This document shows positions 1 through 47,508 of a DNA stretch of 47,508 bases, in pieces. The notes beneath the pieces were generated by a model that did no database searches, had not been told where the DNA came from, and saw only the letters and a program-made list of their open reading frames with translations. The stretch's first letter is position 1. Each line of letters begins with the position of its first letter. The DNA comes from Wenzhouxiangellaceae bacterium. GTDB taxonomy: Bacteria > Pseudomonadota > Gammaproteobacteria > Xanthomonadales > Wenzhouxiangellaceae. Position numbers and translations under genes: made by a program. The stretch lies in NCBI GenBank assembly GCA_007135395.1, contig SLIZ01000046.1, positions 1 to 47,508 of the forward strand, given 5' to 3'.

Positions 1-1624
1 TGGTGATGGTCTCGTTCGGCAGACCGTCCGCGTTGGGGCCGGGATCACGAGCCGTCCAGGTTACTTCAAAGCTGTTGTCGTCACTGTCGGTACTGATCGG
101 CCAGAAGCTGCGCAAGGCCGGGTCCGGGAAGGTGATCTCCAGCGTGGTCGGACGCTCGCAGGCATCATGGACATCCAGAAACGAGCGCAGGATTCCCTCG
201 TAGCGGCGGCGCGAAACACCGCCGACTTCATCGGCCTGGATGGTGACATGCAGAATGTCGCCGACCAGCTCGGCGGTGGCGTTGCCATTGCTGCCGGGCA
301 GAGGCGTGATGGTCGGCGGGATGTCGTCGATGACCGTGATCTTCTGGAAATCGAAGGTGGCGTGGGGCAGCCGCCAGCCGGAAATAGCAGAATCCAGTCC
401 CAAGAGCACGGTTTCACGAAGCACATTCAGGAGCAGGCTGTTCCAGGGCTCGCCCTTGGCTCCAGCTGGAACGCCCGGAATAAAGAGGAATGACAGGTCC
501 ACCGGACTCAGGCGCGGACTGGCTCGCCACGCGACCGTATTTGCACCAACCGGAAACGAGACGATCCTGTCGGTGTAGTAGGGACAGTGGTACTCCGGAC
601 CTGCGCCCTCCAACTGGCTGAACTCCACGCTGCCATCAGCGCGACATTCTTCCCAGATCTTGTCGCTGGCATCAAACGAACCACTGGACAGCAGATATTC
701 GAGATCGGTGAACTTTCCCGCCGGTGGCCGCTTGTCGTCAGGCAGCAGCATGACGTCGACCGAGGTGTTGTGGTGAAAAACCTGGGGTGTCCCCAGCTCA
801 CCCCAGCCGCTGGGGGTGTCGAAGGGGACGCCCAGTGCATTTTGATAAGTGGAGGCCATGTGCGGTTGTGCGAAGTCCACCTCGCACACGCCCGCCGGCA
901 CGTAGCGCACGATGTCGGACGGCGCGACCAGGTGGGCCTGGCAGAACTTCAGCGCCAGGTTGACCCAGAACGCACTAGCGCTTGCAGACTCCGCGCCCGG
1001 TGCCGGAATCAAAGCGTAGCCGAACAGGAGGTTGTAGAGGATTCCCAGCGAAAGGGTGCAGGCCAGCGGATCGATACTGCCGCGCGAGGCCAGCAACTCG
1101 ACAAGCGCATCCGATGAGTGGGACAGCGAGAACGATTCCATGACCAGTGGTGCGGCGTCTTGCGCGGAATCAACGCGGCGCAGCTCGATGCGGTCAAAGT
1201 CCTGGGCGGAGGCAACCGCCATTCGGCCCTCCTGGATCTGGGCCACGCGGCTGCCTGGAATCGTTTGATGTGCAAACACCTGACGCCCAACCTCGTGCTC
1301 ACCGCGAAACAGCGTCAGGGCCAGCATGGCCTGTTTGCGCGGATCGCTGAGCGTAAACGCAATGCCGGCGACGGGGTCCCTGAAATCAAGGGTCAGCGGT
1401 CGCTGGTGATCCAGCACCACCTGTCCCCGTTCGACCGCAAGCCCGGCCAGGGAAAACCAGTCCATCGGCGAATCGGCTCGACCCGGAGTCGTCCGGGCAT
1501 CGATCAGATCAATGGGTTGAAACTCGGAATGCTCGTGGGCATCGAGTACCACCACGGCAGCCAACGCTGCCGGAGCGGCCAGTAGAAACAGTCCAAAAGA
1601 CACTACCAGAACCGCAGGGCGCAT
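1..1624 (-). CDS. Secreted protein of unknown function (3' end outside window)
   Basis: An uninterrupted frame of 541 codons runs from ATG at 1624 to the left edge without a stop, so the C-terminus is missing. GAGG lies about 9 bases before the ATG. The first 22 residues (MRPAVLVVSFGLFLLAAPAALA) are a clear signal peptide ending in an ALA cleavage site, so the product is exported. The next 400 or so residues match no family I recognise. From about residue 432 (IDDIPPTITPLPG) the sequence looks like an Ig-like or other all-beta module, common in large secreted proteins, and the protein probably continues well beyond the window. It lies 117 bases downstream of the hybrid sensor/AraC regulator on the same strand, with a spaced direct repeat between them, so it is a plausible target of that regulator. 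Function unknown; the reading frame itself is secure. Confidence 0.8.
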   Translation of the reverse strand, partial: MRPAVLVVSFGLFLLAAPAALAAVVVLDAHEHSEFQPIDLIDARTTPGRADSPMDWFSLAGLAVERGQVVLDHQRPLTLDFRDPVAGIAFTLSDPRKQAMLALTLFRGEHEVGRQVFAHQTIPGSRVAQIQEGRMAVASAQDFDRIELRRVDSAQDAAPLVMESFSLSHSSDALVELLASRGSIDPLACTLSLGILYNLLFGYALIPAPGAESASASAFWVNLALKFCQAHLVAPSDIVRYVPAGVCEVDFAQPHMASTYQNALGVPFDTPSGWGELGTPQVFHHNTSVDVMLLPDDKRPPAGKFTDLEYLLSSGSFDASDKIWEECRADGSVEFSQLEGAGPEYHCPYYTDRIVSFPVGANTVAWRASPRLSPVDLSFLFIPGVPAGAKGEPWNSLLLNVLRETVLLGLDSAISGWRLPHATFDFQKITVIDDIPPTITPLPGSNGNATAELVGDILHVTIQADEVGGVSRRRYEGILRSFLDVHDACERPTTLEITFPDPALRSFWPISTDSDDNSFEVTWTARDPGPNADGLPNETIT

Positions 1625-1694
1625 GATGCTGATCCTCATTGTTTTCTGATCGGAACCAGCTTGAACGAATCCTGCAGTGCAAGGAATGAACGAC

Positions 1695-1722
1695 GGTTGC
1701 AGATTTCTGCTCTCAGGTTGCA
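1695..1722 (-). promoter_or_regulatory. Direct repeat TGCAACC spaced 21 bp, possible AraC-type operator
   Basis: The gap between the hybrid regulator and the secreted-protein gene holds two identical heptamers (GGTTGCA on plus at 1695-1701 and 1716-1722; TGCAACC on the transcribed strand). Their starts are exactly 21 bases apart, two turns of the helix. AraC-family proteins usually bind two direct half-sites about 21 bp apart, and the upstream gene ends in an AraC domain. The link is inference: a repeated 7-mer can occur by chance in a 117-base gap, although the exact spacing is less likely. Confidence 0.4.
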
Positions 1723-1741
1723 ATCTGATCTTGCCCGGGGC

Positions 1742-4700
1742 TCAATTACCCCGTGCATACGACGCCGGGGAGGTGTCGAAACGTTCCTTGAAGCGACGGG
1801 AGAAGTAGGAAACACTGGCGAACCCGACCGCGTCGGCCACTTCGGCGACGTTGCCGGCGGATTCGGTCAGCAGGCGGGCGGCGACCTGCAGCCGCTTCTC
1901 GCGCAAGTACTCTTCCGGCGACTGACCGGTCACGCCTTTAAGTCGACGGAACAGCGTGGTGCGATCCATATGGAGCAGATCAGCCCAGTCACGAACGGAA
2001 AACCGGGGGTCAGACAGGTGCTCGTCGAGTACGGTGTTGAGCTGGGCCATGAATGGCGATGTGGAAGATGATTCGCGGGCTTCGTCCGAGCTGGATTCGG
2101 CGTGTTCCAGGCGCGCTTTCAATCGCCGGCGCGAGGCGATCAGGCCGGCCACCCGCGCGGCCAGTTCGGCGCTGTCGAAGGGTTTGGCCAGATAATCATC
2201 GGCCCCGGCCTCCAGACCACGCACGGTGTCTTCCGGGGCGGCGCGGGATGTCAGCATCAGAACCGGCACGAAAGCCAGCTCCGGGTCATCCTTGATCTGG
2301 CGGGTCATGGCCAGACCATCCATGACCGGCATCAGGCCGTCGGTGATGATGCAATCGGGGGTCAGCTCCCGCGCCCGCTGCAGGCCTTCGGCACCGTCAG
2401 CGGCTTCTTCGATACGGTAGCTGCGGCCCAGACGCAGGCGCAGGAAGGCGCGCAGTTCGGCGTTGTCTTCGACCAGCAGCACGCAGGGCACGTCTTCGGA
2501 TGACCGTTCAACGATGGCTTCTTCATATCCCTCATGAGTCGCCATGACCAGGGTTTCAACCACTTCAGGCTGATCGCTCGCCGATGCGTTCGGTTGCAAG
2601 TCAGTCGGGATATTCAAGGTAAAGCAGGCGCCCTTGCCGGGCTGCGACTCGACCCTGATCCTGCCGCCGTGCAACTCGGCCAGCTCGCGGGCCAGGGCCA
2701 GGCCGATCCCGGTCCCCGGACTGCTGGCCGAGGTCTGCTCGCCTTGTCGATAGCGCTCGAAGATGGCCTGCTGATCGGCCGGGTCGATGCCGGGCCCGGT
2801 GTCGCTGACCGACAGTTCGATGTGCCCTTCGGCACGCGTCAGTTGGACCACGACCCGGCCACCCTCGGGCGTGAACTTGATCGCATTGGACAACAGATTG
2901 CTGAGCATGGTGTCGATATGGGCCTGGTCGCAGACCAGCCTCAGCGGCTTATCGGCACCTACGCAGCTCAGCTCGATATGACGCAGGCGGGCCTGCACGG
3001 CAAAGCGATCGACGATGCCGCGCACGATCAGGGCCAGATCGATCTCGATCAGTTTCAGCGGCATGCGCCCGGCGTCCAGGCGCTGCAGATCCAGGATCTG
3101 GCCGATCAGTGACTGCATGGCCTCGCTGTTGCGCAACGCTACATTCAGGTATTGCTTCATTTCATCATCGAGACGTTCACCACTGACCCGCGCCAGCTCC
3201 TGCAGCGGTCCACGGGTCAGGGTCAATGGTGTGCGCAATTCGTGGGATACGTTGGCGAAGAACCGGGCGCGGGCATCGCTGATCTGGCGAATCTCCCGTG
3301 CCTGGGCGCGCACCTCGGCGGTGCGCTCGGCCACCTGTTCGGCCAACACCTGTTTCTGGGCCAGCAAGTTGCGCTCGCGCAGACGCTGGCCCAGGCGAGT
3401 GGCCAGCAACAGCAAAATGACTGCGGCCAGGGCGTAGACACCCCAGGCCAGCGGGCTCAGGTAATACGGCGGCTGGACGCGAAAAGCCAGCGGCTCGGAT
3501 TCGAAGATCAGGCCGGCGGCATTGCGCGCCTGGACCCGGAAGACGTAGTCACCGCCCGGCAGGTTGGTGTAGTCACGCCGGGGCTCATTGCTCCAGCGCG
3601 ACCAGTCACGTTCCAGCCCTTCCAGTCGAACCCGGTATTCGGTCAGGTCTGGAGCCGTAAAGCTGGAAAGCGCATATTCGAAGCGCAGCGACCCCGCGCT
3701 GGCGGGCAGTGCATCGGCCAGACCCCCGGTGCCTGGGCCAGCGATCAGCCACTGGTCCTGATCCGGAAAACCTGCCCGGATCACCTGCAAGCGACTGGGT
3801 TCGACCTCAGGTTCTACTGGCGGCCAGTCCAGCCTCAGCAGGCCGGGATGGCGGCCGATCCAGAGATGATCGCCGCGTTCGCGGATAAACCAGTTCACCG
3901 CCGGCTCCAGATCGGTCAGCCAGTGGCCGTGCCAGTCCAATCGGCCATCCTCGCCCAGCCTGCCGCGCCAGAGCGGGCCGCCCCACCCAATATCGGCGAC
4001 CACACGGCCTTCGCTGTCTGCGTACATGCGCAACACACCGCGATCATCACCGAGTTGTTCATTGCCGAAATCCGGATCGGGCTCGATACGCAGCGCATCC
4101 GGTTCGACCGGTCGGTAACCGCCCAGGGGGGTGCCCAGCACGGTGCGCTCGCCCAGATTGAACGCCCTGACAAAGCCTTCGGGTACACCGTCCTCGGCGC
4201 CCAGTTCGGCTTCCAGAACCAGGGCATCGCCCTGCCAGGCCAGGCGAAAATAATGACCGGCGCTGGTGCCCACCCAGACCCGGCCGGCGGCATCTTCGGC
4301 AATGTGATCGACGCGGCGATTCACGTTCTCGATCCTGCCCAGCGAACGCCAGCCTTCTTCCGAGTTCAAGAGCACGCCCAGCCCGCTGTCCATCTCGACG
4401 TAGATCGCATCGCGCAGGCGCGAGCGGGTCAGTTTGTAGGCGTTGGCATCGGAAAGCAGAAGCTCGTGTTCGATCAGGCCCATATTGACCAGATCCGGTA
4501 CCATCCGGTGGACACCACGGCTGCCGGACACCAGCAGGCCGTCTCCATCGTCGAGCACATCAAACACTTGCGGGACGGTGGTATCAATGAAATCCAGGCG
4601 GCTGGCATCGCGCCCATCGGCGGACAGCATGCTCAACCCCCCCTGTCCGCCGATCACCCAGCGGCCCTGGAAGGGAACCAGCGCGTAGGCGGACGAAAGC

Positions 4701-5707
4701 CCGAAGTCGGCATCGTAAACACGCTGGCCGCTGAACAGGTCAACTCGGCCAATGGCACCATGCTGGGCCAGCCAGAGGCCATTTTCGTGATCAATGATCA
4801 TGTCGAAAACGTGGTTGACAGCCAGACCACTGCGACGGCTCACCTGCTCAAGCACCTGGCCCTCCGGTCCCAGAACCAACAATCCTTCATGCCGGGTGGC
4901 CACCAGCATGCCGCCATCGGGCATCGGCAAAGCCCGCTGTGGCCAGGCCCCGGAAAAGTCGAAAGGGGTCTCGACGGCCAGCGGCGGGTCACCGGACAGC
5001 CAGAACAGGCCGTCAGCGACGGTCCCCATCAAGAGGCGCCCGTCCGGCCAGGATTTCAAAAAGCTTGGGCGCGTTCCCTGGGGCAGGCGCCAATCCGGTG
5101 CGGGCTCGAGCATGGCGCCGTCTTCCGGAAACTCGGTGTAGTCATAGAGCTGGCCTCCGAACAGCACCATGAACCGATCAAGATGGTTGACGGTAGTGAT
5201 GACAACATCGCCCGTGAACCGGGCAACCGACAATTCGCCATCACGCCAGCGAAACAGGTGACGAAGCGCGTGAAAATAGACGGCGCCGTCGATCAGTTGC
5301 AGACTGTATATCTCACCGAAATTGCGCTGGTCCTCGGGCAAGTGCTCCATGAGTGAGTGATACACCAGGCCGCCATCGTCGCCTGGCTCGAAGTAGCCGA
5401 TTTCGTCAGGGGAGCCGGTCCAGATGCGGCCGCTTGCGTCGATTTCCATGGCGCGAATGCGGTTGCGGTTTTGTGTCGGTATCGCCTGCCAGTTCGCCCC
5501 GTCGAAGATCACCAGCCCCTCTCCGCCGGCGACCACAATGCGCTGATCCGGCGCCTGGCGCACCGCCCAGTTGACCAGATGACCGCCGTACTCGGCCATG
5601 GCGTAGTTGTGTACCGGCGGCTTGCCCGGGGGCGGCTCCAGCGCTGGAACACTGAGGGGAAACGCCAGTATGGCAAAGGCAACAGAGATCCTCTGAGCAA
5701 CCCTCAT
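1742..5707 (-). CDS. Hybrid two-component sensor kinase / response regulator / AraC protein
   Basis: This 1321-residue one-protein signalling system has a signal peptide (about 1-22) and a long periplasmic region with repeats such as DASGRIWTGS and ENGLWLAQHG, typical of two-component regulator propellers. A Y_Y_Y-like domain follows (about 680-745), then one membrane helix (about 752-770). The kinase has phospho-acceptor His822 in SHELRTP, N box NLLSNAIKF, and G boxes DTGPGID and GTGIGLA. The receiver carries Asp1123 in TDGLMPVMDG and the AKPF lysine. A C-terminal AraC helix-turn-helix pair covers about 1236-1321. All catalytic motifs are intact. The architecture is that of the hybrid two-component systems best known from Bacteroidetes, where the propeller senses oligosaccharides. 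Here the ligand is unknown and no polysaccharide-use genes are visible. It probably regulates the secreted-protein gene downstream. Confidence 0.95.
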   Translation of the reverse strand: MRVAQRISVAFAILAFPLSVPALEPPPGKPPVHNYAMAEYGGHLVNWAVRQAPDQRIVVAGGEGLVIFDGANWQAIPTQNRNRIRAMEIDASGRIWTGSPDEIGYFEPGDDGGLVYHSLMEHLPEDQRNFGEIYSLQLIDGAVYFHALRHLFRWRDGELSVARFTGDVVITTVNHLDRFMVLFGGQLYDYTEFPEDGAMLEPAPDWRLPQGTRPSFLKSWPDGRLLMGTVADGLFWLSGDPPLAVETPFDFSGAWPQRALPMPDGGMLVATRHEGLLVLGPEGQVLEQVSRRSGLAVNHVFDMIIDHENGLWLAQHGAIGRVDLFSGQRVYDADFGLSSAYALVPFQGRWVIGGQGGLSMLSADGRDASRLDFIDTTVPQVFDVLDDGDGLLVSGSRGVHRMVPDLVNMGLIEHELLLSDANAYKLTRSRLRDAIYVEMDSGLGVLLNSEEGWRSLGRIENVNRRVDHIAEDAAGRVWVGTSAGHYFRLAWQGDALVLEAELGAEDGVPEGFVRAFNLGERTVLGTPLGGYRPVEPDALRIEPDPDFGNEQLGDDRGVLRMYADSEGRVVADIGWGGPLWRGRLGEDGRLDWHGHWLTDLEPAVNWFIRERGDHLWIGRHPGLLRLDWPPVEPEVEPSRLQVIRAGFPDQDQWLIAGPGTGGLADALPASAGSLRFEYALSSFTAPDLTEYRVRLEGLERDWSRWSNEPRRDYTNLPGGDYVFRVQARNAAGLIFESEPLAFRVQPPYYLSPLAWGVYALAAVILLLLATRLGQRLRERNLLAQKQVLAEQVAERTAEVRAQAREIRQISDARARFFANVSHELRTPLTLTRGPLQELARVSGERLDDEMKQYLNVALRNSEAMQSLIGQILDLQRLDAGRMPLKLIEIDLALIVRGIVDRFAVQARLRHIELSCVGADKPLRLVCDQAHIDTMLSNLLSNAIKFTPEGGRVVVQLTRAEGHIELSVSDTGPGIDPADQQAIFERYRQGEQTSASSPGTGIGLALARELAELHGGRIRVESQPGKGACFTLNIPTDLQPNASASDQPEVVETLVMATHEGYEEAIVERSSEDVPCVLLVEDNAELRAFLRLRLGRSYRIEEAADGAEGLQRARELTPDCIITDGLMPVMDGLAMTRQIKDDPELAFVPVLMLTSRAAPEDTVRGLEAGADDYLAKPFDSAELAARVAGLIASRRRLKARLEHAESSSDEARESSSTSPFMAQLNTVLDEHLSDPRFSVRDWADLLHMDRTTLFRRLKGVTGQSPEEYLREKRLQVAARLLTESAGNVAEVADAVGFASVSYFSRRFKERFDTSPASYARGN

Positions 5708-5796
5708 CAGGCGAATTCCGGCAATGTGGAGCTTCAGTATACCCCTAGGATTTTTCAGAGATGCCGGTCAACTTTCGTCCACTCTGCCCAGGCGGC

Positions 5797-6144
5797 TCAC
5801 TGCGGCTCGAACCTGTCGCGGAAGATCGTGTCGCCCAGCCAACGATATGCACCGATATCGCAGGGGCCGGCACCGCGGGGAGCGCCACGCAGATCGGTGG
5901 TCGGGCATTCACCTACCGCCGCACCGACTGCGGGGCTGTCCACCGTCGGCTGCATGCTGGGCAGGCCGCTGCCGTCGCTGATGTAGGGTTCCAGTCCGGG
6001 TGCGACGCCGAGTTGATCGCCGACCTGGGTATCGAAGCTGCACAGGTCCAGGTCATCGTTGGGGATCCATCCAATGCCTGTCGCGGAATTGCAGAAAAGA
6101 TTGCATTGGTCGTTCGGGAGGTAACTTCTCTGGCGAAGGCCCCG
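5797..6144 (-). pseudogene. 3' remnant of a beta-helix surface protein (choice-of-anchor-like C-terminus)
   Basis: The minus strand is open for about 115 codons and ends at TGA 5797-5799, but there is no plausible start: an in-frame TAA sits at 6145-6147. The C-terminal part contains DLRGAPRGAGPCDIGAY, the characteristic end of right-handed beta-helix, choice-of-anchor-Q-like surface proteins, followed by a short IFRDRFEP tail. Similar IFxDGFE tails are common at the ends of exported proteins in Xanthomonadales-related bacteria. The fragment breaks exactly where the Zur-like palindrome begins, so the 5' part was probably lost by deletion or replaced when the zinc locus arrived. It occupies most of the 450-base stretch between 5708 and 6161, where I see no intact gene. 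Confidence 0.6.
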
Positions 6145-6158
6145 TTATAATATAACGG
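6142..6158 (+). promoter_or_regulatory. Zur box 1, overlapping a -10 element
   Basis: CCGTTATAATATAACGG is a perfect inverted repeat with 8-base arms and a single central A. Its core GTTATAATATAAC matches the gammaproteobacterial Zur operator core (GTTATANTATAAC). A consensus TATAAT -10 hexamer (6146-6151) lies inside it, so a bound repressor would block RNA polymerase. It ends 3 bases before the ATG of the transporter/aminopropyltransferase fusion. Zinc-dependent repression is inferred from the motif and from the zinc-transport genes that follow. Confidence 0.8.
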
Positions 6159-6161
6159 CCT

Positions 6162-8744
6162 ATGGCCCATTCCACTTCCACGTCCCTGGCTCCAGCCCGA
6201 TTCATGCTGCTGGCCGGCCTGTTTTTCGTCTCCGGCTTTGCCGCGCTTGTCTATCAAGTGTTGTGGGTTCGCGAGCTGGGGTTGCTTTTCGGCAGTACCG
6301 CCCAGGCGGCGGCCCTGGCCATCGCCATCTTTTTTGCCGGGATCGCGCTGGGCGGCTGGTACTGGGGTCGCCGTGCCGGCAAGCAGGCAAGTGCACTGGC
6401 AACTTTCGGCTGGCTCGAGATCTCGGTGGCAGCGACGGCCCTTGGCCACTTTATTCTGCTGGATGTCTACCACCTGGCCTATCCGGCAATGTACTCGGCC
6501 GTTGGCCATGTCGGCCCGGCCGATACGGTGTTGAAGATACTGCTGGCCGCGCTGGTGCTTCTGCCACCGGCGTTTCTGATGGGCGGCACCTTGCCGATGC
6601 TGGGACAATACCTGATCCGGGTCCCTTCCGATCTGGGGCGGCTTGGCAGTCTTCTCTACGCCCTGAATACCGGCGGGGCGGCGTGCGGGGCGCTGGCTGC
6701 CGGCTTCGTCCTGCCGATGTGGCTGGGCTTCTCCGGTGCCTACGGCCTTGCAATTGGCCTGGATTTTCTGGTCGGCCTGTCTGCGCTGATCCTGGCGCGT
6801 CGCTGGAGTGAACAGTCGACCCGGACCCCGGTTCCGGAGGTGGAAAAGGCAACGACCGACACGGCGGTTTTGCCCCTGTCGGCCAGGCTGGTCTGGTTGA
6901 TTGCCTTTGTGTCCGGCATGACAGCCCTGGCTGTTGAGGTGATCTGGACACGCCTGTTTTCCCAGGTGCTGCAGAATTCGGTCTATACCTATGCCCTGGT
7001 CCTGGTTGTTTTCCTGCTGTCATTGACCCTGGGCGCGGCGCTGGCCAATCGCCTGTGCCGCCTGCCTCGGGCGAAGACCGGTATGGTGATGGTCGGATTG
7101 CTGGTGGCCTCGGCTGTGCTGGTTGCAGCTTCACCGGTCCTGTTCCAGTTCACAACCGATGGGCTGGGCTACGTGGGGGCGGGTCAGGCCTGGCACGATT
7201 ACCTGCGCAGTGTCGGCATCGTGGCCATCGTGGTCATGCTGGTCCCCGGTATGGTTCTGGGTGCGATATTGCCCTACCTGCTGCGTCTGCTTCAGGACCG
7301 CCGTGCCTCGGCCGGCGAATTGATCGGGCGGCTGATCGCGGTCAATACCGTGGGTGCGATCATCGGGGCGCTGGTTGCCGGTTTCGTGCTGCTGCCGCTG
7401 ATGGGCGCCACGCGCACCCTGCTATTGCTCGGCTCGGTTTACCTGGCCACGGCCGGACTGGTTCTGATTGCTCACAGGCGCACGCCGGCCCTTGCAGCAG
7501 CGCTGACGCTTTTTGTTCTGGCGCTGGTCGTACCAATGGCCCCATTGCAGAGTTTCAAGGTGGTTTCCCTGAACCCGGCCGCGGACGAGCGCCTTCTGGA
7601 CTTCGAGGAAGGCTCCCACGCCAGTGTGGCCGTCATCGAGCGTGAAGGCCATCGTCTGATCCGGGTCAATAATCATTACACGCTGGGCGGGACCGGCGCG
7701 CTGGAGTCTGAACGCAACCAGGCCCTGGTGCCCATGCTGATTCATCCGGACCCGAAAAAGGTGTTTTTCCTCGGTATGGGTACGGGCATCACCGCCGGAG
7801 CTTCCCTGCTTTTCCCGGTGGAGCGGGTCATGGTGTGTGAATTGCTGCCCGAAGTGGTGCGCCTGGCCCGGAAGCACTTCACGCCCTGGACCGAAGGCTT
7901 GTTTGAGGATTCCCGGGTCACAATACAGGCCGAAGACGGGCGCAATTGCCTGCGCCGGAGCCAGCAACGCTATGACTTGATCATCAGTGACCTGTTCACG
8001 CCATGGAAGGCGGGGACGGGCAATCTGTATACCTTGCAGCACTACGAAAACGCCAGTCAACGGTTGAAACCCGGCGGGATGTTCGTCCAGTGGGTCCCCA
8101 GTTATCAGGTCTCGGAATCCGAGCTGGGCATCATTGCCCGCACCATGGATGAGGCTTTCGAGCAGGTGGTCCTGTGGCGGGCTGATCTGTACCCGGCCCA
8201 GTCAGTGATCGGGCTGGTCGGACAAAATGAGCCGCAGCCGCTGGATCCCCAGGTACCGATCCGGCATGGGCGGATGCTGGCCGGGAACCCGGAGCTGCCG
8301 GACGATCTGCTTGCTGCAGTGGCCCTGCGGTTCTATGGGGGGAATATTACGGAATCCGGCCTGTTTGCCGATGCACCGCTGAACACCGATAACCGCCCGC
8401 TGATTGAATACCAGGCACCCCGCACTCAGCGCAAGGTGCAGGCCGGTCAGGCGCGTTGGCTGACCGGGGATCAACTGGGCCTGGTCTACGAACGTTTGTT
8501 CCAGCAGCCCGGTCTGGAGAACGATCCCTATTTGTCCTTGCTGAGTGAGGCGCAACGGGGGTTTGTGACCGCCGGCCGAAGCTATTTTCACTACGGTGTC
8601 TACCGCATGGCTGGCCAGGACGAACGGGCCGAGCTTTTTCTCCAGGATTTTCTGGCCAGAACGCCGTTTCAGCAGGCCCCGCCTGATCCCGAGCCTCCCA
8701 CGACCTTGTCTGATTGGGAAGAACGCCGGCCAGAATCCCGCTGA
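6162..8744 (+). CDS. Fused MFS-like transporter / spermidine-synthase-like protein
   Basis: This 860-residue protein has a hydrophobic N-terminal half with about 12 to 13 membrane helices (roughly 15-470; first helix FMLLAGLFFVSGFAALVYQV). A spermidine-synthase-fold domain occupies about 480-720. In that domain the nucleotide/decarboxylated-SAM loop is GMGTG (Gly538, 540, 542), Glu560 follows in VCELLPE, and Asp610 in IISDLF sits where aminopropyltransferases keep a catalytic Asp. About 140 further residues form the C-terminus. Fused MFS/spermidine synthases are widespread but mostly uncharacterised. The ATG at 6162 lies just after a Zur box, so the message may be nearly leaderless; ATG 6204, which starts MLLAGLFFVSG, is an alternative start. 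Being first in a zinc-uptake cluster suggests that it makes or moves a zinc-related amine or ligand, but the substrate is unknown. Confidence 0.88.
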   Translation: MAHSTSTSLAPARFMLLAGLFFVSGFAALVYQVLWVRELGLLFGSTAQAAALAIAIFFAGIALGGWYWGRRAGKQASALATFGWLEISVAATALGHFILLDVYHLAYPAMYSAVGHVGPADTVLKILLAALVLLPPAFLMGGTLPMLGQYLIRVPSDLGRLGSLLYALNTGGAACGALAAGFVLPMWLGFSGAYGLAIGLDFLVGLSALILARRWSEQSTRTPVPEVEKATTDTAVLPLSARLVWLIAFVSGMTALAVEVIWTRLFSQVLQNSVYTYALVLVVFLLSLTLGAALANRLCRLPRAKTGMVMVGLLVASAVLVAASPVLFQFTTDGLGYVGAGQAWHDYLRSVGIVAIVVMLVPGMVLGAILPYLLRLLQDRRASAGELIGRLIAVNTVGAIIGALVAGFVLLPLMGATRTLLLLGSVYLATAGLVLIAHRRTPALAAALTLFVLALVVPMAPLQSFKVVSLNPAADERLLDFEEGSHASVAVIEREGHRLIRVNNHYTLGGTGALESERNQALVPMLIHPDPKKVFFLGMGTGITAGASLLFPVERVMVCELLPEVVRLARKHFTPWTEGLFEDSRVTIQAEDGRNCLRRSQQRYDLIISDLFTPWKAGTGNLYTLQHYENASQRLKPGGMFVQWVPSYQVSESELGIIARTMDEAFEQVVLWRADLYPAQSVIGLVGQNEPQPLDPQVPIRHGRMLAGNPELPDDLLAAVALRFYGGNITESGLFADAPLNTDNRPLIEYQAPRTQRKVQAGQARWLTGDQLGLVYERLFQQPGLENDPYLSLLSEAQRGFVTAGRSYFHYGVYRMAGQDERAELFLQDFLARTPFQQAPPDPEPPTTLSDWEERRPESR

Positions 8745-8767
8745 GGGCTATAAATCTGTTCCGCAAT

Positions 8768-8780
8768 GTTATAAAATAAC
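8768..8780 (+). promoter_or_regulatory. Zur box 2
   Basis: GTTATAAAATAAC is an inverted repeat (arms GTTAT/ATAAC, 3-base centre). With its left flank, GCAATGTTATAAAATAAC, it differs at only two positions from the first 18 bases of the enterobacterial-type Zur consensus. It lies 88 bases upstream of the outer-membrane protein gene, inside the 124-base gap after the fusion gene. It therefore probably controls a second promoter serving the outer-membrane protein and the ABC transporter. Confidence 0.72.
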
Positions 8781-8868
8781 GCTCCGTAGAAAAGACCTGG
8801 GGTGCAAACCCAGACCCCGATCGTTCGAGACATTCGAGTTTCGAGTAAAAATTCAGGAGTAGCAAACG

Positions 8869-10464
8869 ATGAAATCAGTCATGCTTTTGGCATTGGGCGG
8901 CGTGCTCATGGCCGGCATTGCGGTAGCCGACGAGCCGACTCTTGGCGACCTGCTGCGCAAGATCGAAGCGCTCGAGGAGCGTGATCAGCAGCGCCAGGAA
9001 CAGATCGACCGGCTGGAGCGCGAACTGGCGGCCGAACGGGAAACCGAGGAGCGCCCAGCGGAAAGCGAGGAGCGTCCGGGCGAACCGACGGAGCAGCCGG
9101 AGCGCCCGCCCGCGACGGCCACCACCGGTCCGCAGACCGATCCGCTGGATCCGACCCCGGCCCGCATGCGGGCGGCTGGCTCGACCGGTGAAGTGACCTC
9201 CGGAACGGCCTTCAATCCGGCCATCTCGGTGATTCTTGATGGGACCTACGCCCACTTTTCTGATGATCTGGATGACCCGCCGGGCTTTGATTTCGGCCAC
9301 GGGCATGGTCACGGCGGCCACGGCCACGGAATCGAAGAGGGGCTCAACCTTCGTGAAGCCGAATTGACCCTTTCCGGTTCGGTGGATCCGTACTTCGACA
9401 TGATGGTCATGGCTGCGATCTCGGATTCGAATATCGAGCTCGAAGAGGCTTTCATCACGACCCGTGCCTTGCCCGCTGGTACCCAGATCAAGGCCGGCAA
9501 GTTCTTCAGTGACGTCGGCTATATCAACAAGCAGCACATTCATGACTGGCAGTTCGTCGACCAGCCCTGGATGCGCGAGCTGATGTTCGGCGATGAAGGA
9601 CTGAATGAAGTCGGAGTTCAGGCCTCCTGGCTACTGCCCACGGATACCTACACCCGCCTGGGTTTTGAGGTTCTCGAGGGCACCAGCAGCGGGATTGCAA
9701 ATTTCGAGGGTGACGGGCGCCATGAATTGGTCACGGTACTTCCGGGCGATGACAACGAGCCCCAGCGCAATCGCTGGCGAGCCGACAAGAACCTGACCGA
9801 TACCAACGGCCCGCGCCTGTTTACCGGATTTGCCAAATGGGCTCCCGATCTGGGTTTTGACCACGCCATCCAGCTGGGTGCCTCGGGCGGCTACAGCCGG
9901 GTCTGGCAGAACGAAACCGGTCATTCCTCTGGTCGCCTGGAGACCTGGGATGGTGACAGTCGCTTTGTCGGTGCCGACCTGGTCTACAAATACGGCCGTG
10001 GAGGCCTGATGGGGCATGGCAACTTCGTCCTGCAGGCCGAGTACGTCTATCGCGAGCTGGACGTCGAGTACCAAAGCCGCCAGTTCTCCGATTTTTCCAC
10101 CCTGGCACTGACCGGACCGTCGGATGATCCTGATCAGCGCGACCAGCGCTGGAAGCAGGACGCTTTCTATCTCCAGGGAGTGTACGGCTTTGCACCACGC
10201 TGGAATGCGGGGCTGCGGATGGATGGTGTCGGCCTGACGAACCGGACCTTCGACGATGGCACTGATGACCTTGGACGACGGGGCATGCGCGGTGACCTTG
10301 GCGCATCCTGGCGCTACAGTAGCCAGGTCACCTTCGCCCCGACCGAATTCTCACGCCTGCGTGGTCAGGTCAGTTATATCGACCTGGACGACGGTCATGA
10401 TGGCTGGCAATTCATGCTTCAGTACAACATGAGTCTGGGTGTCCACGGTGCGCACGCATTCTGA
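8869..10464 (+). CDS. Outer-membrane beta-barrel protein with His-rich segment, putative zinc channel
   Basis: The 531-residue precursor has a signal peptide (about 1-21, ending AVA-D), a coiled-coil segment (about 25-65) and a Glu/Pro-rich linker (about 65-115). A His-Gly cluster follows (His144, 146, 148, 151, 153), then about 370 residues of alternating hydrophobic and aromatic pattern typical of a porin-like barrel. It ends in phenylalanine, the usual outer-membrane sorting signal. The coiled coil suggests trimerisation. No TonB box or plug domain is seen, so it is not an ordinary TonB-dependent receptor. The His cluster could bind zinc at the mouth of the pore. Zur box 2 upstream and znuA downstream place it in zinc acquisition; that role is inferred, as I recognise no characterised close relative. 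Confidence 0.8.
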   Translation: MKSVMLLALGGVLMAGIAVADEPTLGDLLRKIEALEERDQQRQEQIDRLERELAAERETEERPAESEERPGEPTEQPERPPATATTGPQTDPLDPTPARMRAAGSTGEVTSGTAFNPAISVILDGTYAHFSDDLDDPPGFDFGHGHGHGGHGHGIEEGLNLREAELTLSGSVDPYFDMMVMAAISDSNIELEEAFITTRALPAGTQIKAGKFFSDVGYINKQHIHDWQFVDQPWMRELMFGDEGLNEVGVQASWLLPTDTYTRLGFEVLEGTSSGIANFEGDGRHELVTVLPGDDNEPQRNRWRADKNLTDTNGPRLFTGFAKWAPDLGFDHAIQLGASGGYSRVWQNETGHSSGRLETWDGDSRFVGADLVYKYGRGGLMGHGNFVLQAEYVYRELDVEYQSRQFSDFSTLALTGPSDDPDQRDQRWKQDAFYLQGVYGFAPRWNAGLRMDGVGLTNRTFDDGTDDLGRRGMRGDLGASWRYSSQVTFAPTEFSRLRGQVSYIDLDDGHDGWQFMLQYNMSLGVHGAHAF

Positions 10465-10499
10465 CGAAAGACAGGCTGCGCCGGAGGCTGGCCATGCCC

Positions 10500-10525
10500 C
10501 CCGGCATGCCTGATGGCATGCCGGG
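10500..10525 (+). other. Intra-operon hairpin before znuA
   Basis: CCCGGCATGCC, loop TGAT, GGCATGCCGGG gives a perfect 11-bp stem 36 bases after the outer-membrane gene and 61 bases before znuA. No T-run follows, so it is a poor intrinsic terminator. A hairpin here could protect the upstream message or reduce read-through, giving more outer-membrane protein than transporter. No Zur box is visible between 10465 and 10586, so znuA probably depends on read-through. Confidence 0.5.
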
Positions 10526-10586
10526 TCAATGGCACGGGCCGGCCTTGTTTTACGCACTCACATTCTGAATCGTCACGGAGATTGAC

Positions 10587-11465
10587 ATGAAAAAGTTTCT
10601 GGCAGGTTTGATCCTGACACTGATCTCGATCCAGGCCGTCGCTGAAGTTCGCGTGGTGGCCACCGTACCCAATATGGGCATGCTTGCCCGCGCGGTCGGT
10701 GGTGATGCCGTTTCGGTAACCGTTCTGGCACCGCCGGATCGGGATGCCCACTACCTCGAGGCCCGCCCGTCAATGATGTCGGCGCTTCGTCGCGCCGATA
10801 TCGTCGTCGCGGTCGGGGCCGAGCTCGAAGTTGGCTGGTTGCCGGCAGCCCTGCAGGGCGCACACAATCCCAGAGTCCAGCCGGGCCGTAGCGGATACTT
10901 CGAAGGGGCGGCCCACACCAGCCTGATCCAGGTCGGCGGTGCGGCCGACCGTGCCCAGGGCGATGTTCACCCGGCGGGCAACCCGCACTACTACTTCGAT
11001 CCCGAGCGCATGGCCGAAATCGGATATGCGCTGGCCAGCCGTCTGGGTGAGCTCGATTCGGACAATGCGGACCAGTATCGGGCCAACGCCGAGGAATTTG
11101 CTCAACAGGCTGAAGACCAGGTTGCTGAGTGGAAGTCCCGAGTCGATGATCCGCCTGGCGTGGTTTTTTATCACAAGGATGCGGACTATCTTGCCAAGCT
11201 GCTGGACGCGGATATTCTCGGATATCTCGAGCCCTTGCCTGGTATTCCGCCCACTGCCAGTCATCTCAGGGAGCTTGTCGGCAGCTTACGCGGCACCGAC
11301 GGCGTGATTTTGTATACAGACTTTCAGTCAAGCAGCGGCGCTGATTTCCTCGCTCGTGAACTCGGCTGGTCAGCCCACCAGTTGCCCAACCAGATCGCGA
11401 TTGATGGTAGTGTCGATGACTATTTTTCCATGATCGAACGCTGGGTCGAGGCCATAGTTCGCTGA
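10587..11465 (+). CDS. znuA: Zinc ABC transporter substrate-binding protein (ZnuA/TroA family)
   Basis: A 292-residue periplasmic protein with signal peptide 1-19 (MKKFLAGLILTLISIQAVA). The cluster A-1 binding protein fold is shown by RVVATVPNMGMLARAVGGD and by the expected metal ligands: His55 in DAHYLEARPS, His128 or His134 in GDVHPAGNPHYYFDP, His196 in FYHKDADYL, and probably Asp245 in LYTDF. The flexible His/Asp-rich loop typical of ZnuA is absent, so it is a compact form that may rely on the His-rich outer-membrane partner instead. Zinc rather than manganese is inferred from the Zur boxes upstream. The ATPase gene follows after 20 bases. Confidence 0.85.
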   Translation: MKKFLAGLILTLISIQAVAEVRVVATVPNMGMLARAVGGDAVSVTVLAPPDRDAHYLEARPSMMSALRRADIVVAVGAELEVGWLPAALQGAHNPRVQPGRSGYFEGAAHTSLIQVGGAADRAQGDVHPAGNPHYYFDPERMAEIGYALASRLGELDSDNADQYRANAEEFAQQAEDQVAEWKSRVDDPPGVVFYHKDADYLAKLLDADILGYLEPLPGIPPTASHLRELVGSLRGTDGVILYTDFQSSSGADFLARELGWSAHQLPNQIAIDGSVDDYFSMIERWVEAIVR

Positions 11466-11485
11466 ACGAACCAAACTCTCCAAAG

Positions 11486-12073
11486 ATGCTGGTCTGCTTC
11501 GACCAGCTTGTTGTCGGATATACGGGGCCCGTCGTTGGCCCCGTTTCCTTTTCCCTGTATGCGGGGGAGGTTCTGGGGCTTGGCGGTGCCAACGGTGCCG
11601 GCAAATCGACGCTGCTGCGCGCCCTGACCGGCACGGCTCATATCTTTTCCGGGCGGATCGAGCGCCGCGACGAGCTGCGAGTCGTGCATCACCGACAGCG
11701 ACCCGAAAGGCCACCGGAACTTCCGCTGCTCGGCCGTGAGATGCTGGCTCTGCTTGATGCCGAGTCGGACCCTTCTGCACTGGGAAACGAAGCGATCGAG
11801 AAGTTGATTGCACCACTGCTGGATCAACCGGTCGGCCGGATGAGCGGTGGCCAGTACCAGCTGCTCCAGGCCTGGGCCTGTCTGAACAGCAATGCCCATG
11901 TGGTCCTGCTCGACGAGCCGACCAACAACCTCGACGGCCAGGCAATCGACGCCCTGGGGACCGTGCTTCGTCAAATGGGCTTGGAGCGATCAGCAATTCT
12001 GGTCAGCCATGAGCAGGCTTTTCTGGAAGCCAACTGTGATCGCCAACTGGATGTCAGTGAATGGACGGTCTGA
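11486..12073 (+). CDS. znuC: Zinc ABC transporter ATP-binding protein
   Basis: A 195-residue ATPase. Walker A is GGANGAGKST, the signature is MSGGQYQLLQ, Walker B is VVLLDEPTNNLD, and the H-loop is SHE, so it should be catalytically active. It is shorter than typical ZnuC (about 250 residues): it ends just after the nucleotide-binding core and lacks a C-terminal extension. It begins 20 bases after znuA and overlaps the permease start by 13 bases, indicating translational coupling. Confidence 0.85.
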   Translation: MLVCFDQLVVGYTGPVVGPVSFSLYAGEVLGLGGANGAGKSTLLRALTGTAHIFSGRIERRDELRVVHHRQRPERPPELPLLGREMLALLDAESDPSALGNEAIEKLIAPLLDQPVGRMSGGQYQLLQAWACLNSNAHVVLLDEPTNNLDGQAIDALGTVLRQMGLERSAILVSHEQAFLEANCDRQLDVSEWTV

Positions 12074-12858
12074 TTATTTTCGATCCACTTTTCCGAGTGC
12101 CGTTCTTCAATGGCCTCGTGCTGGCCATCGCGCTGTCGGCCATTGGTGCCTATCTTCGCCTGCGTGATGAATGGCTGTCGGCCTTTTCATTGTCCCAGGT
12201 GGCTGCTGCCGGGGGCGTGCTTGCCTTGCCGCTGGGTCTTCCGATTCTGTTGACTGCAAGCCTGTCGGCCGGATTAGTCGCCCTGGTTTTCGGCCTCATG
12301 TCCCGCGTCGACAACAACCATTACGGCTGGACGATTCTTCTGGGCTGGGCGGCCGCCCTGGTGCTGGCCGCCAATACTCATCAGGGCAGTGTCATTGTTG
12401 AAGCCCTGCTGCGCGGCCAGCTTTACTTTTCCAGCATCTATCATCTGATTGCCGGGCTGGTCTTGCTGGGATTTGTCCTGGTTATTCTGCCCTGGCTGTC
12501 TTCACGCCTGATGACCGGGCGTTTCTTCCCGGATTACTTCCGGGCCAATCGCATGCCGACCTGGCATCATCGCTTGCCATTTGCGCTTCTGGTGGTGTTT
12601 GCCGTGGTCCTGGGAACGGTGGCCATGGGTGCTGTTCCGGCCTTTGCCATTTCTTTTGTACCAGCCTGGGTAGCCTTTGTGCTGTGCAAGGGCTGGCGAA
12701 AAGCCCTGTTTCTGGCCGTATTGCTGGCAGTGGCGGCCTACCTGGTCGGCTTCTCAATTGCCATCCAGTTCGATCAGCCGTTTGGTCCGACTCTGGTCAT
12801 CGTACTGGCACTGCTTGCACCGTTACGCCTGCTTGCAAGCCGGACACGACCGGAATGA
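12061..12858 (+). CDS. znuB: Zinc ABC transporter permease (ABC-3 family)
   Basis: A 265-residue inner-membrane protein with about 7 to 8 hydrophobic helices along its whole length, matching the ABC-3 permeases of metal importers. The usual SHA/ALGG-type segment near helix 2 appears in a divergent form (SLSQVAAAGG). It overlaps the ATPase gene and is the last gene of the zinc cluster. The next gene is convergent, and the 139-base gap has only a weak inverted repeat (CCAGCAA/TTGCTGG). Assignment rests on topology and position as much as on sequence. Confidence 0.8.
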   Translation: MDGLIIFDPLFRVPFFNGLVLAIALSAIGAYLRLRDEWLSAFSLSQVAAAGGVLALPLGLPILLTASLSAGLVALVFGLMSRVDNNHYGWTILLGWAAALVLAANTHQGSVIVEALLRGQLYFSSIYHLIAGLVLLGFVLVILPWLSSRLMTGRFFPDYFRANRMPTWHHRLPFALLVVFAVVLGTVAMGAVPAFAISFVPAWVAFVLCKGWRKALFLAVLLAVAAYLVGFSIAIQFDQPFGPTLVIVLALLAPLRLLASRTRPE

Positions 12859-12997
12859 CAATACGAGGGGAAAACTGGCTCGAACTGTGGGATGTGCCAG
12901 CAACAACACGAATCGTTGATCCCAGGGCTTGCTGGACACTCAGTTTGTCCTGAATCGTTCGAGAGTGGGCTTGGGCGTGCCGTACCCAGGTTCTCCA

Positions 12998-15472
12998 TCA
13001 AGTCCCGGGATTGTTAGCGCGGTCGATTCGTTGGCGGACATCTTCCAGGTGAATGCGGGTCGGGCGGTCGTCGATGCCGTTTTCCAGGGCTTCATCGATT
13101 TCCCCTGCCAGCAGTTGCAACTGATCCCGTATGAGCGGGTGAATATCTGACTGGCGAATGTGCAGGTCGGCGTTGAGCGGCGGGTCGTCGTTGGTCCCGA
13201 CCCGCAGGTTGCCCGATTCCGGGGGTTGCCAGTGATCGGACTCGGCCTCGTGGAGCAGGTAGTGGGCCTGTTCGATGAACGCCCGTTGCAGGTTGCGTCG
13301 CCATGTATCGATGGACTCCTGGTCATTGACCTCCCGCCAGATAATGGCCCGTGCATCGTCGAGCATGTCGGCCGGGCGGTAGGTTTCATCGCCGAGGAAG
13401 GCCTCGTGTTCGATCATCCGGGCCAGCCGGGCATGGTTGAGCAGCCGCTTCACGGCCAGTTCCTGGTAGGCCCGGATCCGCTCCACCGCCCCGGCATGTT
13501 CCAAACGCCGCAACAGGTCCATGTCCAGCGCCCAGGTGGGGGTGCCGAGGACGTGTTCATCGAGGAATGCCATGGCCTTTCGCTGGTAGTCCGGCTCGAT
13601 CGGGGTATAGACCGGTCCCGGTTCACCGTGGCGCTTGTGATGGGTCCAGGAACCGCCGATTGCGGCGGCGGCATGTTCGGCGTAGCGGTTCCACTGGGTG
13701 AGGTTTTGCAGGTAGTGGGTTTCGAGCTCGTAGTAATCGTTGCCCTCGGAAACCACCCAATCGAGCAGGCTTTCGGTGGCCGTCTTCAGGTTGCGCATAC
13801 CGTATTCGGCGGCCTTGACCGGGTCATCGGAAATGCCTTCGGTCATGCGGTACGGGTCCCACTCCACGTCCATTCCGAACTGGGGATGAGCCGAACGAAA
13901 CCAGGGCTTTTCGGCGCGCTCGACGATCCATTCGTCCAGGGTTTTAAATTCGTCTTCCGGACTCGTTGCTTCGGGGATGGGCCGGTAACCCCACATGATT
14001 GCGAACCTGTCCCATAGCCCGATGCGCCGTTCCGGCGGCACGCCGTCGCCGGGCTGGGCGATGTAGTTGTAGCGGGTACGTCCCACCGACGAGGCCGCGT
14101 GGCCCATTTCCTCGACAAATTCCGGCGAGCGCAGGGACTCGACCGGAAACACGAAGTTCGCTCGCTGGTTGTGGGGCAGGCCCATGGCATGGGCCTTTTC
14201 GTGGGAGACCACGTAGCGAAGGGCTTCGCCCAGGTCCTCTTCCGACAGCCGGCTGGTCCTGAAATCCGGGTTGGCCGTGGCCACCTGGGATACCAGCCAC
14301 CAGCGCAGGCGCTCGGCCAGCCCGTGGTACATGTTCATGTGCCCGCGCAGGACTTCTCCGGAACGCGGGTCGATCACGTCCCCCCCGGCGTTGGCCGAAC
14401 GCAGCGGCGAGGCGACGTAGCGGATCACGTTGTAGCGGGCATCGAGCAGGCTGAATTCCGGGTCCTCTTGCTCGGTCGGGGCCAGCCTGGCCTCCACGGC
14501 GTTCTTGAAGCCGGCTTCTTCGAAGGCGCTTTCCCACTCCATGATGCCGGCCTTGAAGTAGGGGATCCATTCCTCCGGGGTTGCTGGGTCGATATACCAG
14601 ACGATGGGCTGTTTGGGCTCGACCAGTTCACCGCGCTTGAACGCTTCCATGTCCGAGGGTTCCAGACGGTAGCGGCGCAGGTACTCGTAGGGACGAACGC
14701 CCTGGAAATCCCGGGAGTAATCGGTCTGGGTGACCGTGATGTAGGTGACCCGCTCATCGGCCAGGCGCGGCATCATGGGTGTCTCGGGCAGCAGGATCAT
14801 CGAGTGGTTGATCTCGAAGGACACCGTGCCGCCACGGGGATTGGAAGGCGGGTTGGCGGCATCGTAGGTGCGCACCGCCCGGACTTCGATGTTCTCGGGA
14901 AAAGCACGGGTCCATTCGAGCCAGCTGCGGTCCGGGTCGAACTCCCGGACTTCCAGGTTCTCGCGTTCGTTTTTCGGAAGGGAAAACGAGGGATGGTCGC
15001 CCAGGTAGAGCCCGGTGACATCGATGACCGAACTTCCATCCCGGTCGATCTCCACGGGAAAACTGGCAATGACCGGCGGGAAATTGGAATTTTCCACGGC
15101 CAGGTGCAGCGGGGAATCTTCCCGGGCGGTATTGGAATGGGACCGGGTGCGAAGATGAATCCGGTCGCCGCGGCGTTCCCACTGCACGACCATGTTGGCC
15201 GTCATCCGGTCACCCCCGCCGAGCCTGGCAAGGCCCTCCTGGGATCGGGCATAGCGGCTCATGACCACCATCTCGCGCCCGAGCATGTCATCGGGGATTT
15301 CGAACACGATACGTCCGTCGGGCTGGTAGACGGTAAACAGCCCCTCTTCTGATTCGGCTGCCTGCAGGTCGTCGTCGACCAGCGGGTCGGCAAGTCCGAC
15401 TGCCGGTAAAGCCAGGATGGCCACGGCGGTTAACAGATACACGGGAAACAGGATTTGCTGGATGGTTTTCAT
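12998..15472 (-). CDS. Secreted zinc-dependent metallopeptidase (DUF5117/DUF4953-like)
   Basis: An 824-residue exported protein; ATG 15472 gives a signal peptide MKTIQQILFPVYLLTAVAILALPAVGLA. The catalytic site is HEKAHAMGLPH (residues 424-434), an extended HEXXHxxGxxH zinc motif as in metzincins, followed by IMWGY in the position of a Met-turn-like segment. The N-terminal 400 residues resemble the DUF5117/5118 region of large bacterial zinc metalloproteases, and the C-terminal 350 residues the DUF4953 region. The substrate is unknown. It is convergent with the zinc-uptake cluster, and a small membrane-protein gene lies 48 bases upstream on the same strand. Confidence 0.85.
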   Translation of the reverse strand: MKTIQQILFPVYLLTAVAILALPAVGLADPLVDDDLQAAESEEGLFTVYQPDGRIVFEIPDDMLGREMVVMSRYARSQEGLARLGGGDRMTANMVVQWERRGDRIHLRTRSHSNTAREDSPLHLAVENSNFPPVIASFPVEIDRDGSSVIDVTGLYLGDHPSFSLPKNERENLEVREFDPDRSWLEWTRAFPENIEVRAVRTYDAANPPSNPRGGTVSFEINHSMILLPETPMMPRLADERVTYITVTQTDYSRDFQGVRPYEYLRRYRLEPSDMEAFKRGELVEPKQPIVWYIDPATPEEWIPYFKAGIMEWESAFEEAGFKNAVEARLAPTEQEDPEFSLLDARYNVIRYVASPLRSANAGGDVIDPRSGEVLRGHMNMYHGLAERLRWWLVSQVATANPDFRTSRLSEEDLGEALRYVVSHEKAHAMGLPHNQRANFVFPVESLRSPEFVEEMGHAASSVGRTRYNYIAQPGDGVPPERRIGLWDRFAIMWGYRPIPEATSPEDEFKTLDEWIVERAEKPWFRSAHPQFGMDVEWDPYRMTEGISDDPVKAAEYGMRNLKTATESLLDWVVSEGNDYYELETHYLQNLTQWNRYAEHAAAAIGGSWTHHKRHGEPGPVYTPIEPDYQRKAMAFLDEHVLGTPTWALDMDLLRRLEHAGAVERIRAYQELAVKRLLNHARLARMIEHEAFLGDETYRPADMLDDARAIIWREVNDQESIDTWRRNLQRAFIEQAHYLLHEAESDHWQPPESGNLRVGTNDDPPLNADLHIRQSDIHPLIRDQLQLLAGEIDEALENGIDDRPTRIHLEDVRQRIDRANNPGT

Positions 15473-15520
15473 GGGCAAAGGCAATTCACGGAAAGAGGTT
15501 GTAAGGAGATTGATCGGAAT

Positions 15521-16090
15521 TCAGGCCTGGTTACCGGCATCGCGGTCGGGCCAGCGCTTGTAACGGATGACAAGCGCCATGCCCCAGATGATGCCGGCAA
15601 TGATCAGGCCCAGCCCGGCAAGGCTGGACAGGATCGTTTTGATCATGATCGGAAGGAACCGGATTTCGCTGAGATAAAAGGCCCGCTCGTCGTCCAGGCC
15701 ATCGATGGCGAAGGTGTAATCGCCTGCCTCGGGCATGTCCATCCGCCCCAGGGAAACCCGCTTGACCCCGCGCAATTCCATGGTCATGTTTCCGCGGGTG
15801 GCTTCCAGGGAGACCGGGTCTTCATTGTCAGTCCGGAATACACGGATGCTGGTCCCGGACGGCAGTTGATCGGGGAAAGTGCGCATGTGACCGTCCAGGT
15901 AGGTCCTGGTCTCAAGCCAGAGCCTGTAGTTGCCGGGTTCGGAGACGCTGACGGTGGTCTCGCCCGGGCCGGTAAACGATGTCCCGGTATCCTTGATTGC
16001 CCCGATCACCGTCACACCGGCGAGTACCCACAGGCCCATACCGAGGATCGTGAGCGCAATCGGCCACTTGAGAAGCAGCAGGTATTTCAT
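15521..16090 (-). CDS. Small membrane-anchored protein, unknown
   Basis: A 189-residue protein starting at ATG 16090. One helix lies near the N-terminus (about 8-30), followed by about 115 extracytoplasmic residues rich in beta pattern (VSVSEPGNYRLWLETRTY, MELRGVKRVSLGRMDMPEAGDYTFAIDG). A second helix spans about 150-172, with a short basic cytoplasmic tail. The beta part reads like a small carbohydrate-binding or jelly-roll-like fold, but I do not recognise the family. It precedes the metallopeptidase by 48 bases and is probably cotranscribed. The frame is open further upstream, but the ATG chosen puts the hydrophobic segment at the N-terminus. Confidence 0.7.
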   Translation of the reverse strand: MKYLLLLKWPIALTILGMGLWVLAGVTVIGAIKDTGTSFTGPGETTVSVSEPGNYRLWLETRTYLDGHMRTFPDQLPSGTSIRVFRTDNEDPVSLEATRGNMTMELRGVKRVSLGRMDMPEAGDYTFAIDGLDDERAFYLSEIRFLPIMIKTILSSLAGLGLIIAGIIWGMALVIRYKRWPDRDAGNQA

Positions 16091-16194
16091 GGCCGACAGT
16101 CTACAGGACCGGGTGCTGTCGGTTGCACTGTGACCTGGTACGAGCGCGTATGATGCGAATTCCGCAGACCGGCCCTTTGCCACTGGAATCGTGC

Positions 16195-17442
16195 ATGACA
16201 TCAACCGTTGCGATCATCGGAAGCGGGATTGCCGGCCTTGCCGCTGCCCATCGGTGCCATGAGGCGGGCTTGCAGCCAACCCTTTTCGAGGTCCGGGAAG
16301 GTCACGGCATGGATGCCCAGACCATCCGGGTCGAGGGCGGAATGGTGGATGTGCCGCTTCGGATCATGAGCCGGGATTCCTGGCGCGAAACCCTGGCGCT
16401 TGCCGGCAAGGTCGGTGTGGATTCCTTCCCGGTCAACGTATATACATCGTGCAGCTGGGCCGACCGGAAGACCTGGTTTCGCAGCGGCCGGGTGCCGTTG
16501 ACCCAGTGGCCGACGGTCGGCTCCTGGCGCTACGTCAATTTCCGGGCATTGCGCCTTGCCCGGGGCCTGGCCCGGTTGTCGAAGCTGACCGGCCGACTGG
16601 ACCCGTCGCGCCCCGAACCGACCCTGGGCCAGGTTCTTCAACAAGAACCCCTGGACCGGCTTTTCCTGCGCGGGCTGATCATGCCGATGCTGTCGACGAT
16701 CTGTACCTGCCAGGAAGAGCATCTGCTGGACTGGCCGGCCGGCCAGATTCTCGACTTGCTGGACAGGATCCTGCACCAGGAGCCCCTGTTGCGGCTTCGC
16801 GGGGGCACTTCGGCGCTGGTCGACGGGCTGGCCCGGGATATTCCCTGCCACCTTGGCAGCCCGGTCAACCGGGTTCGTGCCATAGACGGGGCCATGAGCG
16901 TGCACAACGAGCGCGAAGACGGGGGGCGGTTTGATCGGGTGATCGTGGCCACCCCGGCCAACCAGCTTGATTTTCTCGACCCCGGTCAGTTCGGTGATGA
17001 GGTCGAGTTGCTCAAGGGAATTGGTTACGCCCGGGGCGAACTGGTCGTCCACCGGGACGAGCGGTTCATGCCCCGTGCCCGCCGGGACTGGACAGCACTG
17101 AACTTCCAGACAGACCGGGACCTGGATCGGTCCATGTTCACCGTCTGGGTCAATGCCGTGGAGCCTTCCCTTGCAGACGCCGGGCCGGTGTTCCAGACCT
17201 GGAACCCGATGTTCGAGCCCGACGAGGCCACCGTACTGGGTCGCTTTCCAATGCAGCGGGCGGTGGTGAGCCCGGGTACCGCAGCCATCCACAAGCAGTT
17301 GAAAAACTGGCATGATCAGCCCGGGCGGCAGTTGTTTTACTGTGGTTCCTGGGCCCATGAGGGCGTCCCCCTGCTGGAATCGGCGGTGCGCTCGTCCCGG
17401 GCGGTTGTCGACGGCATGGTTTGCCGGGAATCGACAGCCTAG
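16195..17442 (+). CDS. FAD-dependent oxidoreductase (amine oxidase / COG2907-like)
   Basis: A 415-residue flavoprotein. The N-terminus VAIIGSGIAGLAAAHRCHEAG is a Rossmann dinucleotide-binding motif (Gly9, 11, 14) with Glu32 for the ribose. Near the C-terminus LFYCGSWAHEGVPLLESAV is the second FAD motif. The overall plan resembles predicted NAD/FAD-binding proteins that accompany lipid modification or carotenoid-desaturase-like enzymes, but no cyclopropane synthase or other partner is adjacent, so the substrate is open. ATG 16195 places the Rossmann strand at the expected distance from the start. It is divergent from the small membrane protein across a 104-base gap. Confidence 0.8.
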   Translation: MTSTVAIIGSGIAGLAAAHRCHEAGLQPTLFEVREGHGMDAQTIRVEGGMVDVPLRIMSRDSWRETLALAGKVGVDSFPVNVYTSCSWADRKTWFRSGRVPLTQWPTVGSWRYVNFRALRLARGLARLSKLTGRLDPSRPEPTLGQVLQQEPLDRLFLRGLIMPMLSTICTCQEEHLLDWPAGQILDLLDRILHQEPLLRLRGGTSALVDGLARDIPCHLGSPVNRVRAIDGAMSVHNEREDGGRFDRVIVATPANQLDFLDPGQFGDEVELLKGIGYARGELVVHRDERFMPRARRDWTALNFQTDRDLDRSMFTVWVNAVEPSLADAGPVFQTWNPMFEPDEATVLGRFPMQRAVVSPGTAAIHKQLKNWHDQPGRQLFYCGSWAHEGVPLLESAVRSSRAVVDGMVCRESTA

Positions 17443-17544
17443 GCACATTCGGCGAGAAGCCCGTATTGCAACCACGGCCGGCCAGGGAAGTCGAACTCAC
17501 CATGCCCGGAAGACCTCGGGGCACAAAAAACTGGAGCCAGAATC

Positions 17545-20500
17545 ATGATCCCAGGATTGAAGCCTGCCTGTTTCGTAGCCCCTTCACTGGTCATCTCAGC
17601 AATCACATCCCGAATCCTGGCGACGGTGTTCGTGTCCGCCCTGCTTCTTGCAGGCTGCGGCGCCCATGGCGAGGATTCCAGCACGGACAATGATCCAGAC
17701 CGGTCGGATAATGCTGCCAAGGCCTCCGAAGACCTGCACGACAAGGCCGGCCGGGGTCTGGAAGGCTTTCCCGGTTCCCTTAGGGAAGGCGACCGTTCCG
17801 AGGAGCCCTATGAACGCCCGGAACTGGCCGAAACCCGGGATCTTGACGCCGAAGCGGTTGCCGCGCTGCTGGAAAGGCTCTCGCCACTGGTCGCCGAGCC
17901 CGAAGATGAAACGGAATTTGCCCTGCGCCCGGGCAGCCAGCCCCCGCCCCGGACCGGGGCTGTGGAGCGGGGCGAGTTCCCACCCCTCCAGGAGCGGGTC
18001 CCGCCTGAAGTCGAGCCGGTCGAAGGCCCCCTTGAGGTCATCCGGTTTTCCCCCGAGGGTCCGGTCCCGGTTGCCGGGCAGATCAGCCTGACGTTTGATC
18101 GGCCCATGGTGGCGGTCACCGCCCACGACGACCTGGCAGAACAGCCGCCACCGGCTGAGCTGCAACCGGATATTCCCGGCACCTGGCGCTGGGTGGGAAC
18201 CCGCACCCTGGTCTTCGAACCCGAAGCCGCCCGGCTGCCCATGGCCACCGAGTTTGCCGTCACCGTCCCGGCCGGTATTGCCGCAGCTGACGGGGCCGAA
18301 CTGGAAGAGGCTGTGGGCTGGGAATTTTCCACTCCACCGCCAGAACTGCAAGGGGTCTATCCTTCCGGTCACAGCGTGGGCCTTGAGCCCCTGATCTTTG
18401 CCGACTTTGATCAGCGGATTGATTCGGAGGCCTTGCTCGAAGTCCTGGCGTTGGTGCTGGAAGGGTCTGATGCTGATCCGCTGGAAATTCGCCTGGCCGA
18501 GGCTGACGAGATTGCCGCCGACGAAAATGTCGCCCGCCTGGTGGAGAACACTGAGCCGGGTCGTTATCTGGTCTTTCGGCCCGTCGAGCCTCTGCCAAGG
18601 GATGCCCGGCTCCAGGTTCGGGTGCCGGCCGGCGCCCCTTCCGCCGAGGGGCCAGTAGTCACGGAGAAAGAACAGAACCGGGACTTCCGTACCTACGGAC
18701 CCCTGACCGTGACCGATCAGCGTTGCGGGTCCAGCCGTTGTGCCCCGGATGACCGATTCATCCTTACCCTGTCCGAGCCGCTGGCCGAAGATCTGAAGAT
18801 CGGAGACAAGGTGGAAGTTGACCCGCCCATTGCCGGCTTGCACGTGGAAGCCCGAAGCCGGCAGATCACCATCGAGGGACTGAAAGACGGCCGAACAACC
18901 TATACGGTCAGGCTGGCCAGTGGCATTACCGACATCTACGGGCAGGAACTGGAGGGCGAGCCGGAATTCCGGTTTGATGTGGGAAGCCATGTGCCCCGGC
19001 TCAGCATTCCGGGTGGTCCTCTGGTCACCCTGGATCCTTTCCATGACCCGGTCCTGGACATTTTCAGTACCAACTACCGTTCGGTGACGGTTCATATCCG
19101 ACAGGTGGTGCCCGCCAACTGGCCGGAATATGCCCGCGCCCGGCGACACGGCAACCTGCGTCGGGCCGATACCGAGCCGGACCTGCCCGGAGAGGCGGTA
19201 TTGACCGAAAGGATGGACCTTGAAACCGAATCCGATGTCGTGACCCGCACCCGACTGGCACTGTCTGAGTGGCTGGACGAGGGGGCCACCGGGCATCTGC
19301 TGGTTGTTGTTGAACCCGGCGAGTCCCTGGGGCCGCCGCCACCCCGGCATTCGCCCGCTCGTCTTGTCAGCTGGGTCCAGGCCACTTCCATTGGACTGGA
19401 CGCGCTGGTGGATCCGGAGCATTTGCTTGTCTGGGCTACCGACCTTCGCTCGGGGGAACCCCTTTCCGATGTGGAAATCACCCTGGCTGGCCAGGAGCCT
19501 GTCGGGGTAACCGACGAGGGCGGCCTGGCCCGCCTGGACCTGCCCCCTGATGGCAAGGAAAGATCCAGCGATGGGCCGTCGGGCTGGATCCAGGCACAAG
19601 TGGGAGACCAGGTCGCCTTTCTGCCTGAATCCCAACACCACTTCTATGGCACCAGCGCCTGGCGGGCCCGCGAGAAATCCGAGGAGGTCCTCTGGCATGT
19701 GTTTGACGACCGGGCGATGTACCGACCGGGCGAAACCGTCCACCTGAAGGGCTGGATCCGGCGCATGGAGCGCCGACCGGACGGAGGCCTGGGACTGATC
19801 GATCCAGATGCTGATATCAGTTACAGGCTTTCCGACTCCCGGGGCAACGAAATGGCATCTGGCCAGACTGGTCTGTCCCGGTTGGGCGGGTTTGATTTTT
19901 CCCTGGAAATTCCCGACACACCCAACCTGGGTATTGCCAGCGTGGAACTGTCGATCTCCGGTGGCAGCGGACTGTCCCGGACCCGTTATAACCACCATCT
20001 GAAAATCGAGGAATTCCGCACGCCGGAATTCCAGGTCGCCACGCACCTGCCTGACGGGCCATTCGTGGGCAGCCGGGCCGTGGATGCCCGGGTCGGGGCC
20101 AGTTATTACGCCGGCGGGCCCTTGCCCGGGGCCCAGGTCGACTGGCTGGTATCGGCTCAGCCGGGCCAGTTCCGCCCTCCCAACCGGGACGACTGGCAAT
20201 TCGGTTTCCAGCCGTCCTGGCCGGTCCCCTGGATGAGATCGCCGGAGAGCAATGGCCGCCAGGTGGAAGACTACGAAAGGTTCAGCGGATTGACCGACGC
20301 CACCGGTAATCATCATCTGACCATCGATCTGGATATGGAAGACCAGCTACGCCCCCTGGCCATGACGGCCCGGGCCCAGGTCATGGACGTCAACCGCCAG
20401 GCCTGGACCGATGCTTCGGATTTTCTTGTTCACCCCGCGGCAGTCTATGTGGGCATGAAGACCGATGGCTATTTCGTCGACCCCGCCGACGGGCTGGAAG

Positions 20501-23500
20501 TGGAAATGATCACGGTGGACCTGGATGGAGAAATCGCGCCGGGCCGGGAGGTGGTCGTTGAGGCCGGCCGGGTTCGGTGGCATGGTCGCAGTGGCGAGGA
20601 AGAACTGGCCGACCGCCAGCGCTGCGAGGTGACCAGCGATGAAGACGGTCGGGCCCGTTGCCAATTCGAGACGGCCCTGGGGGGACAGTACCGGATGACT
20701 GCCATTGTCACCGACGGCGAGGACCGCGCCAATGCCAGCCGGATCACCCGATGGGTCAGCGGGGGCCGCATGCCTGCCAGCGACGGGGTGGAAATGGAGG
20801 ATGTTCTCCTTATCGTCGAAAACGACGAATACGCCCCCGGCGACACCGCCCGGGTGCTTGTCCAGGCGCCTTTCGAAAACGCCGAGGGCCTGATGACCCT
20901 CAGGCGGCATGGAATCGCCGAGCAGCACCGGTTCCGGATGGACGGTGCCACCCACACCCTGGAGGTTCCCCTGAAGCATGAATGGATGCCTGGTATCGAA
21001 GTCCACGTCACCCTGGTGGGTCAGAGCGCCAGGGAGGAGGCCGAAGAAGGGGAGGCACCACGTCCGGCCATTGCCACCGGGTCGGAGATGCTGGCCATCT
21101 CTACCGCCGAGCGGGCGCTGGATATCAGCCTTGAGCCGGTAGCCAGGGAGCTGGAGCCGGGTTCGGAAACTACCGTGGATCTGCTGGTGCGAAATGCCCG
21201 GGGAGAGCCGGTGGCCGATGCGGAAGTCGCCCTGGTAGTTGTGGATGAGGCCATCCTGGCCCTGACTGGCTACGAATGGATCGATCCACTGGGTGTGTTC
21301 TATCCCGAGCGTTCGGGGGAAGTGTCCGATTACCATCTGCGCCCCACCATTGCCCTGACCGATCCGGAGGAGGGTATGGAAAAGCTCGAATCTGAAATGA
21401 TGGTCGGAATGGCCGCTGACAGCATGGACAGGGTAACCGTGACCGGGTCCCGGATGGCCGGGCCGGTTGATGAAGGACAGGCCATTGAAGTCCGGGAGGA
21501 TTTCAACCCCCTGGCGGCGTTCCTTCCAGGCCTGGTGACCGATGCCGACGGCCGGGTTACCGGAAATTTTCGCCTGCCCGACAACCTGACCCGCTACCGG
21601 GTCATGGCGGTGGCCGTTGCCGATACCCGGTACTACGGGATTGCCGAGTCGGCCATTACCGCGCGCCTTCCGTTAATGGTCCGCCCAAGCCCGCCCCGGT
21701 TTCTCAACTTTGGGGATATGTTCGAGTTTCCGGTGGTTTTGCAAAACCAGACTGACCAGGTGCTCGGCGTCCAGGTGGCCATGGAAGCGTCCAACCTGGA
21801 GCTGACCGAAGCCCGGGGCTTCGGGCTGGAGATTCCAGCCAATGACCGGGTGGAAGTGCGCTTTCCGGCAAGGGCCCGCCAGGCGGGGACGGCCCGCTTC
21901 CAGGTGGCTGCAACTACCGTCGATCCAGGGAATGGCGAAAGCGGCCGGGCCGATGCCGCAAGGGGAGAATTGCCCGTGTGGACCCCGGCGACCACCGAGG
22001 CCTTTGCCACCTATGGCGTGATCGACGAAGGAGCCATCGTCCAGCCGGTTGTCGCCCCGACGGATGTCTGGCCCCAGTTTGGCCAGCTCGAGATTACCAC
22101 CAGTTCCACTGCCGTGCAGTCGTTGACCGATGCATTCATCTATCTCCACGACTACCCCTTCCCGGGTACCGCCCAGGCCGCGTCCCGCATGCTGGCCGTT
22201 TCTGCCCTGGCCGACGTGCTGCGGGAGTTCGGGGTAAGCGATCTGCCCGAACCCGAGGAGATCGAGGCGTCGATGAAACGGGACATGGAGCTTCTGGCCG
22301 GGCGTCAGAACCGGGACGGTGGCTTTGCACTCTGGCGGCAGGGCCAGGAATCCTGGCCCGTTGTGACCCTGCATGTTGCCCACGCCCTTGTTCGGGCCCG
22401 GGAAAAGGGCTTTGAAGTCGACGAGGAGTTGTACGACTCGACCATGAGACATGTGGTCAACATCGAGCGGCACATTCCGGAACGCTACGGGGATCATGCC
22501 CGGCGCCACCTGGTGGCCTACAGCCTCTATGTGCGTGGCCTGACCGGGGATTTCGACCGTAGCAGAGCCCGGGCGCTGATCGACGAGGTCGACGGTCTCG
22601 AAGACCTGACCTTCGAATCCGCCGGCTGGCTTCTGGGCGTGTTGACCGGCGACGAGGAATCGGCCGATGAACTGGGAAGAATCCGGCGCTTTCTGGCCAA
22701 CCGGGTCACCGAGACCGCGGCAGCGGCCCATTTTGTGAGCGAATGGCAGGATGATGCCCACCTGATCCTGCATTCCGACCGCCGGGCGGATGCCATCATC
22801 CTGGAAGCCCTGATGGACGATGATCCGGAATCCGACCTGATTCCGAAGATCGTCAACGGACTCCAGGCCCACCGCACCCGGGGGCGCTGGGGCAATACCC
22901 AGGACAACGCCTTTGTCCTGCTCGCCCTGGACAAGTACTTTCGCCGCTACGAGTCCCAGGAACCGGATTTTCTCGCCCGGGCCTGGCTGGGCGAGGACTT
23001 TGCCGGGGAGCACCGGTTCAGCGGGCGGACCACCGATTCGCACCAGATCGAGATTCCCATGGGCTGGCTGGTCGACCGGGACGGGCAGCAGGACCTGGTG
23101 CTGGACAAGGAGGGACCGGGCCGGATGTACTACCGGGCCGGCCTTCGCTATGCCCCCCGGGATCTGAACATGGAAGCGGCCAGTCACGGCTTCGAAGTCC
23201 AGCGCACCTACCGGGGCGCCGATGATGAATCCGACGTTCGCCAGCGCGAAGACGGCACCTGGGAAATCCGGGCCGGCAGCCGGGTGGAAGTGGAACTGAC
23301 CCTGATCGCGCCCACCCGTCGCTACCACGTGGCCCTGGTGGACCCCCTGCCGGCGGGGCTGGAATCCCTCAACCCGGCCCTGGCGGTGACAGCTGATGAC
23401 AACAACCACACTGCCGGGACCCGGTCCTGGTGGTGGGGCCCCTGGTACGAACACCAGAACCTGCGCGATGAACGCACCGAAGCCTTTGCCACACTGCTTC

Positions 23501-23652
23501 GTGGTGGAGTCCATACCTACTCCTACTACGCCCGGGCCACGACCCCCGGGGAATTTGTCGTGCCCCCGGCACGGGCCGAGGAAATGTACCACCCGGAAAC
23601 CTTCGGCCGCAGCGCCTCGGCCCGGGTGATCGTCACCGACCCGTCCCGGTAA
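17545..23652 (+). CDS. Alpha-2-macroglobulin family lipoprotein lacking the thioester
   Basis: The product is 2035 residues, with a lipoprotein signal ending LLLAGCG (lipid-carrying Cys38). A Glu/Pro-rich linker, a series of macroglobulin-type beta domains, and the canonical A2M core follow (REDFNPLAAFLPGLVTDADG ... LPDNLTRYRVMAVAVADTRY). A terpenoid-cyclase-like helical domain begins near 1520. The family's thioester motif YPYGCxEQ is replaced by YPFPGTAQ (1537-1544): Cys becomes Gly1541 and Glu becomes Ala1543, so covalent trapping is impossible. Bacterial A2Ms are periplasmic protease traps; thioester-less types like YfaS exist. No penicillin-binding protein 1C gene lies next to it, unlike the yfhM type. 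RVTVTGSRM at about 1301 lies in the exposed region preceding the A2M core. Confidence 0.93.
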   Translation: MIPGLKPACFVAPSLVISAITSRILATVFVSALLLAGCGAHGEDSSTDNDPDRSDNAAKASEDLHDKAGRGLEGFPGSLREGDRSEEPYERPELAETRDLDAEAVAALLERLSPLVAEPEDETEFALRPGSQPPPRTGAVERGEFPPLQERVPPEVEPVEGPLEVIRFSPEGPVPVAGQISLTFDRPMVAVTAHDDLAEQPPPAELQPDIPGTWRWVGTRTLVFEPEAARLPMATEFAVTVPAGIAAADGAELEEAVGWEFSTPPPELQGVYPSGHSVGLEPLIFADFDQRIDSEALLEVLALVLEGSDADPLEIRLAEADEIAADENVARLVENTEPGRYLVFRPVEPLPRDARLQVRVPAGAPSAEGPVVTEKEQNRDFRTYGPLTVTDQRCGSSRCAPDDRFILTLSEPLAEDLKIGDKVEVDPPIAGLHVEARSRQITIEGLKDGRTTYTVRLASGITDIYGQELEGEPEFRFDVGSHVPRLSIPGGPLVTLDPFHDPVLDIFSTNYRSVTVHIRQVVPANWPEYARARRHGNLRRADTEPDLPGEAVLTERMDLETESDVVTRTRLALSEWLDEGATGHLLVVVEPGESLGPPPPRHSPARLVSWVQATSIGLDALVDPEHLLVWATDLRSGEPLSDVEITLAGQEPVGVTDEGGLARLDLPPDGKERSSDGPSGWIQAQVGDQVAFLPESQHHFYGTSAWRAREKSEEVLWHVFDDRAMYRPGETVHLKGWIRRMERRPDGGLGLIDPDADISYRLSDSRGNEMASGQTGLSRLGGFDFSLEIPDTPNLGIASVELSISGGSGLSRTRYNHHLKIEEFRTPEFQVATHLPDGPFVGSRAVDARVGASYYAGGPLPGAQVDWLVSAQPGQFRPPNRDDWQFGFQPSWPVPWMRSPESNGRQVEDYERFSGLTDATGNHHLTIDLDMEDQLRPLAMTARAQVMDVNRQAWTDASDFLVHPAAVYVGMKTDGYFVDPADGLEVEMITVDLDGEIAPGREVVVEAGRVRWHGRSGEEELADRQRCEVTSDEDGRARCQFETALGGQYRMTAIVTDGEDRANASRITRWVSGGRMPASDGVEMEDVLLIVENDEYAPGDTARVLVQAPFENAEGLMTLRRHGIAEQHRFRMDGATHTLEVPLKHEWMPGIEVHVTLVGQSAREEAEEGEAPRPAIATGSEMLAISTAERALDISLEPVARELEPGSETTVDLLVRNARGEPVADAEVALVVVDEAILALTGYEWIDPLGVFYPERSGEVSDYHLRPTIALTDPEEGMEKLESEMMVGMAADSMDRVTVTGSRMAGPVDEGQAIEVREDFNPLAAFLPGLVTDADGRVTGNFRLPDNLTRYRVMAVAVADTRYYGIAESAITARLPLMVRPSPPRFLNFGDMFEFPVVLQNQTDQVLGVQVAMEASNLELTEARGFGLEIPANDRVEVRFPARARQAGTARFQVAATTVDPGNGESGRADAARGELPVWTPATTEAFATYGVIDEGAIVQPVVAPTDVWPQFGQLEITTSSTAVQSLTDAFIYLHDYPFPGTAQAASRMLAVSALADVLREFGVSDLPEPEEIEASMKRDMELLAGRQNRDGGFALWRQGQESWPVVTLHVAHALVRAREKGFEVDEELYDSTMRHVVNIERHIPERYGDHARRHLVAYSLYVRGLTGDFDRSRARALIDEVDGLEDLTFESAGWLLGVLTGDEESADELGRIRRFLANRVTETAAAAHFVSEWQDDAHLILHSDRRADAIILEALMDDDPESDLIPKIVNGLQAHRTRGRWGNTQDNAFVLLALDKYFRRYESQEPDFLARAWLGEDFAGEHRFSGRTTDSHQIEIPMGWLVDRDGQQDLVLDKEGPGRMYYRAGLRYAPRDLNMEAASHGFEVQRTYRGADDESDVRQREDGTWEIRAGSRVEVELTLIAPTRRYHVALVDPLPAGLESLNPALAVTADDNNHTAGTRSWWWGPWYEHQNLRDERTEAFATLLRGGVHTYSYYARATTPGEFVVPPARAEEMYHPETFGRSASARVIVTDPSR

Positions 23653-23692
23653 CCCGACAGCCGGCGCGAAAAATACCGTAGGCAGTCCGTTG

Positions 23693-23737
23693 CCGCGATC
23701 ATGGGTTGCTCGCCGAATGCAGGCGGCCTGATCGCGG
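23693..23737 (+). promoter_or_regulatory. 9-bp inverted repeat upstream of the winged-helix gene
   Basis: CCGCGATCA (23693-23701) and TGATCGCGG (23729-23737) form a perfect 9-bp inverted repeat separated by 27 bases. It ends 2 bases before a -10-like TAAACT (23740-23745). It may be an operator or the arms of a cruciform. Which protein binds it is unknown; autoregulation by the winged-helix product is one possibility. Confidence 0.4.
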
Positions 23738-23781
23738 GGTAAACTGAATGCATAAATGCGTCAACGGAGGAATCACTGGAC

Positions 23782-25686
23782 GTGAGCCCTGAAGGTGAAT
23801 TCCTGCTGGGGGAGTGGACCGTTCATCCCGAGCAGAACCGGGTGACCGATGGTGGAGAATCCATCCACATGTCCCCGCGCTGCATGGACGTGCTGGTGCT
23901 GCTGGCCCGGCGCGCCGGCGAAGTGGTCAGCCGGGATGATTTCAGCGAGGCGATCTGGAGCCCGTCGGTAGTTACCGACGATGCCCTGACCCGCTACATT
24001 TCCGAGCTCAGGCGGGTGCTGGGCGATGACAGGGCCAACCCGAAGTTCATCGAGACCATCCCCAAGCGTGGCTACCGGCTGATCGCTCCGGTCAAGCCAG
24101 GCGATGCTGCCCGGCCAACTGCCGGCCGGGCAGCAACCGGTAACGGACAATCGGTCGGCGGCGGGGTATCCCGTTATCCCGTTCGACCGGTGATCCTGGG
24201 CTTGATTGCCATCGTGCTGGGGCTGGGCGCGCTGTGGATGCACTGGCCGCAGGCACCGGAGGCCGAGCCCAGGCCATCGGTGGCAGTTCTCCCGTTCGAG
24301 ACCTTCGGTGACGAGGTGGGAAATCCCATGGTCGACGGCCTGCACCACGACCTGCTCACCCGGTTGTCGGACATTGGCGACCTGCGGGTCATCTCCCGGA
24401 CCTCGGTTCGCCAGTACAAGGATTCCGTGCAGTCGATTCCCGAGATCGCCGCCGCACTGGACGTTGGCTGGGTGGTGGAAGGCGCATTCCAGATGGTTGG
24501 TGACCGCATCCAGCTCAATGCCCAATTAATCGATGCCCGCACCGATTCCCATGTCTGGGCAAAAACCTACCGGCGTGATCTGACCGCCGAAAACCTTTTC
24601 GCCATCCAGGCTGACCTGGTCGAAAACATTGCAGCTTCGCTCCAGGCCCGGTTGACCGGCGCAGAACAGATCCTGGTCGACAACGTGCCGACCAGGGACC
24701 TGGCTGCCTATACCTTCCATGCCCAAGGCAGGACCTACCTGGAAACCCGCACCGAGGAAGGCATGAGCCAGGCACTGGTGCTGTTTCAAAACGCGGTGGC
24801 GCAGGATCCCGACTTTGCACTGGCCTGGGTGGGACTGGCCGATGCCCTGTTGCTGTTGCACGACTTCGGCTATCGACCACTGGAAGAAGTCCTGCCCGAG
24901 GCACAAACTGCCATTGCCCGGGCGCTGGAACTCGAGCCGGACCTGGCCGAGGCCCATACTTCCACCGGTCTGCTGCACTCGATCCAGAGAAACGGGCCGG
25001 CTGCCCTTTACTCGCTCAAGCGGGCAACCGAACTGCGCCCCGGTTATGCCGAGGCCCACAACTGGCTTGCCTGGAACTACCAGGTGCTGGGATTTCCCGA
25101 TAAGGCCCTGGTCAGCGCCAGGAGGGCCGTTGACCTGAACCCGGCATCTACCGAGGCCCGAAGCAACCTGATCACCTCGCTTCTGGCCCACGGTCGTATC
25201 GAAGAGGCCCTGGCCCAGATTGACAGGCTGGAGACCATGGGTCTGTCCTATACCGAGCCTTTTCACTCAGGTCTCGCGCTGTACCTGGCCGGCCGCCACG
25301 AAGAGGCTGTGGAAGTGCTCGACGGCATGAGCTTGGTCTGGACCGGTGGTGGCCCACAATCGGTCCTGGCCTTGGCGCATATTGCCCTGGGAGACCACCA
25401 GGCGGCCGAGGGTGTGCTCGAGGAGCTTGTCGAAATGGAGGATCTCTTCTCCAGCGCCATGGTGCTGGCCGCCCTTGATCGGACACGAGCGGCATTCGAT
25501 ACCCTGGCCGAGCTGGACGAATGGGGTTATTGGCCGGCCCTGGCCATGAATCTCTACGCGGACGAATTGCTGGAAAACCTGGTCGACGATCCAGAATTCC
25601 AGTCACTTATGGCCGGCCTGCACCGCCATTACGGTCTGACGGCGGAGCAGGAAACCCCGGATCCGGACCTGCTCAGTAGGCAGTGA
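23782..25686 (+). CDS. Membrane-anchored winged-helix regulator with TPR repeats (copy 1)
   Basis: A 634-residue protein starting at GTG with GGAGG 11 bases upstream. Residues 1-104 are an OmpR/CadC-type winged helix (ending FIETIPKRGYRL, the diagnostic wing). A single membrane helix lies at about 136-154. Residues 165-295 form a FlgO/TolB-N-like domain beginning PSVAVLPFETFGDE. The rest is TPR repeats (about 340-600; AEAHNWLAWNYQVLGFPDKALVSARRAV and similar). The topology implies a cytoplasmic DNA-binding head and an extracytoplasmic sensor. It is a close paralogue of the gene at 45147-47057. It sits 129 bases downstream of the A2M gene and may be transcribed separately. Confidence 0.88.
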   Translation: MSPEGEFLLGEWTVHPEQNRVTDGGESIHMSPRCMDVLVLLARRAGEVVSRDDFSEAIWSPSVVTDDALTRYISELRRVLGDDRANPKFIETIPKRGYRLIAPVKPGDAARPTAGRAATGNGQSVGGGVSRYPVRPVILGLIAIVLGLGALWMHWPQAPEAEPRPSVAVLPFETFGDEVGNPMVDGLHHDLLTRLSDIGDLRVISRTSVRQYKDSVQSIPEIAAALDVGWVVEGAFQMVGDRIQLNAQLIDARTDSHVWAKTYRRDLTAENLFAIQADLVENIAASLQARLTGAEQILVDNVPTRDLAAYTFHAQGRTYLETRTEEGMSQALVLFQNAVAQDPDFALAWVGLADALLLLHDFGYRPLEEVLPEAQTAIARALELEPDLAEAHTSTGLLHSIQRNGPAALYSLKRATELRPGYAEAHNWLAWNYQVLGFPDKALVSARRAVDLNPASTEARSNLITSLLAHGRIEEALAQIDRLETMGLSYTEPFHSGLALYLAGRHEEAVEVLDGMSLVWTGGGPQSVLALAHIALGDHQAAEGVLEELVEMEDLFSSAMVLAALDRTRAAFDTLAELDEWGYWPALAMNLYADELLENLVDDPEFQSLMAGLHRHYGLTAEQETPDPDLLSRQ

Positions 25687-25809
25687 GGTCTTCGCCCAGG
25701 CAGCGGGGTCAAGTCTTGTAATATATAGTTATTGAGCGGAGGCCTTCAATGGCTAGCGAAGCTCAATGGGAAGCTATCCGAACGGACGCGGCCCAGGTGG
25801 CGTTCAAGC

Positions 25810-27123
25810 TCAAAGCCGGTCGCGTTTTTCGGATTGCTCGGGAGGGAGTTCATCGGCAAGCAGAAACGCCGGGATGTCGCCGGCATCCATGGGCCGGGAA
25901 AGGTGATAGCCCTGGGCATAATCGAACTCCAGTGCGCGCCCGACCTTGAGTTGGGTCCCGTTTTCGATGCCTTCGGCTACGGTGGTCATTCCCATGGACC
26001 TGGCCAGAAGAATCATTCCCCGGGCCAGGGCCTGACTGGACTTGTCCGGGCTCAAGGTCGCAATCAGACTGCGATCGATCTTCAGGGTATCGGCCGGGAA
26101 CCGGTTGAGGTAGGACAGCGAGGAATAGCCGGTTCCGAAGTCATCAATGGCCAGACAGATACCCAGCTTCTTGAGCTGCCTTAGCTGAAAGGCTGAATTT
26201 TCAAGAGCGAGTGCACTTTCGGTGACTTCGATATGCAGCAGTTCCGGGGGCAAGTCGTGCCTTTCCAGGGTTTTTCTTACGCGGGTTGCCAGATCGGGTA
26301 GCTCCAGGTTTCGACCGGATATGTTGACAGCAACAGCCCAGGGTGTCTGGTTCCTGGCCCAGGCCAGTTTCCGCCACTGGGAGGCCTGGCGACAGGCCTC
26401 ATCGAGGACAAAGTCGGTGATCTCGTGGATCAGGTGGCATTCCTCGGCTGTGGCCATGAACCCGGCCGGTGACTGGTGTCCCTGGACCGGGTGCTGCCAC
26501 CGAATCAGGGCTTCGACCACCGGGTAGGAATCGTCGGCGAGGGAATAGACCGGCTGGTACTGGAGAAAGAACTCGCCGTTGGCCAGTCCCTTCCGGATTT
26601 CGCGCTCTTTTCGCAGCCGGCGGATTTCCTCGGTTATGGGAATCAGCGACGGCCCGACCAGCCAGGCCATGAGCTGACCAATGCCGATGAAATACCCTGT
26701 TCGGGTCAGCCAGCGGGCCGGGTCCTGGGTTGTCGCCTGGGCGACATCGACATAAGTCAGGGGGCCTGCAAGAATGCCGGCGATGCAGGCAACCACCAGT
26801 GCCGCTACCGGGCCGAATCGTGCGGCGGCAAACAGGATGGGAACATAATAGAGGTGGGGGACCATGCTGTCGGCCCCGCCGGCCATGAATATGACCAGCC
26901 AGGAGCCAGCAAGGCTGGAGGTGATGATGACAAGCGCGCCCCATCTTGAAGTTGCCACGGAGGCACGAAGGGTGGAGTGAGCCAGGTACCTGCCCAGACC
27001 CTCGTTAATGCCCGGATTTCCTGGTTGCCCAAACCACCCCATTGAAATTCCCCAATTCCAGAATTGTGCCAGAGGCGGATACCCGCCTTGACCTAGCCAA
27101 TACGCTGCCATAAAGCCTATCAC
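25810..27123 (-). CDS. Membrane EAL-domain cyclic-di-GMP phosphodiesterase
   Basis: A 437-residue protein with three to four hydrophobic helices in residues 60-165 and an EAL domain from about 175. All the catalytic and metal residues I can check are present: EAL (204-206), Asn267 in VNISGRN, Glu299 in IEVTES, Asp327-Asp328 in IDDFGTGYSS, Lys348, Glu384 in VAEGIE, and Gln404 in YAQGYHLS. No GGDEF domain is present, so it should only degrade c-di-GMP. The membrane part is a short MASE-like sensor. GTG 27123 is taken as the start; ATG 27111 would remove four residues and change nothing of substance. The 123 bases beyond its stop, towards the winged-helix gene, hold no gene. Confidence 0.9.
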   Translation of the reverse strand: MIGFMAAYWLGQGGYPPLAQFWNWGISMGWFGQPGNPGINEGLGRYLAHSTLRASVATSRWGALVIITSSLAGSWLVIFMAGGADSMVPHLYYVPILFAAARFGPVAALVVACIAGILAGPLTYVDVAQATTQDPARWLTRTGYFIGIGQLMAWLVGPSLIPITEEIRRLRKEREIRKGLANGEFFLQYQPVYSLADDSYPVVEALIRWQHPVQGHQSPAGFMATAEECHLIHEITDFVLDEACRQASQWRKLAWARNQTPWAVAVNISGRNLELPDLATRVRKTLERHDLPPELLHIEVTESALALENSAFQLRQLKKLGICLAIDDFGTGYSSLSYLNRFPADTLKIDRSLIATLSPDKSSQALARGMILLARSMGMTTVAEGIENGTQLKVGRALEFDYAQGYHLSRPMDAGDIPAFLLADELPPEQSEKRDRL

Positions 27124-27294
27124 GGACAGTGACCGCCGTGAATTTTCTGGCTCCAGAGTGGCCGTTTTTTTTAGGAAGGCGTGACTGGAGTCACAAAACC
27201 AGGGTTTTTCTTGCTGAGTTTCCAGGGATGCAGCGCAGGGGACTGCTCATGGGGAGGATGATCGGCCAGGGGATTGGCCTGGCCGGAATCCGGC

Positions 27295-27930
27295 TCAATG
27301 ATCGTGTATCGGCTCGGATTGGGCCAGTCTGCGCAATTGACCGGCGCATTCAGGGCAGATGCCGTGAGTGGTAGGGGGAATGGAATCATTATCGGCAACA
27401 TCCAGCATCTGAAGTGCCTCTTCAATTTCCATCCAGGTGCCGCGTACGTGATATCGATTGCACCAGCTGCATGTCTGCATGAGGGGTTGCGGATAGAGAC
27501 CGGATTTCCAACTACTGCGGGCCACTTCCCTGGCAACACGGGATCGCACGACGAGACGGTTCGGCTCGGTGCCATCCAGGGTCAGTTCCAGGTGGCGGAC
27601 GCAATCCGGACTGTCGCAGCGCAGATTGACATGGATTGGTTGGTCAGACCAGCGTGCGCGCCACAGGACCTTTTCCAGCAAATCCTGGAGTTCCGGCCCA
27701 TGAACATGGTCCCACAGCCGGCTACCGATCACCGAACCATCGCAAAGAGACAGTCCGTCGTTGGCCCGGGCAAAGGCATCCCAGTCCCCACCGACCTCCA
27801 GGATACGGTCATCGTCGTCGAGCACGTAGAACATGCAATTATTCACTTCCAGTCCCGAATCATTGTAATCAGCGAGTTTGTGTAGGAAAGCTTTAGTGTA
27901 GGACAGCGGAATCGGTTGACTGGTTGTCAA
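27295..27930 (-). CDS. PAS-like sensory protein with C-terminal CxxC...CPEC zinc motif
   Basis: A 211-residue soluble protein. Residues about 30-130 have the feel of a PAS fold (MFYVLDDDDRILEVGGDWDAFA...). The C-terminus carries CSWCNRY (Cys154, Cys157) and THGICPEC (Cys192, Cys195). This pair of motifs is often found at the end of PAS-containing signalling proteins and probably binds zinc or a similar metal. No kinase, GGDEF or DNA-binding domain is attached, so it may act on a partner such as the neighbouring EAL protein. The longest frame begins with TTG 27930; GTG near residue 29 is an alternative, so the start is uncertain. The 171 bases between it and the EAL gene hold nothing recognisable. 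Confidence 0.65.
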   Translation of the reverse strand: MTTSQPIPLSYTKAFLHKLADYNDSGLEVNNCMFYVLDDDDRILEVGGDWDAFARANDGLSLCDGSVIGSRLWDHVHGPELQDLLEKVLWRARWSDQPIHVNLRCDSPDCVRHLELTLDGTEPNRLVVRSRVAREVARSSWKSGLYPQPLMQTCSWCNRYHVRGTWMEIEEALQMLDVADNDSIPPTTHGICPECAGQLRRLAQSEPIHDH

Positions 27931-28046
27931 CTGCTTACATCGATCTGGCGGCTACTCGGCCCGCCTTCGTGACTTTTGGGCCTTTGCCTGGCCTGGCGGA
28001 TCGGGTAGGGTAAGCGCCGCGCTTTGTCAATCTGGAGTACGAAATC

Positions 28047-29669
28047 TTGCGTTTTGCAACTGTATTGCTGGCGACTTTCATGCTGGCCACGGGATTGCCG
28101 GTTCAGTCTTCCGAGCTTCGCCAGCCGGTCCCCGGCGTGCATGCCCTGACCGACGTCCGGATTGTAACCGGGCCCGGTGAGGTTATTGACAACGGAACCG
28201 TGGTCATCCGGGACGGGGTGATCGCAGCCGTTGGAGCCGATGTGGCCATTCCGCCGGATGCCCGGATTCACACCTTCGAGCAGGACGAAGATCAGGACCC
28301 GGTCACCCTCTATCCAGGTTTGATCGAGCCCTATCTCTCCGTCGACTCCGAGCCCGATGAGGACGAAAACGGACAACCCCCTCCAGGGCGCCATGAACTG
28401 TTGCGGCCGGATTTTGCCGTGGATGCCGGCCTGTGGCCCCAGGACCGGGTCCAGGCCCTGCGCCAGGCCGGCTTCACAACCGCCGTCCTGGCCCCCGACC
28501 ACGGCCTTTTGCGCGGCCAGGGAAAGATCGTCAACCTGGGAGAAGGCGGCGCTGCGAACAACGTGCTTATTGCACCGTTCGGCCAGTTTGCCAGTTTCGC
28601 CGACCGGGCCGGCAACCGGCGTTTCCCTGGCTCCCTGATGGGTGCCGTGGCCCTGATGCGCCAGACCCTGGACGATGCCCGCTGGCAGCACCAGGCCCGC
28701 CGGGCCTGGCAGGAAAACCCGGCCCAGCCAAGGCCGGAATGGCTGGAAGGCCTGGATGCCCTGGACCCGGTCATGGAAGGACAAACCCCCCTGGTATTCG
28801 TTTCCGAAGACAACCACGACAGCCTGCGCATTGCCGAATTTGTGTCCGACGAATCGGTGGACCTGGTCCTGGTCGGCCACGGCAAGGAATACCAGCGCCT
28901 GGATGCCCTGGCCGAGCTTTCACTGCTCCATATTCTGCCCGTGGATTTTCCCGAGGCCCCGGAGGTCAAGGACGAGGATGATCGCAACGTGTCCCTGTCC
29001 GAACTGCGCCACTGGGACCGGGCACCGGACAATCCGCGGCTCATGAATGAAGCCGGCATTCCGTTTCTCCTGACGACCCACGAGCTTTCCAATCCCTCTG
29101 CCATCTTCGCCGGCCTTGCCCGGGCGGTTGAGCGGGGCCTGGATCCGGACGTTGCGCTGGCTGCCCTGACCACCGGTCCTGCCCGATGGCTGGGACTGGA
29201 CGACCGGGCAGGGCAGATTCGAACCGGCGCAATGGCCAACCTGCTGGTCGTCAATGGTGACCTGTTTACCGAAGGCCCCGGGATCGCCCAGGTCTGGGTG
29301 GATGGAAACCGGTTTGTCGTGGAGGCCATCGAGCCCCCGACGGTGGATCCGGCGGGCACCTGGGAGGTGACCCTGGGTATGGGCGAGATGGGTGACATGG
29401 ATGCCCGGATCGTGTTGTCCGGCCCCCCCACGTCCATGACCGGCACGATGGAAGTGATGGGAACCGAGGCGAGCTTCGACGAAGTCCGGGTTTCCGGTGA
29501 GCGGGTCATCGCCCGGCTCGATGCGGCCCGGCTGGGCGGGTCGGGCACCATTACCGTTCGCCTTGAAATCGATGGAGACCGGGCCCGGGGAACGGGCAGC
29601 GGGCCATTCGGGGAATTCACCGTTCGGGGCCGGCGCACGGCAACGCCGGACGAGGAGGAAGGACAATGA
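28047..29669 (+). CDS. Exported amidohydrolase-like protein, metal site lost
   Basis: A 540-residue protein beginning with TTG (GGAG about 11 bases upstream) and a signal peptide (about 1-22). It has the amidohydrolase frame: a small beta-domain (LTDVRIVTGPGEVIDNGTVVIRDG), a barrel, then GAMANLLVVNGDLF closing the composite beta-domain. The first-strand motif, normally PGxIDxHxH, reads PGLIEPYLSVD (90-100): both metal-binding histidines are replaced (Tyr96, Ser98). An extra beta domain of about 100 residues follows residue 435. It is therefore probably not a normal metallohydrolase, and may be a structural partner of the active enzyme encoded next. Its stop overlaps the next start as ATGA. 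Confidence 0.8.
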   Translation: MRFATVLLATFMLATGLPVQSSELRQPVPGVHALTDVRIVTGPGEVIDNGTVVIRDGVIAAVGADVAIPPDARIHTFEQDEDQDPVTLYPGLIEPYLSVDSEPDEDENGQPPPGRHELLRPDFAVDAGLWPQDRVQALRQAGFTTAVLAPDHGLLRGQGKIVNLGEGGAANNVLIAPFGQFASFADRAGNRRFPGSLMGAVALMRQTLDDARWQHQARRAWQENPAQPRPEWLEGLDALDPVMEGQTPLVFVSEDNHDSLRIAEFVSDESVDLVLVGHGKEYQRLDALAELSLLHILPVDFPEAPEVKDEDDRNVSLSELRHWDRAPDNPRLMNEAGIPFLLTTHELSNPSAIFAGLARAVERGLDPDVALAALTTGPARWLGLDDRAGQIRTGAMANLLVVNGDLFTEGPGIAQVWVDGNRFVVEAIEPPTVDPAGTWEVTLGMGEMGDMDARIVLSGPPTSMTGTMEVMGTEASFDEVRVSGERVIARLDAARLGGSGTITVRLEIDGDRARGTGSGPFGEFTVRGRRTATPDEEEGQ

Positions 29670-31174
29670 TGAGGTTTGTGAAAACTGCAACTGGCACCCT
29701 CGCAGGTCTGGCCCTGGTCTCGGGCCTGGCCCTGGCCGATTCGAACGACCAGTGGACGCCGGACATCGAGGCCTGGAACAGCCCGCCACCGCCGGCCCCT
29801 GCCGCGGTCCTGGTACGGGATGCCACCGTCTGGACCGGCACCGAAGACGGCATCCGGGAATCAACCGACCTGCTGGTTCGCAATGGCCGGATCGATCGAA
29901 TCGGTTCCGGCCTGTCGGCACCCGGTGGGGAAGTCCTGGAGATCGACGGCTCCGGCCTGCACATCACCCCGGGGATCATTGATGGTCACTCCCATGCGGC
30001 CATGCTGGGCGGGGTCAACGAGATGACCCGGATCAGCACCGCAGATGTGCGGGTGCGCGATGTGATCGACTCTGAATCCGTCCACATCTACCGCCAGCTT
30101 GCAGGCGGTGTAACCACGGTCAACCTGCTTCATGGCTCGGCCAATGCCATTGGCGGCCAGAACGCCATTATCAAGTTCCGCTGGGGCGAGCCGCCGGAAG
30201 CGCTGTTGTTCGAAGGTGCCCCGGAAGGGATCAAGTTCGCCCTGGGTGAAAATCCCAAGCAGAGCAACTGGGATGTGGATGAACCGCGTTATCCCCAGAC
30301 CCGTCACGGGGTCGAGCAGATCATCCGGGAAAAATTCCAGCAGGCCGAGGAGTATCGGAGGGCCCTGGACGAAATGCCCTCCGGCCGGGCCGGCCGGGAT
30401 CGGGTAGCCCCCCGCCCGGACCACGAACTGGCCGCCATTGCCGAGATCCTCCGCGGCGAAAGGGATGTCCATGCCCACGCCTACCGGGCCGACGAGATGC
30501 TGGCCCTGATGCGCCTGGCGGAGCAATTCGATTTCACCATCAAGACCTTCCAGCATGTACTGGAAGGCTACAAGATCGCCCCTCAAATGGCCGAGCACGG
30601 TGCCGGCGGGTCCACCTTCATCGATTGGTGGGGGTTCAAGTACGAGGCTATCGACGGCATCGGCTACAACCCGGCACTGATGCACGAGGCCGGCGTGCTG
30701 ACCGCGCTTCATTCCGACAACCCGGAACTGGCCCGGCGGATGAACCTGGAAGCGGCCAAGGCGGTTCGCTACGGGGGCGTGGACGAACACGATGCCCTGA
30801 AAATGATTACCGCCTGGGCGGCCGATCAACTGGGGATCGGCGACCGGGTGGGCCGGCTGAAAGAAGGCCTGGATGCCGATTTTGTCATCTGGAATGGTCA
30901 CCCGCTTTCGGTGCAGTCAAAGGTCGAACAGACCTGGGTGGACGGGCGGCGATACTTTGACCGGGCCGCTGATGAGCGCATGAACGAAAACCTGGAGGCC
31001 GAGCGGGCCGATTTGATTGCCCGGGCCCTGGATGACAACGGCGACGGGGCGGAAAACGGTAACGACAACAACAACGAAGACACCGATGAGTCCCCTGGCC
31101 TTGCAACCCATCTGCTCGGCTACAGCCGTTCGGAACTCGACCATGACCATTTCTGCATCCTGCATGAGCACTGA
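29666..31174 (+). CDS. Exported amidohydrolase with intact metal site
   Basis: A 502-residue protein with a signal peptide (about 1-22, ending LALA-D). It resembles imidazolonepropionase-like metal-dependent hydrolases. The HxH motif is present in PGIIDGHSHAAM (His108, His110). Further candidate ligands are His in DVHAHAYRAD and in FQHVLEG, and Asp in ALHSDNPELA. The C-terminus is unusual: an acidic, Asn-rich stretch (DDNGDGAENGNDNNNEDTDE) followed by a His-rich end DHDHFCILHEH. The gene is translationally coupled to the first amidohydrolase and followed 25 bases later by the third. The substrate is unknown; exported members act on amide or cyclic peptide-like compounds. Confidence 0.88.
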   Translation: MMRFVKTATGTLAGLALVSGLALADSNDQWTPDIEAWNSPPPPAPAAVLVRDATVWTGTEDGIRESTDLLVRNGRIDRIGSGLSAPGGEVLEIDGSGLHITPGIIDGHSHAAMLGGVNEMTRISTADVRVRDVIDSESVHIYRQLAGGVTTVNLLHGSANAIGGQNAIIKFRWGEPPEALLFEGAPEGIKFALGENPKQSNWDVDEPRYPQTRHGVEQIIREKFQQAEEYRRALDEMPSGRAGRDRVAPRPDHELAAIAEILRGERDVHAHAYRADEMLALMRLAEQFDFTIKTFQHVLEGYKIAPQMAEHGAGGSTFIDWWGFKYEAIDGIGYNPALMHEAGVLTALHSDNPELARRMNLEAAKAVRYGGVDEHDALKMITAWAADQLGIGDRVGRLKEGLDADFVIWNGHPLSVQSKVEQTWVDGRRYFDRAADERMNENLEAERADLIARALDDNGDGAENGNDNNNEDTDESPGLATHLLGYSRSELDHDHFCILHEH

Positions 31175-31199
31175 TTCGATGACAAACCGGGATTCCAAG

Positions 31200-32480
31200 A
31201 TGAACCGAGTACGCATACAAGCCGCGCTGTTTGCCGCATTCATGCTGGCAGCCACCGGCCCCCTGGCTGCCGAAGTCGTTGCGCTGGTCGGTGGTACCGT
31301 TCACCCGGTTACCGGGCCGGCCATCGAGGATGGTGTTGTGGTGATGGAAAACGGGCGGATCCTCCAGGTCGGCTCGGACGTGGAAATTCCCGAAGATGCC
31401 AGGGAAGTGGATGTGGACGGGCTGCACCTGTATCCGGGCTTTATCCATCCGGCCACAAGCCTGGGGCTGACCGAGATCAGCAGCGTGGCCGGCACCGTGG
31501 ATCTCGCGGAAATCGGGAACATCAACGCTGCCGTGCGAGCCGAGGTGGCCGTCAACCACGACTCCGAGCTGTTTCCCGCAACCATCGCCGGCGGGGTGCT
31601 TTCCGCCCACATGGTTCCCGGTGGCGGCCTGATCCGCGGCACTTCGGCGGTAATGAACCTGGATGGCTGGAGCTGGGAGGAAATGGTGATCTCCACGCCG
31701 GTGGCCATGCACCTGGATTTCCCCCGGGATTCGGTGGACAACGAGGACAGTGACGAACTGGCCGCCATCGAAAAGGTTCTCGATCAGGCCCGGCACTGGC
31801 ACAAGGCCCGGCGGGCGGCCGACGAAAACGACAGCCGGCCGCCGGTGCGCAATGATCAGCTCGAAGCTCTTGGCCCGATGCTGGACGGGGAGGTGCCCCT
31901 GATGATTCACGCCAACCGGTCCGATGTCATGGAAGCGGCCCTGGACTGGGCCGAGGAACAGGAACTGGAGCGGATCATCCTGGTAGCCAACGCCGATGCC
32001 CAGTACCTGGCCGAGCGCCTGGCCGCCGAGGATATTCCGGTGATCCTGCGCAATGTCTATGCCATGCCCACCCGGCGCTGGGAGCCCCATGACATGGCCT
32101 TCAGGGCCCCGGCCCGGTTGCACGAGGCGGGGGTGCGCTTTGCCATTGCCGATTCCGGCGGTGGGCTGGATGTGGCCAATTCACGAAACCTGCCCTTTCA
32201 CGCCGGCAGCGCGATGGCTCACGGGTTGCCGGCCGAGGCGGCACTGAAAAGCGTTACCCGCTGGCCAGCGGAAATACTCGGAGTCGACGGAGAACTGGGT
32301 GCCCTGGAACCCGGGCTCAGGGCGAGTCTGTTTGCCGCCACGGGAGACCCCCTGGAACCGATGAGCCGGATCGAGCGGGTCTGGATCGACGGGCAGGAGT
32401 ACGACCTGTCGCGCAAGCGGGGCCGGGAGCTCTACCATCGCTACCGGGAGCGCAACCGGTCGGTCAGGCAGGGTGACTAA
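31200..32480 (+). CDS. Exported amidohydrolase-like protein, metal site lost (second)
   Basis: A 426-residue protein; ATG 31200 gives MNRVRIQAALFAAFMLAATGPLAAE, a clean signal peptide (ATG 31179 is possible). It keeps the amidohydrolase shape (VALVGGTVHPVTGPAIEDGVVVMENG; ALEPGLRASLFAATGDPLE). In the first-strand motif PGFIHPATS (79-87), both canonical histidines are replaced (Ala85, Ser87). Like the first gene of the operon it is probably catalytically changed or inactive. The set of one intact and two degenerate paralogues in one operon suggests a heteromeric complex. A strong hairpin follows 4 bases after the stop. Confidence 0.8.
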   Translation: MNRVRIQAALFAAFMLAATGPLAAEVVALVGGTVHPVTGPAIEDGVVVMENGRILQVGSDVEIPEDAREVDVDGLHLYPGFIHPATSLGLTEISSVAGTVDLAEIGNINAAVRAEVAVNHDSELFPATIAGGVLSAHMVPGGGLIRGTSAVMNLDGWSWEEMVISTPVAMHLDFPRDSVDNEDSDELAAIEKVLDQARHWHKARRAADENDSRPPVRNDQLEALGPMLDGEVPLMIHANRSDVMEAALDWAEEQELERIILVANADAQYLAERLAAEDIPVILRNVYAMPTRRWEPHDMAFRAPARLHEAGVRFAIADSGGGLDVANSRNLPFHAGSAMAHGLPAEAALKSVTRWPAEILGVDGELGALEPGLRASLFAATGDPLEPMSRIERVWIDGQEYDLSRKRGRELYHRYRERNRSVRQGD

Positions 32481-32484
32481 GCAA

Positions 32485-32508
32485 ACGGCCGGGGAAGGCC
32501 CCGGCCGT
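32485..32508. terminator. Hairpin between convergent genes
   Basis: ACGGCCGGGG, loop AAGG, CCCCGGCCGT is a perfect 10-bp stem in the 57-base gap between the amidohydrolase operon (plus) and the small secreted protein (minus). Its symmetric position suits a bidirectional terminator. No long T-run follows on either strand. Confidence 0.6.
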
Positions 32509-32537
32509 CTGGATATCGCATTGCCGTCGGCTGCCGG

Positions 32538-33029
32538 TTACTCGTCGGTATCGACCATCTCGTCGTTGACCCGGTAGAGCACCAGCCGATAGGGGCTGCG
32601 CCGGTCGCTGCGGTCGTACTTGCCGGCCAGGTAATAGGATTTGCCTGCCTCCACGACCAGTTCGATCTCGTTGTAACCCCGCTCTTGCCGGTGCCGGGGC
32701 CGGAAGCTCATGCCCGGCGGATTGCGCGGCATCATGCGGGCCTTGATGTTGTAGGTTCCAGGCTCAAGCCAGATCACATCCCGGGGCGAGGAGATGTTGC
32801 GGCCGTTGATTTCCACGAACTCGACCCTGTAAAGGTCCTGGCCGGGGCGTTCGGAATCGCCAATCACCTGGCCGGCATGGCTGCCGGGCCGGGTAAAGCC
32901 AAGTCGGTCACCGGCTCGCTCGGTGGCCGTTTCTGAAGGCAGTTCACCGGCGTGTACCGGTGCGGCTGCGAGCAGCGTACCCAGGACCAGGGCGAAAGCA
33001 GCAATGACGCTTTGGTGAGTGAGTTTCAT
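32538..33029 (-). CDS. Small exported protein, unknown
   Basis: A 163-residue protein starting at ATG 33029, with AGGAGG about 9 bases upstream and a signal peptide MKLTHQSVIAAFALVLGTLL followed by AAAPVHA. The mature part contains a beta-rich region (VIWLEPGTYNIKARMM, NEIELVVEAGKSYYLAGKYD) like small proteins that bind or display surface ligands. It has many arginines and no cysteines. I recognise no family. It is convergent with the amidohydrolase operon and lies downstream of the winged-helix regulator on the same strand. Confidence 0.75.
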   Translation of the reverse strand: MKLTHQSVIAAFALVLGTLLAAAPVHAGELPSETATERAGDRLGFTRPGSHAGQVIGDSERPGQDLYRVEFVEINGRNISSPRDVIWLEPGTYNIKARMMPRNPPGMSFRPRHRQERGYNEIELVVEAGKSYYLAGKYDRSDRRSPYRLVLYRVNDEMVDTDE

Positions 33030-33161
33030 GTTCGACACCTCCTGAAGATGTATGGCCCGGATGTATGGCCCAGGGCCAGTACGGGTTGTATTCGGGTACA
33101 AGAGTGGATGCTCGGCCAGACCAATGCCATGGAAGGGACCTGAAATCGACCTTGGATTTTT

Positions 33162-34052
33162 CTAGGATTCCGTCTGACGGGGAATTTTTTCCCGGATTTC
33201 CGGCCAGCTTTCAGTCAGACCTCCAATCAGCTCGTCGGCCACCTCGGATACCGGCAGCCGGCCGGTATCGGCCCGCTGGATGCTCATTGACCAGACCACC
33301 CGCCCCTCGGGCAGGGCCAGCAACCGGATTTCCACAGTCCAGCCATCTTCGTCGGCCACCAGGCTGCCTTCCATGAGCAGGTTCACCCCCAGGTCGGCCG
33401 CCACGGCGCGGCCCACATCTTCCTGTCCGTCGTAGGGTCGCATGGAGGTCCGCCCGATCAGTTCAAGGTCATCCAGTTCGGCGGTCCACAGACGGGCGAG
33501 CAGGGTATCGGCGAGCAGAATGCCGGCTTGCTCCGGGGGCCGGTCGATCTCGCCGTATCGCTCCGGCGGCAGGATGGCCAGGGAGTGGGTAATTGCCACC
33601 TCGTCGGGAACGTCCGGCCCGGTCCAAAGCCACCAGCCGATGGCAAGCCCGACCCCAAGAGCGAACAGGCTCGCCGCCAGCCAGGCGGCAATCACCGACC
33701 TTTTCGGACGGGAATCTTTCGCCTGATCGACCCTGGAGACCGGCCCACGGAAACGGTAGCCACGCCGGGGAATGGTCTCGATCAGGCCGGATTGTCCGCC
33801 ACATTCGTCGAGGACAGTGCGTAATTCCCGGATGAGGGCTGCCAGGCCGGACTCGAAATCCACCACGGTTTTCGGGCCCCAGATCGCCGGCACGATGGCA
33901 TCCCGGGACAGGACCTGGTCGGGGTGGTCGAGAAAAAAACGCAGCAGGCGTTCAATCTGGGGGCGCAGGGAATGCCGGGTACCATCGTCAAGGTACCGCA
34001 GGCTGCCGTCACTGGTGTCCAGGCGGCAGGAATGGAATTCGTAGATGGCCAC
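33162..34052 (-). CDS. Membrane-anchored CadC-like winged-helix regulator without TPRs
   Basis: A 296-residue protein. Residues 1-106 are an OmpR/CadC winged helix (ending [15 protein letters not shown]). One membrane helix lies at about 119-144. The extracytoplasmic 150 residues ([15 protein letters not shown] ... [19 protein letters not shown]) follow the same FlgO/TolB-N-like plan as the two larger regulators in this window, but without TPR repeats. It lies just downstream of rpoD on the same strand, separated by the rpoD terminator. Its target is unknown; the small secreted gene 132 bases downstream is a candidate. Confidence 0.82.
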
Positions 34053-34088
34053 GGAGGGAATTCTATCCCAGACGGCGGCAGGCGAAAG

Positions 34089-34107
34089 GCCGGGCCCGTG
34101 GCCCGGC
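34089..34107 (-). terminator. Terminator after rpoD
   Basis: On the minus strand GCCGGGCC, loop ACG, GGCCCGGC forms a perfect 8-bp GC stem, followed by CTTTCG. It starts 8 bases after the rpoD stop and separates rpoD from the winged-helix gene. Confidence 0.65.
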
Positions 34108-34115
34108 GAGGTGTC

Positions 34116-35987
34116 TTATTCCAGGTCGAGGAAGCTTCGAAGCTGTTCCGAGCGGGTCGGATGGCGCAGCTTTCGCAACGCCTTGGCCTCTATTTGCCGT
34201 ATTCGCTCACGGGTGACATCGAACTGCTTGCCCACTTCTTCCAGCGTGTGGTCGGTGTTCATGTCAATACCAAAGCGCATGCGCAGCACCTTGGCTTCCC
34301 GGGGGGTGAGTCCGCCGAGAACCCGCTGGACGGTGTCGGTCAGGCCTGTCGTGGTTGCCGTGTCGATGGGCGAGAGAATGTTGATGTCCTCGATGAAATC
34401 GCCCAGGTGGGAGTCCTCGTCGTCGCCGATGGGGGTTTCCATTGAAATGGGTTCCTTGGCGATCTTGAGGACCTTCCGGACCTTGTCTTCGGGCATTTCC
34501 ATCTTCTCGGCCAGTTCTTCCGGGGTCGGTTCGCGACCGACTTCCTGGACCATCTGGCGGGAGACCCGGTTGAGCTTGTTGATGGTTTCGATCATGTGGA
34601 CCGGGATGCGGATGGTCCGGGCCTGGTCGGCAATCGACCGGGTAATCGCCTGGCGGATCCACCAGGTGGCATACGTTGAAAACTTGTAGCCCCGGCGGTA
34701 TTCGAACTTGTCGACGGCCTTCATCAGGCCGATGTTGCCTTCCTGGATCAGATCGAGGAACTGCAGGCCCCGGTTGGTGTACTTCTTGGCAATGGAAATG
34801 ACCAGGCGCAGGTTGGCCTCGACCATTTCCTTCTTGGCCCGGCGGGCCTTGGCCTCGCCGATGGACATGTTCCGGTTGAGTTCCTTGAACATCGCCAGGG
34901 GAATGTTCTGGGACTCCTCGAATTTCCTGAGCCGTTCCTGCAGGCTCGTGATCTGTTCGGCGTGTTCCTTGATGCCCTTGGCCCAGCTTGTGCGCCGGGC
35001 CATCAGGCCTTTCAGCCAATCCGGGTCAGTTTCGTTTTCGGCAAAGGACTTGATAAAGTCTCTGCGTGACATGCCCGCCTTGTCTACGCAGATCGACATG
35101 ATCTGGCGTTCCACGTTTCGGGTGATTGCCACATGAAAACGCATCCGGTCGATCAGGTGGTCGGCCATGCGCGGGGGCAGCTTCAGGCGCATGAACTGTT
35201 CGGAAATCAGGTCCTTGACTTCGTTGACCTTCTTGCCCTGGCTGCCGTAACGGTCGTAGAGCTTGTTGAAGCGGTCGTGGAGCTTGCCGAGTTCCTCGAA
35301 AAACTGGTGGACCTGATCGGCGTCCGGTCCGGTATTGACGGTCTTGGGGGCGGTTTCGCCCTCTTCGTCATCGTCGACCGGGTCGTCCTGGAACTCCGCT
35401 TCCTCTGCCATGGCCGCTTCCATGGTTTCATCGGAAATGAGATCCATCTCGGCCAGCAGTTCCGGGTTCTGGAAGTTTGAAACCAGTTCGTTGAGGCGCT
35501 GCTCACCGGCCTTGTAGGCCTCGTATTCCTCCATCAGGACGGTGATGGACCCGGGAAAGCGCGACAGGGAAAGATTGACCTGGTTGAGCCCGTCTTCAAT
35601 GCGCTTGGCAATGGCGATTTCGCCTTCACGGGTCAGCAGCTCGACGGCGCCCATTTCCCGCATGTACATGCGGACCGGGTCGGTCGTACGGCCGATTTCA
35701 GTTTCCACGGCAGCCAGCGCGGCAGCAGCTTCTTCCTGGGCGGTTTCGTCCTCGGTATCGGTGGTTGCCGAATCGTTGAGGATCAGTTGGTCGGCGTCCG
35801 GTGCCTCCTCGTAGACCTTGATCCCCATGTCATTAATCATGTTGACTATGTCTTCGATCTGCTCCGGGTCGACGATATCGTCGGGGAGGTGGTCGTTGAC
35901 CTGTGCGTAGGTCAGCCACTGTCCCTGTTCCCGGCCTTTTTCGATCAACTGTTTGAGCTGTGAGGAACGCTGCTGCGTCTTGTCCAT
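34116..35987 (-). CDS. rpoD: RNA polymerase primary sigma factor sigma-70
   Basis: A 623-residue housekeeping sigma factor. ATG 35987 is chosen because it starts [23 protein letters not shown], the typical RpoD N-terminus; an open frame runs 17 codons further upstream into dnaG. Region 1.1 is at the start, and region 1.2 follows ([21 protein letters not shown]). There is an acidic non-conserved region (ASP/GLU stretch around [12 protein letters not shown]). Region 2 includes [19 protein letters not shown] and [14 protein letters not shown]. Region 4 contains [20 protein letters not shown], the -35-binding helix-turn-helix. It begins 5 bases after the dnaG stop, the classical macromolecular-synthesis operon order. 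Confidence 0.98.
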
Positions 35988-35992
35988 AAGCC

Positions 35993-37723
35993 TTACTTGT
36001 CCATGCTTTCTCTGATACTGGCCCTCAAGGCCAACCATTGCCCGAGAGATTTCTCCTCGTCCCGGCCCAGGCTGCCGGTTGCCTGCTTCTCCTGCAGGCT
36101 GTGGATTCCAGATTCGAGCATCTGGACCCCGATTCGGTTCAATTCGTGCTGCAGGATCTCCCGGGCGGAATCGGCATCAATCGCCAGGTCCCGGGCGGCA
36201 AGTCGGGCCATCCAGGGCCCTTCCGGGCGTTCACGCCAGTGTTCGAGCAATACAGCCGTTGAAAGGTGGGGTTTACCGATGCAAAAGTCAATCAGTTGCC
36301 TTAGAAAGTCCACCCCTTTCAATTCGCCCGGTACATCCAGGACTGTCGTGTCGATCTGCCTGGCCAGTTCTGGTTCCTGGACGATCATGGCGATTGCGTA
36401 CTGTACCCGTGTCAGTCGCCCCTTGTCCGGACCCGCTTTTGGCCGGGCTCCGGAAACATCGGACTGCGGGCTGGTGCTGGTGTAACCGGTCCGCCGCTCC
36501 AGTTCCTGACCCATCAGGTCGGAAAAGGGTCCTTTGGGTAATTTACGCAAAAGCGGCTCGGACAATGCCACAAGTCGGGCCCTGCCGTCCACGCTTTCCA
36601 GGTTGAGCCCGGTGCCGAGGTGCTCGAAAAAGAACTCCGAAAGGGTACGGGTGTCCCCCAGGCGGCGCTGGAAACCCGCCGGGCCTTCCGCCCGGACCAC
36701 ATCATCGGGATCCTGGCCTTCGGGCAGGAAAAGAAAGCGGATCTGTCGCCCGGCCCGAAGGACCGGCAGGGCCGCTTCCAATCCACGCCATGCAGCCCGC
36801 TCGCCGGCTTCGTCGCCGTCGAAACAGAACACCACATCGCTGACGGTGCGAAACATCAGTTCCACGTGATCGGCGGTTACCGAGGTGCCCAGGGTGGCCA
36901 CGGCGTTGGGAAATCCGTTCTGAAACAGGGCCACGGTATCCATGTAGCCTTCAACCACCAGCAGGTGATCGGCCCGGTCCCGGGCCTTGCGGACCTGGTG
37001 GAGTCGGTACAGCTCTTTTCCCTTATGGAAGACCGGGGTCTCCGGGGAGTTGAGATACTTCGGGCCCCGGTCGGACAGCGCCCGGCCGCCAAAGCCGATG
37101 ACCCTTCCGCGCCGGTCGTGGATGGGAAACATGACCCGGTGGCGGAACTTGTCGTAAACCCCCCGCTCGCCCCGGGCCACCAGTCCGGCGGCTTCCACGG
37201 CATCCGGCTTGATGCCCTGGCCGGTCAGATACTTGTGCAGGGAATCCCAGGCTTCCGGTGCGTAGCCGATGCCGAATTCTTCAATGACCTTGTCGTCCAG
37301 TCCGCGTCCGGACAGGTATTGTCCGGCCTCCCGGCTGGAGGCAAGCTGGCGGACAAACCAGTCGGCAGCGGCGCTGAGGGCGGAATACAGGCCATCATTG
37401 CGCTCAGCCTGGGGGGCGCCGGCCTGCCGGGGGACTTCCAGGCCGGCCATGGAGGCAAGCTCCTCGATGGCTGCGGGAAATTCCAGGCCATCGTATTCCA
37501 TGAGAAACCCCACCGCAGTGCCATGGGCGCCGCAGCCAAAGCAGTGATAGAACTGCTTGTCCGGGCTGACGGTGAACGACGGGGAGTTCTCGTTGTGAAA
37601 GGGACAAAGGGCCTTGTATTCCCGCCCGGCCCGCTTGAGCTGGACCCGCGAGGAAATTACCTCGACGATATCCACCCGCTCGATAAGGGTCTCGATGAAA
37701 TCTTCGGGAATTCGTCCGGCCAC
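35993..37723 (-). CDS. dnaG: DNA primase
   Basis: A 576-residue primase starting with GTG 37723. The N-terminal zinc finger has Cys40, His43, Cys61 and Cys64 ([12 protein letters not shown] ... [10 protein letters not shown]). The RNA polymerase core includes the Toprim residues in [10 protein letters not shown] and [14 protein letters not shown]. The C-terminal 140 residues form the helicase (DnaB)-binding domain. It lies 122 bases downstream of yqeY and is tightly coupled to rpoD. Confidence 0.98.
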
Positions 37724-37845
37724 GGCCTGGTGGGTTACCTCGTGAAATCTTGCGGAACGTCACGCCTCATGGGGTGTGCGCACACCGGGATCGGTGACTG
37801 CCTGGTCTCAGTTTAGCGAAGTTTCCGGGAGAAGAAAGACCGGTT

Positions 37846-38292
37846 TCAACCGGCCAGCCGGGTTCGGACCCGGGCAGAGACTTCCTTCATGTCGGCCCGC
37901 CCCTGGACCTGGGGCTTGAGGTGGCCCATGACCTGGCCCATCTGTTGCATGGACTCGGCGCCTGTAGTGGCGATGGCCTCGTCGATCAGGTTATCGAGTT
38001 CAGCTTCCGACAGGGGTTCGGGCATGTACCGGGAAAGGATTTCGATCTCGGCGGCTTCCACGGTGGCCAGGTCTTCCCTGCCACCCTGGCGGTACTGGTC
38101 TTCCGAGTCCCGCCGCTGCTTGATCATTTTTTCGAGCACGGCAAGGATCTGGCCGTCGTCCAGGTCCGTGCGTTCGTCGATCTCGCGCTGCTTGATCGCC
38201 GCGGTTACCATACGAAGGGTCTTGACCCGGGACTTTTCGCCGGATCGCATGGCGGTCTTGATGTCGTCGGCCAGAAGCTGCTTGAGGGACAT
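37846..38292 (-). CDS. yqeY: GatB/YqeY domain protein
   Basis: A 148-residue YqeY-type protein (MSLKQLLADDIKTAMRSGEKSRVKTLRMVTAAIKQ; LSRYMPEPLSEAELDNLIDEAI; MGQVMGHLKPQVQGRADM). The domain is related to the tRNA-binding tail of GatB; the stand-alone protein's exact role is uncertain. It lies between rpsU and dnaG as in many gammaproteobacteria. Confidence 0.95.
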   Translation of the reverse strand: MSLKQLLADDIKTAMRSGEKSRVKTLRMVTAAIKQREIDERTDLDDGQILAVLEKMIKQRRDSEDQYRQGGREDLATVEAAEIEILSRYMPEPLSEAELDNLIDEAIATTGAESMQQMGQVMGHLKPQVQGRADMKEVSARVRTRLAG

Positions 38293-38322
38293 GGCGGGGG
38301 TGTGGCGCTTTGCGGGTACTAA

Positions 38323-38339
38323 AAAACCGGGGCGGTTTT
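38323..38339 (-). terminator. Intrinsic terminator after rpsU
   Basis: On the minus strand AAAACCG, loop CCC, CGGTTTT followed by TT gives a short stem with a T-rich end directly after the rpsU stop. It should terminate partially, so rpsU is made in excess over dnaG and rpoD, a known feature of this operon. Confidence 0.7.
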
Positions 38340-38340
38340 A

Positions 38341-38556
38341 TTAGTACATCCGGCGCCGGTTGGTCGTCTCGCGGGAAAGGCGACGCAGATGACGCTTGAC
38401 TGCTGCGGCCTTCTTGCGCTTCCGCTCCTGGGTCGGCTTTTCGTAGAATTCCCGGCGACGGGTCTCGGCGATAACGCCGGCCTTTTCGCAGGAACGTTTG
38501 AAACGGCGAAGTGCGTATTCAAACGGTTCGTTTTCCTTGACTTTAACGTTGGGCAT
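38341..38556 (-). CDS. rpsU: 30S ribosomal protein S21
   Basis: A 71-residue, very basic protein ([20 protein letters not shown]; Arg/Lys-rich end [11 protein letters not shown]) of normal S21 length. AGGAGA sits 6 bases before ATG 38556. It is the first gene of the rpsU-yqeY-dnaG-rpoD group and is divergent from tsaD. The frame is open upstream of this ATG, but conservation and the ribosome-binding site fix the start. Confidence 0.98.
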
Positions 38557-38591
38557 GAAATCTCCTGATGGTTCAAACGGAAAAGTCGGCC

Positions 38592-38621
38592 ATTGTAGCT
38601 CCGGATGCCTGATTGATGCAA
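38592..38621 (-). promoter_or_regulatory. Sigma-70 promoter of the rpsU operon
   Basis: On the minus strand -35 TTGCAT (38616-38621) and -10 TACAAT (38592-38597) are separated by 18 bases and point at rpsU. The -35 hexamer overlaps the tsaD start codon on the other strand, so the two transcription units share a very compact 59-base intergenic region. Confidence 0.6.
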
Positions 38622-39635
38622 AGAAATTCAACGATTCTGGGGATTGAAACCTCCTGCGACGAAACCGGCGTGGCTCTTTTTCATCCCGAGGCGGGAATTC
38701 TGGCCGAGGCCGTCTACAGCCAGGCCGACCATGCCCAGTGGGGCGGGGTGGTGCCGGAACTGGCTTCCCGGGATCACGTGCGCAAGCTCTCGCCAATGAT
38801 CGAATCGGTCATGGCCGATGCCGGGCTCGGGCTGGACCGGGTCGACGGGGTGGCTTATACCGCCGGGCCCGGCCTGGCCGGGGCCCTGCTCGTAGGCACG
38901 GCAACGGCCCTTGGCCTGGCCCAGTCCCTAGGGCGCCCGGCGATTGCCGTCCATCACATGGAAGGCCACCTGCTATCGCCGCTTCTCGAAAACCCGTCAC
39001 CGGATTTTCCCTTCCTGGCCCTGCTGGTCTCCGGTGGCCACAGCATGCTCGTCGACGTGGCCGGACCCGGCCGTTACCGGCTGCTGGGGGAAACCCTGGA
39101 TGATGCTGCCGGCGAGGCCTTCGACAAGACTGCCCGGTTGCTGGGCCTGCCTTACCCCGGCGGCCCCCATGTGGCCCGGCTGGCCGAGGCCGGCGACCCG
39201 AAGCGGTTTGACTTTCCCCGGCCCATGACCAACCGGCCGGGGCTGGATTTCAGTTTTTCAGGGCTCAAGACCCATACCCGGCTTCTGATCGAACGCACTG
39301 GCGATGACGACCAGACCCGGGCTGACATTGCCGCCGGATTCCAGGAGGCGGTGGTCGACACACTGCTGATCAAGTGCCGGCGGGCCCTTAAGGAAGCTCG
39401 ACTGGAGCGGCTGGTCATTGCCGGCGGGGTCAGCGCCAACACCCGATTGCGCCAGCGCCTGGCCGCCGATTTGCCCGGGACGGTCTTCTATCCCCGCCTG
39501 TCCCTTTGTACCGACAATGGCGCGATGATCGCCCACGCCGGCTGGTATCGCCGCTCGGAAGCAATTCATGCCACCGCCGTCAATGTCCGGCCCCGGTGGG
39601 ATCTGGAAGAGCTGGCAGCCGTGGAAGATTCATAA
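38616..39635 (+). CDS. tsaD: tRNA threonylcarbamoyladenosine biosynthesis protein TsaD
   Basis: A 339-residue ASKHA-fold protein that transfers the threonylcarbamoyl group to A37 of ANN-decoding tRNAs, together with TsaB and TsaE. Seen are [15 protein letters not shown] at the start, the metal-binding [11 protein letters not shown] motif, and the nucleotide loops [11 protein letters not shown] and [16 protein letters not shown] 38616 is preferred over TTG 38613. It is the first of a plus-strand set with folB and folK. Confidence 0.97.
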
Positions 39636-39698
39636 GGTACCCGGCTTTGTTCTTCCGGTTACCATTACGCCCCTGTTGCCTGCCTTTTGGAAGGGTCC

Positions 39699-40058
39699 AT
39701 GGACCGGGTTTTCATCGAGGATCTGCGAATCGAGACCGTTATCGGGATCTATGACTGGGAGCGGGAAATCCGCCAGACGGTCAGCCTGGACATCGAGATG
39801 AACGTGGACGTGCGCAAGGCCGCGCGGGCCGACCGGATCGAGGACACGCTCAACTACAAGGCCGTGGCCAAGCGGATGATCGCCTTTGTCGAGGCCAGCG
39901 AGTTCAAGCTGGTCGAGACCCTGGCCGAGCGCTGCGCGGAGATCATCCTGGCCGAGTTCGATGTCTCCTGGGTGCGGCTGAAGCTGGGCAAGCCCGGTGC
40001 GGTGCGGGGATCGAGATCGGTGGGCATCCTCATCGAACGGGGCAGGAGGCCGGCATGA
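39699..40058 (+). CDS. folB: Dihydroneopterin aldolase
   Basis: A 119-residue protein (MDRVFIEDLRIETVIGIYDWERE) with the family glutamate in DWERE and the catalytic lysine in LKLGKPGAVRGSRSVG. It forms 6-hydroxymethyl-dihydropterin in folate synthesis. GGAAGGG precedes ATG 39699. The last codons overlap folK (ATGA), so the two folate enzymes are coupled. Confidence 0.95.
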   Translation: MDRVFIEDLRIETVIGIYDWEREIRQTVSLDIEMNVDVRKAARADRIEDTLNYKAVAKRMIAFVEASEFKLVETLAERCAEIILAEFDVSWVRLKLGKPGAVRGSRSVGILIERGRRPA

Positions 40059-40564
40059 CGCGGGTCTACCTGGGCATCGGCAGCAACTGTCGCCCCGAAT
40101 TCCACGTGCGCGCCGGCGTTGCCGCCCTGGCTGCGACCTTTGGCCGGGTCGATCTCTCCCCGGTCTACCGCACGCCTGCGGTGGGATTCGAGGGCCGGGA
40201 TTTTCTCAACCTGTCCGCCGGCATCGACACCGACTGGTCCGTGCAGTCCCTGAAGGACTGGCTCAACGACCTGGAAGACGCCCACGGCCGGCGCCGGGAC
40301 GTGCCCAAGTTTTCCGACCGCAACCTGGACATCGACATCCTGCTCTACGGCGATGAAGTCCTGGACCGGGACGGGCTGGTCCTGCCGCGCCCGGAAATCC
40401 TGGACTACGCCCACGTACTCAAGCCCCTGGCCGACCTGGCGCCGCGCCAGGTGCACCCGCTGACGGGGCGGACCCTTGCCGAGCACTGGCAGGCATTCGA
40501 ATCCTCCGGCGCGCTGGAGCCGGTGGACCTGGACCTCGCCTCCACATCCGGTAGCCGGGCCTGA
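40055..40564 (+). CDS. folK: 6-hydroxymethyl-7,8-dihydropterin pyrophosphokinase
   Basis: A 169-residue HPPK. YLGIGSNCRPEFHVRAGVAAL, LSPVYRTPAVGFEGRDFLNL and the signature DRNLDIDILLYGDEVL are present. It uses the FolB product, so folB-folK is a two-step folate module. The signature lacks the usual PR before the LDIDI core (here SDRNLDIDI), a divergent but recognisable form. Confidence 0.93.
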   Translation: MTRVYLGIGSNCRPEFHVRAGVAALAATFGRVDLSPVYRTPAVGFEGRDFLNLSAGIDTDWSVQSLKDWLNDLEDAHGRRRDVPKFSDRNLDIDILLYGDEVLDRDGLVLPRPEILDYAHVLKPLADLAPRQVHPLTGRTLAEHWQAFESSGALEPVDLDLASTSGSRA

Positions 40565-40601
40565 TAGCCTGAACCGACTCCATCGCAGCAGGAAATCGAA
40601 C

Positions 40602-41162
40602 ATGACCGTTCCGAGCCGCAAACGCCTGTCCTTGCAGCAAAGCTTTCTCCTGGTCGTCGATGTCCAGGGCAAGCTGGCCCGTCTGATGCACGACGCCGAT
40701 GCCATGATCGCCAGCCAGCAGGTGCTCATCGAGGGCTGCCGGCTGCTCGACGTGCCGGTGATCTGGGCCGAGCAGTTGCCCGACAAGCTCGGCCCCACGG
40801 TGCCCGAGCTTGCCGAGAAGCTCGACGGGTTGGCCCCGTGCAGCAAGTCCAGCTTCGGCTGCTTCGGCGACCCGGGCCTGCGGCAGGCCATCGAGGACCT
40901 GGACCGCACCCAGGTCATCATCGCCGGAATCGAGACCCATGTCTGCGTGTGGCAATCGGCCATCCGCCTGCTGGAAAACGGCTACCAGGTCCACATCGCC
41001 GCCGACGCGGTGAGCTCGCGCAGCGCCTTCAACAAGGACATCGGCCTGCGCCGCATGGCCCAGGAAGGCATTTGTCTGTCGGTGGTGGAGATGGTGCTGT
41101 TCGAGCTGATGGGTGACGCAACCCATGAGCGCTTCCGCGAAGTCACGAAGCTGTTGAAGTAG
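40602..41162 (+). CDS. Isochorismatase-family cysteine hydrolase
   Basis: A 186-residue protein with AGGAAAT before ATG 40602. The family triad is visible: Asp20 in LLVVDVQGK, Lys82 in CSKSSFG, Cys115 in GIETHVCVWQS. The size and sequence resemble YcaC-like hydrolases, whose substrates are largely unknown. It follows folK after 37 bases and may be in the same transcript. Confidence 0.88.
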   Translation: MTVPSRKRLSLQQSFLLVVDVQGKLARLMHDADAMIASQQVLIEGCRLLDVPVIWAEQLPDKLGPTVPELAEKLDGLAPCSKSSFGCFGDPGLRQAIEDLDRTQVIIAGIETHVCVWQSAIRLLENGYQVHIAADAVSSRSAFNKDIGLRRMAQEGICLSVVEMVLFELMGDATHERFREVTKLLK

Positions 41163-41385
41163 CTGCTCGGCCAGCCCTGCCTGCCACCCGCGCAGACTTC
41201 GACAACTTTATCGGGCGCATGGAAGGGTTCTCGGACTGGATCGACCAGGCCACCGTGAACAGCCCGAGGATCAGGTTGAAGCCCACCAGTCTACGGATCT
41301 GCCCGAGCCGCCGACCGGCCTCGGTCCAGTCCCCGGCGGCCAGGGCGTGGATTCCGAGCAGTACTCCGGCGGTGGTTGATGACAT
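41143..41385 (-). CDS. Possible small membrane protein or gene remnant
   Basis: An 80-codon frame from ATG 41385 with one hydrophobic segment (LGQIRRLVGFNLILGLFTVAWSI), resembling the last helix of small membrane proteins, and an Arg/Ala-rich tail. Its last 20 bases overlap the end of the hydrolase gene on the other strand. The ribosome-binding site is weak (AAGAG). It could be a real small gene or the end of a degraded one. The rest of the 362-base interval 41163-41524 holds nothing else that I recognise. Confidence 0.35.
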   Translation of the reverse strand: MSSTTAGVLLGIHALAAGDWTEAGRRLGQIRRLVGFNLILGLFTVAWSIQSENPSMRPIKLSKSARVAGRAGRAATSTAS

Positions 41386-41524
41386 GGAATTCTCTTGCCT
41401 GGTTTGCCTTCGGTTTCCCATGCTACACCACACGTCCTGCCGGCCCGTCCCATGACGTTTGCCCCATTTCCCTTGTCGGTTGCGGTGGTGAATAATCCGG
41501 GGGCTGATCACCGGAGTAGAAGCT

Positions 41525-42490
41525 TTGAGCGAATTCGCCATCGAGGCCAGGGGACTGGTCAAGCAGTTCGGTTCCACCCGGGCCGTAGACGGGGTGGACC
41601 TGGCCGTCGGGCCGGGGCGGGTGCTGGGCCTGCTGGGACCCAACGGGGCCGGCAAGACGACCATTGTGCGCATTCTGGCCACGCTGACCCGCCCGGATTC
41701 GGGAAGCGCCACCGTGGCAGATCACGACGTGGTCACCGAGGCCGACCAGGTGCGGAGCAGGATCGGACTCACCGGGCAGTTCGCCTCGGTGGACAACCGC
41801 CTGACCGGTTTCGAGAACCTCCTGCTGATCGGTCGTCTTCTGGGCCAGAGCCGCCGGGATGCCCGCCAGGGCGCCAGGACGCTGCTGGCAAGATTCGAGT
41901 TGGCCGGGGCTGCCGACCGGCCAGTTCAGGGCTATTCCGGCGGCATGCGACGGCGCCTGGACCTGGCCGCCAGCCTGGTGGGCAAGCCGCGCATCCTGTT
42001 CCTGGACGAGCCCACCACCGGCCTGGACCCCCGGGCCCGGCGGCAGCTCTGGAATCTCATCGGCGAGCTCGTGACCGCAGGTACAACAGTGCTCCTGACC
42101 ACCCAGTACCTGGAAGAGGCCGACGCCCTGGCCGAGGATATCCTGGTCATCGACCATGGGCGGGTCATCGCTCGGGGCAGTCCGGATGAGCTCAAGGCCC
42201 GCATCGGTACCCGCACCCTGGTGGTGCGCCCGGCCAGTCCGTCTGCGGTGGAAACCGTCTCCAGGGTCATGACCGAACTGACCGGCAGCCAACCCGAACG
42301 CCAGGGCGGGCGACTGAGCGTGCCCGCCAACGACCCGGACCTGCTGTCCGCCCTGGTCCGTCGCCTGGACGAACTCGAAATCGCCCTGGCCGAACTGTTG
42401 CTGCGTTCGGCCAGCCTCGACGAGGTCTTCCTGGCGCTGACCGGCCAGCGGGTCGAATCCGAACAGGATCAACCGCAGGTGGAGTCATGA
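41525..42490 (+). CDS. ABC transporter ATP-binding protein, DrrA (drug exporter) type
   Basis: A 321-residue ATPase starting with TTG 41525 (LSEFAIEARGLVKQFGSTRAVDGV). Walker A is GPNGAGKTT, Q-loop LTGQFASVDNRLTG, signature YSGGMRRRLD, Walker B ILFLDEPTTGLDP. A C-terminal DUF4162-like extension follows about residue 225. The LTGQFASVD and YSGGMRRRLDLA forms are typical of daunorubicin-resistance-type (DrrA) ATPases. Its stop overlaps the permease start. Confidence 0.9.
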   Translation: MSEFAIEARGLVKQFGSTRAVDGVDLAVGPGRVLGLLGPNGAGKTTIVRILATLTRPDSGSATVADHDVVTEADQVRSRIGLTGQFASVDNRLTGFENLLLIGRLLGQSRRDARQGARTLLARFELAGAADRPVQGYSGGMRRRLDLAASLVGKPRILFLDEPTTGLDPRARRQLWNLIGELVTAGTTVLLTTQYLEEADALAEDILVIDHGRVIARGSPDELKARIGTRTLVVRPASPSAVETVSRVMTELTGSQPERQGGRLSVPANDPDLLSALVRRLDELEIALAELLLRSASLDEVFLALTGQRVESEQDQPQVES

Positions 42491-43260
42491 AGAGCCTGCC
42501 GGCCAGCGGCCTGGAACAGACCTTCAGCCTGGCCTGGCGGTCCATCGTCCAGCTTCGGCGCAACCCCTGGGAACTGGGCGACTACAGTTTCCAGCCCATC
42601 CTGTTTCTGCTGCTGTTCGTCTATGTCTTCGGCGGCGCCATTGCCGGTTCCACCGACGACTACCTGACCTACATGCTGCCGGGTATCGTGGTGATGAACA
42701 TGATGTTCGTCACCGTCTATGTCGGTCACGGACTCAACACCGACCTGACCAGCGGCTACTTCGACCGCCTGCGCGCCATGCCGGTAGCCCGCTGGGCGCC
42801 ACTGGCCGGGCGCATTACCGCCGACCTGGTCAAGCAGGCCTGGTCCATCGTGCTGCTGCTTGGGCTGGGCTGGCTAATGGGCTTTCGCATGGAAGCTCCG
42901 GTCTGGGGTCTGTTGAGCATGGTCTTGCTGGTGCTGGTCTTCGCGCTGGCCTTTTCCTGGGTGTCCGTGCTGGTCGGGGTCATTGCCCGCGATCCCGAGC
43001 ACGTCCACCTGTTCGGTTTCACGGCGCTGTTTCCCGTGACCTTCGTCAGTAACGTGTTTGTGCCGGTGGAAACCATGCCCGGCTGGCTTCAGGGCGTGGT
43101 CATGGCCAACCCGGTGTCCGTGCTGTCGGATGCCAGCCGCGGGCTGCTGCTGGGCGGACCCTGGCTGGCCCAGGCCGGCATCACGCTGGCCTGGGCGGTG
43201 GGCATCATCGCCGTATTTGCGCCCCTGTCGCTGTGGGCGCTCAGGCGGCGGTTGAAATGA
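42487..43260 (+). CDS. ABC-2 type permease, DrrB type
   Basis: A 257-residue inner-membrane protein with six hydrophobic helices. DrrB-like features are the N-terminal amphipathic part with RSIVQLRRNPWEL, then YMLPGIVVMNMMFVTVYVG and the conserved FTALFPVTFVSNVFVPVETMPGW segment. Together with the preceding ATPase it should form a two-gene exporter for a hydrophobic compound; the cargo is unknown and no biosynthetic cluster is adjacent. Confidence 0.9.
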   Translation: MKSLPASGLEQTFSLAWRSIVQLRRNPWELGDYSFQPILFLLLFVYVFGGAIAGSTDDYLTYMLPGIVVMNMMFVTVYVGHGLNTDLTSGYFDRLRAMPVARWAPLAGRITADLVKQAWSIVLLLGLGWLMGFRMEAPVWGLLSMVLLVLVFALAFSWVSVLVGVIARDPEHVHLFGFTALFPVTFVSNVFVPVETMPGWLQGVVMANPVSVLSDASRGLLLGGPWLAQAGITLAWAVGIIAVFAPLSLWALRRRLK

Positions 43261-43430
43261 ACCGGGCGGCCACGCGTCGGCCATGGACGGGATCGGCAGG
43301 GCACACCCGGCGCGACAATGCCCTGCCACGAACGCTATCACGAGAATTGCCTGCGGGCTTCCGTGTGGTGGTGCGGGAGGCTGCAATCAAGGCTCTTCTA
43401 CCGGCCGGAAAAATCCACCCCTCCAGCAGG

Positions 43431-43459
43431 ATTGGCACCCGGAAAGCCCGGGTGCCAAT
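43431..43459. terminator. Strong hairpin between convergent genes
   Basis: ATTGGCACCCGG, loop AAAGC, CCGGGTGCCAAT is a perfect 12-bp stem, 25 bases before the end of the minus-strand secreted-protein gene and 170 bases after the ABC permease. It lacks a T-run but is well placed as a bidirectional terminator. The rest of 43261-43484 holds nothing recognisable. Confidence 0.55.
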
Positions 43460-43484
43460 GGATGATCGCGTCTGACTGTGGCGC

Positions 43485-44948
43485 TCAGAATGCACAGTCA
43501 TGCACTCCGGCCATCTCGGTGACGCGAACCAGTTGGTGAGTGGACGTTCCGTCCACGCCGACCATTTCGGCCGTTGCCTCGTTGCAGCTCTCGAAGGTGA
43601 ATGTCACCTCGCCCCAGTGCTGGAGGTTGTCCGGCATGACCGGGGCGGCGAACGCGCCACCCTCACCATGAAGCAGGTTGAAGGTGACCGGCTCACCGGC
43701 GGCGATATCGCCGATGACCTCCTCGGTCATCAGCCACAGCGGGTTGCCGTCATTACCGTATCCGTAGAAGTAGCCGAACAGTCCGTTGCGGGAGGCCAGG
43801 AAATTCCATCCCTCGCCATCAGTGGCCGGGTCGTACCAGGCGCCGGTCAGGCCGGCGAATGGCGTGACGCTGAACTCAACCAGCATACTGATATCCGGGT
43901 TGTCCGGGTCGGGCTGGATGGGATTGGGCACTTCGGCCACCAGCGCGTAATGTCCCGGCGTCAGGTCGGCATGGAAGTAGGCGGTCAATGGAAAGTCCTG
44001 GCCGGCCGCGGCATTGGGGAACAGGCTTTGGACACCGCCCAGGAAAGTCTGCGGGCCGCGATGACCGCTGGCCGAGACCAGCGCGCCACTGTCGGCATAA
44101 AAGCCGTCGGCGCCGATATCGAGGTAGTTCATCCAGTCGTTGATTTCCTCGACCGTCGTATCGCCGTCGAGGCGGACCAGGTGGACGTCATGGCCGAGGC
44201 CGTGGCCATAGACAATGTTGTCTTCGAAGATGACTTCAAACGAGGTCGGACCGGGCTGAATGGCATCGGCCTCCAGCCGCAGGCCCTCGGCCGATGAAAT
44301 GTGCACCGGGACATCACCGGCAGGTTCGGAAAAATTACCGGCTTCATCAACGACCACAAGACGCTCGACCATGCCGTGGGTGGTGTGGAACACGCCGTCT
44401 GTATCGAGCAGGTAACACTCGATGAAGTAGGTGCCCGGTTCGAGGTTCATCGTCATGCTGGAGGTCATTCCGCCGCCGGTGAATCCGGGCCCGCTGCTGG
44501 GTATCGTCTCGGCAAACCATTCCGGCATGCCCGGCAGCAGGACATCGAAGAACGCACCGACGTCGATCTCGCCGGCGAAGTACGGATCCCAGGCGTCCTG
44601 GAACGGCAGGGATACGGCATCCATGTATTCCTCGACCGACAGATCGGCCTGTTCATCGGGCACCCGCACGATGAACCCGAAGTGCGTGGAACTCGAATGG
44701 TTGCTCATGCGGATCGTCGTCCAGCCCGATGGGATTTCCGCGTCGGAGAGCACGAACTCGTAGTGCGCATGGGCGTCAGCCAGGGGCGGGTGCCGGGTGA
44801 TCACTTCGAGCACGTTGGTGTCATCAGGGATCAGGGACTTGCCAGGCGACTGGTGACCGTGCTCGGACACCGCAGCCGGACCAGCCAGGCCCAGGGACAT
44901 GCCCGCCGCGAGCGTCAATGGGACGAATGTATTTCGAAAGGTATTCAT
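43485..44948 (-). CDS. Secreted multidomain protein, unknown, with GLTGAWYDP-type C-terminal domain
   Basis: A 487-residue exported protein (signal peptide about 1-28, ending GPAAVS). The N-terminal 350 residues form two or three beta-rich modules, with YEFVLSDAEIPSGWTTIRM and MNLEPGTYFIECYLLD suggesting a plastocyanin- or cupredoxin-like or jelly-roll fold. The many histidines (EHGHQSP, DAHAHYEF, YGHGLGHDVHLV) invite a metal-binding guess. The last 120 residues start GLTGAWYDPATDGEGWNF and end in a Cys-containing GVHDC, a C-terminal domain common in secreted proteins of Xanthomonadales and relatives. It is divergent from the winged-helix/TPR regulator at 45147 and may be its target. Confidence 0.78.
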   Translation of the reverse strand: MNTFRNTFVPLTLAAGMSLGLAGPAAVSEHGHQSPGKSLIPDDTNVLEVITRHPPLADAHAHYEFVLSDAEIPSGWTTIRMSNHSSSTHFGFIVRVPDEQADLSVEEYMDAVSLPFQDAWDPYFAGEIDVGAFFDVLLPGMPEWFAETIPSSGPGFTGGGMTSSMTMNLEPGTYFIECYLLDTDGVFHTTHGMVERLVVVDEAGNFSEPAGDVPVHISSAEGLRLEADAIQPGPTSFEVIFEDNIVYGHGLGHDVHLVRLDGDTTVEEINDWMNYLDIGADGFYADSGALVSASGHRGPQTFLGGVQSLFPNAAAGQDFPLTAYFHADLTPGHYALVAEVPNPIQPDPDNPDISMLVEFSVTPFAGLTGAWYDPATDGEGWNFLASRNGLFGYFYGYGNDGNPLWLMTEEVIGDIAAGEPVTFNLLHGEGGAFAAPVMPDNLQHWGEVTFTFESCNEATAEMVGVDGTSTHQLVRVTEMAGVHDCAF

Positions 44949-45021
44949 GATTGCATCCTCCTTGGAGTGTCAGACCGCCAGTACGCGGTTGATTCCACGG
45001 TAGGAGGCTCAACCCGGAAAG

Positions 45022-45062
45022 TCCTGACCATAGGGTCCTGAACACCTGAAAGTTTCCTGAAC
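45022..45062 (+). repeat. Cluster of CCTGA direct repeats, possible operator
   Basis: In 41 bases the motif CCTGA occurs four times on plus (45023, 45037, 45045, 45056), two of them as the identical octamer TCCTGAAC (45036-45043 and 45055-45062, 19 bases apart). They lie between the divergent secreted-protein and regulator genes, upstream of a -10-like TACACT (45105-45110). Winged-helix OmpR-type regulators bind direct repeats, so this is a candidate operator for one of the CadC-like proteins. Binding is not demonstrated by the sequence. Confidence 0.45.
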
Positions 45063-45146
45063 GAGACCTCCGGGCCGGTTGCCGGCGGCGTTCGGGCCCG
45101 GTGGTACACTGATAAGGAAACCGATCAGGTGCGGAGGAGTATGTTG

Positions 45147-47057
45147 GTGGGTGACCTCGACAGAGGCTTTCATCTGCGGGAGTGGGCGGTTCATCCGGAA
45201 CAGAACCGTCTGACCGGGCCTGCCGGAGACGTCCACCTGACGCCCCGATGCATGGATGTCCTGGTGCTGCTGGCCGAACACGCCGGCCAGGTGGTCGATC
45301 GCAACGAGTTCAGCATGCGCATCTGGCACCCGGCGGTTGTTACCGATGATGCGCTGACCCGCCATATTTCCAGTATCAGACAAGCGCTTGGCGACCAGGC
45401 TGATCAGCCGAGATTCATCGAGACGATCCCCAAGCGTGGCTACCGGTTGGTGGCGGATGTCAAACCCTTGCACCCCGCTCATGATTCGGCAGCCGAAAGC
45501 GAGCCTCTCTCTTCACCCGCCGAAGTCGACCAGGGGGGCAGGAAACGCCCGCCCCCGATTCGACTCCTGATGCTTGCGGCCCTGGCCCTTGGCCTCGGCC
45601 TGGTCGCGGTTTTCATAAGCATGGACCGCCAGCCTGCATCGGAAATTCCGTCGTCGATCGCGGTGCTGCCATTCGAGGCATTCGGCGCCGACGAGAACAT
45701 CCCACTTATCGACGGCCTGCACCACGATCTGCTTACACGCCTGTCGCATATTGACGATCTGAAGGTCATTTCCAGAACCTCGGTCAAGCGCTATCGCGAC
45801 ACCTTGCTGCCCATCGGCGACATCGCAGGGGAACTGGGCGTGGCCTGGATCCTGGAGGGAGCAGTGCAGCAGGTCGGCGATGAAATCCAGCTCAATGCCC
45901 AGTTGATCGACACGGCACGCGACGCTCACGTGTGGGCGCGCACCTACCGACGCGAACTGACGGCCGAGAACCTTTTCGCCATTCAGCAGGAGATTGTCGA
46001 AGACATTGCCGATTCGCTCGCCGCGCATCTGGCCCGCAGGGAAGTGGCCCGATTGGACGTCACCCCCACCCACGACCTGGAGTCATACACCTTGTATGTG
46101 CAGGGTCGGACTCACCTGGACCGACGCACGGAAGTCGGCATGAGTGGCGCACTGGTGTTCTTCCGCGAAGCGCTGGATCGTGACCCCGACTTTGCCCTGG
46201 CATGGGTCGGGCTGTCCGATGCATTGACGCTGCTGCATGACTACGGATACCGGGATGCAGAGGTGGTCCTGCCCGAGGCCGAACGCGCTATTGAACGGGC
46301 GCTGGCACTCAATCCCGATCTGGCAGAAGCCCATGCATCCCGCGGACTGCTGCACTCGACCCGGCGAGAAGGGCCCGAGGCGCTCAGGGCCCTGCAGCAG
46401 GCCATCGCACTGCGCTCCGGCTACGCCGAAGCTCACAACTGGATCAGCTGGAATTCGCTCGTGCTCGGCCTGCCCGAGCAGGCATATGACAGTGCGCGAC
46501 GCGCCACTGAGCTCGATCCGCATTCAACCGAAGCCATCGCCAACCTGATTCTTTCGCTGGTGGTCAATGATCGGCTGGACGAGGCGATCGAACAGGCCGG
46601 GCGGATCAAGACCCTGGGCCTGTCGTACAGCACCGATCGATTCTACAAGGGCCTGGCCCATTACCAGGCAGGAAATTACCGGGCAGTCATCGACGTGCTG
46701 CAAGGCCTCGAGGCCGCCTGGGCCCGGGGCGGGCCGCAGGCGGTACTGGCCATGGCGTGGATTGCCGAAGGCGAGCCCGAGCGCGCCGAATCGCTGCTTC
46801 AAGCGCTGGAGGCAAGGGACGACCGCTTCTCGATGGCGATGGTACACGCCGCCCTGGGCGAGGAAGAACGCGCTGTCAAGTTGCTCGACTCGATTGAACA
46901 ATGGCATTACTGGTCAGCACTGGCCATGCACCATTTCACGGATGGGTTGCTGGCTGACCTGGCTCGAACGCCCGGTTTCCCCGACCACTACGCGGCCATG
47001 CGCACCTTTTACGGATTACCGCAGGAAGAACCCGATCGCAGGTCGTTCAGTGATTGA
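45147..47057 (+). CDS. Membrane-anchored winged-helix regulator with TPR repeats (copy 2)
   Basis: Predicted 636 residues from GTG 45147, which lies 7 bases after GGAGGAG and aligns with the GTG start of copy 1; ATG 45141 is only 1 base from the same ribosome-binding site. The domain order equals copy 1: winged helix (GFHLREWAVHPEQNRLTG ... FIETIPKRGYRLVADV), one membrane helix (LLMLAALALGLGLVAVFISM), FlgO/TolB-N-like domain (SIAVLPFEAFGADENIP), and TPR repeats (ALAWVGLSDALTLLHDYGY; YAEAHNWISWNSLVLGLPEQAYDSARRA). Many stretches are nearly identical to copy 1, indicating duplication. The region from 47058 to 47211 holds no gene. Confidence 0.88.
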   Translation: MGDLDRGFHLREWAVHPEQNRLTGPAGDVHLTPRCMDVLVLLAEHAGQVVDRNEFSMRIWHPAVVTDDALTRHISSIRQALGDQADQPRFIETIPKRGYRLVADVKPLHPAHDSAAESEPLSSPAEVDQGGRKRPPPIRLLMLAALALGLGLVAVFISMDRQPASEIPSSIAVLPFEAFGADENIPLIDGLHHDLLTRLSHIDDLKVISRTSVKRYRDTLLPIGDIAGELGVAWILEGAVQQVGDEIQLNAQLIDTARDAHVWARTYRRELTAENLFAIQQEIVEDIADSLAAHLARREVARLDVTPTHDLESYTLYVQGRTHLDRRTEVGMSGALVFFREALDRDPDFALAWVGLSDALTLLHDYGYRDAEVVLPEAERAIERALALNPDLAEAHASRGLLHSTRREGPEALRALQQAIALRSGYAEAHNWISWNSLVLGLPEQAYDSARRATELDPHSTEAIANLILSLVVNDRLDEAIEQAGRIKTLGLSYSTDRFYKGLAHYQAGNYRAVIDVLQGLEAAWARGGPQAVLAMAWIAEGEPERAESLLQALEARDDRFSMAMVHAALGEEERAVKLLDSIEQWHYWSALAMHHFTDGLLADLARTPGFPDHYAAMRTFYGLPQEEPDRRSFSD

Positions 47058-47211
47058 GTTCACCCGGGCAGTCGGGAAAACCCGGCACCTGTGGAGGAGA
47101 CCGCCAGCCGGGGCCGGCCTGCAGTTCGACCAGCCGCCCATGCTTTCTCGCCTGCACGGGCCTAGCGGCAGGCCGGCTAGCTCGCTGTGCATGGACACTG
47201 ACGTGACTCAA

Positions 47212-47508
47212 TCACGGCCACGCCAGGCGCCCGAGACCGAGGGTTGATACAGGTTCTCCCGCCGGGTCGGCTTCGATCAGGCTGCCGAGAAACCAGACCG
47301 CATCGTGGCGGACTTCCAATCTGTCGACAAACCCGACCACCCCGCCGCCCAAGGACTCGAAACGTCCGTTTTCGTAAATGTAGAGACGGGGGCAGGAGTC
47401 GGGCCAGTCCTCGCCATCGAAAGCACCCAATGCCAGCCCTTGGGTGAGCATTCCGGGACATCCACCGCAAGCGGTCAAGGGTATGGGTTCGTAGGCGCTT
47501 ACCTTCAA
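47212..47508 (-). CDS. C-terminal part of a gene entering from the right edge
   Basis: The minus-strand frame is open from the right edge to TGA at 47212, giving 98 residues with no secure start. LYIYENGRFESLGGGVVGFVDRLEV looks like one blade of the repeats found in large secreted proteins (blocks of the form xxxWxxLGxGVxGxVxxL), and the end LGLGRLAWP fits a repeat boundary. It is probably the end of a surface or secreted protein; the start and function lie outside the window. Confidence 0.55.
   Translation of the reverse strand: MKVSAYEPIPLTACGGCPGMLTQGLALGAFDGEDWPDSCPRLYIYENGRFESLGGGVVGFVDRLEVRHDAVWFLGSLIEADPAGEPVSTLGLGRLAWP

Follow-up and report, generated by a model that had tools for sequence, protein, structure and literature searches.

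The porin gene and its neighbours

The window, by which we mean the whole stretch of DNA that was analysed (47.5 kb), carries a gene encoding a porin-like outer-membrane protein of 531 aa. Genes of the ZnuA, ZnuC and ZnuB type lie directly downstream, a fused MFS/spermidine-synthase-like gene lies upstream, and Zur-like palindromes precede both the upstream gene and the porin gene, as follows:

6143-6157, + strand: Zur-like palindrome CGTTATAATATAACG, ending 4 bases before the ATG of the MFS/spermidine-synthase-like gene
6162-8744, + strand: fused MFS/spermidine-synthase-like protein, 860 aa, upstream of the porin
8767-8781, + strand: Zur-like palindrome TGTTATAAAATAACG, matching at 12 of 14 scored positions; 87 bases separate its end from the ATG of the porin gene
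8869-10464, + strand: porin-like outer-membrane protein, 531 aa (ORF call, AlphaFold2 model, structural matches)
10587-11465, + strand: metal-binding protein of the ZnuA type, lacking a long His loop (PF01297, E 1.8e-41)
11486-12073, + strand: ABC transporter ATPase, ZnuC-type (PF00005, E 2.7e-18)
12061-12858, + strand: ABC transporter permease (ABC-3), ZnuB-type (PF00950, E 2.6e-15)

The ZnuA-type neighbour is a member of PF01297 (142.8 bits against a cut-off of 29). It is the sole PF01297 match of the genome assembly, which is 92% complete and contains one match each to the porin and to ZnuA. Among the NCBIfam models its best matches were AztC (zinc; the equivalog model NF040870, 82 bits against a cut-off of 350) and then MntC (manganese), both below cut-off. 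Binding protein, ATPase and permease are also the components of ZnuABC and of AztABC, and we know of no partner porin for the latter. In AztC, a flexible loop with three histidines is needed for zinc transfer (PMC7463823, in part), and the loop of the window's ZnuA-type protein likewise contains three histidines.

Allowing at most three mismatches, the Zur consensus was matched twice in the whole window (at 6143 and 8767) against 0.10 matches expected; the scan covered the Zur consensus alone, and a box is here a sequence match only. With these two boxes, the only ones in the window at this threshold, and with the znuA-, znuC- and znuB-type genes directly downstream of the porin, the zinc context given to this locus in a preliminary description was borne out. 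The window's genome also encodes two Fur-family regulators, one of which scored best against the Zur model (134.6 bits, under the cut-off of 167).

The 531-aa protein had no match over cut-off in Pfam or NCBIfam, and with Porin_4, Porin_O_P and BBP2 it stayed under the curated cut-offs. MipA, TraB and FapF were rejected as its family, their matches being weak or below cut-off, and an identity as a TonB receptor of the ZnuD type was set aside, as there was no plug or TonB-receptor Pfam match in the 531 aa. A phage origin was rejected with no PHROGs match, and a plasmid origin with two remote records of the plasmid collection at 26-29% identity, of which one is a 2.06 Mb replicon from Vibrio. 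Elsewhere in the window's genome there are eight TonB-receptor matches, which could be zinc carriers.

Predicted fold and position of the His-Gly cluster

An AlphaFold2 model of the single chain was computed on an alignment of 22 rows (mean pLDDT 76.5). It places in order a helix (residues 25-60), a low-confidence Pro-rich linker (64-114), a strand (118-130), the His segment and a further strand (158-173). The parts of the protein on which the argument turns are these:

8941-9048, + strand: long helix, probable coiled coil, presumed periplasmic, residues 25-60 (AlphaFold2)
9220-9258, + strand: first barrel strand, residues 118-130 (AlphaFold2; the OprO, OprP and OmpC alignments begin at model residues 106-112)
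9298-9327, + strand: His-Gly cluster, residues 144-153, in predicted outer loop L1 (131-157) (ORF, AlphaFold2 model)
9340-9387, + strand: second barrel strand (residues 158-173), which contains the conserved residues E165 and D173 (AlphaFold2; column counts)
9535-9543, + strand: HxH motif, H223 and H225, in loop L3 (family column counts)
10444-10455, + strand: HxxH motif (H526, H529) where the last strand ends on the inner, C-terminal side (family column counts)

The predicted structure contains 19 strand stretches, or 16 if 284-291, 299-306 and 471-476 are taken as loop excursions, and the porin fold covers about residues 111-523. Its best structural matches are OprO and OprP (Z 26.1-26.4, rmsd 3.0-3.8 Å, 310-313 aligned residues), and OprP, by the title of its structure entry, has an arginine ladder for phosphate. 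The model of a distant family member (L123), which carries a His patch in loop L5, takes the same OprP-like fold, with 16 strands if 57-60 and 63-70 count as one; a low-confidence segment (220-235) between its strands 9 and 10 would be outer by strand count. Among the best 50 matches of each of the two models, the solved 16-strand porins gave Z 22.3-26.8 over 260-313 residues. The porin is predicted to form a 16-strand barrel of the OprP/OmpC type, the same fold as in OprP/OprO, OmpC, OmpF, OmpT and DcaP (Z 23.3 for DcaP). Identity to OprP/OprO and to general porins is 6-17% in the aligned part, and the window porin is unlike general porins in its conserved His and Glu positions and in the coupling of its gene to that of a metal-binding protein.

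In such porins the N-terminus is periplasmic, and strand parity assigns L1 to L8 to the outer face and the C-terminus to the inner one. Lying between strands 118-130 and 158-173, the His segment is loop L1, the first strand-to-strand loop of the barrel, and by strand count in the model the cluster is likely exposed at the outer mouth of the pore. The pore-entrance position proposed in the preliminary description is likely right on this count. The same description had placed the cluster between a Pro-rich coiled-coil stalk and the barrel, which the predicted strand 118-130 ahead of the His segment contradicts and which we have discarded. The segment itself (143-152) has a pLDDT below 50.

DcaP and ScrY porins have periplasmic trimeric coiled coils, that of DcaP at the N-terminus as is predicted for the window porin (PMC6173795, in part), and for this reason the stalk helix is probably on the inner side. 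The modelled helix 25-60 suggests that the protein forms an oligomer, for which we infer a trimeric state.

The cluster itself was found exactly as described at first, with five histidines (144, 146, 148, 151 and 153) within residues 144-153 (window 9298-9327); residues 143-154 read GHGHGHGGHGHG. The other histidines of the protein are at 129, 223, 225, 285, 332, 352, 383, 510, 526 and 529. Five histidines in 10 residues were reached by 45 of 100,000 permutations of the same protein and by 2 of the 120 ORFs of at least 150 aa in the window's six frames. A fresh codon-repeat expansion could be ruled out as the source because the codons of the cluster are mixed (His CAC and CAT; Gly GGC, GGG, GGT and GGA). 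A sequence search of solved structures returned only SLC30A1 chains, matched on their His run (E 0.63-0.64).

Constant and variable histidines across the porin family

The family was collected by porin sequence alone. Porin matches were found in 110 of the 369 genomes of the class and in 44 of the 398 genomes of the phylum sample, the window's own genome being counted in both; 69 others of the 110 class genomes, taken roughly by rank, went into the neighbour analysis. With shorter ORFs dropped, the family comprised 117 non-redundant ORFs of at least 330 codons from 116 loci, and three sequences (L010, L012 and L015) were aligned only and are absent from the later family analyses. Most close relatives (52-79% identity) are from genomes assembled from metagenomes, whose isolate codes (CSSed, for example) we take to stand for soda-lake sediments; another source is Halospina denitrificans, whose homologue in L032 comes from the culture-collection strain DSM 15505. 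A Pfam scan of 33 members put one (L012) over the Porin_O_P cut-off (23.3 against 20.9 bits), with the other porin-family matches listed below cut-off; this is a large porin family hardly covered by Pfam and NCBIfam.

A ZnuA-type gene lies at most 600 nt downstream on the same strand in 109 of the 117 members (104 by a stricter rule). Among 60 control porins, made up of the 30 best of PF13609 and 30 of PF07396, none had such a neighbour within flanks of 1.5 kb. The linkage is no artefact of gathering, because the searches used the porin alone. The eight members without a downstream binding-protein gene are L174, L031 and L171 (at most 40 bases of downstream sequence), L172, L077, L079 and two tandem copies. 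L172 lacks the family C-terminus and has no binding-protein gene in 3.6 kb, and L077 and L079 have none in the 4.7-6.0 kb downstream.

Two pairs of histidines run through the family: HxH in L3 is present in 115 of 117 members and HxxHx[FY] at the C-terminus in 110 of 117, and all 109 members with a ZnuA-type neighbour keep both. Column counts over 112 rows, which leave out L031, L172, L174, L077 and L079 (the last two without the C-terminal motif), gave H223 in 112, H225 in 110, H526 in 111 and H529 in 110; the acidic positions E391, E192, E165 and D173 were found in 112, 111, 110 and 108 rows, respectively.

The tandem copies stand beside the main porin in L074 (7911-9155, - strand) and L075 (5791-7053, + strand); both have lost the two His motifs, and no binding-protein gene follows them. 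L077 and L079 have lost the C-terminal HxxHx[FY] and have His-containing tails instead (DPHAGHHHGHDH and GGHRHAH). About two independent events account for the loss of the C-terminal motif in members that lack a binding-protein gene. This comparison of sequences is a hint, short of proof, that the C-terminal His pair serves hand-over to the binding protein.

At least three histidines in L1 were counted in 31 of the 117 members. This trait was placed on a tree of 107 rows from which the L1 columns had been removed, leaving aside L031, L172 and L174 (cut or disrupted) and seven remote rows (L128-L134). It needs 3 changes on the tree against 26.5 for shuffled labels, and 28 of the 30 His-L1 rows on the tree fall within one group of 35. 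An inner group of 30 (support 94) holds 28 rows with at least three L1 histidines, its two exceptions being tandem copies. The L1 cluster marks mainly one clade, within which the length and letters of the loop vary (HGHGHGGHGH, HDHHDHDH, HGHEDEGGGENEHAHGG) and its His-richness stays.

The other outer loops were compared by counting patches, defined as at least three histidines in 14 residues, in a tally without L3. Patches were found in L1 (30 members), L5 (23), L7 (3), L8 (3) and L4 (2), with none in L2 or L6, some members having two. An outer-loop patch is present in 49 of the 117 members. Of the 87 members in which L1 has no patch, 19 carry one in a different outer loop, 17 of them in L5. 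The L5 patches need 11 changes on the tree against 4 for the L1 patches. No patch was found in the inner turn T5, the other inner turns being too short for a fair comparison. When the ORF is taken as a whole, 41 of the 117 members and one of the 60 control porins have at least four histidines within 14 residues; for at least three, the counts are 80 of 117 and 5 of 60. Judged from these sequences, the recurring feature is a His-rich outer loop in general and not L1 specifically. As many as 68 of the 117 members are without a His-rich outer loop, and the patch is therefore not needed for basic function. The parts that stay constant are the His pairs of L3 and the C-terminus (223/225 and 526/529), which are probably functional, and the eye-catching cluster to which the preliminary description had drawn attention is a variable accessory located elsewhere in the protein.

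That description had also tied its reading to the presence of the cluster in orthologues with a Zur box and znuA linkage. This holds inside the clade, where the L1 histidines are kept, and fails for the distant L102, L083, L122, L123 and others, which have no L1 cluster; L122 and L123 have a His patch in L5 instead, and L102 and L083 have none. Boxes matching at least 11 of 14 positions were found upstream of 26 of the 110 members included in this count (out of 117) against 16 of 1468 control stretches. The 26 comprise 13 of the 31 His-L1 members and 13 of the remaining 79. The remaining 84 of 110 upstream regions showed no good Zur-like box, a figure in which box drift and far starts would hide some.

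The mean number of L1 histidines is 5.3 against 0.30 between the two groups, a difference that is partly by construction, the groups having been split on L1 histidines. Adjoining ZnuC/ZnuB genes accompany 26 of the 31 L1-His members against 2 of the 86 others, largely as one clade and not as independent events, of which only three usable pairs are available. This linkage was scored with the window's own ZnuC and ZnuB as queries, a search that misses permeases. In the other clade an ABC-3 permease follows the binding protein in four of five tested loci (L080, L084, L088 and L101). A Sulfurovum plasmid record (L176, 5536-7148) has porin and binding protein, then an ABC-3 permease, with no ATPase annotated adjacent. 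The ATPase of the Sulfurovum and other-clade systems may be shared from elsewhere.

The preliminary description had further seen in the cluster the counterpart of a His-rich loop missing from ZnuA. In a first set of porin-linked binding proteins (45 distinct proteins in 46 rows, L094 repeating L026), the loop is 35-39 aa long with 2-6 histidines, and it is equally short whether L1 of the porin has 0 or 10 histidines. All 45 are without a long loop, with or without L1 histidines, and the idea that the cluster replaces it is not supported. In another two ZnuA-type proteins, encoded in L081 and L086, the loop stretch contains 6 and 7 histidines.

A putative porin-type route for zinc

How zinc crosses the outer membrane of Gram-negatives that have no zinc-specific TonB receptor is poorly known. 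One stated route is passive diffusion through general porins (PMC13098993, in part). In Neisseria, outer-membrane uptake of zinc is carried out by ZnuD, whose extracellular loop 3 has two His/Asp-rich clusters and whose loops are likened to a fishing net for zinc (PMC4557270, in part); its loop clusters are akin to L1 of the window porin, and Zur-regulated TonB receptors are listed for the same genus (PMC6103462, in part). ZnuD is a TonB-dependent receptor with a plug, whereas the window porin has no plug or TonB-receptor match. MspD of Mycobacterium smegmatis is a porin that is induced by zinc starvation and by loss of Zur and is proposed to supply zinc to ZnuABC; it belongs to the Msp porins of the mycobacterial outer membrane, is regarded as an octamer (PMC13098993, in part), and is of a different kind from the window porin.

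Starting from the computed fold, loop position, conservation, linkage and boxes, we infer zinc as the substrate, metal binding, a path through the pore and hand-over to ZnuA. We favour, with moderate confidence, a TonB-independent porin-type channel for zinc or a similar divalent metal, with a His-rich L1 as capture loop and an ABC importer co-made at low zinc. The porin and its own ABC importer would be made when zinc is scarce, and the flexible His-Gly loop L1 would hold many metal ions weakly at the pore mouth, raising their local concentration. The ions would then pass the HxH of L3 and the acidic residues of the barrel wall and reach the HxxH at the inner rim, from which they could be taken over by the co-encoded ZnuA-type protein and delivered to the ABC importer.

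A wider claim, which we put forward only tentatively, is that a whole class of TonB-independent metal channels exists, each with its own binding protein, with a His-rich capture loop moved among the outer loops and with a fixed path of His and Glu residues (HxH in L3, Glu in the barrel, HxxH at the C-terminus) leading directly to the docked binding protein. If true, such a class would be a passive, high-affinity counterpart of ZnuD. The family supplies named residues and clean predictions: ZnuA linkage in 109 of 117 members, four almost invariant histidines and a recurring His-rich outer loop.

It seems unlikely to us that a general metal porin serves the ABC importer and that its His-rich loops have no role, being low-complexity sequence that is simply tolerated. 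Such neutrality would fit the low pLDDT of the loops (below 50), their variable length and letters and their absence from many members, but 28 of the 30 rows of a clade found without the L1 columns keep at least three L1 histidines despite the change of the loop, the same make-up has been gained in L5 by 17 members without an L1 patch, with 11 tree changes for L5, and such stretches are rare in control porins.

Less probable again is a different cargo, either another metal (Ni, Co, Mn or Cu) or a metal in complexed instead of free form. Binding by poly-His loops extends to Ni, Co and Cu, and there are Mn binders among the ZnuA-type proteins, with the window's protein scoring below cut-off against AztC first and MntC second. 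The product of the upstream MFS/spermidine-synthase-like gene, which is preceded by a Zur-like box of its own, could conceivably synthesise a small ligand. Against this, the box fits the Zur consensus, the only one scanned, and the genome has a Zur-like regulator, albeit with a score under the cut-off.

We consider improbable, and give least credit to, a metal- or pH-dependent gate, in which metal on the His loop shuts the pore mouth to protect the cell from surplus metal, or in which the loop acts as a pH sensor. Porin outer loops are able to fold across the pore mouth, and histidines would be uncharged in the presumed soda-lake sediments of the close relatives with CSSed codes, but Zur-like control would turn the gene off and not on at high zinc, and the gene adjoins importer genes.

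For the zinc channel that we favour, the porin fold, the zinc-operon context and His-rich capture loops (ZnuD) are already known. What appears to be new is the combination, a so far unnamed porin family coupled to a ZnuA-type gene, in which the His pairs are near-invariant and the His-rich loop shifts position; it is absent from the open-access papers listed. Among the best matches by title and abstract in that literature there was no zinc porin of this kind, and MspD, a different porin, did appear.

Some observations on the surroundings may be added. In six close-relative loci (L026, L027, L028, L031, L082 and L093) the MFS/spermidine-synthase-like gene is again the immediate upstream neighbour of the porin gene and reads in the same direction. 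Boxes at 10-11 of 14 positions stand ahead of this gene in L026, L031, L082, L093 and L065, with 8 in L072 and the region cut off in L027; its product might make or export a small metal ligand. A 62% identical porin together with the whole operon was found in L029 (SLRP01000228.1), a genome labelled Kiritimatiellae, reflecting either lateral transfer or a mis-binned contig. In the window's own genome, the gene of the Zur-like regulator and that of a Porin_O_P porin are about 3.5 kb apart (G000:C29, 3613-3972 and 7454-8500), with a response-regulator-like ORF near the regulator, and this region may be a phosphate-type locus.

Follow-up and report, generated by a model that had tools for sequence, protein, structure and literature searches.

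The window (the whole 47,508-nucleotide stretch that we analysed, from a Wenzhouxiangellaceae bacterium) carries three tandem genes for exported amidohydrolase-fold proteins, A, B, and C, in which only the middle protein has an intact metal site. The A-B-C arrangement occurs in at least eight phyla. Judging from the alignments, the dead-live-dead pattern is far beyond chance; it recurs in every relative system that we examined. We consider it likely that the three proteins make up one functional unit in the periplasm, with B as the catalytic subunit, C as an obligate pseudoenzyme, and A packed on B.

Each of the three proteins scores above the curated Pfam cut-off for Amidohydro_1 (PF01979); A and C reach 38.7 and 27.7 bits, compared to a gathering score of 25. 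All three N-termini look like Sec signals when judged by eye. None of the proteins reaches a cut-off among the NCBIfam curated families: B scores 55.4 bits against hutI imidazolonepropionase (TIGR01224, cut-off 298) and 39 bits against Xaa-Pro dipeptidase (NF051886, cut-off 500), and is a member of neither. A is composed of a pseudo-amidohydrolase barrel (about residues 25-430), known as secondary structure from an AF2 model of a fused A-B protein, and a beta-rich C-terminal domain, which has beta strands at 427-522 in that model and corresponds to the linker domain in A-B fusions. The coordinates of these genes and of their main features are collected in Table 1.

Table 1. Features of the three-gene operon in the window.
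Feature	Position	Strand	Remarks
Gene A, exported pseudo-amidohydrolase	28047..29669	+	540 aa, TTG start
A, Tyr96-Leu-Ser98, place of the lost HxH	28332..28340	+	
A, beta-rich C-terminal domain	29343..29666	+	about residues 433-540; from sequence and strands in the fused model
Gene B, exported amidohydrolase with intact site	29666..31174	+	502 aa; shares an ATGA with the stop of A
B, His108-Ser-His110, first metal ligands	29987..29995	+	
B, Lys170	30173..30175	+	Lys; Arg in some distant B
B, Glu195	30248..30250	+	within GENPK motif
B, His271	30476..30478	+	
B, His297	30554..30556	+	
B, Asp351	30716..30718	+	final metal ligand/catalytic Asp
B, conserved Cys/His tail	31103..31171	+	ends LLGYSRSELDHDHFCILHEH; follows Asp/Asn-rich linker
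C, alternative in-frame ATG	31164..31166	+	11-base overlap with B
Gene C, exported pseudo-amidohydrolase	31200..32480	+	426 aa from ATG at 31200; other possible starts 31164, 31179
C, Ala85-Thr-Ser87, place of the lost HxH	31452..31460	+	numbering from ATG 31200

The preliminary description had proposed that the starts of the three genes are coupled. This holds for A and B: the stop of A and the start of B overlap in an ATGA at 29666-29669, and the coupling is found in 23/23 family relatives examined, with the start of B lying between -4 and +2. The 25-base gap before C, in contrast, may not be real, given that the in-frame ATG at -11 is also found in 12 of 22 family relatives.

Active members of the amidohydrolase superfamily carry an HxH on strand 1, His residues on strands 5 and 6, and an Asp on strand 8; the metal is held by the equivalents of H108, H110, H271, and D351, with the equivalent of H297 assisting. 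All five of these ligands are present in B in 135 of 135 proteins. Together with K170 and E195, they make up seven positions that we followed in a joint alignment of the main set, and all seven are kept in 135/135 B, where the conservation of E195 and H297 partly reflects how the proteins were chosen, given that the scan pattern included B motifs; the loss of these residues from A and C owes nothing to that choice. The HxH motif is found in 0 of 136 A domains and 0 of 123 C proteins. None of the seven residues is kept in 109 of the 136 A domains, and the remaining A domains keep one or two; most C proteins keep the His271 equivalent alone or nothing, with a maximum of three. An extended set yielded no HxH in 149 A domains and no complete site in 149 A or 185 C, so that relatives with a working site in the first or third gene did not appear. 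One C protein of the 185, at locus L205, does have an HxH, and its site is incomplete, lacking H271, H297, and D351. The residues named in the preliminary description (Tyr96 and Ser98 in A, HSH at 108-110 in B, Ala85 and Ser87 in C) are correct, and the loss of the metal site that it saw in A and C extends past the HxH, to all the other positions of the site in A and to nearly all of them in C. Going by these residues, A and C are almost certainly without catalytic activity, and B is probably an active, exported, metal-dependent hydrolase.

The closest solved relative of both B (E 9e-56) and C (E 2e-30) is 3ooq, an amidohydrolase of Thermotoga maritima; A matches it weakly in sequence (E 1.3e-5). 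The B part of the fused model superimposes on 3ooq with a Z of 42.1 (2.1 A over 370 residues, 36% identity), and the model of C from the window (pLDDT 91.0) does so with a Z of 46.9 (2.1 A over 362 residues). B and C belong to the 3ooq lineage, which is nearest to them in both sequence and fold, well above other amidohydrolases; the second-ranking fold matches are isoaspartyl dipeptidases and prolidases, with Z of about 20-25. What sets the operon apart from 3ooq, a single protein whose HSH is intact in sequence, is its export, its dead partners, and its Cys/His tail. Imidazolonepropionase (HutI) and the Xaa-Pro/Xaa-Arg dipeptidases (3n2c, 2qs8, 3mtw) share the superfamily and the barrel with the operon proteins and are likewise second-ranking fold matches, but B falls far under the curated cut-offs of the HutI and Xaa-Pro families. 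We know of no organisation of HutI or of these dipeptidases with dead paralogues.

To follow the system beyond the window, we searched for A in 200 genomes of the order and read 55 loci; A, B, and C were found in 54 further systems, with C lost to a contig end in one. In the window's family, the three are separate genes, nearly always coupled; outside it, most families have A and B fused into one chain (about 1000-1180 aa), and C adjoins it. A scan of GTDB genomes with the fusion gave 80 loci that we read, with about 500 more candidates beyond those. All 80 are A-B fusions, and they are spread over eight phyla: Pseudomonadota, Bacteroidota, Verrucomicrobiota, Planctomycetota, Ignavibacteriota, Fidelibacterota, Zixiibacteriota, and Eiseniibacteriota. 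One Bacteroidota clade also has separate A and B genes, and its A and C are again dead. On a plasmid of Hymenobacter volaticus (L190, NZ_CP095062.1), an A-B fusion is split into several open frames annotated as separate amidohydrolases; this broken fusion is probably a decayed copy.

A more distant branch has no A. It consists of a two-gene B-C system in Pseudomonadota and Bacteroidota, with a dead C beside B in 49/49 loci; the search with the fusion query had reported these relatives as B alone, and the C-like gene emerged when the loci themselves were read. B of this branch keeps H108, H110, H271, H297, and D351, while K170 may be Arg and E195 may be Thr. Three further relatives of B (L193-L195, from Bacillota and Actinomycetota) stand alone, lacking a partner within 4 kb. 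The lone, B-C, and A-B-C forms suggest a series from a single enzyme, to an enzyme with one dead partner, to an enzyme with two, and the lone enzymes indicate that the catalytic domain needs no partner in principle.

In a phylogeny built from 115 domains, each of the three proteins forms a single clade (SH-aLRT 99-100), and one branch sets A, C, and the C of the two-gene pairs apart from the rest (SH-aLRT 99). The AU test does not reject an independent duplication in the third system (p-AU 0.31); a single loss for all dead domains is favoured by the tree, not shown. In the tree of B, the fused proteins form one clade that calls for one change (bootstrap 95, SH-aLRT 86). Because the separate forms lie outside this clade, the fusion is derived, and the split arrangement of A and B in the window is probably ancestral. 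One fused A-B from the window's own family (L067, genome G029) groups with Idiomarinaceae (100/99); this copy was likely acquired by transfer between groups.

The preliminary description had suggested a complex of one catalytic and two non-catalytic subunits. The division of labour is well supported, with the site in B alone and none complete in A or C, and from the sequences a multi-part enzyme is very likely. As for the complex itself, the case for A and B comes from their natural fusion. We ran AF2 on one such fusion (L090, with 72 fused sequences), and the model of 963 residues, with a pLDDT of 91.6 and a pTM of 0.91 that may owe something to the covalent link, points to a confident placement of both barrels relative to each other and to the beta domain. 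The case for B and C comes from the conserved operon and from co-occurrence where the genes are unlinked. Among 148 Bacteroidota genomes, 94 have B (as AB or as B); C is present in 93 of these 94 and in 0 of the 54 without B. In the sole genome with B and no C (G504), the AB match ends early. In several of the Bacteroidota genomes, C sits on a different contig or roughly 1 Mb from B. Contig-end cases aside, nine AB loci lack an adjoining C, and in 9/9 of these genomes a complete or almost complete C is present at another place; no HxH is found in any of the eight that are readable, nor is one seen in the matching frame of the ninth, a partial copy. Given that C is found even when unlinked from B, this co-occurrence is stronger evidence than the operon. 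We infer that B and C are in direct contact and that C acts in stability or substrate access.

A known precedent is pDHO of the Pseudomonas aspartate transcarbamoylase (ATCase), an inactive protein with the amidohydrolase fold on which the activity of its partner depends (PMC7053772). The dead subunit accompanies the catalytic one in our systems, as would be expected of the pDHO-ATCase type (93/94 versus 0/54 genomes, together with the 49 B-C loci). The two differ in that the partner of pDHO is an unrelated, cytosolic enzyme, whereas the dead subunits of our systems are paralogues of the enzyme that they accompany, and each of the proteins is exported.

The co-occurrence of B and C could also reflect a common pathway rather than a complex. 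A, B, and C would then be separate periplasmic proteins, with A and C serving as substrate-binding or delivery barrels that enter no stable complex; for C, the operon and the co-occurrence fit such an arrangement equally well, as does the occurrence of C at some distance from AB in certain genomes. We nevertheless regard it as unlikely, given the natural A-B fusion with its confidently placed pair of barrels. In addition, the barrels would derive from a family of oligomeric enzymes, and paralogue heteromers are a usual outcome of duplications in such families.

It is less probable still that A or C, or both, are active by other chemistry or with a different metal site, so that all three would be enzymes. 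The idea draws on the His residues in the 'VGHG' and 'T(S/T)H' motifs of A (beta-6 and beta-8 positions), held by nearly all A proteins in the window's family, and on the His271 equivalent, which is present in 79 of 123 C. However, the conservation of the two His residues in A ends outside that family, A has no invariant His or Cys, and those acidic residues that are conserved in C sit in a loop common to C and B. Our conservation analysis found no three-ligand set, and no conserved set of His, Asp, Glu, or Cys fit for another metal site, in either A or C; the alternative intact site named as a possible counter-argument in the preliminary description did not emerge from it.

That A and C are merely redundant copies in decay, retained by hitch-hiking, can hardly be credited: catalytic residues have indeed been lost in one or more duplicated copies, but the reading frames are intact, the motifs are conserved over eight phyla, the proteins form separate conserved clades, C is retained even where unlinked, and its confident model and close fit to 3ooq argue that it is not decaying.

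We return to the reading of A, B, and C as one functional unit. B, the only protein with an intact metal centre, would act in the periplasm and hydrolyse an amide bond, with its metal held by H108, H110, H271, and D351 and with H297 assisting. C would be a pseudoenzyme paralogue on which B depends, probably in a B-C heteromer where it stands in for the second copy found in a homo-oligomeric ancestor. A, likewise a pseudoenzyme, would pack against B, as a separate chain in the window and as part of a fused chain in most phyla. Both partners may stabilise B and complete or gate its substrate pocket. Loops that are modelled with low confidence yet are highly conserved, in B (GENVKQS, ADWWAFKFEVYDA) and in C (residues 91-106), could be interface loops.

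B also has a distinctive C-terminal tail. In ABC systems, 115 of 123 B proteins have a Cys within the last 35 residues, after a low-complexity linker, and the Cys mostly neighbours His, Tyr, or acidic residues; Cys occurs at 1.39 per 100 aa in the tail compared to 0.23 in the rest of the protein. The tail reads HC(D/E)(D/T) in Bacteroidota, YHxGxxxxxC(S/T)xxEH in the order (Xanthomonadales), and LTGYRxSELDHDEYCxxHDH in the window's family, where its convincing occurrence is limited to B. The A-less B-C pairs of Pseudomonadota have a different conserved tail on B, SDFELGQPGEGD, without Cys. The tail may act in metal loading, partner docking, or disulfide formation.

With regard to the substrate, no conserved neighbours of ABC mark it; the best cluster covers 7 of 80 loci. 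A POT-family peptide transporter lies directly upstream of the B-C pair, on the same strand, in 8/49 loci (L184, L192, L198, L200, L215, L216, L219, and L224; PF00854 in the two that were checked). This neighbour and the dipeptidases among the structural neighbours give a weak hint of a peptide-like substrate; we infer an amide, possibly a dipeptide-like compound. Elsewhere in the window are genes for an exported-type met-zincin with DUF5117/DUF5118/DUF4953 (12998-15484, minus strand) and for a 2035-aa bacterial alpha-2-macroglobulin-like protein with bait region, A2M, bMG10, and MG2 domains (17545-23652, plus strand).

In the literature covered, which included few subscription papers, we found nothing on the function of 3ooq, nor any account of amidohydrolases in tandem or of exported ones that are dead; within it, the dead-live-dead amidohydrolase system is apparently undescribed, widespread as it is. 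We tentatively suggest, at somewhat below even odds, a large class of exported heteromeric amidohydrolases whose catalytic subunit cannot work unless joined by one or two paralogues that lack the metal (B-C or A-B-C), the tail of B loading or sensing periplasmic metal. In the annotated plasmid records that we examined, such proteins are labelled just 'amidohydrolase (family protein)'. This plain label credits A and C with an activity that is almost certainly absent; it also hides the probable need of B for its partners, which may cause assays of B on its own to fail. This old enzyme-pseudoenzyme system occurs naturally in two parts, in three parts, and fused, and it has a relative without partners; it would allow a direct test of what dead paralogues do.
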